DNA of 41,563 nucleotides from a bacterium (lineage in GTDB: Bacteria; UBP13; UBA5359). Below, one piece after another: positions 1 to 41,563 of the stretch (its first letter is position 1; the number at the start of each line of letters is the position of its first letter). The stretch lies in assembly GCA_028685295.1 (NCBI GenBank), contig JAQUEL010000007.1:1-41563 (forward strand). Reading direction: 5' to 3'. The position numbers were made by a program, and so were the translations under genes. A model generated the notes under the pieces. That model saw nothing but the letters and a program-made list of their open reading frames with translations. It searched no databases and was not told the origin of the DNA.

Positions 1-13
1 GGAGCTTTCGTTC

Positions 14-1429
14 TTATTTCTCGAGCCACTCGGTATGGAAGACACCCTCTTTAGCTATTCTGTTGTAGGTATGAGCGCCAAAGTAATCTCGTTGAGCCTG
101 AATCAGGTTGGCTGACAATCTGTCGCGTCTGTAGCTGTCATAATATGACAGAGCGGAGCTGAAGGCCGGGACGGGAATTCCCAGATTGGTAGCCGTGCTG
201 ATTACCAGGCGCCAGTTGGCCTGGGCTTTCTGGACAGCATCTTTAAAATATGGTGCCAACAATAGGTTAGCCAGGCCGGGTTCGACATCGAAGGCATCCT
301 TTATGTGCTGCAGAAATTGAGCTCGGATGATGCAGCCGCCTCTCCACATCAGCGCAATATCGCCAAAGTTGAGCTCCCAGCCCCATTCCTTGGCTGCTTC
401 ACGCATCATGGCGTAACCCTGAGCATAGGAGCAAATCTTGGAGGCATAAAGGGCCTGGCGGATAGCCTCTATAAAGGATTCCTTGTCGCCCTCATACTTC
501 CCATCAGGGCCACTGAGAACTTTGGAGGCTGCCACTCTCTCATCTTTGATGGCGGAGATGCAGCGAGCAAAGACGGCTTCAGCTATTGTGGGTGCCGCTA
601 TGCCCAGATCAAGGGCTGTCTGGCTGGTCCATTTTCCGGTGCCTTTCTGCCCGGCTGTATCCATGATAAGCTCTACCAGAGGCTGTCCTGTTTCCTGATC
701 CTTACGAGCAAAGATATCTCGCGTAATCTCTATAAGGTAACTATCGAGCTCACCCTTGTTCCACTCGGCAAAAACTTCATGCATTTCGTCGGCAGTCATA
801 TTTAAAGCATTCTTCATGATATAGTAAGCTTCGCAAATAAGCTGCATATCACCGTACTCTATGCCGTTATGTACCATCTTGACAAAATGCCCGGCTCCAT
901 CATTACCCACCCACTGGCAGCAGGGCGAACCATCGGACACCTTCGCGGATATCTTTTGAAAAATATCCTTGACATGCGGCCAGGCTGCCGGAGAGCCTCC
1001 GGGCATGATACTGGGGCCCTTCAGTGCACCCTCTTCACCACCGGATACGCCGGTGCCGATAAAGAGAAAGCCCTTCTCCTCTAATTCTTTTGTGCGACGT
1101 ATGGTATCCTTGAAGAATGAATTGCCGCCGTCGATAATGATATCGCCTTTATCCAGATAGGGGATTATCATATTAATGAAATCGTCAACCGGGGCGCCGG
1201 CCTTAACCATCAGCATTACCTTACGAGGCTTCTTTAGTGACGCCACCAGCTCCTGGACGGAATGAGTACCGATGATCTTCTTCCCCTTGGCATTGCCGGC
1301 TAGAAAAGCATCCACTTTCTGAAGAGTACGATTGTAAACGGCTACAGTATAGCCTTTGCTCTCCATGTTAAGAACAAGGTTCTCACCCATAACCGCCAAT
1401 CCTATTAATCCTATATCTGCTTTTGACAT
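14..1429 (-). CDS. gnd: 6-phosphogluconate dehydrogenase, decarboxylating
   Basis: Cytosolic enzyme of the oxidative pentose phosphate pathway: 6-phosphogluconate + NAD(P)+ gives ribulose 5-phosphate, CO2 and NAD(P)H. The 471-residue product has the usual length of the long (dimeric) Gnd family. The N-terminal Rossmann motif [12 protein letters not shown] is followed by the substrate-binding stretch with [11 protein letters not shown] and the catalytic region [13 protein letters not shown], and the C-terminal helical domain has the family signature around [16 protein letters not shown]. The ATG start is preceded by GGAGG at a good distance. It is the last gene of a minus-strand run after the LarA-like gene (73-bp gap, no terminator seen) and the SDR gene, which suggests a sugar-acid catabolic operon rather than an isolated housekeeping gene. 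Cofactor preference cannot be decided by eye. Family assignment is secure. Confidence 0.97.
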
Positions 1430-1502
1430 CTTTCTTCCTCCCGTTTTTAATCATTTTTGAGTTCGTTTGTATATTTAGGCTCCCTTACCGAATCCAAGGC
1501 TA

Positions 1503-2750
1503 TCATCTTAGCCTGTACAATACCTCTCCGGCCTGGGGAACATAAAGTATACCCTCATCCTCGCGACCGGTGTAATCCTCTACCCTGATGCCGGCCGGAT
1601 CCATATAGCCAAGATTGACCTTGCGGCAACGCTCCTCAGGTATACCGGTAGCCAGTATAACTTCCACTCTGGGTTTTTCTATGCCGTTCTCATATTTACC
1701 GACACCTCTAACATGAGTAGAGTGCGCCACCACGCCCCAGGGATAGGATTTAAACTCTTCCCATTGAGCGGTGTAATAATCGCGTGTATGGTAGCCTATC
1801 TCATCCAATATCTTGCCATGGGTATAAGATATCTCCGTTATATGAGGCGCATAGATGATAAGCTTGCCGCCATCGGCCACTACCGGCTCCAATTTATACA
1901 TACATTTTCCGCCTGTCCAGAGGTCGTCATACATAGCCGGAGCACAAGAGAGAACCGTATGGTAGGGCTTATCCTTATAAGTAATGTGCAGCTTGTCCGA
2001 AAGGTCGGCTGCTGCCGACCAGGCATCTTCCGGAGCACCGTAATATAGCCCGGCGGCATCGCTGCCCTTGACTACCAGACAGAAGGCACTACGCTGCACC
2101 GGTATATAGGAAACAGCTAGATCCACTACGGCACGTACCGGAGTATATTTTTTGCCGATAATCATGGGATTGGTGATCAGTGCGCCTAGCCAATGGAAGA
2201 AATCAATGATCTCCTGCCCGGCTATGCCGGGGAAGATATATTTATTGCCTCCGGAGAAGCCTACGACCTCATGAGGAAAGACCGGGCCGATGATCATCAG
2301 ATGATCATAATCCATTACCATCTTGTTGACGGCGATATTAACAGGCAGACTGAAAAGACCATCGCTGATTTCCTCAATCTTCCCGGGGGGAATAGTGCCT
2401 ACTGTTGTCAACGCCTCAGGGTCCTTCCAGAGGTGATTAAAGAACCGCGCCTTAGGATACTTCTCCTTATGTTCACCGGCGGTGATGCCCACCCGATGAT
2501 AAATCTGCTCCATGGCCATGGGCGGGTGCGTTCCCAGAGCTACCAGTATATCGAACGTAGCAGTCTTATCCGCCAGCAGCCCATAAAGAGCCTTAAACAT
2601 TACATCGATAGGCCCGGAACGCGTATGATCCGGTATCACCAGCAGCAATTTTTTCCCTTCCAGACGAGCCCCTTCCAGCGCCCTGGCGGCAATATCGATA
2701 ATTTCATTTTCGGTCAGAAAACGATCGGTATATCCTTCTCCTGTAATCAC
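1503..2750 (-). CDS. LarA-family nickel-pincer hydroxyacid racemase/epimerase
   Basis: The 415-residue protein belongs to the lactate racemase LarA (DUF2088) superfamily, whose members use a nickel-pincer nucleotide to racemise or epimerise 2-hydroxy acids by hydride transfer. Visible hallmarks are the DHTR motif (residues 41-44), GTHPPM (73-78), the segment PHEVVGFSGGNKYIFPG with H160 and K170 (K170 corresponds to the lysine that anchors the pincer in LarA) and H186, the likely nickel-ligand equivalent. The start is GTG with GGAG upstream. No larB/larC/larE cofactor-maturation genes are in the window, so they must lie elsewhere if the enzyme is active. It sits between a mannonate-oxidoreductase-like SDR and gnd, which favours a sugar acid such as gluconate/mannonate over lactate as substrate. 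D-gluconate 2-epimerase activity is reported in this superfamily, but the substrate here is inference. Confidence 0.88.
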   Translation of the reverse strand: MITGEGYTDRFLTENEIIDIAARALEGARLEGKKLLLVIPDHTRSGPIDVMFKALYGLLADKTATFDILVALGTHPPMAMEQIYHRVGITAGEHKEKYPKARFFNHLWKDPEALTTVGTIPPGKIEEISDGLFSLPVNIAVNKMVMDYDHLMIIGPVFPHEVVGFSGGNKYIFPGIAGQEIIDFFHWLGALITNPMIIGKKYTPVRAVVDLAVSYIPVQRSAFCLVVKGSDAAGLYYGAPEDAWSAAADLSDKLHITYKDKPYHTVLSCAPAMYDDLWTGGKCMYKLEPVVADGGKLIIYAPHITEISYTHGKILDEIGYHTRDYYTAQWEEFKSYPWGVVAHSTHVRGVGKYENGIEKPRVEVILATGIPEERCRKVNLGYMDPAGIRVEDYTGREDEGILYVPQAGEVLYRLR

Positions 2751-2793
2751 TTCTGTATCTCCTATTATTAGCCTGTTAGCCTATTAGTTATAT

Positions 2794-3657
2794 TCACACA
2801 CCGCTGAAAGCAGAAAACCCGCCATCAACCGGAACAACTATTCCGGTTACGAAGGCCGAAGCATCCGATACCAGCCATAACAGCGTTCCACTAAGATCCT
2901 CAGGCTCTCCAAAACGGCCCATAGGTGTATGGGCAATGATGGTATTGCCTCTGGCAGTCAGATCGCCGGTCTTTTCATCAGTAAGGAGGAACCTGTTCTG
3001 ATCTGTTAAAAAGAAGCCGGGGGCAATTGCATTGACACGTATGCCTACCGGCGCCATATGAGTAGCCAGCCATTGTGTGAAATTGGATATGGCTGCCTTG
3101 GCGGCAGAATAAGCGGGTATTTTGGTCAATGGGCGAAAAGCATTCATGGAAGAGATGTTAATTACCGTTCCATTCCCCTGCTCTGCCATTACTCGGCCGA
3201 ATATCTGGGTAGGTAACAATGTTCCCAGGAAGTTGAGGTTAAAAACAAACTGCACTCCCTGAGGATCGAGATCAAAGAAAGTTTTCAGCTCTTCGGCAAC
3301 CACCGTCAGGTCTTCCGGAAAGAGCCTCTCCTTGGAGGTTGTGGCTCGCGGATTGTTGCCGCCGGCGCCGTTGATCAGAACATCTATGCGCCCGAAGACC
3401 TTTATAACCTCATCGCAAGCCTGTTGCAGGCTATCGCGTTCCAGAACGTTGCATTCCAATCCTACGGCTCTGCCGCCATTTTCGCATATATGGGCAGCGG
3501 CCGCTTCAGCTGCGTCCTTTCTAAGATCGAGAACGGCGATTTTCATTCCCTGTGCAGCCAGGTCGCTTGCCATACGTTGGCACAGTACCCCGCCCCCACC
3601 GGTTACTACTGCTATCCGCCCTCTGACATCGAACATATTATAGCTGTCCTGACACAT
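2794..3657 (-). CDS. SDR oxidoreductase, D-mannonate oxidoreductase (fructuronate reductase)-like
   Basis: Short-chain dehydrogenase of 287 residues from the chosen start. It shows the Rossmann glycine motif TGGGGVL (19-25), NGAGG (96-100), and a Ser-Tyr-Lys active site: ISS at 168-170, Y183 and K187 in PAYSAAK. The insertion with ATTSKERLFPEDL and the pattern FDLDPQGVQFVFNLNFLGTLLPTQ in two adjoining parts resemble SDR-type fructuronate reductases/mannonate oxidoreductases of Thermotoga and Bacillus uronate operons, which interconvert D-fructuronate and D-mannonate. The start at 3657 was chosen because its ATG has an excellent GGAGAGGAG upstream; the frame is open 13 codons further (to 3696) but without such a site. 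The third conserved glycine of TGxxxGxG is replaced by Cys. It is first in the SDR-LarA-gnd run and has its own promoter. SDR fold secure, substrate moderate. Confidence 0.85.
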   Translation of the reverse strand: MCQDSYNMFDVRGRIAVVTGGGGVLCQRMASDLAAQGMKIAVLDLRKDAAEAAAAHICENGGRAVGLECNVLERDSLQQACDEVIKVFGRIDVLINGAGGNNPRATTSKERLFPEDLTVVAEELKTFFDLDPQGVQFVFNLNFLGTLLPTQIFGRVMAEQGNGTVINISSMNAFRPLTKIPAYSAAKAAISNFTQWLATHMAPVGIRVNAIAPGFFLTDQNRFLLTDEKTGDLTARGNTIIAHTPMGRFGEPEDLSGTLLWLVSDASAFVTGIVVPVDGGFSAFSGV

Positions 3658-3711
3658 AATTCTGCTCCTCTCCTTTATACTCCTCTTCTTGCTCAAGTAA
3701 CTGCCTGCCTA

Positions 3712-3741
3712 ATTATACTACGTTACAGGAACTTTTGTAAA
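3712..3741 (-). promoter_or_regulatory. Sigma-70-type promoter of the SDR-LarA-gnd operon
   Basis: On the minus strand TTTACA (-35) is followed after 18 nt by a perfect TATAAT (-10), about 55 nt upstream of the SDR start. An 8-bp direct repeat, CAGGAACT on the plus strand, occurs at 3726-3733 inside the spacer and again at 3763-3770, 37 bp apart. This may be an operator pair, but no regulator is assigned. Confidence 0.6.
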
Positions 3742-3749
3742 CGACTTTA

Positions 3750-3770
3750 AAAAGATCCTGTGCAGGAACT
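3750..3770 (-). terminator. Weak terminator-like hairpin after the beta-CASP nuclease gene
   Basis: Read on the minus strand, TCCTGCACAGGA can form a 4-bp stem with a GCAC loop and is followed closely by TTTTT. It lies between the nuclease stop and the SDR promoter, which is where a terminator is expected, but the stem is short. Confidence 0.3.
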
Positions 3771-3801
3771 AGGCATCCCGCTTTACCCGGCAAGAGTATC
3801 T

Positions 3802-5193
3802 TCAAAGCTCAAAGGTATCGCCCGGCAAGGGAACGGCAACATCATGCAGACCATTATCAGTAAGGCTATCGGATAACCCTTGCAGTGCATCGGGATCGCC
3901 ATGCACCAAAAATATCCGGCCTAAGGAGGGACCGATGCGCGCAGCAAAACCTAACAGGTCGTTTCTGTCGGCATGGGCGCTAAGCTCTTGCATAACGGAT
4001 ATCCTGGCTTTCACGGTATGCACTTCTCCAAGAATGGGAACTTGCTTCTCTCCATCAATTAGACGCTTTGCCAGAGTGTTCTCTGCCGCAAAACCGGTAA
4101 TAAGCACCAGATTATTAGGGTTGCCTATACCATGACGCAGATGGTGAAGTATCCTGCCGCCTTCACACATTCCCGAAGAAGCAATCACTATACATGGCTT
4201 ACGATATCCATTCAGCACTTTGGATTCGGCTACGCTCTTGATATAGGTAAGGGAACCGAAGCCGAACGGCTTTTCATTGGAAGAAGCGATAAACCGTCGA
4301 GCCTCTTCACTATAGTACTCCGGGTATTCGGAAAATATAGCGGTGATATTCATAGCCAAAGGACTGTCCACAAATATCGGTATGTGGGGTATTCCGCCCT
4401 CGTTATACAGGCGGTGGAGGATATAGATAAGGGTCTGTGTCCTCCCTACGGCAAAGGCAGGCACTATTATACGACCGCCATTACGATATATTTCTTCAAT
4501 ATGCCGCCGCAGTATCTCCTTGCTCTTCTCTATGGGCTTATGAAGCCTGGAACCGTAAGTGCTTTCCAGAATAAGGTAATTGACATTCTTTACCTGGTAC
4601 GGGTCGCGTAAGATGAACATGCGAGGACGTCCCAGATCACCGCTAAAGCAGAGAGATTTATTTCTTCCATCTTCCTCAATATCACAGACAATAGCAGCCG
4701 ATCCCAATATATGCCCGGCATCGCGAAAAACGGCCGTCATTCCGGGCGCTGGGTAGAATTTACGATCGTAATCCACGCCGACAAATCTATCAAGACATTC
4801 CGCCACGTCATCGGTATCATAAAGTGGCTTGACCTCCGGACTGCCTACAGGAAGATGAGCATTCAAATATCGGGCGTCTTCCATCTGTACGCGCGCACTG
4901 TCGAAGAGAATAGCTATTGCCAGGTCCCTGGTAGCATGGGTGCAGAAAACCTTGCCGGTAAAACCGGCCTTGACCAGTGAGGGTATATTACCGCAATGGT
5001 CCAGGTGGGCATGTGACAGTAATAAGCAATCTATCCGGCGAGAATCAAAGGGGAAGCTGCTGTTACGCTCCCGGGCCTCCTGCCGCCGTCCCTGGTAAAG
5101 GCCGCAATCCAACAGTACTTTTTTATCGTTGAATGATAAGAGATGCATGGAGCCGGTAACCGTCTGAGCGGCACCGTGGAATTGAAGCTGCAT
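3802..5193 (-). CDS. MBL-fold beta-CASP ribonuclease (RNA-metabolising metallo-beta-lactamase)
   Basis: Cytosolic zinc-dependent hydrolase of the CPSF/YsiF-like beta-CASP group, expected to cut RNA as an endo- and/or exonuclease. The 463-residue protein has the metal motif HAHLDH at 61-66, a later GDLGRP metal aspartate, ESTYGSR and VPAFAVGRTQ at the start of the beta-CASP insert, SSGMCEGGRILHHL, the ELSAHADR histidine motif and a C-terminal VHGD typical of the RMMBL segment. Length matches the family. The ATG has AGAGGGGA just upstream. A possible promoter (TTGCCA, 19 nt, TATAAT) lies about 30-60 nt upstream, with a non-optimal spacer. It is unlinked in function to the downstream sugar-acid genes, which have their own promoter. 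It could be an archaeal-type KH-less homologue; the exact RNA target is unknown. Confidence 0.9.
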   Translation of the reverse strand: MQLQFHGAAQTVTGSMHLLSFNDKKVLLDCGLYQGRRQEARERNSSFPFDSRRIDCLLLSHAHLDHCGNIPSLVKAGFTGKVFCTHATRDLAIAILFDSARVQMEDARYLNAHLPVGSPEVKPLYDTDDVAECLDRFVGVDYDRKFYPAPGMTAVFRDAGHILGSAAIVCDIEEDGRNKSLCFSGDLGRPRMFILRDPYQVKNVNYLILESTYGSRLHKPIEKSKEILRRHIEEIYRNGGRIIVPAFAVGRTQTLIYILHRLYNEGGIPHIPIFVDSPLAMNITAIFSEYPEYYSEEARRFIASSNEKPFGFGSLTYIKSVAESKVLNGYRKPCIVIASSGMCEGGRILHHLRHGIGNPNNLVLITGFAAENTLAKRLIDGEKQVPILGEVHTVKARISVMQELSAHADRNDLLGFAARIGPSLGRIFLVHGDPDALQGLSDSLTDNGLHDVAVPLPGDTFEL

Positions 5194-5346
5194 AGATCCC
5201 CTCTGCCTAAATTAATCAAAGGTTCAATTATAGTCTTATTATATCACGTCATGGCAAAAATAGAGATCTAAGGACTATCTGCATGCATATCCGAGCCTGT
5301 TGTGCGACATTGGGCTTCAGGAGGCAGAAGGGAAGAGAGGGCCGTT

Positions 5347-8300
5347 TTAAAGCGAAATATTCTTAATTGGAATCTTAAACAGCCCAAAATCAGCCACCAT
5401 ATTCCTGGGTTCCAGCCTGGGCGCTTCCAGCGTGCCGGAAATTTCAAGCGTTCCCTTTACGGGAGCGGATATCTTTGAAAGAATGATCTCGACGCCATGG
5501 CCCATGGTGCCTTTGATATTGAGCTCGGGACGGAAGAAGCTCTTATCCGCACTATTCAGACCGGCCAAAGACACTCGGCTGTTATTGATGCCGATACTGC
5601 CTTCAATCAGCGGTTCTGCTACCGGACCGGAGATAAGCAATTCAGAATCCACTAACCCATTAAAGTAGGGTGAATAATTGATACGAGCATTATTGGAACC
5701 CACTGCCAACTTCAAGAAAGCGGGTTTGATGCCATCCAATTCCACATCACCGCTTATATTAAAGGTACCCTTATCCATCATGCCTTCCAACCCGGCTATT
5801 TCAAGTTGATTGCCACTCAGATGAAGCTGTCCGTTCACACCCGCCAGAGGAGTTTTTAGAGAACCGAAATAGCCTCCGGCATCCGCCAGACAAATATCTC
5901 CGGTAATATCGGGAGCGGATACCTTTCCATCGATACAAATATCAGCCGCAAAAGCACCCGAAATATTTTTAAAATAGGGAGCGGACAGACCGGCCAGGCT
6001 CTCCAAACGTCCATCCGTCAGTGCCAAACGCCCATGCAGCTTATCCAACTGCCAATTCTGCAATGTTATATTGCCGCCACCGCTGAAGTTACCGATGATA
6101 TAAGAAGCAATGGATGAACCGCCACCGAAGTGCCCTATCTTTCCTCTCAGGTCCGCTATAGCAATTTTATCCCTGTCGGCTGTAAAATTACAGATCAAAG
6201 CACTGATATCAAGCCCCTGTAAATTCAGATATCCTTCAGGGAGAGCAATATTACCGGATAAAACGGGATTCTCGACACTGCCGCTCAGGCTTCCATGGAT
6301 TTTCAGCGGCCCTGAGAAATCGGCTAAACGTTTCCAGCCCCAGGCTGTCATATCCGCAAGCGACGCATTTATCTTTCCGGCAACAGGACCGCCAAAGCTT
6401 ATTCGGCCGTTCTTAACCGCCACCGGCACGCTTATTTCGGTTGCGGTTAAATCCCCGGCAGCCTGCTTTACAAGCAGGCTGGGGATTCTTAATCGGCCTT
6501 CGCTATATATTAAATCGGCTTCGAGTTTATCCAGCGGTACATTATGATATGTCAATTCCCGACCGCTGACAACGGCGCGCAGAACAGGTTGAGAGCTCTC
6601 TTCCGAAGAAGAGAGCTGGGAAAATGCCAGGTGTAAAGAGTTGCGCTCGCAAATTTCCGAAGAAGAGGTCTGAGGGAATGCCAGGTATAAAGTGTTGACC
6701 CCGTAAACGGCTTCGCTGAAGTTAAAACGGGCTGCGAGCTTCATTCCCCCCTGAGATGAGGGACCTTCTATCTCGGCCTTCATATCGGCTTTGATACCCT
6801 TGAATTGCGGCGGCAATATTCCGCCGGGCTTGAGATCGCTGCCGTGAAGAGAGATATTGAAGCGACCCTTATGTATGATAGCCTTTGCCTCAAGCGTTCC
6901 AAACTCGGTGCCGAACTTCATCTCTTGCAGGTTGATACCATTGCCGTTGGAACTGAAACGACCGGTAACGGATTTATAACCGAATCCTTTTATATTTCCT
7001 GAACCACCTAAGAATTTACCTTGCAGTAAATAATCTTCATGCCCGGACCGACCTTGAAAATCCAAAGATACTCTGCCTATACCGGCCAGACCGGCCTGTG
7101 CCAGAGCCGGTATACGTCCGGCCTCCAGATTATCCACCTGACCGGCATAAAGAAGCCGACCGTTTTTGCCCGTCAAACGGCCGCTAATAGGTGCGTCAAG
7201 ATAGCATGCTTCACCTGAAAGAAGGTATCTGCCTCCATTTAAGCATACAAATTCAGCCTTGACATCTTGTAAGCGCTCTTTATTATAACTGATACCATCG
7301 CTTTGAATTGAGCCGAAGAGGCGCGGTGAGGATAATGAACCCGACACCCGAATACCGACCGTGCCCCGGCCCTTTATACCAGGCAAATCACCCTGCATTA
7401 CTGTGGCTGCCAATCGAGCTAAGTTTGTCTGGTCGGCATCGATTTTCAGATTAAGCTTACGTGCGTGCCTGTAATCTTCGATATTGCCGGAAAGATAGGC
7501 CGTTTCACCAAGCCATTGCAAGGCTGTCCGAGGCAGATAGATATTTTTATCATCCAGGCGCAGTTTCGCCTGGCGTACTATAATTTCTGCAGCATCTTTA
7601 TAAGGTACTATACGCGCATCGGACAAATTAACAGAAGCGTTATTCAATATCCATGCATTGGATTTATGTTCTGCATTTATATACCCGCTAAGGCTGCCGG
7701 AGATTATATCTGCAGAGGTAAAGCGAGAGAGCATCCGACGCCATATGTCGGTCTGCAATTCCTCAAACTGCATTTGCAAACGTCCGCCCGCTGTACCGTA
7801 ACCGCCTTTTAAAACCATTCTGTTCCTATTATTCCTATCGGCACCTAGCACCCCTGCAGTTACATTGAAAGAGAGGTCTTTTTTGTTCAAATTCAGAATG
7901 CCGTTATCCAGATTGACGGTCATACGATCAGGTAAGATGCTATCTCTTCCAGCTGCATCAACCGCCAAAGTTCCGTTATGGAGCGTTATCTCCATATCCG
8001 GCCATCTTCCACCGCAGCCGGAGCCTGATACCGGCAAAGGAATATTCCATCCGCCATCGGAAACCTGAGCCAGCCTGACCTGCGGCTGCCTGATATGCAA
8101 CCCTTTTATGATATCCACAGGTTTACCGCCCGAAAGGAGATATCTCAGCAAATTGAGCGTCACATCAACTTCATCGCTCTGTAGAAAGGGTTCCGTGCCG
8201 GATTCTGCATTACGTCCGGCTATGGCCACATTTTCCAGTTGGATGGAAAAAGGCCCTCTAAAATGAACATCGCCAATGAAAACGGCCGTATCCAGGCTGC

Positions 8301-8427
8301 GGGAAAGCTCAGAAACAACCGCCTGCTTGATAAGTGCTGGAAAGCTTCTGCTTTTCATCCAGATTGAACAGATGCCCATAAAGATAATCGTGATTGCGAT
8401 TATGGCTGCAATTATGGCTCTTCTCAA
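5347..8427 (-). CDS. TamB/AsmA-like envelope protein
   Basis: Large (1026 aa) inner-membrane-anchored periplasmic protein of the AsmA/TamB (DUF490) superfamily, whose members bridge inner and outer membranes and are implicated in phospholipid transport or outer-membrane protein assembly. Residues about 5-25 form one hydrophobic anchor; the rest is a long repetitive beta-strand pattern with motifs such as SGSLSGYI, ISGDVEL and ISGTLEAP typical of the beta-taco groove. A degenerate 18-residue internal duplication (LYLAFPQTSSSE / LHLAFSQLSSSE) is present near residues 580-610. The end at ISL is short compared with classical TamB, so the terminal DUF490 domain may be reduced. The start is TTG with GGTGA upstream; a good promoter lies 60 nt upstream. 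Its presence is the strongest sign that the organism is diderm. Distinguishing TamB from a YhdP/AsmA relative needs profile comparison. Confidence 0.8.
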   Translation of the reverse strand: MRRAIIAAIIAITIIFMGICSIWMKSRSFPALIKQAVVSELSRSLDTAVFIGDVHFRGPFSIQLENVAIAGRNAESGTEPFLQSDEVDVTLNLLRYLLSGGKPVDIIKGLHIRQPQVRLAQVSDGGWNIPLPVSGSGCGGRWPDMEITLHNGTLAVDAAGRDSILPDRMTVNLDNGILNLNKKDLSFNVTAGVLGADRNNRNRMVLKGGYGTAGGRLQMQFEELQTDIWRRMLSRFTSADIISGSLSGYINAEHKSNAWILNNASVNLSDARIVPYKDAAEIIVRQAKLRLDDKNIYLPRTALQWLGETAYLSGNIEDYRHARKLNLKIDADQTNLARLAATVMQGDLPGIKGRGTVGIRVSGSLSSPRLFGSIQSDGISYNKERLQDVKAEFVCLNGGRYLLSGEACYLDAPISGRLTGKNGRLLYAGQVDNLEAGRIPALAQAGLAGIGRVSLDFQGRSGHEDYLLQGKFLGGSGNIKGFGYKSVTGRFSSNGNGINLQEMKFGTEFGTLEAKAIIHKGRFNISLHGSDLKPGGILPPQFKGIKADMKAEIEGPSSQGGMKLAARFNFSEAVYGVNTLYLAFPQTSSSEICERNSLHLAFSQLSSSEESSQPVLRAVVSGRELTYHNVPLDKLEADLIYSEGRLRIPSLLVKQAAGDLTATEISVPVAVKNGRISFGGPVAGKINASLADMTAWGWKRLADFSGPLKIHGSLSGSVENPVLSGNIALPEGYLNLQGLDISALICNFTADRDKIAIADLRGKIGHFGGGSSIASYIIGNFSGGGNITLQNWQLDKLHGRLALTDGRLESLAGLSAPYFKNISGAFAADICIDGKVSAPDITGDICLADAGGYFGSLKTPLAGVNGQLHLSGNQLEIAGLEGMMDKGTFNISGDVELDGIKPAFLKLAVGSNNARINYSPYFNGLVDSELLISGPVAEPLIEGSIGINNSRVSLAGLNSADKSFFRPELNIKGTMGHGVEIILSKISAPVKGTLEISGTLEAPRLEPRNMVADFGLFKIPIKNISL
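6601..6708. repeat. In-frame 54-bp tandem duplication inside the TamB-like gene
   Basis: Two adjacent 54-bp units (6601-6654 and 6655-6708) start with the same 13 bases, TTCCGAAGAAGAG, and agree at about 42 of 54 positions. The period is 18 codons, so the reading frame is kept and a serine/glutamate-rich loop is duplicated between beta strands. The divergence indicates an old event. Confidence 0.75.
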
Positions 8428-8486
8428 AAAATCACCGATACTGTTGTATATATTTAGGATTATTATATTAACATACCTATACAGTT

Positions 8487-8515
8487 ATTATATTACACAG
8501 CTTAGACGAGATCAA
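8487..8515 (-). promoter_or_regulatory. Sigma-70-type promoter of the TamB-like gene
   Basis: On the minus strand TTGATC (-35), a 17-nt spacer and a perfect TATAAT (-10) lie in the AT-rich gap after the BON gene, about 60 nt upstream of the TTG start at 8427. Confidence 0.55.
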
Positions 8516-8540
8516 ATCGTTAAGAGTTCCGGTCAAATAT

Positions 8541-9044
8541 TCACCAATTCAAATTATTTATTACCTCCCTTACGCCCTCAATTGCGCCGGCTATTTCCTC
8601 TGCCTCCCCGGCCTCTTCAAGGCTGCCTACCTTTCCATTAAGGAATACTATGCCGTGATTGCTGGATATGCTTATATTATCCATAGTGATCTGATCGCTA
8701 TGAGCCAGTTCATATTTGACCATCTTTTCCAGGTAGTCATCGGGAGTAACCTCTTTTCTAAAAGCAGGATCCGTCATATCGGATTCATCCTGCAGCTCAC
8801 GCTCGGCAGGTGGGCTGTACGGATCTTCCAGAGGGGGAAAATACGGTCTGGCATCATTGATGGACATATCAGGGTCATCTGCTTCATAACCTGCATTCTC
8901 GGTACCTAATATCTCCAGCATCTGGCGCGCCTCATCGGTAGAGAGAGCCTGCAGTTCATTCACCTCGATAGTGCTGTCCGGTCGGCCTACATTCTCTTTC
9001 CTCTTCTTTTGCTTATTCTTGTTATAGCCATTATTTTCAGCCAT
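8541..9044 (-). CDS. BON-domain protein
   Basis: 167-residue protein from the chosen ATG at 9044, which is preceded by AAGGAGG at ideal distance; the frame also runs back to a TTG at 9092 without a good site. The N-terminal part is charged and low-complexity (Asn/Lys, then acidic and Pro-rich), apparently flexible and without a signal peptide. The last ~55 residues (YLEKMVKYELAHS through GVREVINNLNW) are a BON domain, a small alpha/beta fold usually binding lipids or hydrophobic ligands, with the typical GIVFLNGKVGS strand-glycine pattern. It is the last gene of the kinase-activator-sigma-54 operon (48-bp gap after rpoN). A BON domain in such an operon is unusual; a cytosolic adaptor or stress role is only a guess. 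Confidence 0.8.
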   Translation of the reverse strand: MAENNGYNKNKQKKRKENVGRPDSTIEVNELQALSTDEARQMLEILGTENAGYEADDPDMSINDARPYFPPLEDPYSPPAERELQDESDMTDPAFRKEVTPDDYLEKMVKYELAHSDQITMDNISISSNHGIVFLNGKVGSLEEAGEAEEIAGAIEGVREVINNLNW

Positions 9045-9092
9045 CGGTTTGGCCCTCCTTGCTCTTTCTTTACCCAGCTCTATGCTTCTCAA

Positions 9093-10508
9093 TCAGTAAC
9101 GCCTTCTCAAATTAGATGACAGCACCTCCATCTCCTCACGATATTTAGTCACAGTGCGACGTGCTATGTCATAACCCATACCACAGAGCTTTTTCTTTAT
9201 ATCCTCATCGCTGATGGGATTGCATGGATCTTCCTCCGTAAGGATCTTCCTGATTATCTCCTTTATACTGAGTGAGGCATCAAAAAAGATATCATAATCG
9301 GTTATCTGATGGTTGGGCAGTTCCACATATTTATTGGTCAGAGCCCGGCTAACGGTAGATTCATCTGTCCCCAGGGTAGCGGCCACTCTGGTACGAGTCA
9401 GGGGTATGAGATCCAATCTATCTCCTGTTTCCAGAAATTTGTATTGGAAATCGGCTATGCAACTGGTTATATCATGAATAGTCTGCCGCCGTTGATGAAT
9501 ATTTTTGATCAACAATTCCGCTCTCTCGATATAGCCGACGGTATGTTTTCTTTCCTCCAGAGTATAACTCTGTCTGTTGTTCTGCATATCCAGATAGAGA
9601 TTACGATAGAATTTATTGATTCTGAGCGTTATATCCCGTCCGTCCACAACTTCCACCGTATAAGCCTTTCCATCATAACGGATAATAACATCGGGCCGCG
9701 TAAGGCTTGATCTGGATACCGGCTGAAAATCCCATGAGCTGCGAAACTGCCGGCCGGGATAAGGATTTAAATTATCTCGGATAAAATCGCTGGCTTGTTG
9801 AACCTCAGCCACCTTTACGCCCAAAGCCCTGGCTATATCTTTGTAACGATGGTTCCCCAATTGAAAGAAATAAGATTCAACAATAGCATGAGCCAATGGA
9901 TCTCCCATACCTCTATCTGCCAGATAATCCAGTTGTAACAGAAGGCATTCTTGAGAAGTGCGCGCACCCACACCGGGAGGGTCCAACGTCTGCAATGACT
10001 TTAATACTACGTTAACCCTCTCTTCCGGCAAGCGCAGTGTCTCTGCAACTTCACTCGGGTTACAATGTAAATATCCGTTATCGTCTATGTTGCTGATTAA
10101 AAAATCTCCAATGATATAATCCTCATTGGAGATGATGATACGCAGCAATTGTTGCAAATGTTCCTGTAATGAAACCTCATCCTCCAACCTTGATAACGGG
10201 TCGTATTGATCTTCACAATGGTGATAGTTGGTCCCGTCATAGTAATACCCGAATTGCTCCCACACCAAGTTATCGGCATTCGATCTATCATCGGAAATTG
10301 CGCCGCAGTGTTCACAGATACTGTTCTTCATGAGTTGATTACAGTTGGGGCAAAGGCTCTCTTTTTCCTCTTCCAGCGCAGGGTTCTCCTGAAGTTCGCT
10401 CTCTATCTTCTGCGTGAGTTCCAGCGATGAGAGCTGTAGAATGGCACTGGTAGCTATTATTTTGGGATCTATTTTTTGTGACTGCCTTGTCGTCTGATGA
10501 ACTCTCAT
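9093..10508 (-). CDS. rpoN: RNA polymerase sigma-54 factor with an inserted cysteine knuckle
   Basis: 471-residue sigma-54, the specificity factor for -24/-12 promoters that needs an AAA+ activator to open DNA. Region I with the Gln/Leu-rich activator-interacting part ([18 protein letters not shown] at 23-40) is followed in region II by CPNC (53-56) and CEHC (65-68), a C-X2-C-X8-C-X2-C arrangement that looks like a small zinc ribbon. The core-binding region ([18 protein letters not shown]) and the HTH precede the RpoN box [10 protein letters not shown] at 449-458. The start ATG overlaps the stop of the upstream activator gene by 4 bp (ATGA), so the two are translationally coupled. The cysteine pairs lie in the normally variable acidic linker and are not part of the usual family. 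Assignment is certain; the role of the cysteines is open. Confidence 0.96.
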
Positions 10509-11728
10509 GCCTTCACCTCATTCTCTTTATGATTAAAAGTAAGTTGTATGTTCAGAGGAAGCATCTCCGGCGTCAATTCCTCACAGCGTTCATCAGCCAT
10601 AATAACGGCATATTCCATAGCGTTCTCCAGCTCTCTGATGTTGCCTGGCCAATTATAGCCCTGACAGAGATCGGTCGCCTCGCTGCTTATTTCTCTCAGC
10701 TTTTTACCGTTCTCTTGCGAAAAACGCCTGAGAAAATGTTCTGCCAGCATGGGAATATCCTCAATGCGCTCTCTAAGCGGAGGAGTATGCATCTCTATAA
10801 CCTTAAGACGATAATATAGATCTTCACGGAAATCGTTCTTTTTTACAGCCTCCTCCAGATCGCGATTGGTGGCTGCTATAAGCCTTATATCTACTTTTAT
10901 GGTCTTTGTACCTCCCACCCGCTCGAACTCACGTTCCTGAAGTATACGCAATAGCTTTACCTGAAGTGCAGGACTGATCTCTCCTACTTCATCCAGGAAG
11001 AGAGTACCTCCATCCGCCAGTTCGAACCTGCCCGGTTTTTGCGCCATAGCTCCCGTAAAGGCGCCCTTTTCATGGCCGAATAGTTCACTTTCCAACAGAT
11101 CGTTGGAAAGTGCAGCACAATTGACGGCGATAAATGGATTATCGGACCGCCGGCTATTACGATGTATAGCTCTGGCCACTAATTCCTTACCGGTGCCGCT
11201 CTCGCCCCTAATCAGTACAGTAGCCCGGCTTCCGGCCACCTTTTCTATCATATCCGTTATTTCGGCCATGGTACGGCTATCTCCGATCATTTCGTCACAG
11301 GCGCAGCGCCGGCCTAATTCCTGTTTAAGAATCCGGTTCTCCTTGACCAGGCCGGCCATATTGAGTGCGTTTCGAGCTACAATCTTGACCTCATCCATTT
11401 CAAAGGGCTTGGTGATATAATCCCTCGCTCCTATCTTCATAGCTTCAACAGCTGTTTTAATAGTGCCGTAAGCAGTCATAATGACTACAGCCGTACCGGG
11501 CCTGCGCTGTTGAATTTCATGCAACAGATCGATCCCGCCCATCTGGGGCATGACCAAATCAGTTATGATCAGATCAAAAGCTTCTTCTTCAAGAAGTTTC
11601 AATGCAGCTTCGCCGTTATCCGCTGATTGTACCGTATATCCGTCTTTGCGTAAGATAGCGCCGAGTATGTGCCTTATATTGGGTTCATCATCGACGATGA
11701 GTACTTTTGATTGTTGTTGTTTAGCCAT
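10505..11728 (-). CDS. NtrC-type sigma-54 activator response regulator lacking a DNA-binding domain
   Basis: 407-residue response regulator. The receiver domain (1-125) carries the phosphorylation site D57 in ITDLVMP, acidic pocket DD at 13-14 and K107. The AAA+ domain (about 145-380) has Walker A GESGTGK (175-181), the sigma-54-contacting loop GAFTGA (222-227) and Walker B LFLDE ending at 247. The protein stops about 27 residues after the AAA+ fold ([12 protein letters not shown]...), where family members continue into a Fis-type HTH. No such helix pair is visible, so it probably activates from solution or finds its promoter through another protein, as reported for a few activators such as FlgR. 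It follows the kinase gene by 12 bp and overlaps rpoN by 4 bp. It is most likely the cognate partner of that kinase. Confidence 0.93.
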
Positions 11729-11740
11729 ATTGCTCCTCCT

Positions 11741-14296
11741 CTATCTTGTCAATTGCGGACTACCGACGTCCCGGCAGCTTCGCATTAACTCTTCCGCCTC
11801 TTCTCTGGTCCTGCACGGGATATATACGCTGAAGATGCTACCGTAACCAGCGCGACTGCTGATACGGATAAAGCCTCCATGGCTTTCCACTATTTGATGT
11901 ACTATAGAAAGTCCGAGCCCGCTGCCACCGTTCTTGGTAGTAAAAAAGGGAACGAATATCTTTTCCAGATCATCCCGGGCGATACCACAACCGCTATCTC
12001 CTATATCCACCCGTATATAACCGCCACCGCCGGTTTCCTCCCTATCGCGAGTCAGGGCGCTGGATACGGTCAGCGTTCCTCCGCTCTGCATCGCTTGCAG
12101 AGCGTTGATCAGAAGGTTAAGGAATACCTGCTCCAGATGATCGCTGTCTATATATATTCCCGGCAGCTTGCTGGAAAGGCGTACTTTTGTTTTGATGTCT
12201 CTCTGTTCCGTTTCTACAGCCAGAAGATCCAGGCATCGTCCTACTACCTCATTAAGATCATGACGGCGTAAATTGGGCGGGTTGGGCCTGGCAAAGGTGA
12301 GAAAATCTGTAATTACTCTATTAAGCCTATCTGTCTCTTGGCTAATGATAGCGCTGAATTCAGACAACATGGATTGCTCTCCTAATTCGCTTTGAAGATA
12401 TTGAGCGGCACCTTTGATAGCGCTGAGAGGGTTCCTTATCTCATGCGCTACGTTGGCGGCCAGCTGCCCTATAGCTGCCAATTGGCTTACTCTGCGGACC
12501 TGGCCCTCTATAGCCTTGCGTTCGGTTATATTTTCAAACACCAGAACTACTCCTATAATCTCACCGGAACTGCTTTTCAAGCGGGAACAATTCAGATTAA
12601 AGGTAAGCTCTCCTTTTTTTCCGGGCAAAGATATCTCGTATCCTCGTACCGTTCTTCCATAGCGCATTACCTGACGCTTCACCTCGTCTATACGCCGGCA
12701 GGCTTCGGCATCTATTCCTCCCATGACATCCATAAGGCTTCCACCCAGGACCTTACGTCGTCCCAGGCGCGTAAACTTTTCCATGGCGGCATTCCAAAGG
12801 CTTATGCGCCCCTCGGTATCCACCGTAACCACTCCCGAAGCAATACTGCGAAGTATGTTCACCGTATAGCTGGTTAGAGTATCCAGCACTTCCAATGATT
12901 TATATGTGGCCGCTGCCTGAGAGGCAATAATTGAAAGCATGCGGGCATGATCCTCCGTATAAACAGCGGGCTCGCGACTCTGGACAGCCAGAATACCTAT
13001 AGCTCTGTGCTCCACTACCAGCGGTATTACTATGCCTGACCGCATTCCTCTCTTCTCCGCCAGGTCTTGGGATAGCTTTTCTCTGGCAGTATCGCTGAAA
13101 ATAACTGCCTTTCCTTCATGAAAGGTCCAGGCATAGGCATTATCCTGGTCGGCACAATCGATAATCCGGCATGGAGGATCGGTTGCTGTTCGCGAAGCAT
13201 TGAGTATCAGCCTCTCATTGATATCATCGTAAACATAGATGAAGCTCTCATCATATTTAACGACACCGCTTATTATATCCAGAATGACATGATTGGCTTC
13301 CTCGGCATTAGAGGCTGAGCTCAATCTGGCTGAAGCATAATAGAGCGTCGATAACTCCAGGGTTTTTTGCTCTGCGGCACGCTTGTAGGAGAGAGCATTC
13401 TTTAATATCACTGCCGCCTGAGCAGATAATATAGTTAGCAGACGTACCAGCTCCGGCGGATACTCCACCCCGGTGGATGCGGCCAATATCAGCAAACCTA
13501 TATTTTTCCCTTCGGCTCGCAGCGGCAGCGCCACATAGCTGTTCAACCAGGGGCAAACCTTATGCAGAGCATCAAAACGATCCTCCGCACTGGCGGCATC
13601 ATGTACGAACGGATTGGGCAGTTCTTCAACCAGAAGATAGAGGTCTTCTCCAAGAAGCTCCTCCAAGCCGGAAGCAAAGGATGCCGCCTCTCCTTGAACA
13701 TATTCAAGAGTAAGCCGGCGTGCTTTTTCATCCAAAAGCAATGCCAGCCCGCTATCGCAATTGAGTATCTTGCCTGCCAGGCCCATAAGAAAGGAGACCA
13801 CTCTGTCAAGATCAGGAGAGGCACTGATTACTCGGCTGGCCTCATAAATGGTATTCAGTTCGTTCAGGCGCTGCTCGCAATTCTCCAGCAGCGCAATATT
13901 CTCCAAAGCCCGAAAGGCCTGCCGGGCCAAAGGCATCAGTATCTCTTTGGCCTGAGGATCGATATGGATAGAACCTCTTTCTGCGGGGAAATATATATGG
14001 ACATATCCTCTGGTTATCTCTCCAACAGCTACATCCAGGCTAACCATATCACCGTTCTTCGGCGTTTCTCCCCAACGAAAGATATTCTCTATTACGCCTC
14101 TGCAATCAAGACGATAAATCGATATGCCTGAAGCTGGAGTCAGCCGTTCTATCCATTCCTGCAGAATTGCTATTATTCGCTCAGGATCCGGGAGTGTGCT
14201 TATCTGTTCAACGGCAGTCAGAATTTCAAGGCATATATCGGACGGCATATGCCGCTCTCCCGCTCTTTTCAAATTACTTACATCCAAATACATCAT
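11741..14296 (-). CDS. Multi-GAF/PAS sensor histidine kinase
   Basis: 851-residue soluble (no transmembrane segment) NtrB-like kinase. Order: a GAF-like domain at about 20-130, GAF at 145-300, GAF at 325-470, PAS at 475-595, HisKA with the phospho-acceptor H618 in AHEIRNPLSAIKG, and HATPase_c with N-box N727/N731, DIGDSGCG (D767) and GGSGLGLSIV. It should sense small ligands or redox/energy signals in the cytosol and phosphorylate the activator encoded 12 bp downstream. The first ATG (14296) has GAGGGG very close by, and an alternative ATG is at codon 17 after GGGAGAG; the first is kept. A 5' leader of about 74 nt would result from the sigma-54-type promoter at 14381-14396, implying positive autoregulation of the operon. 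Ligands of the GAF domains cannot be predicted. Confidence 0.94.
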   Translation of the reverse strand: MMYLDVSNLKRAGERHMPSDICLEILTAVEQISTLPDPERIIAILQEWIERLTPASGISIYRLDCRGVIENIFRWGETPKNGDMVSLDVAVGEITRGYVHIYFPAERGSIHIDPQAKEILMPLARQAFRALENIALLENCEQRLNELNTIYEASRVISASPDLDRVVSFLMGLAGKILNCDSGLALLLDEKARRLTLEYVQGEAASFASGLEELLGEDLYLLVEELPNPFVHDAASAEDRFDALHKVCPWLNSYVALPLRAEGKNIGLLILAASTGVEYPPELVRLLTILSAQAAVILKNALSYKRAAEQKTLELSTLYYASARLSSASNAEEANHVILDIISGVVKYDESFIYVYDDINERLILNASRTATDPPCRIIDCADQDNAYAWTFHEGKAVIFSDTAREKLSQDLAEKRGMRSGIVIPLVVEHRAIGILAVQSREPAVYTEDHARMLSIIASQAAATYKSLEVLDTLTSYTVNILRSIASGVVTVDTEGRISLWNAAMEKFTRLGRRKVLGGSLMDVMGGIDAEACRRIDEVKRQVMRYGRTVRGYEISLPGKKGELTFNLNCSRLKSSSGEIIGVVLVFENITERKAIEGQVRRVSQLAAIGQLAANVAHEIRNPLSAIKGAAQYLQSELGEQSMLSEFSAIISQETDRLNRVITDFLTFARPNPPNLRRHDLNEVVGRCLDLLAVETEQRDIKTKVRLSSKLPGIYIDSDHLEQVFLNLLINALQAMQSGGTLTVSSALTRDREETGGGGYIRVDIGDSGCGIARDDLEKIFVPFFTTKNGGSGLGLSIVHQIVESHGGFIRISSRAGYGSIFSVYIPCRTREEAEELMRSCRDVGSPQLTR

Positions 14297-14376
14297 TGCC
14301 CCTCAGGAGTCCGGACCATGAACATCTTCCCGACCGGGCCTTCACCCTTCTTCCAATCTTATATATGTGAAAAATA

Positions 14377-14399
14377 CAATGGCATGATTATTGCCATTG
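14377..14399. promoter_or_regulatory. Sigma-54-type promoter inside a perfect inverted repeat
   Basis: CAATGGCA and TGCCATTG form a perfect 8-bp inverted repeat around a 7-nt centre. On the plus strand 14380-14395 reads TGGCATGATTATTGCC, matching the sigma-54 consensus TGGCACG-N4-TTGCW at 10 of 12 defined positions with the obligatory GG-N10-GC spacing. On the minus strand, facing the kinase gene, TGGCAATAATCATGCC keeps GG-N10-GC and matches 8 of 12. It lies 80 bp upstream of the kinase-activator-rpoN-BON operon. It could instead be, or also be, an operator. Confidence 0.6.
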
Positions 14400-14461
14400 A
14401 CTATCCTATTTATACCCGAGTTGGAACAAAGATAAACTTGTGCAGTTTGGAGGGGGGCTTT

Positions 14462-15253
14462 TTATTCGTAGTTTATTGTGAAAAAGGTGCCGGTAGAGAT
14501 GTGCTCGGCAAAAATTTCAAATGTATTGGCTCCCGGTTCAAGTTGTAGGATGGGCCGAAAAGAGCTGTATCTCTTTCCGTTTATGACGGCATATTCGGCG
14601 GCTGCATTATCCCATTTCAATACTCCCTGTCCGGATGCGCCATGCCAGACAACCAGATCGGGGTTGTTTACTCCTTCGGCACAAAGCATGGATAGCCGGA
14701 CCTCGCTCTTATCCGTCTTGTCGGGGATATCGATAACTTCCGCCTTACTCTCACTCCAATAAAAGATAATTTCTCTATTGCAATAGTGCAGGCTTTTGTT
14801 CAATAGCAGCGATAGATACCTGGCAGGCACGAAGAGCCTTCCCTGCTGAAGAATTGAGGGATAGCCCATTTGCTCGGAGTATATACCAGCCGGAGCAGTA
14901 CCAAAGAAAGCGCGGTCGTCATCAGGGAGGAAATAAAGAGCTTTCCTTAATCTCCATCTATCAATAAAGGATATTTCTGCTTGCCGTACCTGACTATTCC
15001 AGCTTATCTGTGCCTTTGCCAAACAGGCGGCTGACCGAAGAGGTATATAAGATACACCATTGAGATTAAAGGAAGCGGCAGCCAATGACACGGCCTTACC
15101 GTCGCATACGGCCTTATCTTCACCGATCTTCATCCGGACCGTATGCTGGCTTTTATAAATCCTGATATGATAGGCAGGATCGGCCTGTAACGGTAGTTGG
15201 TCGCAAAAAAGCAAAGGGAAAAGCAGCAACAGCATCATCTTGATTTTGCGCAC
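14462..15253 (-). CDS. Secreted copper-amine-oxidase-N-like (stalk) domain protein
   Basis: 263-residue exported protein. Residues 1-24 are a signal peptide (basic MRKIK, then a Leu/Phe core, probable cleavage after LQA). The segment at about 35-105 (VRMKIGEDKAVCDGKAVSL, then a VSYIPLRSAACLAKAQISWN-like run) matches the copper amine oxidase N-terminal/stalk domain (PF07833), a module common in envelope proteins of Firmicutes and Armatimonadota, and FVPARYLSLLLNK further on is a second half of the same fold. The C-terminal ~80 residues form an unassigned beta-rich region. The GTG start is supported by GGAGG upstream. It precedes the sensor kinase gene in the same direction, with the sigma-54-type palindrome in between. 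No catalytic function is visible. Confidence 0.75.
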   Translation of the reverse strand: MRKIKMMLLLLFPLLFCDQLPLQADPAYHIRIYKSQHTVRMKIGEDKAVCDGKAVSLAAASFNLNGVSYIPLRSAACLAKAQISWNSQVRQAEISFIDRWRLRKALYFLPDDDRAFFGTAPAGIYSEQMGYPSILQQGRLFVPARYLSLLLNKSLHYCNREIIFYWSESKAEVIDIPDKTDKSEVRLSMLCAEGVNNPDLVVWHGASGQGVLKWDNAAAEYAVINGKRYSSFRPILQLEPGANTFEIFAEHISTGTFFTINYE

Positions 15254-15281
15254 AACCGGCCCTCCGAGCCTACTGAGGGGG

Positions 15282-15312
15282 AGGTCTGCACTTTTGGCAA
15301 AAGTGTAGACCT
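15282..15312. repeat. 14-bp inverted repeat (hairpin) in a divergent intergenic region
   Basis: AGGTCTGCACTTTT (15282-15295) and AAAAGTGTAGACCT (15299-15312) pair over 14 positions with a single G-T type mismatch around a GGC centre. It lies just upstream of the stalk-protein gene and next to a second structured block. No T-run follows on either strand, so it is not a classical terminator. Confidence 0.7.
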
Positions 15313-15335
15313 AATCCCAAAGTTCAAAGTTATTG

Positions 15336-15416
15336 GCAGGGCCGGGACTACCTCCCCTCGACTAAGTCGAACAAGCGATGCCGTACAACGGCTAACTAAA
15401 TCGCTTGCGGCCCTGC
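15336..15416. other. Nested-palindrome (cloverleaf-like) intergenic element
   Basis: An outer 8-bp inverted repeat, GCAGGGCC (15336-15343) with GGCCCTGC (15409-15416), encloses TCGACT-A-AGTCGA (15358-15370) and a two-tier stem: CAAGCGAT/ATCGCTTG (15372-15379, 15400-15407) containing GCCGT-ACA-ACGGC (15380-15392). Folded as single strand it gives a closing stem with two internal arms. Both strands contain short open frames here, which I regard as chance. It may be a structured RNA, a REP/MITE-like repeat or a regulator binding array. It occupies most of the 280-bp gap between the divergent stalk and flippase genes; the rest of that gap shows no strong promoter. Confidence 0.6.
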
Positions 15417-15532
15417 ACAATTCGTGATTTCTCAGTATTAATTCGACATAATGGTTCCTTTATCCTTTTCTTAATTATCGGCATAAAAAATGCGCATCCA
15501 TGGTTGTTAATGATTCCGTTATGAGAGGCAGC

Positions 15533-16870
15533 ATGCATCAGAAACTACTGCAAGTCACCGCTTATAAATTTGCCGATATACTGAGCAGCAAAGCCTTCCG
15601 CGTAATTACCTTTGTTCTGCTGGCCCGCTGGCTGGATCTGGATATCATAGGAATAATCGGTATTGCTGAAGGCTTCCTGGCCATTCTGGGCTTTTTGGAG
15701 TTCTCATTTATCAGTATCATTTACCGTGATGATTCCTCCGGTCAGCAATCGGAGTATTTCTCGGCCGCATACTATTTCTGGCTGCTGCAGAGCCTGGCAA
15801 TGCTGGCGGTCGCAATTATATCAGGCATCTTCATGTCTTATCATAAAGGTAGTATGCTGGTGTTGATTGCTATATTAGGCCAGACGTTCAGTTTTGCCCT
15901 CACTGCCGGTATGGATATTTCACGCAGCTTCTTTTCCATCGACCTGCGGCAGCGCCTGGTTTTTACGGTAAACTTCTTGCTGGGTTTGCTTTCCAGCATC
16001 GCTTTAATCATACTCTATTACCGGCCGAGCCTCATGCTGTATATGTTGATCCTAACGATCAACTCTGCGTTAGGGTTTTATCTTTGGACATCGCTGCTTG
16101 TAAAATGTTTTCACGTGCATTTGCTGCCTTGGAAAGAATCATATCCTCTTATCCGCCGCGGTTTCGCCGGATTTGCCGTCTGGAATTATCTTAACAAGAG
16201 TTCATACGATACCATATTGATGGTCGATACCTTTATCTTGGGCATATTTGCATCTTATCACGATGTAGGCAATTATACGGTAGCTCTTAAATTGACCAGT
16301 ATTTTTCTTATTGTCCCTACACTCATATCTAGCGTAGTTACCGTCTTCATTAAGAGATACGGCCATAGCGATGCCGATCTGCTTGTTAACCATTCAGTCA
16401 AATATAGTTTTGTGCTCAGCCTTCTGCAACTTGCCGTCTTTATGCTATTAGGCAAGACCCTTCTTAATTATATACTGCCGCATGGAGATAAGAATATTAT
16501 CTTCATTTACGCCCTTCTGATGAATATCGGGGTCGTCTTCCTGAATATCACCAGACCCTTTCAATCTTTGATTTTGGTAAAAGGGAATATCAAAGAAGCC
16601 TTTATCAAAGTATCCATGCCGTCGATAATCTTTGGACTTATGGTTTACAGTCTGCTCGCCTGGGGATGGGGGGCTATGGGAACGGCACTGGCCAATATCA
16701 GTGTTTATGCGGTTACTGCAGCTGTTAGTGCATGGTATGTAATCAACCGATCGCTGCTCAAATGGCGCTTCGAGCTCATTTCAAAAGAGGAACGCAATTT
16801 GATCAATATCTATCGCCTGAAGGCTGCGACGTTATACGACAGGCAGAAAAGCAATTGGCGAATACCATGA
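15533..16870 (+). CDS. Wzx-like polysaccharide flippase
   Basis: Integral membrane protein of the MATE/MVF-type polysaccharide exporter superfamily, about 12-14 hydrophobic segments over 445 residues, expected to flip undecaprenyl-linked oligosaccharides across the inner membrane. The N-terminus (KFADILSSKAFRVITFVLLAR, read in two parts) and the central RRGFAGFAVWNYLNKSSYDTILMVD region, again in parts, follow the pattern of Wzx/RfbX-type proteins where charged residues sit in the pore helices. ATG at 15533 was chosen because AGAGG lies just ahead; the frame is open back to an ATG at 15500 with no ribosome-binding site. It is the first gene of a small exopolysaccharide cluster with a PaaK-like enzyme and a GT4 glycosyltransferase. 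Substrate unknown. Confidence 0.85.
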   Translation: MHQKLLQVTAYKFADILSSKAFRVITFVLLARWLDLDIIGIIGIAEGFLAILGFLEFSFISIIYRDDSSGQQSEYFSAAYYFWLLQSLAMLAVAIISGIFMSYHKGSMLVLIAILGQTFSFALTAGMDISRSFFSIDLRQRLVFTVNFLLGLLSSIALIILYYRPSLMLYMLILTINSALGFYLWTSLLVKCFHVHLLPWKESYPLIRRGFAGFAVWNYLNKSSYDTILMVDTFILGIFASYHDVGNYTVALKLTSIFLIVPTLISSVVTVFIKRYGHSDADLLVNHSVKYSFVLSLLQLAVFMLLGKTLLNYILPHGDKNIIFIYALLMNIGVVFLNITRPFQSLILVKGNIKEAFIKVSMPSIIFGLMVYSLLAWGWGAMGTALANISVYAVTAAVSAWYVINRSLLKWRFELISKEERNLINIYRLKAATLYDRQKSNWRIP

Positions 16871-17094
16871 AAAGAACGGCCTTTATCGAGCATGATGACG
16901 GTTTCAGCTCCCAAATTATTAGAGAACGGACTTACTCTCTGCAGAAAAACGGCTGATACATCGGTGATAATGGTTATGATGATATGGGTATAAATAAGCT
17001 GATTGCGAGAACAGAGCTGCTATGTTTGGGCGATAAAGAAAAAAGTATAGAAAATGCATTATGCAGCAACCGGATAAATTATGAAAAGGGGTAA
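16867..17094 (+). pseudogene. Broken small frame with an in-frame TGA after the flippase gene
   Basis: An ATG overlaps the flippase stop (ATGA) and opens a 29-codon frame (MKRTAFIEHDDGF...) that ends in TGA at 16954-16956. The same frame then continues open for 45 codons (YIGDNGYDDMGINKLIARTE...) to TAA at 17092-17094. The coupled start and the shared frame suggest one ~75-residue gene interrupted by a point mutation, or the stub of a longer lost gene of the polysaccharide cluster. I recognise no family in either half. Two unrelated mini-frames are the alternative. Confidence 0.35.
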
Positions 17095-17128
17095 ATTCTA
17101 TAATCTTTTATACGAGGAGCCGTGATTT

Positions 17129-18526
17129 ATGAACGAACATTTTCATCAGTTCTTTCGCTTACTACCGGCAAACTTGCAACAATACGGAATAGATCTCTTG
17201 GGGTGGTATCAGGCACGACAGAGATTCGGACCGATCTTCGAAGAGATGCAACAGGAGTATACCGAGCGTGAGAGATGGCCGGCCGATAGGATGATGGATT
17301 TTGTGGAAGCCAGGCTGCGTCGGCAATTGAAGCTGGCCTATATCAGCGTGCCCTATTATCGTCGCATCTTTAGTGAATACGGCATTACCGCACAGATGAT
17401 AGATACTTTTACAATCGATGATCTCAAAAAACTGCCGTTACTGGAGAAAGCCGTAGTGCGCAGCGATCCTGGCATCCTGCTTACAGAAGAGGCCCGGCGC
17501 AAGCCTGGTGCTTTTTTTCATATTTATACCAGCGGCACCGCCGGCAAACGTATCAGAATCTATGTAGACGCCGCTATGCATCAACATACCGGAGGGGTCA
17601 GAGAGGCGCGCTCGCTCAGATGGGCTAATGTGAGTTATCATCAACCTCGGACGGTAATAGGAGGACGCAAAGTAGTTTCAGCCAATAACTCCTATCCCCC
17701 TTTCTGGAGGCACAACCGCTGGGAACAACAGCTCTATCTCTCAGTTTTTCACATCACTCCGGATAATGCCAAGGCGTTTACAGATAAATTAAATATATTC
17801 AAACCTTCAGTCATGATGGGGTATTCTTCCGGACATTACTTTCTGGCACAATTGATAAACGAATTTCAACTTGAAGTGCATGCTCCTAAAGCCATAATTG
17901 CTAGTGGGGAGCGACTTGAGCCCTCAATGCGTCCCATCATGGAGAGCGTCTTTCATACCAGAGTCATTCAGGAATACGGCAGCTCGGAGAACTGCGCTCT
18001 GGCAACTGAATGCGAATACGGCACCCTGCATATCAATCCGGATTTCGGCCTGGTGGAGATACTCAGACCGGACGGAAGCCCGGCGGCAAAGGGTGAAACC
18101 GGTGAGATGGTGGTTACCGGCTTTGCCAACGTTAATCAAATATTCATCCGATATCGTAGCGGCGATATGGCCGCCTGGGCGGAAAAAAGCTGCCCCTGCG
18201 GACGAGATACATTGCCGCCATTACAGGATAGCGTCAACCGTTGTGAAGATATGATTATCGGCGAGGAAGGACCTATTAATACAGCCCTCTATCATATGCT
18301 GTCCAGCCTGCCGGGAGTCCTGGCGGCTCAACTTATAAGGACTGATGCTTCATCATTCACTATCAATATCGTGCCCTCTTTCGGATATGAAAAGAATACC
18401 GGAAATATCATGAAAAGGAGTATAGCAGATATGCTGGGACAGAACATCACCCTTAACATCCGCGAGCTGCATTCAATCCCCCGGGAAGAAAATGGTAAAT
18501 TCAGAGCTATTATCAGCTATATTTGA
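17129..18526 (+). CDS. PaaK/CapK-like adenylate-forming enzyme of a polysaccharide cluster
   Basis: 465-residue member of the phenylacetate-CoA ligase-like branch of the ANL superfamily, which activates carboxylates with ATP as acyl-adenylates. The P-loop TSGTAGK is at 134-140, followed by YSSGHYFLAQL, the EYGSSENCALA segment with the conserved glutamate, and a C-terminal GDMAAW...CPCGR cysteine motif typical of the family. Homologues in capsule loci are often called CapK and may attach acyl or amino-acyl groups to surface glycans. The ATG follows GAGGAG. Its 3' end overlaps the convergent GT4 gene by 54 bp. True phenylacetate degradation is unlikely because no paa genes are near. Substrate unknown. 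Confidence 0.85.
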   Translation: MNEHFHQFFRLLPANLQQYGIDLLGWYQARQRFGPIFEEMQQEYTERERWPADRMMDFVEARLRRQLKLAYISVPYYRRIFSEYGITAQMIDTFTIDDLKKLPLLEKAVVRSDPGILLTEEARRKPGAFFHIYTSGTAGKRIRIYVDAAMHQHTGGVREARSLRWANVSYHQPRTVIGGRKVVSANNSYPPFWRHNRWEQQLYLSVFHITPDNAKAFTDKLNIFKPSVMMGYSSGHYFLAQLINEFQLEVHAPKAIIASGERLEPSMRPIMESVFHTRVIQEYGSSENCALATECEYGTLHINPDFGLVEILRPDGSPAAKGETGEMVVTGFANVNQIFIRYRSGDMAAWAEKSCPCGRDTLPPLQDSVNRCEDMIIGEEGPINTALYHMLSSLPGVLAAQLIRTDASSFTINIVPSFGYEKNTGNIMKRSIADMLGQNITLNIRELHSIPREENGKFRAIISYI

Positions 18527-19618
18527 CTTATTCAAATCAAAGACTATCTGCTGCCATCTCTTACTGTAAAGTTCTGGGTCATGGACCTGCAGAATATATT
18601 CCCTGGAAAGAATCGATAGCCGTTCTCGATCTGCAACGGCTTCATCTATCAGCTGGAGATATTCAGAGGCATCAGCATCCGTATCCAGAATATAGTGCCC
18701 GATAACGGAATCTCTTTTGTGAATATCCGACATCAGCCCTACCTTGCTCCCCACTACCGGAATACCGGAAGATAAAGCCTCAGCAACAGCCAACCCATAT
18801 CCCTCATATCGGCTGGGCAACAGAAAAACATCTGCAGACCTATATGCGGTTTTCATTGCTGCCGGATTCAATCCCAGCATATAAATTACATTTGAGGTAT
18901 TTCTTATTCTGTAAGTTTCTTCCATCTCACCGGCGCATATCAGGAAATTATATTTTTTTTGTGATAAGTAAATGATCTCGTTAAGAATATCGGCACCTTT
19001 GGCATATTCAACCCGGCCGACAAAAATGATCACCGGTGCATCCGATTCAAAGATCCTTTGCCTGTTCATCTTACGCTCTTCATCGAAAACGGGGGTAAAG
19101 AAAGAGGTGTCAACGGCGTTCTCTATGATATGCGACGTACTGAGCCCATAATATCGCTTGAGCTCTTTAGCACAATATTCGGATACAGCCACCACCGTTT
19201 TACCGCGGCCGCTGAAACGCTCCAGCATCTCCATGGATTGCAAACGCAGATGGCTAAAAAAAGAAAGATGGCTCGCCACTGCCCTTCTATAGCCTGCCAC
19301 CGTGCCGTGATAGATATGTATACAGCACTTGCGTTTGATATGCATACCGTAAAAACCGTTTGTTATAATAGCGGCATACTCTTCGCCTCGGCTAAGCTTA
19401 CGAGCAAATATTATATTGATTGCAAATTCTTTAAGCCTTAACCAGGATAAGATAGCAAGAAAAAAGATCTGTCTGGGAGAGAGCGCTTCCTCTACCAGCC
19501 AATCCACCTTATATCCGGCTTGGGAAAGAAGAGTTTCAATTGATGCCAGGACCCGTTCTACTCCACCGGGGTAATCGGCTGAGCACAAGTTGATGATGAG
19601 AATCTTATCACCAGGCAC
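18473..19618 (-). CDS. GT4-family glycosyltransferase
   Basis: 381-residue GT-B fold retaining glycosyltransferase, cytosolic or membrane-peripheral, transferring a sugar from a nucleotide donor onto a glycan or lipid acceptor. The N-terminal domain begins with the acceptor-side GGVERVL motif (18-24), and the donor half has VGRVEYAKGADIL (200-212) and the E-X7-E motif with E272 and E280 in PSRYEGYGLAVAEALSSG. Start is GTG at 19618, overlapping the end of the upstream beta-propeller gene by 11 bp, so the two are cotranscribed and probably coupled. The 3' end overlaps the convergent adenylate-forming gene by 54 bp. Donor and acceptor cannot be told from sequence. Confidence 0.92.
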   Translation of the reverse strand: MPGDKILIINLCSADYPGGVERVLASIETLLSQAGYKVDWLVEEALSPRQIFFLAILSWLRLKEFAINIIFARKLSRGEEYAAIITNGFYGMHIKRKCCIHIYHGTVAGYRRAVASHLSFFSHLRLQSMEMLERFSGRGKTVVAVSEYCAKELKRYYGLSTSHIIENAVDTSFFTPVFDEERKMNRQRIFESDAPVIIFVGRVEYAKGADILNEIIYLSQKKYNFLICAGEMEETYRIRNTSNVIYMLGLNPAAMKTAYRSADVFLLPSRYEGYGLAVAEALSSGIPVVGSKVGLMSDIHKRDSVIGHYILDTDADASEYLQLIDEAVADRERLSILSREYILQVHDPELYSKRWQQIVFDLNKSNIADNSSEFTIFFPGD

Positions 19619-20564
19619 TTTGCATCTCTTTTAACAGACAACTATAAGGCCTGCCCGGCCTGACCAATCTGTAGCCATCGACAAAAGCCAGCCAGTTATC
19701 CTTATCTAGGCGATAGGGGTCGATGTTATGCATGCCTTCAGCGTTCCACCCTCTGCCGTTACCACTAATAACCGGCTTGGCGGCAATAGGCCTTTCGGCA
19801 TATCCGAAGATGGATAATTCGGTTATCTCAAAGGCCCAAACCTGATAACCGTAAGTAGGATAATCATCCTGAACATAGCGTATGATGCGGCCGTCCGCAA
19901 ATGTGATTCTACCTCCGCATCTGCAGAATCTTCTGTCGGCGCTGACAAAGGGGTTTTGAGGATGCTCATGCCATGGCCCTGTAGGCCGATCTGCATAAAA
20001 GAGACAGAGAGTATCTATTCTATCCTTCCGCCCTGTCGATGTCAGCAGCCACCATCTGTTATCATACAAAAATATACACGGATCAACAAAATTTCCTTCT
20101 TTTAAACTACCTGCAAAGGCCCATTTTTCAGGAAAATCTATTGCTTTATAAAGCCTGAGAGAGCCTGAAGCGGAAGCTTCGGGTAATATATAATATAGGC
20201 CTTCCCACTCAAAAATATAAGGATACGAAAGGTGAAAAGGTTCCTCCAGGACAATACGTCCGTATCTCCAGCTATATCCATCATCACTGGTAGCATAACC
20301 GATAGATCCTCGCCCATTATCGGCATTTACAACTTCAAAAAAGAGGTACCAACCTTCATTTCTGCGAAGGGCAAAGGGATCTGCCACAGCTGCAGCCGGT
20401 ATATCAGTAATATCAGCTACCGTTAGAACAGGGTTTTTTAGATTACTGCACGGCATCAAAGAGAGGGGGGAGTTGCCCGAGTAAAGACCTATAGACCATT
20501 CGTCCTGCAAAGTTATGATACTGTATAGCTGGCGTTTCAACAGACGTTTTAAACAGAGTGTCAT
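19608..20564 (-). CDS. GINT1-N-like/GH43-type five-bladed beta-propeller protein
   Basis: A 318-residue protein with repeated blade motifs (ADPFALRRNEGWYLFFEV, GSIGYATSDDGYSW, YPYIFEWEGLYYILPEA, FVDPCIFLYDNRWWLL), the pattern of a five-bladed propeller. It resembles the N-terminal domain of glucosamine inositolphosphorylceramide transferase 1, a domain that in bacteria occurs alone or joined to sugar formyltransferases and glycosyltransferases in surface-glycan loci. The conserved acidic residues after Ala-Asp-Pro and Val-Asp-Pro are arranged as in GH43/GH32-like folds, so a glycosidase or sugar-transfer role in the cytosol is possible. There is no signal peptide. The ATG at 20564 follows GAGG closely; a GTG at 20573 is the alternative. 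It is coupled to the downstream GT4 gene. Confidence 0.72.
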   Translation of the reverse strand: MTLCLKRLLKRQLYSIITLQDEWSIGLYSGNSPLSLMPCSNLKNPVLTVADITDIPAAAVADPFALRRNEGWYLFFEVVNADNGRGSIGYATSDDGYSWRYGRIVLEEPFHLSYPYIFEWEGLYYILPEASASGSLRLYKAIDFPEKWAFAGSLKEGNFVDPCIFLYDNRWWLLTSTGRKDRIDTLCLFYADRPTGPWHEHPQNPFVSADRRFCRCGGRITFADGRIIRYVQDDYPTYGYQVWAFEITELSIFGYAERPIAAKPVISGNGRGWNAEGMHNIDPYRLDKDNWLAFVDGYRLVRPGRPYSCLLKEMQSAW

Positions 20565-20654
20565 ATTCCTCACACCACAGGCTAAGTTTCTTATATAATC
20601 AAACCAATCAATCTTTACCCGGGTTAAGAGGAAATAAACATCTATTATTCCTGT

Positions 20655-20704
20655 ATTATAATATATACACGGGTATGTAATGATCTGCTCGCAGGTGGTA
20701 TAAT
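20655..20704 (+). promoter_or_regulatory. AT-rich divergent promoter region with two TATAAT elements
   Basis: The 150-bp gap between the divergent propeller and TauE/SafE genes holds TATAAT at 20657-20662 and at 20699-20704. No convincing -35 hexamer sits 16-18 nt upstream of the second one, and it would leave a leader of only a few nucleotides, so this is a weak call. Confidence 0.25.
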
Positions 20705-20714
20705 TGAAGCGTTT

Positions 20715-21482
20715 ATGCCACAGAAAGGAACCCTGCCGACCATGTACAATCTATCTTTTATGCAGTGGGCTGCGGCCATAGCCAGCGCTCTAATTTTCGG
20801 CTTATCTAAAACAGCCTTGCCCGGTTTGGGAATATTGGCTGTACCGCTTATGGCAAACGTCTTTCCTGCCCGCATCTCCACCGGCATAGTATTGCCCATG
20901 CTTATTTTTGCCGATGCCTTCGCAGTGATTTATTATCGCAGAAGGGCTGTTTGGACACACTTGATATCTCTTATCCCATGGGCTGCCGCAGGCATAACCT
21001 GCGGTTATCTTATAATGGGTAAAATAGAGGATCAACAGCTTAAGCCTATAATCGGGGCCATAACGCTTATTATGCTGGGAATCAACTTCTGGCAAGAAAA
21101 ATACAGCACGCAAAGGGATATTCCTAACGGATGGAGTTTCGCCTGCCTGATGGGCCTGGCAGCAGGCATTACTACTATGCTGGCCAATGCTGCCGGGCCT
21201 ATCATGATTATCTACTTATTAGCCATGCGCCTGCCTAAAATGGAATTTATAGGAACAGGCGCCTGGTATTTCTTCTTGCTAAACTGGTTTAAAGTGCCTT
21301 TCAGCCTCAATCTGGGTTTGATAAACAGCGGCTCTCTATCATTCAATTTGCTGCTCTTTCCGGTGGTGGCTGCCGGTGCCGTTATCGGCATAGTCATTCT
21401 GAAACGCATCCCGGAGAAGAGATTTATCCAGGCAGCACAGATATTGGCTCTTCTGGCAGCTTTAAATCTGATGGTGAAATAA
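20715..21482 (+). CDS. TauE/SafE-family permease
   Basis: 255-residue inner-membrane protein of the sulfite exporter TauE/SafE (DUF81) family, with about eight hydrophobic segments in two repeats. The N-terminal repeat has GLSKTALPGLGILAVPLMA, the C-terminal repeat LAAGITTMLANAAGPIMIIYL, both typical of the family, members of which export sulfite, sulfoacetate or other organosulfur anions. ATG at 20715 lacks a clear ribosome-binding site; ATG at 20742 (MYNLSF) has AGGA 12 nt upstream and is equally possible, with the membrane segments beginning just after it. It is a monocistronic gene, divergent from the glycan genes and convergent with the dead protease. Substrate unknown. Confidence 0.88.
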   Translation: MPQKGTLPTMYNLSFMQWAAAIASALIFGLSKTALPGLGILAVPLMANVFPARISTGIVLPMLIFADAFAVIYYRRRAVWTHLISLIPWAAAGITCGYLIMGKIEDQQLKPIIGAITLIMLGINFWQEKYSTQRDIPNGWSFACLMGLAAGITTMLANAAGPIMIIYLLAMRLPKMEFIGTGAWYFFLLNWFKVPFSLNLGLINSGSLSFNLLLFPVVAAGAVIGIVILKRIPEKRFIQAAQILALLAALNLMVK

Positions 21483-21489
21483 TAAAGGC

Positions 21490-21552
21490 CTTGGATATCC
21501 AAGCATATTTACAGGTGCCTATGTGCCTTGGCTTAAGTAACGAACTTGAGCC
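21490..21552. terminator. Two hairpins between convergent genes, possible bidirectional terminator
   Basis: CTTGGATATCCAAG (21490-21503) is a perfect 14-bp palindrome directly after the permease stop. GGCTTAAGT (21530-21538) pairs with ACTTGAGCC (21544-21552) with one wobble and runs to the stop of the opposing gene. Neither is followed by a strong T-run, so termination is plausible from position rather than from sequence. Confidence 0.35.
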
Positions 21553-22358
21553 TACCGTTTCTTCTTTACTGCTGCCAGAGCTTCCTTGGCAACTTCCGCT
21601 ACATCTGCAACCGGTAGAACTACCGGAAGGATATTATTACCCATACCTGATGACGAAACCGCTTCCCTGGGAAGCTTGCGTATGGTTGTAATACCAAGCA
21701 ACTTGCCATCCATTGTAAAAGCAGGCCCCCCATAATTATTGGCATCATTCAGCACGAAAAAAGTACGGGGCTTCTCAATTATGGCCCTAACCCGACAGAG
21801 ATCGGCACAAATGGTACGGTTCCCCACCACACCTAAACGGCCTAGCAAGAGCACCTGATCAAGAAGAGCGGGCGTTGATACCTGATTCAGATCCATAAAC
21901 GGCAAAGGCTTATCCGGCTTTTTCAACGGATTGATAAAAACCAAGTCCAGATCTTTATCACGCAGCACTACCCTGGCGGGGATTTCCTGACCGCCAGGCA
22001 GCAAAATTTTCAGGCCGGTGATCTCTCCGCTCTGCTTAATATCGCCCTCTGCAGAGATGGAAGAGAAGATTTCGCTGAAGAACTCGGATGGATTGATCAT
22101 CGCCAGAGAGCTCACAATAAGCCCGGAAGGATCGATGATCATGCCGGCAGCCTCACTCTTGCTCTCGCTCTTACGCTCCTCACCGAACATGCTCACTCTA
22201 TTGACCGCTACAACTTCCAGAGTTACCACGGCAGACTGATTTTTAGCAATGGTCTCCCTGCAAAGAGCAGCATCATCGCTCTGTACCGGTAAAGCTGCAA
22301 AGAGAATAGAGAAGAAACATACCGGAACCATAAATATACTCACATTACGTATCGACAC
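21552..22358 (-). CDS. Catalytically dead HtrA-like (trypsin-fold) protein
   Basis: 268-residue exported protein with a signal peptide (1-27) and a trypsin-like fold related to the HtrA protein encoded upstream. The region equivalent to the His motif reads GLIVSSLAMIN, so the catalytic histidine is A86. The Asp motif is kept (DLDLVFI, D138). The Ser motif GNSGGP is replaced by NNYGGP (Y209), removing the nucleophile. There is no PDZ domain. The GTG start has a perfect AGGAGG at 6 nt. It follows the active protease gene by 51 bp and is surely cotranscribed. Its conserved core but lost His and Ser point to a binding or regulatory partner, or an inhibitor/adaptor of the protease, in the periplasm. 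The fold call is strong; the role is inference. Confidence 0.83.
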   Translation of the reverse strand: MSIRNVSIFMVPVCFFSILFAALPVQSDDAALCRETIAKNQSAVVTLEVVAVNRVSMFGEERKSESKSEAAGMIIDPSGLIVSSLAMINPSEFFSEIFSSISAEGDIKQSGEITGLKILLPGGQEIPARVVLRDKDLDLVFINPLKKPDKPLPFMDLNQVSTPALLDQVLLLGRLGVVGNRTICADLCRVRAIIEKPRTFFVLNDANNYGGPAFTMDGKLLGITTIRKLPREAVSSSGMGNNILPVVLPVADVAEVAKEALAAVKKKR

Positions 22359-22409
22359 AGAAAGCCTCCTTTTAAATCTCGAACGCCATTATTAACGATT
22401 ATTTAGATA

Positions 22410-24464
22410 CTACTTTTGGTTTTTTGCCGCCTGCAACTCAAGGTATATATTCTGACGCTTCCGTTCCACCTGAACAATAATCGTTCGGCTGCTCTCCGCC
22501 ATAACCTGCTGCATAATCCTTTCGAATCCGGCCACATCATTAATAACATATCCGCCTACGGCATAGATCAAGTCGCCTGAGGACAGACCGCCCAAAGAGG
22601 CCCATCCGCCATCATCAACGGCCTCGGCTATGACTCCCGTCTGTTTTTCAGACCAGCCCTCCTTTATCCGGTCCATAAAGGCTATGTCACGGACGGAAAA
22701 ATCATAATTTTCGCAACGATATCTGTCCATCTCACGTGCGGGCTTAGGAGCAGCCGGCAGCTTCATCTGTATTTTTATTTCTCCGGCATTACGCAGCACC
22801 GTTAATTCTACAGCACTGCCTATCCTGTATTGCCTTACCATGGTAGGCAAGACCTCAAGGTCCTCCTGTCGGGTGGCCTCGATAGGCTGCCCATCCAGGG
22901 CTACAACTATATCTCCCACCCTAAGCCCGGCTTTTTCCGCACTGCTGCCGGAATACACCTGAACTATACGGGCGCCTCTTTTTCCCTCCAACCCCAGTGC
23001 GAATGCCATATCTGCAGTCAATACCTGTATGCCTGCCGGTATCCAAGCCTTGACTACTTCCAAGCCCTGATCACGCGAATCATCCGGACCTATTTTAAGC
23101 ACTGTCAAATAATTACTCTCTTTACGCTCAAACTCTACCAGTACGGGTATCTGCTCAGTCTCATCCTTTAATAATTCTTCGGTTATGTCGGTTAATTCAT
23201 CGATTGCAGCAACAGGTTTACCGGCAATCGATACTATAATATCATCAGCTTCCAGAGAGGGCTTGGCGTTATCACAGGGGCTGCCGGTGCGTACCGATTT
23301 CACCAGCACACCGGAAAGAGAACTACGTCCTATCCGCCGGGCTCGCATCGGCGTTATATCGCAGACACATATACCCCATATCTTCTGTTCCCTTACCTTT
23401 TCCACTGCGGAAGGCCGCTCTTCCGCAGTTACGCTCAAAGATAATTCCTTACCCTGGCGAATAAGAGCCATTTCGATCTCTTTGCCTATCTCCAGAGCCG
23501 CCACACAACGGTTGAAAGCAGGCATCTCTTCTCTGAAGCGGACATCCACCGGCTGTTCACCAAGCTTAACTAATATATCGCCGGCTTGAACGCCGGCTTT
23601 ATGTGCCGGCGATCCCTGCATAACGTCGGAAATCAATACCCCTCTTTTCTCCGTTGAATTCTTCAATAGAGGCTGCACGCCAATTCCTAGCCAGCTTCGA
23701 CGCACCCGGCCAGCTGAGATCAGCTTATCAGCTATTTCGGATGCCAGGTTACCCGGTATGGCCCCTCCCAGGCCAACACTGATTTCGTTTATACCTATAA
23801 TCTTACCTTCCAAATTCACCAAAGGCCCGCCGGAATTACCGCCATAGATATCGGCATCATGCGCTATCCAAACAACAATCGAACCGACATCTTCTCCATC
23901 GAGTTCAAGCATCTCATTAAATATATCGGACATGGTGAGCTCGGTATTACTGACTACACCTCTAGTAACGGATTGTGAGAAGGCTAAGGGGCTTCCCATG
24001 GCCAGCACATTATCGCCCACTTTGACCTTTGATGAGTCACCGAAAAGAGCAAAAGGAAAGCGTTTAGGCTTATCCGGGCAAAGACGGATTACAGCTATAT
24101 CGGTTTGAGGATCGGTCCCTACCAATTCGGCATCTATCTCCTCCCTGTCAGCCATGGTACAACTTATATACCTGGCGTTGCCGGCCACGTGATGATTGGT
24201 CACCACATATCCATCTTCTGAAATAATGACTCCGCTGCCATAGCTCTCAACCTTCTCTTCACGCCCTCTATAATAGGTTGCCGATACCACATGAATACGT
24301 ACCAATGCAGGTTTTACTCTGGCAATAGCTGCTTCCACAGCCTGCTGCTGCGTATCGACAGATGGCTTGGCAATATCTTCCGCAGCAGCAAAAGATGATG
24401 GAGGCAACGGCCATAACAGCACGAATAAAAGCATGATGATGAGGCGACAACTGCATTTGAACAA
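22410..24464 (-). CDS. HtrA/DegP-like serine protease with four PDZ domains
   Basis: 684-residue S1C protease for envelope quality control. A signal peptide (1-27, cleavage near SFAAA) indicates export. The triad is complete: H92 in VVTNHHVAG, D122 in TDIAVI and S211 in GGNSGGPL. Four PDZ-like domains follow at roughly 255-345, 365-450, 470-555 and 580-680, each with a G-S-P/A-x-x-A-G-L/V-x-x-G-D-I core that is clearest in the first and third. Two PDZ domains are usual for DegP, one for DegS, so four is unusual. The start is TTG with GGAGGGGAG upstream. A PDZ-less, triad-lacking paralogue follows 51 bp downstream. The 207-bp gap before it, after the sugar kinase, shows no strong promoter. Confidence 0.93.
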   Translation of the reverse strand: MFKCSCRLIIMLLFVLLWPLPPSSFAAAEDIAKPSVDTQQQAVEAAIARVKPALVRIHVVSATYYRGREEKVESYGSGVIISEDGYVVTNHHVAGNARYISCTMADREEIDAELVGTDPQTDIAVIRLCPDKPKRFPFALFGDSSKVKVGDNVLAMGSPLAFSQSVTRGVVSNTELTMSDIFNEMLELDGEDVGSIVVWIAHDADIYGGNSGGPLVNLEGKIIGINEISVGLGGAIPGNLASEIADKLISAGRVRRSWLGIGVQPLLKNSTEKRGVLISDVMQGSPAHKAGVQAGDILVKLGEQPVDVRFREEMPAFNRCVAALEIGKEIEMALIRQGKELSLSVTAEERPSAVEKVREQKIWGICVCDITPMRARRIGRSSLSGVLVKSVRTGSPCDNAKPSLEADDIIVSIAGKPVAAIDELTDITEELLKDETEQIPVLVEFERKESNYLTVLKIGPDDSRDQGLEVVKAWIPAGIQVLTADMAFALGLEGKRGARIVQVYSGSSAEKAGLRVGDIVVALDGQPIEATRQEDLEVLPTMVRQYRIGSAVELTVLRNAGEIKIQMKLPAAPKPAREMDRYRCENYDFSVRDIAFMDRIKEGWSEKQTGVIAEAVDDGGWASLGGLSSGDLIYAVGGYVINDVAGFERIMQQVMAESSRTIIVQVERKRQNIYLELQAAKNQK

Positions 24465-24671
24465 TTTGATTTCTCCCCTCCACTTTACAGACCCATGACC
24501 TATTCCATTTATATGGAGTAGCTCTAAGCATTTACATTTATTACAATCGGATGAAAGCTCTTCTATGGTTAGTTACGATTGAAATTCGACACGATGCCCC
24601 TCTTTCCCTGCCGAAGAATAGAAATCAGGCCGTAATTCTTCCCTGGCGAATTATCGTTATTGAGATGCTGG

Positions 24672-26561
24672 TTATAGCGGCGGAAGCGGTATATTATCTA
24701 CTTTTTGCAGGTCAAGAATAGAAGCACCGCGGCTAAAGGTAACAACACGCCGTTGATCCTCTATGGACTGCAATGCCTTTTCAAGGTTACGCAAGCGCTC
24801 TTCAGCAGAGGAGCGCTCAAAATCGTCATCATGGAAATAACGCAGTGAATCCTCCAATATTTGACGGTATTCTTCAAAATTAGCCGGCTTACCGTAATAC
24901 TCACGATCCAGATAACGGCACATTGCCTCCGATTCGGCTTCCCTTACCAGAATAGAAACGCAGCCGCCCTTACCGGCGCCGGTAAGTTTGCCGCCCAGAT
25001 AACCGGGGCCTCGACGGGCGATACTCAGTAATCTGTCCAACTGACTGTTGGAAACACGAAAATCAAAGCAGAGAGTATGCTGTAAATGGTCGATCATACC
25101 ACCGACCTGTCTACGATAAGCGTCGTACTCCTGAGAATCGATGGAGATTTCACCGGATGCTACCCTCTCTTCCGCTTCCAAAAATATACGCTCCAGATTC
25201 CTACCGATAATGTTTTCTCTATGAAAGAATCTAGCGGTGGTACGGATATGATAACCGCCGATAACCCGCCTGGGACGAGTATATAATTTCTCGATAATAT
25301 CCCGCTCCCTGCCAAGCAACCTGGCAGCGTCGTCTACAGTAACCTTTACCGGTAAAGTTGCGATAAGCTCCTTGACAGCTTTACCGGGTATCCCTAAGAT
25401 GCTCTCATCAAGGCTGCCGAATTTCCTGTAATTGGCCTTGATCTTCTCCCAAAGCTCGGGATTATCTTCCAAAAGCGGTAGTTCAGGTACAAAATCGAAC
25501 CCCAGCGTCTCTTTTAAAACGGATGATACCCAGCCTTTACCGGATGCCTTGCCGGTCGCAATGGCTTCGGTAACGGCGGCAATAATGAGACGCAGAATCT
25601 CATCTCCAATCTCCATCCATCCTTTGCGCATATTGAAACTTTGATTGCCGTTCAACGATTTGTTGACTTCCCATAGAGAGTTAGCCAGCACTACATGGAC
25701 ACCATTAAGAAAGGGCAAAGGTGTGGATTCCAGCTGTTCACACGAGTGACGATTGTAAAGGACGCTGTTAGGACGGTTACAGAGAATAGTGGTCTGATCA
25801 TTAGCTCCGCCATGGGTGCCCACATACCATTCTGCCTCACCCAGTAGCTTGCAGGCGTCGGTCAGGGTAAGCTGTGCCATGCGCCGGCGATTACAGATAG
25901 ATAGCGCTAGAAAGGACAACACTACAATGGCTGAGGAGGAGCTGACTCCGGCCCGAAAGGGCAGAGTTGCTGTGCCGAAGGAGATATCCCCGCCCCTGAG
26001 CGGCTCCCCGGGCTGGGCCCACATGGTCCTAAGATAAGGGCTGAGAACATAATTAAGCCAATTGCCCTTGCGCCTTCCAAAATAAGGCAGTATTTTAGTT
26101 CTGTTATCCCAGGTATCCTCCATGCCCGGCGAATGCTTCTCCAGCGGCTCAGCGGTAAAACGCTCAAATTCAGCATTAATAGATATATCCTCTGCCGGAA
26201 AGAGTGGATTGATATTGGCCGCACTGATAATATCATCTTCCCGCGGCGAGAGAGCTGCCGGGATATCACCATCTATGGTTGTTGACATATGATCTCCGGC
26301 ACACATATCCAGATACTCCAGAAAGGCATTCAGTCTACCGGGGACCCTGAGCAACCAAGTAGGCTTATCCCCTACCCGATGCAGATGAAACCTTACCGTT
26401 TCCGCTAAACGTGCTCTCTGTCGATTTAGATATTCGCTATTGGAGTTGGCATAAACTTCATCACAGAGATAACTATCCAGCTCCGGACTACCGCTCTCCA
26501 GAATACGTATTAACTCGCTTGCCGGCAAAGCTTTTGTATTTAAATCCAAGTATCCGCTCAT
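24672..26561 (-). CDS. Large GHMP-family sugar kinase (galactokinase-like)
   Basis: 629-residue cytosolic kinase of the GHMP superfamily, likely phosphorylating a sugar at the anomeric carbon. The galactokinase signature at the N-domain is altered (RVPGRLNAFLEYLDM, 72-86, where galactokinases have GRVNLIGEHTDY). The ATP loop is LPFRAGVSSSSA (200-211) and the C-terminal motif GGKLTGAGKGGC (523-534) is intact. It is about 240 residues longer than galactokinase, with extra sequence before the first motif and between the ATP loop and the C-terminus. The ATG start has only a weak GTGG ahead. A promoter with perfect TTGACA lies ~66 nt upstream. It is the last gene of the carbohydrate locus and may act on the sugar released by the glycosidases. 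Galacturono- or arabinokinase-like activity is an alternative. Confidence 0.8.
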   Translation of the reverse strand: MSGYLDLNTKALPASELIRILESGSPELDSYLCDEVYANSNSEYLNRQRARLAETVRFHLHRVGDKPTWLLRVPGRLNAFLEYLDMCAGDHMSTTIDGDIPAALSPREDDIISAANINPLFPAEDISINAEFERFTAEPLEKHSPGMEDTWDNRTKILPYFGRRKGNWLNYVLSPYLRTMWAQPGEPLRGGDISFGTATLPFRAGVSSSSAIVVLSFLALSICNRRRMAQLTLTDACKLLGEAEWYVGTHGGANDQTTILCNRPNSVLYNRHSCEQLESTPLPFLNGVHVVLANSLWEVNKSLNGNQSFNMRKGWMEIGDEILRLIIAAVTEAIATGKASGKGWVSSVLKETLGFDFVPELPLLEDNPELWEKIKANYRKFGSLDESILGIPGKAVKELIATLPVKVTVDDAARLLGRERDIIEKLYTRPRRVIGGYHIRTTARFFHRENIIGRNLERIFLEAEERVASGEISIDSQEYDAYRRQVGGMIDHLQHTLCFDFRVSNSQLDRLLSIARRGPGYLGGKLTGAGKGGCVSILVREAESEAMCRYLDREYYGKPANFEEYRQILEDSLRYFHDDDFERSSAEERLRNLEKALQSIEDQRRVVTFSRGASILDLQKVDNIPLPPL

Positions 26562-26633
26562 ATATCCACTCTGTATAAAGTATTTTCGGATAGGCAGATA
26601 AGCTGCGTATCATCACAAGGAAAACTTATAGTC

Positions 26634-26662
26634 AGTTTATCTTTCACATGGTGATTTGTCAA
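26634..26662 (-). promoter_or_regulatory. Putative promoter of the GHMP kinase gene
   Basis: On the minus strand TTGACA is followed after 17 nt by TAAACT (4 of 6 matches to TATAAT), giving a start about 66 nt upstream of the kinase ATG. It would allow the kinase to be expressed apart from the locus upstream. Confidence 0.42.
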
Positions 26663-26664
26663 TC

Positions 26665-26715
26665 AGCCCGCAGGGCATCGCAGGGCATGGGTGCGCCCAG
26701 GCAGGGCGGGCAGGC
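26665..26715. repeat. GC-rich repeat block with GCAGGGC copies and a stem
   Basis: GCAGGGC occurs at 26670-26676, 26680-26686 and 26701-26707. GCCCGC (26666-26671) can pair with GCGGGC (26706-26711), with an inner GGGC/GCCC pairing. It follows the small frame at 26719 on the minus strand and stands out from the AT-rich surroundings. No T-run follows, so terminator function is uncertain. Confidence 0.45.
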
Positions 26716-26718
26716 TAA

Positions 26719-26871
26719 TTAATGAATTTCATCGATCAGTCTCAGAAAATCGATAATGCTCAACCCGGTATGGTAGCAGGGATCGGCATCAGGAGTAGCC
26801 GAGGCGATATCGACGACTCGGCCCTGCGCATCCCTAGTCTGATAAGCCATACAGCCTACCGCCGGATTCAT
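26719..26871 (-). CDS. Small hypothetical protein (50 aa) or gene remnant
   Basis: An ATG frame of 50 codons (MNPAVGCMAYQTRDAQGRVV... ending FLRLIDEIH) lies in the 387-bp gap between the binding-protein and kinase genes. Its composition and codon use look protein-like and the end resembles a helical C-terminus of a larger enzyme. There is no ribosome-binding site; the in-frame sequence is open only 14 codons further upstream before TAG. I recognise no family. It may be the 3' remnant of a deleted gene, perhaps one of the missing transporter or enzyme genes of this locus. The remainder of the gap holds the GC-rich block, a kinase promoter and nothing else I can name. Confidence 0.35.
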   Translation of the reverse strand: MNPAVGCMAYQTRDAQGRVVDIASATPDADPCYHTGLSIIDFLRLIDEIH

Positions 26872-26948
26872 GTATAAAGAAAATGAACTATTCCTATCGT
26901 CTGTCTTACGTTCCTACTCTACAGCATTCATATGCTATCTTACATACT

Positions 26949-28211
26949 TTAAGGCTTGAAATCTGCAGCAATCCGGGCACAGGCTTCTTCGATGCTCATT
27001 TTTCCAAGTTCAACTAGAGCCAAATGATCCCCGGCCCGGGTCTTCCATTCATTATCACCTATACGATAAGGCATGGGTACAGTCGTAAAGAGCATATCTC
27101 TGAAGACTATATTCACATCAGGCCTACTCTGATAATCGAGAAAATCCTTCCCGTAAGCCCATTTCTTGAAGATAGTTATATCCGACCTATCCATCGTGAT
27201 CAACTTCTGTCCTTTCTCACCGGTTACGAAGGAAATGAATTTCCATGCTTCATCAGGATGTTTACTGTTGGCCGATATGGCTAGGCTGGAAGCTACCAAG
27301 AAGCGAGACGGCTTATCTCCTGACGGCATGGGGGCTACACCCCAGCGAAACTTGCTTCCGCCACGTTGTCGTAGCACATCCATATAATCCCTCCCGGCAA
27401 CATGCATGGATACACTGCCGGATTGGAACAGATCGATATTGCGACCCGAGTTGCCCATGCAGGCTACTTCAGAGGCTTTAGGTGCAGTATGGTCTTTCAA
27501 GCGCAGTTCCGAAAAGGCCTTGAGAGCAACCACTGAGGCCGGTGTGTTTATCAAGCATTTTTTATGATCATCTGTGTACAAGCCACCACCATGGGCGTAA
27601 AGATATGACAAGAGCAAAAGATCACTCAGTGAAAAAGTGGTGTCATGGGCATAGATTTTTATCTTCCCGTTCTCCTTTTTGATCAGCTTTCTGGACTTGG
27701 CCTCAAACTCCTTGAAAGCCCAATTCTTTGAAGGATAAGGCACACCAGCCATATCAAAGAGGTCTTTGTTGTAGTATATACCCGGAGTCCAGGTCCAGAT
27801 GGGTACAGCCAGTTGTTTGTCATCCACATTAAAACTCGCCATAAGCCTCGGCCACATCTCTTCTTCAACCGCCTTGAACTTTGCTGTATCGGTATACTTA
27901 TTCAACGGCAGCAAAGCACCTCTGGAGCCCATATTATAAACATCAGGAGCAATAACAAGCACTACATCCGGCAGAGTTTTGGATGCCGCCATAACCAGCA
28001 ATTTATATGTATACTCCCCCTGAACAACTACCAGCTTAGCCGGCATTACCGGATTATCGGCATTATAGGAAGCTATCAGCGTGTTAGCAAAGTTATAGTT
28101 ATAAACATCGCCCCACCACAGTACTGTTATCTCTTTTTTACCCTGAGAGCCACACCCGCTGAACAGACCAGTGCAAAGCAGCAGTATCAACACCAGTATA
28201 CTTTTTTTCAA
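26949..28211 (-). CDS. Sugar ABC transporter substrate-binding lipoprotein
   Basis: 420-residue extracytoplasmic solute-binding protein of family 1. The signal peptide ends in the lipobox LFSGC with lipidated C20, so it is membrane-anchored. The mature part begins with ITVLWWGDVYNY and shows the two-lobe pattern of maltose/oligosaccharide binders (IAPDVYNMGSRGALLPL, WTPGIYYNKDLFDMAGV, FISFVTGEKGQKLI). The TTG start has AGGAGG 9 nt upstream. It follows the DUF5696-like gene by 21 bp, so the two are one transcript. No MalF/MalG-type permease or MsiK-type ATPase gene lies anywhere in the window, which is unusual since permeases normally follow directly. Probable ligand: oligosaccharide released by the adjacent glycosidases. 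Confidence 0.9.
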   Translation of the reverse strand: MKKSILVLILLLCTGLFSGCGSQGKKEITVLWWGDVYNYNFANTLIASYNADNPVMPAKLVVVQGEYTYKLLVMAASKTLPDVVLVIAPDVYNMGSRGALLPLNKYTDTAKFKAVEEEMWPRLMASFNVDDKQLAVPIWTWTPGIYYNKDLFDMAGVPYPSKNWAFKEFEAKSRKLIKKENGKIKIYAHDTTFSLSDLLLLSYLYAHGGGLYTDDHKKCLINTPASVVALKAFSELRLKDHTAPKASEVACMGNSGRNIDLFQSGSVSMHVAGRDYMDVLRQRGGSKFRWGVAPMPSGDKPSRFLVASSLAISANSKHPDEAWKFISFVTGEKGQKLITMDRSDITIFKKWAYGKDFLDYQSRPDVNIVFRDMLFTTVPMPYRIGDNEWKTRAGDHLALVELGKMSIEEACARIAADFKP

Positions 28212-28232
28212 GACTCTTATCCTCCTCGGCCG

Positions 28233-30140
28233 CTACTTTGTAATATTATAACTGCCTTTATCATAATCCACGATTATTCCGGTCCCATCGGAGTAAGTCG
28301 TTTCGAAAACGCCATCGGCAATCTTGCGGTGATTCTCGATCAGCTCGAGTTGGAGATACCCTAGTTCCTTACACAGCGTTTCATACTGTTTACTCATATC
28401 CGATAACCGTTCCAGATATGAATCACCGAACTCCTGATGCTGCCTGTAAGTCAGCGCTACCCTCGGCAATGCTCCGTATTCTATTTCGCGAAGAAGCCCT
28501 TCCCTTTGATCGCCGTATTCCGCACTTCCGGCATCATACAAATGGTATCGGATTATACCGTGATAAACAATTTGGTAGAAAGGCACATGTTCATCGATGT
28601 AGTCTCTCACAAATTCATTATCCACCATAAATTGATTCGTCGCTACCTGTGTTTGTGCTACGCCGTCGATAACATCCGACATGAAATCCATGTTATTTTC
28701 GATAGCGCAACTTCCAAATACATTCCTCGCCACAAGAGCTATCTTCCTCACACCTTCAGCATATGCCCTTCGGCTGGCAGCGTGTGAGTGTTTCTTGTCA
28801 AAACAAATGCGCGGAGGTTGTACCATAGCATCAAGATAATAAAAGCCGTTTATCCCTAACTCTTTTATCTTTGGTAAATCCCTCTGTGCAAACTTCAATC
28901 CTTCTTCCGGACAGATAATGTACGATTGCCCTCCGGCCCAAACGCCACCTCGAATCAGCCATCCGTCTCTATCCTTGCTTATATCGTCCGGCTTCCAATC
29001 AGGAGCGCCTTCGTATGCATCCGCATAATTATCATGCAGAGTGATTTGGTAGTTTAAGCTCTTAGCATGCTCTATTAGTTTCCTAAGTCCGTCCTCTCCC
29101 CCCAAACAGGGCTCCACCGGCAACCTGGTCGGATATTTGCCGTCATGTCCCTCGCTGTTCCACCCAACCAGAATAATAGACGCTTTCTCAATACCAACTT
29201 CTTTAAAACTATCCAGCATTCTCTCAACTTCCTGAAAAGTCGTGTATATCTCAAGTTCCCCTCTGCCGTCACGCGAAGGCTTTTTACTGGCACAGAAAAC
29301 TTTTATAAAGTCATAGGCGCCCACAGAATAATCCAGACCCGGATTGTTCGGCAATCTGTCTTTGAGCAACCTAATGTTTTTATTTGTTATCAGATAATCT
29401 CTGTATGCCCTAGCCATACCGGCATAATCGGCATCTTTTCCCGTCAGGAAACAGTAGCGGGCAACACGATCAACTTCGTCTATCTTATCCGCTTTTCCAT
29501 AACGATAATGGAAACAAGGGTAGACGGAATTACTCCTCTTCACTCCCTGATTCAGTTCAGCAATAATCTCTGTATCGAATTCCCCACCGGTTACTATCCC
29601 GATAAAGGCCGAATCATCATTAACAACGCCCCAAACAGGCATAACAGCAAAATCTTCCCATTGGCTTTGGTGGTTATAAACAAGATTGCCGTGCCTTTTG
29701 GTGACGTTTTTATCGAAACGGCATATCACGCCACTGTAATTCGGCAATAACATATATCCAGGTTGTCCGGTAGGTGTATAACCGAACATTGCCAGCGGCA
29801 CTATGCTAAGCAAACGAAAATTCGGGTCTGTCTCCTCAATTTTGCAAGTAGGGATACGAATATCCACTTCATTGCCGGAAAGCGTATACTCTATATGGAA
29901 GATTATCCCTGTTTCTGAACACCTATAAATCATCTCGACCTTACTATCGGAATCTATTTTCTCCACATAACAGCCCTGTCCGGCAGGAAGGCAGACCTCT
30001 TTCAATCTGTCCTCATTTACATTAAAGCATCTGATTATAATTGGGCAGTCGCCGGCAAACCATGTTTTCCCCGTCCTTTTGTCAAGGACGGATATCACTC
30101 CCACCGTATCTGATGTTATCTTCAATATGCTGTTTTCCAT
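28233..30140 (-). CDS. DUF5696-like putative glycoside hydrolase
   Basis: 635-residue protein without signal peptide, resembling DUF5696 proteins of Paenibacillus-like carbohydrate loci and distantly GH101/GH36-type enzymes. Residues about 1-235 are beta-rich (a super-sandwich-like domain with SGNEVDIRIPTCKIE and GEFDTEIIAEL), 260-560 look like a (beta/alpha)8 barrel with ASIILVGWNSEGHDGKYP, ITLHDNYADAY, GFYYLDAM and AIENNMDFMSDVIDGVAQ, and the end is a small beta domain. The acidic residues in YLDAM and IENNMDF are candidates for the catalytic pair, by analogy only. The ATG has TGAGGA upstream. It is cytosolic, so it would act on imported oligosaccharides. Substrate unknown; the family is not biochemically well described. 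Confidence 0.68.
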   Translation of the reverse strand: MENSILKITSDTVGVISVLDKRTGKTWFAGDCPIIIRCFNVNEDRLKEVCLPAGQGCYVEKIDSDSKVEMIYRCSETGIIFHIEYTLSGNEVDIRIPTCKIEETDPNFRLLSIVPLAMFGYTPTGQPGYMLLPNYSGVICRFDKNVTKRHGNLVYNHQSQWEDFAVMPVWGVVNDDSAFIGIVTGGEFDTEIIAELNQGVKRSNSVYPCFHYRYGKADKIDEVDRVARYCFLTGKDADYAGMARAYRDYLITNKNIRLLKDRLPNNPGLDYSVGAYDFIKVFCASKKPSRDGRGELEIYTTFQEVERMLDSFKEVGIEKASIILVGWNSEGHDGKYPTRLPVEPCLGGEDGLRKLIEHAKSLNYQITLHDNYADAYEGAPDWKPDDISKDRDGWLIRGGVWAGGQSYIICPEEGLKFAQRDLPKIKELGINGFYYLDAMVQPPRICFDKKHSHAASRRAYAEGVRKIALVARNVFGSCAIENNMDFMSDVIDGVAQTQVATNQFMVDNEFVRDYIDEHVPFYQIVYHGIIRYHLYDAGSAEYGDQREGLLREIEYGALPRVALTYRQHQEFGDSYLERLSDMSKQYETLCKELGYLQLELIENHRKIADGVFETTYSDGTGIIVDYDKGSYNITK

Positions 30141-30188
30141 AGACTATTTCCTCACATCCCTGATAATAACTTTGTATTTATTGGATAA

Positions 30189-31778
30189 TCAATTCTCTGA
30201 TAAAGTTACAGCTATCAAAGGTGCCAATGCATGCTCTATATACGACCTTGCTCCAGAAGGTACGCCTTCTACAGTGTACGTTTCATATACGGCAGGAGAA
30301 GCAGCGATTATATTCACTAGACACGCTAGATATTTCTCAGCCATATCCTTTTTGCCGGTCCTCCGCAATGCGGCGATCAGTGTCGCGCCACATCTGCCGA
30401 TCATCGTATCCCTGCCGCCATGCCACGCCGTACAATCCTCCAGCATATCGTTTACCGGCTCAAGCCATGAACCGTAAAGAAGATACGGTGCAGGGATAGT
30501 GCTCTCCCTGAACGGATGATCGGCAAAAGCTTGCCATATTTCATTCACCTGCTCCGTTGTAGCAACACCGAAAATTATGGACAGCATATGTGTATCTATC
30601 CGGTAATGAGGGTGTATGTTCCCTTCAACATCCCGCCAGTCTATATAGCCGTTACAGTTCCATAGTCCACCTTCGGCTACATTCCTGTTCATGGCTCCAC
30701 GCAACCTTGCTGCAAAGTCCAGATAACGGCCGGCCAGTTCGGCAGAACCGTAGTATTCCAACATTTCAGCCGTTACGTACAACCCACGATATGCCAGAAT
30801 ATTAATTAGCGAAGAATGCCAGCCGTTTATTAAAAGATCCGCCCACTCGCATCCTTTCATCTTACTTTCAGCAGCCACAAGCCCGTCATCCGTCATATAA
30901 TGCAAATAGAAATCAGCAGCCCGGATGACTAGAGATATGTTCGGCGCAATATCGCCCCATTTCCACATACGATATACCATATCAAGCCATAATCCATTAG
31001 CGTCGAAAAATAGACCGTAATTATCGCTATTCCATATATGGTAGTATGGTATGCCCGATTGGCACCCGCCCCAGGGTATGCACCCGTCAAAACGCATATG
31101 CTCTCCAAGCCAGTCTATTTGTTCTTTCCAGAAGCCCCGTCGCTGGTCGGAGATATACGGATAAGAACCCAGGAATTGGAAATATGCATCAGGGATGCCG
31201 TCTTCCCCATAGCCATCGTTGGTACTCGGGCGTTGAAATATTACGCCACCCTTTCCTCTCCTTGTGCCTCCCAAATAGTCAAGCAGTCCCCTGATAAAGG
31301 CATGCTTTGTTATCGAATCAGCCTCAGGCAAATTACGAAAAGGGAAAGGATGCCTTGACCAGTCGGGTTCATTCCCCTGGTAGGTATACAAGCAAGCCTC
31401 AGAGGTTTGCAGGACCAACCGTAAGCCGTCACCTGCGCGAATTATTTTCCATAACGCATCCGGAGAATCTATGTAAACACCCCACCCCGGCTGAGCATCA
31501 ACCACACTAAAAAGACTCAAAGAGCCTTGGCCACAAAAGTAGCCATCCGTATGTAAAGCACCGGCCAGAGGTGTGCCATCCGACGTCACATCTTCACTGC
31601 AATAAAAGTAACGTAGAGCTGGATCAAGCCCAAAAGCAATGTTATCCAATCCGGCAGCCCTATAAATCAACTGCCGTGACCTATCTCCTTCCACCGGCAT
31701 TGCCTTATCTGCATCAACGTAAGCAAGCCAATGACCGTTTTCATCAACTAATTTGACAGAGCCCTCTTGAATAGACAC
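30189..31778 (-). CDS. (Alpha/alpha)6-barrel glycosidase-like protein
   Basis: 529 residues, no signal peptide. The N-terminal ~150 residues are beta-rich; the rest shows six-hairpin helical repeats of the amylo-alpha-1,6-glucosidase/GH63/GH78/GH37 superfamily, with WNSDNYGLFFDANGLWLDM, MTDDGLVAAESKMKGCEWAD (in parts), GWHSSLINILAYRGLYVTAEML and RIDTHMLSIIFGVA. Such folds usually use a Glu and an Asp in equivalent loops; E and D in AESKMKGCEWAD and DWRD are candidates. GTG start with GGAGGGG upstream. It sits 54 bp after the large secreted LamG/GH gene and 48 bp before the DUF5696-like gene, and would act on oligosaccharides in the cytosol. Exact GH family and specificity undecided. Confidence 0.7.
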   Translation of the reverse strand: MSIQEGSVKLVDENGHWLAYVDADKAMPVEGDRSRQLIYRAAGLDNIAFGLDPALRYFYCSEDVTSDGTPLAGALHTDGYFCGQGSLSLFSVVDAQPGWGVYIDSPDALWKIIRAGDGLRLVLQTSEACLYTYQGNEPDWSRHPFPFRNLPEADSITKHAFIRGLLDYLGGTRRGKGGVIFQRPSTNDGYGEDGIPDAYFQFLGSYPYISDQRRGFWKEQIDWLGEHMRFDGCIPWGGCQSGIPYYHIWNSDNYGLFFDANGLWLDMVYRMWKWGDIAPNISLVIRAADFYLHYMTDDGLVAAESKMKGCEWADLLINGWHSSLINILAYRGLYVTAEMLEYYGSAELAGRYLDFAARLRGAMNRNVAEGGLWNCNGYIDWRDVEGNIHPHYRIDTHMLSIIFGVATTEQVNEIWQAFADHPFRESTIPAPYLLYGSWLEPVNDMLEDCTAWHGGRDTMIGRCGATLIAALRRTGKKDMAEKYLACLVNIIAASPAVYETYTVEGVPSGARSYIEHALAPLIAVTLSEN

Positions 31779-31831
31779 TATTCCCCTCCGACTACAATCG
31801 TTTTTAAGCCGTGCCGTTATAGATCCAAGCG

Positions 31832-34800
31832 TTATTTTATTGTCGTTAAAAAGCGCACATCACGAGCGCTTACCGGCACCAAGAGTCTATCGCTGCTAAG
31901 GTGGAACTGCTCTTTCATAATCGCATCAGTAAAGCTGTCGACGTTATTTCCAAGCAACCCTTTGCGATCAATCCAAATATCCAGCTTAACATCCTCATCA
32001 GTATCGTTAAACAGAACAAGCATCACTCTGCCTGAATCGGTCCGCCTGTATATCGATACCACCCTGTTTTTCGATTGGGGACTCATGACTCGCACGTATT
32101 GCGAGTTATTCCAGTAACCGAAAAACTCAATTTTATCATCCCATAGCCCAAAATCATCTCCAGCTTCCCATACCGACAGCCAAGGCTCCCCCCCCGGCAG
32201 CCAAATCTTACCATCGTTAACCATGATTAAACCTAATAAGTGTTTGTTTGGCTTGGCAGCATCCTTGCCGGACCAAACAGGCTGTCTGTCCGGACTGAAT
32301 ATAGTTGCGCCTCTTATAAGCTCACACAAACAAACCGGTATCGGCCCCCAGACTAGCGACGTATATTCCGCCCGGAATTTATCGAGTGTAAGGATATCGA
32401 AATAGTTTCCTTGCTTACCTACCGCTTCCGTAAAATTCTCACCATCCACTAATATATCCGCGAAAGAATGAACCGGCATTACTATCTCCCCGGAACAGTG
32501 ATACGCAATAAGGGCATCTTTTCTATATCCCTTTGCCATTATGTAAATACGCTTAACCAATTCTCTCGTTCCCAAAATATTGTAACTGGCGTTAATACTG
32601 CCATTATTGTCTACCCAACCGCATCCGTGTTCTTGGCTTTGACAGAATAGCGGCACCCCATAATCAAAATACAACCCCTGAAACTTATGGTCTTTAAAGG
32701 CTTGTGTCAGCTTCCACAAATAAAAATCCCTATATTCGCTGGAATTTGCACATGGTAAAGCAAGTGTCCAGCCCAACGGCTCGCCGTCATCAGGACAGTA
32801 ATTCGGTGTTCTTGCTTGAGGAAGCTTTCGCCATTTCTCCCCTTCGTATTTGAATTCAGGCGAGAATGGAGATACTGCAGCCAATGCCAGATAAGGCGTT
32901 ACCTGAAGACCTTTAGCTTCGACACCTCTTAAGCGCTCGATCTCTTTAGTATTCTTGAATACGGGATAGTTATACCAGGTGCTCCAATCAGAAAACCATA
33001 AGACAACATTCGAACCTTTAATATACTCATCTCCGATTTTCCAATTACGCCAACCCTGAGGCCTAGGCTTAACCGGTGTAGCCTGGAGACCAAAAGAAAT
33101 CTCCAAAGGTTCCTTCAGCAACAGCGGTCTGTCAACGATATTTAATTTTGCTGCTACCGTAATATCTCCGGGAGTAATTTCCAGGCTATTTCCATAATCA
33201 TCCAAATGCCACCCCTTAAGGTTCTCAGCAAACCATTGCAATCCCACTTCTTCATTGCCGATCCAAAATACGGGCTTTTCCTTCAGGTTCTTTTTCCAGC
33301 CGTTATCAGGCAGCAGTCCTGTTCCCCTTAATGAATAGTCGCCGCAATTTATCAATCCGGCATATTCCCTACGTAAAGGAATGGTAAAAATCAGATTAGC
33401 TAAATTTGTCGGCTCCCTGGGCGTGAATCGCAAATTTATCCATACGAACCCATCGTATTCCAAGAGTATTTCCGATGAAACCTCTATATTGCCGAGATTC
33501 CCTTTACCTCTGAGAATAACCTTGCTTTCTGTATTTTTAATTACGCTTGTTCCGGCATCAGATAAGCTCGCAACCTGCCCACCTACAATCGCATCCAGGC
33601 GGCAAGGAGACGCAAACATTTTCTTGCCTTGAGATATTATTTGTGAAGGCAGAATACTATCTTTGAATCGGTATTCCCTCCCCCAGCATCTAACGTTATT
33701 GCCATCAATCAGCTTGATCTGTGTCCAGGGAGCGGGCACACCCTGTTCGGTTCCTATCCCGTTCTTTTGCCAGGGCGGAAGAAAAGCAAATTTGGTCCAA
33801 TTCTCTTGAAAAGACGACAAGACATTTTTGCTTTCAGGCTCCAGAAAAGCGATCTCAATTTTATAGCTTCCCAAAGCCAACTTCGCAGTATCAACACTTA
33901 TTTCGTCGTCATGCTTATCAGACTTGAAGAATTCTTCCAGGACAGGAGTTCCTCCAGTATCAAACATACGCACACGTATCGGGTAATACTTGCCGGACAA
34001 CGTGAGATCCCTTTGATACACCCCAAGCATTACCCTCCCCTTTTCAGGGATTGTGTATAAATAGTTATATTTGAAGGGCGCCTCTGTAGAAAAAGGCAAC
34101 AGACGATTGAAAAGAACCCCTTGACGATCTGTACTTATCGCTATAGATAATTTGCCCTGACCCTGAAAGCCTTTTTTCTGAAGGGGAAGCCTTATCTCAT
34201 CATTGCTCTTAAGAAACAAGTCCTTACTGCAATTCAGCACGTTTCCCTTGTCATTTTCCAAATCAACAGACACATGAACATTTTCACTGCCTGCGGTCAT
34301 ATTAGCCACCGCAAGCTCCATATCAAGGTCACCCCGGTTTAAATCTCCGGGACTGCCTATGTTTATACATAAAGGACTCTCAATAAACTTCAAACGACTG
34401 AAGTTATCACTATCAAGATAATTATTCCTGACTGGGGATATCGCGGTATATCTCCCTAGAGAGGCGTAAGAACGGCATATATTAAATCGCCATATTTCTC
34501 CTGCTACAGGAGGAGCTGCACCTATGGAAGCAAAAGGGACAGCCATTTCCATAGTCCATATGTTGTTTTTAATATTATTTATGCACCGTCCCCCCATGTT
34601 CCAATTGGGATTGCTATTTTTTGCATCATAAACAGCATCCGCAGAGTTAACTATAAACTGGAAAAAATCGTTTTTTGACGGCATTAAAAAAATTTCAACT
34701 GCATCATCTTTCCAGACATTAACATTATCCTTGTCTCTGACGTTAGCAACAAGCGATCCGGAGACCTTTGATTGTATCCCCAGATACAGATTGCTTGCAT

Positions 34801-35698
34801 CATAAGATAAAAAACATACGGCTTGATCAGAGCTGTAATTCCCCGTCCTTATATCAAGGAAACCTCCCGCCTTGAAATTATATTCATCATCGCCGATTTT
34901 GCCGTCAAGGACAGGCATATTATTCGCTTTGCCTACAGAGAGCAACGGTAAACTCTTGGCGCTTGAAGAGGGACGTAAAGTTTTCCACATTTCCGTTATT
35001 TTAGAGGCATCCAAAGCTACGCCATAGATTTTAACCTCGTCCATAAGAGTTTTCCCTTGAGGATTAGTGCCCCACTGTTCGGGTTTGGCCCCCCCTATGA
35101 AGAACGAAGCAAAAGGTGTTGTTGCCAAAGTCCCGATGTCTTTAGTATCCATCAGTTCCCCGTCAACGTATAATTTCATCGTTCTGTCTTTCCAACTGCA
35201 TGCGACAAAATGCCACTCCCCGGGTTTCCATTCAGCCACACTGGAATAAGCAATTGTCCACTGTGCACTCCGAGGACCAAAAAGGAAAAACAACTTATCA
35301 CTTTCAATATACTTATAAATAATCAACTCACTGTCCGCACCACGAGCATCAAAAAAGTGGTGAAAATACTTATCATTTCCGTTCCAATCCAAAGGCTTTA
35401 CCCAAAAGGCAACCGTACCTTCTTTCAGATCAATATTGCCCTCTGCGCTATACTCATAACTCAAACCCTTCTTATCGTTCTCTATGCCCACAATTAATGC
35501 CTTGCCGGCAATGCCTTCCTCCAGCGCAAAAGCGTTATCGGTGCTGATCAAGGAGGAAGTTTCCAAAGACTGTTCCTCTTTCAACCCGTTTTCAAACGAG
35601 TTATAGAACGTTAGATTATCTTCGCATCGTCCCTGAGAGATCAACTGTAACGACAGCACACAAAATACGAATACACCACCTAAAAGCTTTTTCAACAT
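31832..35698 (-). CDS. Secreted LamG-CBM9-like-GH123-like multidomain glycosidase
   Basis: 1288-residue exported protein. Signal peptide 1-25 (core LLGGVFVFCVLSLQL, cleavage near SQGRC). LamG/concanavalin-like domain at about 28-240 (KEGTVAFWVKPLDW, GEWHFVACSWKDRTMKLYVDG in parts, LMDEVKIYGVALDASKI). CBM9/DOMON-like domain at about 255-445 (DAVEIFLMPSKNDFFQFIVN). Beta-sandwich modules at 445-860, then a TIM-barrel-like region with GLYFDYGVPLFC and ADILVDGENF and a C-terminal beta domain. The arrangement resembles DUF6067/GH123-N proteins of Lentisphaerae, Planctomycetes and Armatimonadota. ATG with AGGGGGAT upstream. Its first 311 codons and leader are repeated upstream as a 1006-bp tandem copy. 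It is probably the surface enzyme that starts breakdown of the target polymer. Confidence 0.78.
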   Translation of the reverse strand: MLKKLLGGVFVFCVLSLQLISQGRCEDNLTFYNSFENGLKEEQSLETSSLISTDNAFALEEGIAGKALIVGIENDKKGLSYEYSAEGNIDLKEGTVAFWVKPLDWNGNDKYFHHFFDARGADSELIIYKYIESDKLFFLFGPRSAQWTIAYSSVAEWKPGEWHFVACSWKDRTMKLYVDGELMDTKDIGTLATTPFASFFIGGAKPEQWGTNPQGKTLMDEVKIYGVALDASKITEMWKTLRPSSSAKSLPLLSVGKANNMPVLDGKIGDDEYNFKAGGFLDIRTGNYSSDQAVCFLSYDASNLYLGIQSKVSGSLVANVRDKDNVNVWKDDAVEIFLMPSKNDFFQFIVNSADAVYDAKNSNPNWNMGGRCINNIKNNIWTMEMAVPFASIGAAPPVAGEIWRFNICRSYASLGRYTAISPVRNNYLDSDNFSRLKFIESPLCINIGSPGDLNRGDLDMELAVANMTAGSENVHVSVDLENDKGNVLNCSKDLFLKSNDEIRLPLQKKGFQGQGKLSIAISTDRQGVLFNRLLPFSTEAPFKYNYLYTIPEKGRVMLGVYQRDLTLSGKYYPIRVRMFDTGGTPVLEEFFKSDKHDDEISVDTAKLALGSYKIEIAFLEPESKNVLSSFQENWTKFAFLPPWQKNGIGTEQGVPAPWTQIKLIDGNNVRCWGREYRFKDSILPSQIISQGKKMFASPCRLDAIVGGQVASLSDAGTSVIKNTESKVILRGKGNLGNIEVSSEILLEYDGFVWINLRFTPREPTNLANLIFTIPLRREYAGLINCGDYSLRGTGLLPDNGWKKNLKEKPVFWIGNEEVGLQWFAENLKGWHLDDYGNSLEITPGDITVAAKLNIVDRPLLLKEPLEISFGLQATPVKPRPQGWRNWKIGDEYIKGSNVVLWFSDWSTWYNYPVFKNTKEIERLRGVEAKGLQVTPYLALAAVSPFSPEFKYEGEKWRKLPQARTPNYCPDDGEPLGWTLALPCANSSEYRDFYLWKLTQAFKDHKFQGLYFDYGVPLFCQSQEHGCGWVDNNGSINASYNILGTRELVKRIYIMAKGYRKDALIAYHCSGEIVMPVHSFADILVDGENFTEAVGKQGNYFDILTLDKFRAEYTSLVWGPIPVCLCELIRGATIFSPDRQPVWSGKDAAKPNKHLLGLIMVNDGKIWLPGGEPWLSVWEAGDDFGLWDDKIEFFGYWNNSQYVRVMSPQSKNRVVSIYRRTDSGRVMLVLFNDTDEDVKLDIWIDRKGLLGNNVDSFTDAIMKEQFHLSSDRLLVPVSARDVRFLTTIK

Positions 35699-35769
35699 CG
35701 GCTATATCCCCCTATAGAAATTTCCGTTTGCTCTACAATTCAGCGTCTGTAATTTTTAGCAGTCAATGC
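34764..35769. repeat. Tandem duplication, unit 1 (1006 bp)
   Basis: This unit holds codons 1-311 of the full-length LamG/GH gene, its 5' leader and the last codons of the prepilin gene. It is followed immediately by a second copy at offset 1006. The unit starts at ACCTTT (34764-34769), the same hexamer found at the central junction (35770-35775) and at the right end (36776-36781), so the duplication probably arose through 6-bp microhomology. The only difference found is T at 35757 against C at 36763. Confidence 0.95.
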
Positions 35770-36704
35770 ACCTTTGATTGTATCCCCAGATACAGATTGC
35801 TTGCATCATAAGATAAAAAACATACGGCTTGATCAGAGCTGTAATTCCCCGTCCTTATATCAAGGAAACCTCCCGCCTTGAAATTATATTCATCATCGCC
35901 GATTTTGCCGTCAAGGACAGGCATATTATTCGCTTTGCCTACAGAGAGCAACGGTAAACTCTTGGCGCTTGAAGAGGGACGTAAAGTTTTCCACATTTCC
36001 GTTATTTTAGAGGCATCCAAAGCTACGCCATAGATTTTAACCTCGTCCATAAGAGTTTTCCCTTGAGGATTAGTGCCCCACTGTTCGGGTTTGGCCCCCC
36101 CTATGAAGAACGAAGCAAAAGGTGTTGTTGCCAAAGTCCCGATGTCTTTAGTATCCATCAGTTCCCCGTCAACGTATAATTTCATCGTTCTGTCTTTCCA
36201 ACTGCATGCGACAAAATGCCACTCCCCGGGTTTCCATTCAGCCACACTGGAATAAGCAATTGTCCACTGTGCACTCCGAGGACCAAAAAGGAAAAACAAC
36301 TTATCACTTTCAATATACTTATAAATAATCAACTCACTGTCCGCACCACGAGCATCAAAAAAGTGGTGAAAATACTTATCATTTCCGTTCCAATCCAAAG
36401 GCTTTACCCAAAAGGCAACCGTACCTTCTTTCAGATCAATATTGCCCTCTGCGCTATACTCATAACTCAAACCCTTCTTATCGTTCTCTATGCCCACAAT
36501 TAATGCCTTGCCGGCAATGCCTTCCTCCAGCGCAAAAGCGTTATCGGTGCTGATCAAGGAGGAAGTTTCCAAAGACTGTTCCTCTTTCAACCCGTTTTCA
36601 AACGAGTTATAGAACGTTAGATTATCTTCGCATCGTCCCTGAGAGATCAACTGTAACGACAGCACACAAAATACGAATACACCACCTAAAAGCTTTTTCA
36701 ACAT
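35763..36704 (-). CDS. Truncated duplicate of the LamG-CBM9-GH123-like gene
   Basis: 313 residues, of which the first 311 are identical to the start of the full-length protein downstream; the duplication junction then adds V-H and a stop. It keeps the same start, ribosome-binding site and leader as the full gene, the signal peptide, the complete LamG domain and only the first third of the CBM9-like domain, so a secreted carbohydrate-binding fragment without catalytic domain would be made. It lies between the prepilin gene (41-bp gap) and the full-length copy (64-bp gap) and is in the path of the same transcript. It may be non-functional, a recent duplication by-product, or an assembly error; sequence identity means it has had little time to evolve a role. 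Confidence 0.8.
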   Translation of the reverse strand: MLKKLLGGVFVFCVLSLQLISQGRCEDNLTFYNSFENGLKEEQSLETSSLISTDNAFALEEGIAGKALIVGIENDKKGLSYEYSAEGNIDLKEGTVAFWVKPLDWNGNDKYFHHFFDARGADSELIIYKYIESDKLFFLFGPRSAQWTIAYSSVAEWKPGEWHFVACSWKDRTMKLYVDGELMDTKDIGTLATTPFASFFIGGAKPEQWGTNPQGKTLMDEVKIYGVALDASKITEMWKTLRPSSSAKSLPLLSVGKANNMPVLDGKIGDDEYNFKAGGFLDIRTGNYSSDQAVCFLSYDASNLYLGIQSKVH

Positions 36705-36775
36705 CGGCTATATCCCCCTATAGAAATTTCCGTTTGCTCTACAATTCAGCGTCTGTAATTTTCAGCAGTCAATGC
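35770..36775. repeat. Tandem duplication, unit 2 (1006 bp)
   Basis: Second copy of the 34764-35769 unit. Its right end carries the intact 3' end of the prepilin gene, so this is the ancestral joint with the prepilin; the left unit holds the ancestral joint with the remaining GH gene. In unit 1 the copied prepilin tail has a GAA-to-AAA change (35757). Confidence 0.95.
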
Positions 36776-37381
36776 ACCTTTTTTCTTCCATGATACATGA
36801 CCGTCACAAAAGAGAAAATTGCTTCCATCGCTATGAGGATTGCGGCACGCCATATCGTAACCGCCATATCCAGCGGAAGCGCTGTTTGTACCGTTGTTAT
36901 AGTATGCGAAAAACTCTAATAACAAAACGGTTTCCGTTGGCGAGTGTATATCACTAAGACATGCTGAGCCTGCATGGGCGGGGTCTCCGTCAGGAGCCCA
37001 GCTTACTCCGTTAACACTATCATATTGATCACCTGCATTAATAGAGTAAGACCGGTCGTCACCTTGACCCGGACCTGGCCAGCCGCTGCTATCAGATGGA
37101 CAAAGTAATAACGATACATTTTTATAATATGGTTTGATCAGATCACTCCATGAACTACTGAAGTCGAAAGCTGCGGGAGGAAAAAACTCATTATAGTCCT
37201 GAACATACATATCCATCGCCAGGCCCAGTTGTTTTAGATTACTCGCGCAAGTCGTCTGTCTGGCTTTCTCCCTAGCCTTACCAAAAACCGGAAAAAGGAT
37301 AGCACTTAATATAGCTATTATCGCAATAACCACTAGTAGTTCTATTAATGTGAATCCTTTTTGCTTTCTAACACCTCCCAT
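36746..37381 (-). CDS. Type IV prepilin-like protein with H-X9-DG signature
   Basis: 211-residue pseudopilin-like secreted protein. It starts with a short basic leader ending KG, prepilin-peptidase site before F10, and the methylation/hydrophobic helix [16 protein letters not shown]. The C-terminal half has the H-X9-DG motif (H183, D193-G194), the mark of the DUF1559-like expansions found in Planctomycetes, Lentisphaerae and Armatimonadota. ATG with GGAGG 8 nt upstream. It lies between lacI and the glycosidase genes, which is common for this family in polymer-degradation loci, where such proteins may form surface fibres or export platforms. The last codons are also present in the downstream duplication unit. 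Function beyond the pilin-like fold is not known. Confidence 0.9.
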
Positions 37382-37466
37382 TTTCCCAACCTCCTGATTT
37401 ATTTTTCTCAGAATATCTTTGAAAACTAAAGCGCACCTCTAACTCTTACCCGCTCGGTTTGCCGAC

Positions 37467-38510
37467 TCATACCAGCTTCCGGCATGATTGTCTCTCTACC
37501 AGCTCAACCGGAAAAGTTATCTTTATTCCAGGCGTTCCCTTCCCTTCCATCTCACTTATCAGCACTTGCAGAGCCATCTTTACCATCTCTTTCTTATCCA
37601 TTCCGATAGTTGTCAATGAAGGATAAAGATGTGAGGCCAGGTTGATATTATCAAAACTGATTACAGAGATATCACGAGGTATCCGTAATCCCCTTTCCTG
37701 GATCGCTTTATAAACACCGATGGACATAGGATCAGAAACGCTGTAAATAGCAGTAGGTAATGTATCCGTCTTCAAAAGAGAATCCGTTGCCTTTACTGCC
37801 CCTTCGATACTGAACCTGCCCTCTTTTACCAGGGTATCATCATAAGGAATGCCTGCCGCTTCCAACGCTTTTTTATAGCCATTAAACCTCAATTTAGTAT
37901 CAGAATGCTCTTTCAGATATCCTACGATACAGCCTATTCGCCTATGCCCCATATTTATCAAATAATTGGTAGCCAGAAATCCGCCCATGAAACCATCAGG
38001 ATGAACGCAGGAAACAGTATTATCTTCTACACGCCCGAGAAGAACGAGACACTTTACCTTTTTTCTTATTCTGTCGACTTCAGTCATATGTTGGTCACTC
38101 AGACCGATCAACAAACATCCGCCAATGATGTTAGGATTCACTGTATTGATGAAAAGGCTCTGATCAGCAAGTTCATCCAACGTATAAGTAAAATGATTAC
38201 GGATACCCATTTCGAGCAGAACTCTATCCAACTCATCCAATATCTCAGCAGTATACGGCTCGGAATACTTTTCGTAGTTTGAAAAAAGAATACAGCCTAT
38301 ATCTCCATTACGCACAGGATGGCCGCTCTTGCGTAACGCAAGTCGCTTGCCCATTTCGTTCGGTACATATCCAAAGGCATCCACAGATTGCCAGACCCGT
38401 TTTCTTATGTCCTCACTGACATGCGGATAGTTATTTATTACTCTGGATACGGTCTTAATGCATACTCCGGCGTCTTTGGCAATGTCTTTGATTGTGATAG
38501 CCTTTGTCAT
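37467..38510 (-). CDS. LacI/GalR-family transcriptional regulator
   Basis: 347-residue repressor-type regulator. The N-terminal HTH and hinge are complete (ITIKDIAKDAGVCIKTVSRV, 5-24, then NEMGKRLALRKSG), followed by a periplasmic-binding-protein-like effector domain (ATNYLINMGHRRIGCIVGYL, PTAIYSVSDPMSIGVYKAIQ, ISVISFDNINLASHLYPSLT). It is the first gene of the minus-strand carbohydrate locus and very likely controls it in response to a sugar. Its own promoter has TTGACA and TACAAT. The leader between promoter and ATG contains five-base TTGTC repeats (plus strand). Ribosome-binding site is weak (AGGG 11 nt from the ATG). Effector unknown. Confidence 0.93.
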   Translation of the reverse strand: MTKAITIKDIAKDAGVCIKTVSRVINNYPHVSEDIRKRVWQSVDAFGYVPNEMGKRLALRKSGHPVRNGDIGCILFSNYEKYSEPYTAEILDELDRVLLEMGIRNHFTYTLDELADQSLFINTVNPNIIGGCLLIGLSDQHMTEVDRIRKKVKCLVLLGRVEDNTVSCVHPDGFMGGFLATNYLINMGHRRIGCIVGYLKEHSDTKLRFNGYKKALEAAGIPYDDTLVKEGRFSIEGAVKATDSLLKTDTLPTAIYSVSDPMSIGVYKAIQERGLRIPRDISVISFDNINLASHLYPSLTTIGMDKKEMVKMALQVLISEMEGKGTPGIKITFPVELVERQSCRKLV

Positions 38511-38584
38511 GAATAGTTGTCCCTTTTGTCCTTAGTCTTGTCACCGTTGTCTTTTATTATTGTAGCACTAAGGTTACACTTGTC
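38504..38584 (+). repeat. Cluster of six TTGTC repeats across the lacI leader
   Basis: TTGTC occurs at 38504, 38517, 38526, 38538, 38547 and 38580 on the plus strand (GACAA in the direction of lacI). Spacings are 13, 9, 12, 9 and 33 bp, and the sites span the start codon, leader and -35 region. The density exceeds chance and may reflect an operator array or a composition effect. Confidence 0.5.
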
Positions 38585-38586
38585 AA
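38559..38586 (-). promoter_or_regulatory. Sigma-70-type promoter of the lacI gene
   Basis: On the minus strand, perfect TTGACA (-35), a 16-nt spacer and TACAAT (-10, five of six) lie about 50 nt upstream of the LacI start codon. Confidence 0.65.
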
Positions 38587-38736
38587 GAGGTATTACAATC
38601 CCAAAATCGGGAATAGACAACGCCAGCAGGCCCGAAAACAACTTGCCTGCTAATCACCTCGGTTTTTGCCTCAATGTAAGCAGACTTATCCTTTCAAAGA
38701 TCGATGCTTAAGCCTGGCAGTATCAGACATAATTAA

Positions 38737-38816
38737 GCCTGAAATACGCGATCAAACTCTTTTCAGGCATAGATTGAACCGCTGTCAGTCTTAGGACTGA
38801 CAGTAATCTAATGCCG
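38737..38816. other. Hairpin-rich gap upstream of lacI with alternative pairings
   Basis: CTGTCAGTC (38783-38791) and GACTGACAG (38796-38804) form a perfect 9-bp stem with a TTAG loop. Outer arms GGCAT and AGATT can pair with AATCT and ATGCC (38806-38816), extending the hairpin to 38767. A competing stem pairs GCCTGAAA (38737-38744) with TTTCAGGC (38762-38769), using bases of the outer arm. TTAAGCCTG is repeated at 38708 and 38733. The 366-bp stretch between lacI and the GH2 remnant has no other gene that I can see. Confidence 0.55.
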
Positions 38817-38876
38817 CTTAGGCACTACTGCGACTACTCCTGGTCCGATATATTATCTTTGCGCCTATTACCCTGT

Positions 38877-39404
38877 CTACTGCTTGTAATGCATGGCCCT
38901 CAGATACATATATACTCGATTGGCTCCAAGCTCGCTTGCCGGTAACTGGCTGACCGCCACGCGGATTAATGGTGATAGACAAAGACTTTGAAAAATGAGG
39001 CAGAGTTCATTGGCGCCGCTGTTCAACTCTCCGGCTACATCGAACCTGTAGCCTGTATGAGCGTTCTCTACCGATGCCGTTTTCCATCCATTGAGAAAGA
39101 TATCGCCGACGGTGTCCAGGCCGTCGAAACAGAGAAAAACATGCTTGCGGTCGGTAGCTTCTCCGCCCTGGGATATGGTTCTGTAGACTAAATCGTTATA
39201 CTTGTATGGAGCGAATGAGTCCTCGTAAGTCGCCGAGGTTTCCCGCTTCACCAGTCCGGCCGCCTGCAGATCCGTCAGGTTGGTTTCCGGCACAACGGCG
39301 GGATGGAAGGTCAGACGGTTGCAGTCATCGGGAGATGATATAGAATCGTGCTCTGTAAAGGCAAATTCCCAGTCACTGCCTATACTTTTTCTCGCGATAT
39401 GCAC
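38877..39404 (-). pseudogene. N-terminal remnant of a GH2 beta-mannosidase
   Basis: 175 residues matching only the N-terminal jelly-roll domain of beta-mannosidase-type GH2 enzymes: WEFAFTEHDSIS, the VVPETNLTDLQAAGLV segment, VFLCFDGLDTVGDIFLNG and FDVAGELNSGANELCLIFQS. Complete enzymes are about 800 residues and continue from an RKxQY-like strand into GWDWGP; here the frame stops after RAMHYKQ, at that point. Neither the other frames nor the next 360 bp restore the Ig-like or catalytic domains. The GTG start with GGAGG is intact and the gene starts 25 bp after the helicase stop, so it is probably transcribed. A deletion that removed the catalytic part is the simplest reading. Confidence 0.75.
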
Positions 39405-39428
39405 TATGAGCCTCCACCTGTCGCCTGT

Positions 39429-40952
39429 TCACCGTCGGCCTTCCCGCCGGCGCGGTGGACGGCGCCGGCTGCCTGAAGATAAGGTTTTAGACGGCTGTAC
39501 CGTCTCCTCCGCTGCCGACGGCCTGGGCAGTGCGGTATTGAGAGTCTGATGATAAAATTCCTCCAGAAGCATAGCGATTACAGTCAGTTCATCCTCACTA
39601 TCGGCCAGGCTGTGCCCAAGTGGAATAAAGCGCTTTATACGTTCCATCTCTATCTGGTCCCGAGAACGCAAGCGTGCTTCCAGCATAGCCGTCACCCTTT
39701 CGGCAACTACGGCTTCCACATCCTCATTGTTCGGTATAGAGCGTTCCTCCAGAGTGATGCCGTAACGACGAGCTATATGACGCAAATCTATCTCTTCCAT
39801 ATCAGCTACCAGAGATATGACCACTCCTGCGGCCCCAGCCCTTCCGGTACGACCTGCACGATGTATATAATTTTCCGGGTCCTTCGGTGTTTCATAAATA
39901 ACTACATGTGAAAGGTTCGGAATATCTATTCCTCTGGCTGCTACATCTGTAGCTACAAGAAAACGTAGCTCTCCACGGCGTACACGTCCTAATACCTTCT
40001 CGCGCGCGTTTTGTGTTAGATCAGAGGTTAATTCGTCCACATCATAACCGAAACGACGCAATACGACGGAAACATAATGTACGGTTGATTTTGTATTGCA
40101 AAAGATAATGGCGGAAAGAGGGTTCTCCATCTCTATTATCTTTACCAGGCACCGATCCTTATTCATGGCCGGAACAAGATAGAATATATGGTCGCTGTCA
40201 GAAACATGCACTCGGTCTCGGCTGAGACTGAGAAATCCCGCCTTGTGCAGAAACTCTTCTGCCAGCCTGATAACATATGGGGGCAGAGTGGCGGAGAACA
40301 TATAGCCGTTGATATCGTGGGACAGATATCGCTGCAGTCTCTTCATATCCGGATAAAAGCCCATCGACAGCATACGATCCGCCTCATCAAAAACCAGTAT
40401 CCTCAGATTATCCAGTGAAAGAGCACCCTTCAGCAAATGATCCAATATGCGGCCCGGCGTACCGACCACCAGGTGAGCTCCAGCCTGAAAAGCCTCTATT
40501 TGCTGTTTATAGCCCACTCCTCCATAAACCGCTACCGAACGTATCCCTGTTTCCCGGCCTAATATTTCCGCCTCAACGGCTACCTGCTTAGCCAATTCCC
40601 GCGTAGGAACTAATATCAGAGCCTGGCAAACCGGCTGCTCATGATCAATGCGCTCCAGTATCGGTAACAGAAAAGCTCCCGTCTTGCCACTACCCGTCCT
40701 GGACTGGATCATGAGGTCCCGTCCAGCCATTATATAGGGAATAGTCCTTGACTGAACCGGCATCAACTCGGTCCACCCAGCCTGAGCCATTGCCCGACGC
40801 ATACGTTCTGGAAGCTCTTCCGGGCTTACCGGCGGTAAAGGCTGCTTCGGCTCAGCTATAGTTTCCATGCTGTTCTTTTCTACTGCTACGTCGGATATAA
40901 TTGGCGCTTCGACCTTTTCTTCTTTGTTCTTATTGAATATTATTACACTCAT
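39429..40952 (-). CDS. DEAD-box ATP-dependent RNA helicase
   Basis: 507-residue cytosolic RNA helicase of the RhlE/DeaD/CshA group, which unwinds short RNA duplexes in ribosome assembly, RNA decay and cold response. Motifs: Q-motif region with QAGWTELMPVQ, motif I SRTGSGKT (84-91), Ia PTRELAKQ, Ib GTPGRIL, motif II DEAD (189-192), III SAT, then IFCNTKST, ATDVAARGID and motif VI HRAGRTGRAG. The C-terminal tail is short and ends in an Arg/Pro-rich basic stretch (RRRPPRRREGRR) for RNA binding. The ATG has AAGGA upstream. The first ~35 residues are an unusual charged extension. It follows the transposase-like gene by 36 bp. Confidence 0.96.
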   Translation of the reverse strand: MSVIIFNKNKEEKVEAPIISDVAVEKNSMETIAEPKQPLPPVSPEELPERMRRAMAQAGWTELMPVQSRTIPYIMAGRDLMIQSRTGSGKTGAFLLPILERIDHEQPVCQALILVPTRELAKQVAVEAEILGRETGIRSVAVYGGVGYKQQIEAFQAGAHLVVGTPGRILDHLLKGALSLDNLRILVFDEADRMLSMGFYPDMKRLQRYLSHDINGYMFSATLPPYVIRLAEEFLHKAGFLSLSRDRVHVSDSDHIFYLVPAMNKDRCLVKIIEMENPLSAIIFCNTKSTVHYVSVVLRRFGYDVDELTSDLTQNAREKVLGRVRRGELRFLVATDVAARGIDIPNLSHVVIYETPKDPENYIHRAGRTGRAGAAGVVISLVADMEEIDLRHIARRYGITLEERSIPNNEDVEAVVAERVTAMLEARLRSRDQIEMERIKRFIPLGHSLADSEDELTVIAMLLEEFYHQTLNTALPRPSAAEETVQPSKTLSSGSRRRPPRRREGRR

Positions 40953-40988
40953 AATCTTCCTTGTCTAAGATGGAGGGACGTACCTTGA

Positions 40989-41563
40989 CTAATTTGAATA
41001 AGAGTCCTTCTGAGCCAGTATCCTTGACACAGCTGATACAGAAACTCCTAATTCGCATCCCACTTCCGACAGCGACATGCCGTAACCACCTGCCAGCCTA
41101 CAGACCAATTCCCTTCTTACCCTGGATACCGCCCTTCGCCTGCTGCCGGCTCTCAGTTCGAAGATAGTTATTCCTGCCTGCTCGCAAGTATTCTCTATTT
41201 CCATCTCGAATTCTTGTCTTCTCTCTTCAGGATAGGTATTCAGATTACTTAGTTCTTCCTCTTTACCAATGATGCGCTCGATAAATTCCGAGCTGCCTAT
41301 AATCCGCTCATCGCCTTTAATTCCTTGACTTGGGCTTCTCTCTTTGTCAAACCCTGTATAGCTCTTTGTCCGGCTGACCTCCGATATCCCCTCTTGCAGA
41401 TATCTACGGTATATCTCCACTGCTCTTACCGGTGTACTGCCGAAAACGGATAATACATAGGCTTTATCCTGCCAATCATTATCTATCTGTCCCATTATAG
41501 CCGCATGCCCGCTCCATGGATATCTGTCCAGTTCGGGTATGCTTTTCACTTCCCCTGCTCGCA
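40989..41563 (-). CDS. RAYT/Y1-type transposase-like protein, 3' part (cut by window edge)
   Basis: The visible 190 or so residues are the C-terminal part of an IS200-like (REP-associated tyrosine) transposase. The segment LDRYPWSGHAAIMG is the typical end of the Y1 domain, followed by YVLSVFGSTPVRAVEIYRRYLQ, split here, and a C-terminal HTH (YGMSLSEVGCELGVSVSAVSR) as in RAYT groups with a DnaA-like tail. A GTG at 41549 would start an ORF, but the frame stays open to the window edge and the HUH and catalytic Tyr region must lie beyond it. Such proteins move REP palindromes in some genomes. No IS ends are visible downstream. Confidence 0.8.
   Translation of the reverse strand, partial: RAGEVKSIPELDRYPWSGHAAIMGQIDNDWQDKAYVLSVFGSTPVRAVEIYRRYLQEGISEVSRTKSYTGFDKERSPSQGIKGDERIIGSSEFIERIIGKEEELSNLNTYPEERRQEFEMEIENTCEQAGITIFELRAGSRRRAVSRVRRELVCRLAGGYGMSLSEVGCELGVSVSAVSRILAQKDSYSN

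Follow-up and report, generated by a model that had tools for sequence, protein, structure and literature searches.

Sigma-54 may curb its own synthesis in UBP13 through a conserved site that overlaps the predicted start of a SigB-type promoter and points mostly backward

In Escherichia coli, sigma-54 represses promoters that are overlapped by its binding site, also in vitro, with the C kept at −12 (PMC4551910, PMC4591121), and GG and TGC are the most important bases of the E. coli motif (PMC4591121). Autoregulation of rpoN via sigma-54 promoters is reported for several phyla (PMC12316311). The Bacillus SigB consensus is GTTTAA-N15(±2)-GGGTAT, with N14 apparently being optimal (PMC9847131), and two described activators, CtcC of Chlamydia and FlgR of Helicobacter, lack a DNA-binding domain (PMC7482065, PMC9696931). 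As far as our literature search showed, regulation in UBP13 is unstudied.

Here, we describe a locus in which elements of these systems occur side by side. The window is a 41.6-kb stretch of one UBP13 genome (G000), which we compared with the relatives G001 and G002. Two of these three genomes are close and G002 is divergent; a named-genome scan for a wider comparison returned the same two relatives again. The sigma-54 matrix scan covered the window, and sigma-54 and SigB sites at the genome level were sampled by pattern searches and in selected stretches.

Table 1. Positions of the features at the sigma-54 locus, and loci of strong sigma-54 promoters
Feature	Position or locus	Strand	Description
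SigB-type promoter, GTTTAT-N14-GGGTAT	14437-14412	−	Operon-facing; predicted start ~14402-14405
Inverted repeat, CAATGGCA-TGATTAT-TGCCATTG	14377-14399		Perfect 8-bp arms, 7-nt spacer
Strong −24/−12 sigma-54 motif, ATGGCATGATTATTGCC	14379-14395	+	GG at 14381-14382, GC at 14393-14394
Weak mirror sigma-54 motif, ATGGCAATAATCATGCC	14381-14397	−	Operon-facing; predicted start ~14370
Operon gene 1, sensor kinase (851 aa)	11741-14296	−	GAF-GAF-PAS-HisKA-HATPase (Pfam)
Operon gene 2, NtrC-type response regulator (407 aa)	10505-11728	−	AAA+ sigma-54 activator domain (Pfam)
Operon gene 3, rpoN, sigma-54 (471 aa)	9093-10508	−	Pfam and TIGR02395
Upstream gene ("stalk protein" in the original prediction)	14462-15253	−	Copper amine oxidase N-terminal domain (PF07833)
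Strong sigma-54 promoters	L137, L238, L135; L244, L248, L229; L185		

The kinase-activator-rpoN operon and its SigB-type promoter

The operon carries the only sigma-54 and the only sigma-54 activator that we found. The rpoN gene is single copy, and its RpoN box reads as in Geobacter (PMC2725144). Shortly after its activator-interacting domain, the protein has a Cys-rich, zinc-ribbon-like insert. The NtrC-type regulator stops behind the AAA+ lid and lacks a C-terminal DNA-binding domain (no helix-turn-helix by Pfam); its domain set, a receiver plus the AAA+ sigma-54 domain, fits the enhancer-independent FlgR/CtcC type. Each UBP13 genome has one strong match to PF00158, which is the operon's activator, and the remaining matches (20 to 35 bits versus about 256) look like other AAA+ proteins.

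Ahead of the operon, we found a SigB-type promoter that is absent from the original prediction. It differs from the Bacillus SigB consensus by one base, is conserved in all three UBP13 genomes, and has its predicted start at the edge of the palindrome described below. A search for GTTTAW-N13..15-GGGTAW gave 15, 12, and 14 matches in the three genomes, compared with 5, 3, and 2 matches for the reversed control, and most of the matches examined are intergenic and directly ahead of genes. A second SigB-type match in the window, GTTTATTTCCTCTTAACCCGGGTAA (20615-20639, minus strand), lies just ahead of the minus-strand gene 19608-20573, which has a GINT1_N domain and is followed by a glycosyltransferase gene; G001 has a counterpart of this match.

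The genome encodes one sigma factor of the SigB/F/G family (TIGR02980; 284.8 bits, cut-off of 234.35), and its gene comes directly after RsbW-like and RsbV-like genes. This rsbV-rsbW-sigB-like cluster (L206:2370-3922 on G000:C36), with a YtxH-like gene ahead of it, constitutes a partner-switching stress module in UBP13. No SigB-family factor turned up in the assembly of G002, which is 87% complete, despite the excess of SigB-type sites there. The other sigma-70-family genes resemble RpoD, two ECF factors nearest to SigW, and three SigH-like factors, which resemble the sporulation sigma-H family and all occur in one genome (L090, L093, and L096).

Sigma-54 motifs at the palindrome

The original prediction had described a perfect 8-bp inverted repeat with GG-N10-GC on either strand, which we confirmed (Table 1). 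It had also proposed a search for the palindrome elsewhere in the genome, and the exact sequence occurs only once in G000. One-mismatch variants were near the control level (11 versus 8 for the reversed pattern), and we rejected a palindrome-defined regulon, as a second copy is absent from all three UBP13 genomes. Taken alone, the symmetry is only weakly unusual: when the 165-nt region is shuffled, 2.3% of the resulting sequences contain a perfect 8-bp repeat with a 3- to 12-nt loop, and over a dozen further such repeats occur in the window.

The 21-nt core of the palindrome, AATGGCAATAATCATGCCATT, is identical in all three genomes, spacer included. Between G000 and G002, the core and the −35 and −10 blocks together make up 46 identical nucleotides, and 37 of 92 aligned positions match outside these three blocks. 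The AA/TT flanking the sigma-54 motif is also conserved.

For scoring of the two strands, we used a matrix built from 42 intergenic sense ChIP-seq sites of E. coli (PMC4591121) and scanned 83,094 window positions with 4,000 shuffles as the null. The plus-strand motif scored 16.45 on this E. coli matrix, compared with a median of 16.3 for true E. coli sites. It was the top of all scanned positions (the runner-up scored 11.65), and none of the 4,000 shuffles reached its score. Furthermore, this motif is retained in all three genomes and has the attributes of a sigma-54 site: GG and TGC, 10 nt between GG and GC, and a score like that of true sites. The motif on the minus strand retains GG and TGC as well. 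Of the two, the well-formed one is directed away from the operon and toward no gene, and consensus spacing puts its predicted start at ~14406. Other exact matches to TGGCAYG-N4-TTGC in G000 are intragenic. We found no sigma-70-type promoter at the palindrome, as the matches in the region are at the shuffle level.

Clear sigma-54 promoters of the same −24/−12 form occur elsewhere in the genus, with scores of 17.9 to 19.6. One lies ∼44 nt ahead of a polysaccharide-export gene (PF02563 plus SLBB) and another ahead of a 127-aa gene without a Pfam match, and all three genomes retain both of these promoters, spacers included. Since genuine sigma-54 promoters of the genus also keep their spacers, the invariant spacer of the palindrome does not speak against sigma-54 and would fit a hairpin as well. 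In G000, a strong sigma-54 promoter also precedes the gene for a probable secreted protein.

A plus-strand transcript from the palindrome would oppose the 3′ end of the upstream gene. The nearest downstream open reading frame on the plus strand, at 14478-14762, was rejected as a protein gene: it has a stop in G001, and the substitutions over it fit the minus-strand gene, whose third codon positions change most. No conserved plus-strand open reading frame was found downstream of the palindrome and no plus-strand terminator in the promoter region; the stalk gene was not seen in G002, where 226 nt of contig remain beyond the promoter region. The antisense RNA against the stalk gene that had been proposed could still arise by weak initiation, but neither a conserved target nor a plus-strand terminator was found for it. 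As we found no gene or RNA in the plus direction, we refer to a predicted binding site rather than a predicted gene promoter. At the contig end of G002, short GGAGTCA-like tandem repeats adjoin the promoter (L217:6330-6514) and may explain the assembly break there. The only match to a known RNA family, PreQ1-III at 15230-15335 on the minus strand, upstream of the stalk gene, scored 20.4 bits, far below its threshold of 63 bits, and is probably due to chance.

Proposed negative feedback and alternative readings

Because the sigma-54 site is within the predicted footprint of another sigma factor's promoter, sigma-54 may restrict its own synthesis. The SigB-family promoter would transcribe the operon from ~14404, and sigma-54 polymerase would sit on the palindrome, predominantly in plus-strand orientation, across the sigma-B start. 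Because this site sits just past the predicted sigma-B start and would have its own start at ~14406, the two polymerases should be unable to bind together, and their competition would subject the only sigma-54 found and the only activator found to negative feedback. Once the activator is on, the same sigma-54 complex may start antisense transcription that runs back across the sigma-B promoter, with a weaker forward transcript from ~14370 possibly arising at the imperfect mirror motif. We infer sigma-54 binding and initiation, the start sites, repression, and the sign of the regulation from what the sequences show: how well the elements are conserved and how strong they are relative to one another, the presence of a SigB-family factor, and sigma-54 promoters of canonical form at other loci of the genus. 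Such competition is documented in E. coli, and we therefore favor negative feedback over positive autoregulation, an RNA element, or an unrelated operator, with a probability of roughly 0.5. Counting against it, sigma-54 alone needs neither perfect symmetry nor the AA/TT outside its motif, the SigB-family factor is undetected in G002, the sample comprises three genomes of the phylum of which two are close, and all start positions are predictions from consensus spacing.

The original prediction read the palindrome as a sigma-54 promoter that implies autoregulation. Motifs on both strands beside the rpoN operon do support some autoregulation; the positive, operon-facing version is weakened, as the better match faces away. 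In that version, a two-way sigma-54 promoter would amplify the operon from its operon-facing half once the activator is phosphorylated, with sigma-B providing basal transcription. The retained GG and TGC of the minus-strand motif, the plausible leader lengths in all three genomes, and the precedents in several phyla fit this idea. However, the minus-strand motif scores 8.73, in the bottom range of true E. coli sites (rank 20 in the window; shuffle P = 0.049) and well under the promoters of the genus, and we consider positive autoregulation unlikely.

The palindrome could also act as a two-way switch, a symmetric element at which sigma-54 binds either strand over the sigma-B start. Inactive sigma-54 would then repress, and activated sigma-54 would block sigma-B by antisense transcription and sustain the operon through the mirror motif, amounting to a hand-over from sigma-B to sigma-54. 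We regard this scheme as improbable.

Alternatively, the repeat may function in RNA, where positions of roughly +4 to +27 in the sigma-B transcript would form a hairpin (an 8-bp stem with four G-C pairs and an interrupted U run) that protects the 5′ end or, with the U-rich stretch, acts as a weak attenuator. The hairpin (−9.3 kcal/mol) beats nearly all shuffles, its loop is conserved, and it is the region's sole terminator-like match, followed by TATTTTTC, with a longer T run in G002. Yet terminator-like matches in the region are at the chance level (1 found versus 1.3 expected), the T run is broken in G001, and the outermost pair is lost in G002 without compensation. An RNA element would also leave the very strong sigma-54 match unexplained, and we consider it quite improbable. 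An operator for an unrelated dimeric repressor just after the sigma-B start would account for the perfect symmetry, the placement, and the AA/TT conserved beyond the sigma-54 motif but is very unlikely, given the lack of a second copy in the three genomes, the near-control number of one-mismatch matches, the lack of a DNA-binding regulator among the neighboring genes examined, and the equally invariant asymmetric spacer.

Comparison with known systems

Each part of the arrangement is known already, and what is new is their combination: our limited literature search found no precedent for a SigB-type promoter that precedes a sigma-54 operon and carries a conserved, mostly backward-facing sigma-54 site on its start. 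If negative feedback operates as proposed, a whole sigma-54 pathway, consisting of one kinase, one activator lacking a DNA-binding domain, and one sigma factor, would be under the control of a general-stress-type sigma factor, with feedback built in through promoter competition. The locus would then offer a compact and testable example of how two unrelated sigma families compete for a single start site, and stress signaling would be linked to polysaccharide export, the clearest sigma-54 target in the UBP13 genomes examined.

As in the sigma-54-repressed promoters of E. coli, the UBP13 locus has a −24/−12 site with GC at −12 inside the promoter footprint of another sigma factor. In UBP13, however, the other sigma factor is of the SigB type, the rpoN operon itself would be targeted, and the site forms a palindrome directed against the gene. 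The sigma-54 motif directly upstream of a sigma-54-encoding operon recalls described rpoN autoregulation (PMC12316311), although in UBP13, the strong motif faces away and the operon-facing one is weak. The GTTTAW-N14-GGGTAW promoters and the rsbV-rsbW-sigB gene order resemble the Bacillus SigB regulon with its RsbV/RsbW partner switching (PMC9847131), but the phylum is another one, and one predicted UBP13 target is the entire sigma-54 pathway. Finally, a single sigma-54 activator without a DNA-binding domain is paired with one kinase, as in CtcB/CtcC of Chlamydia and FlgS/FlgR of Helicobacter; unlike in these bacteria, the UBP13 kinase, activator, and rpoN share one operon behind a SigB-type promoter.
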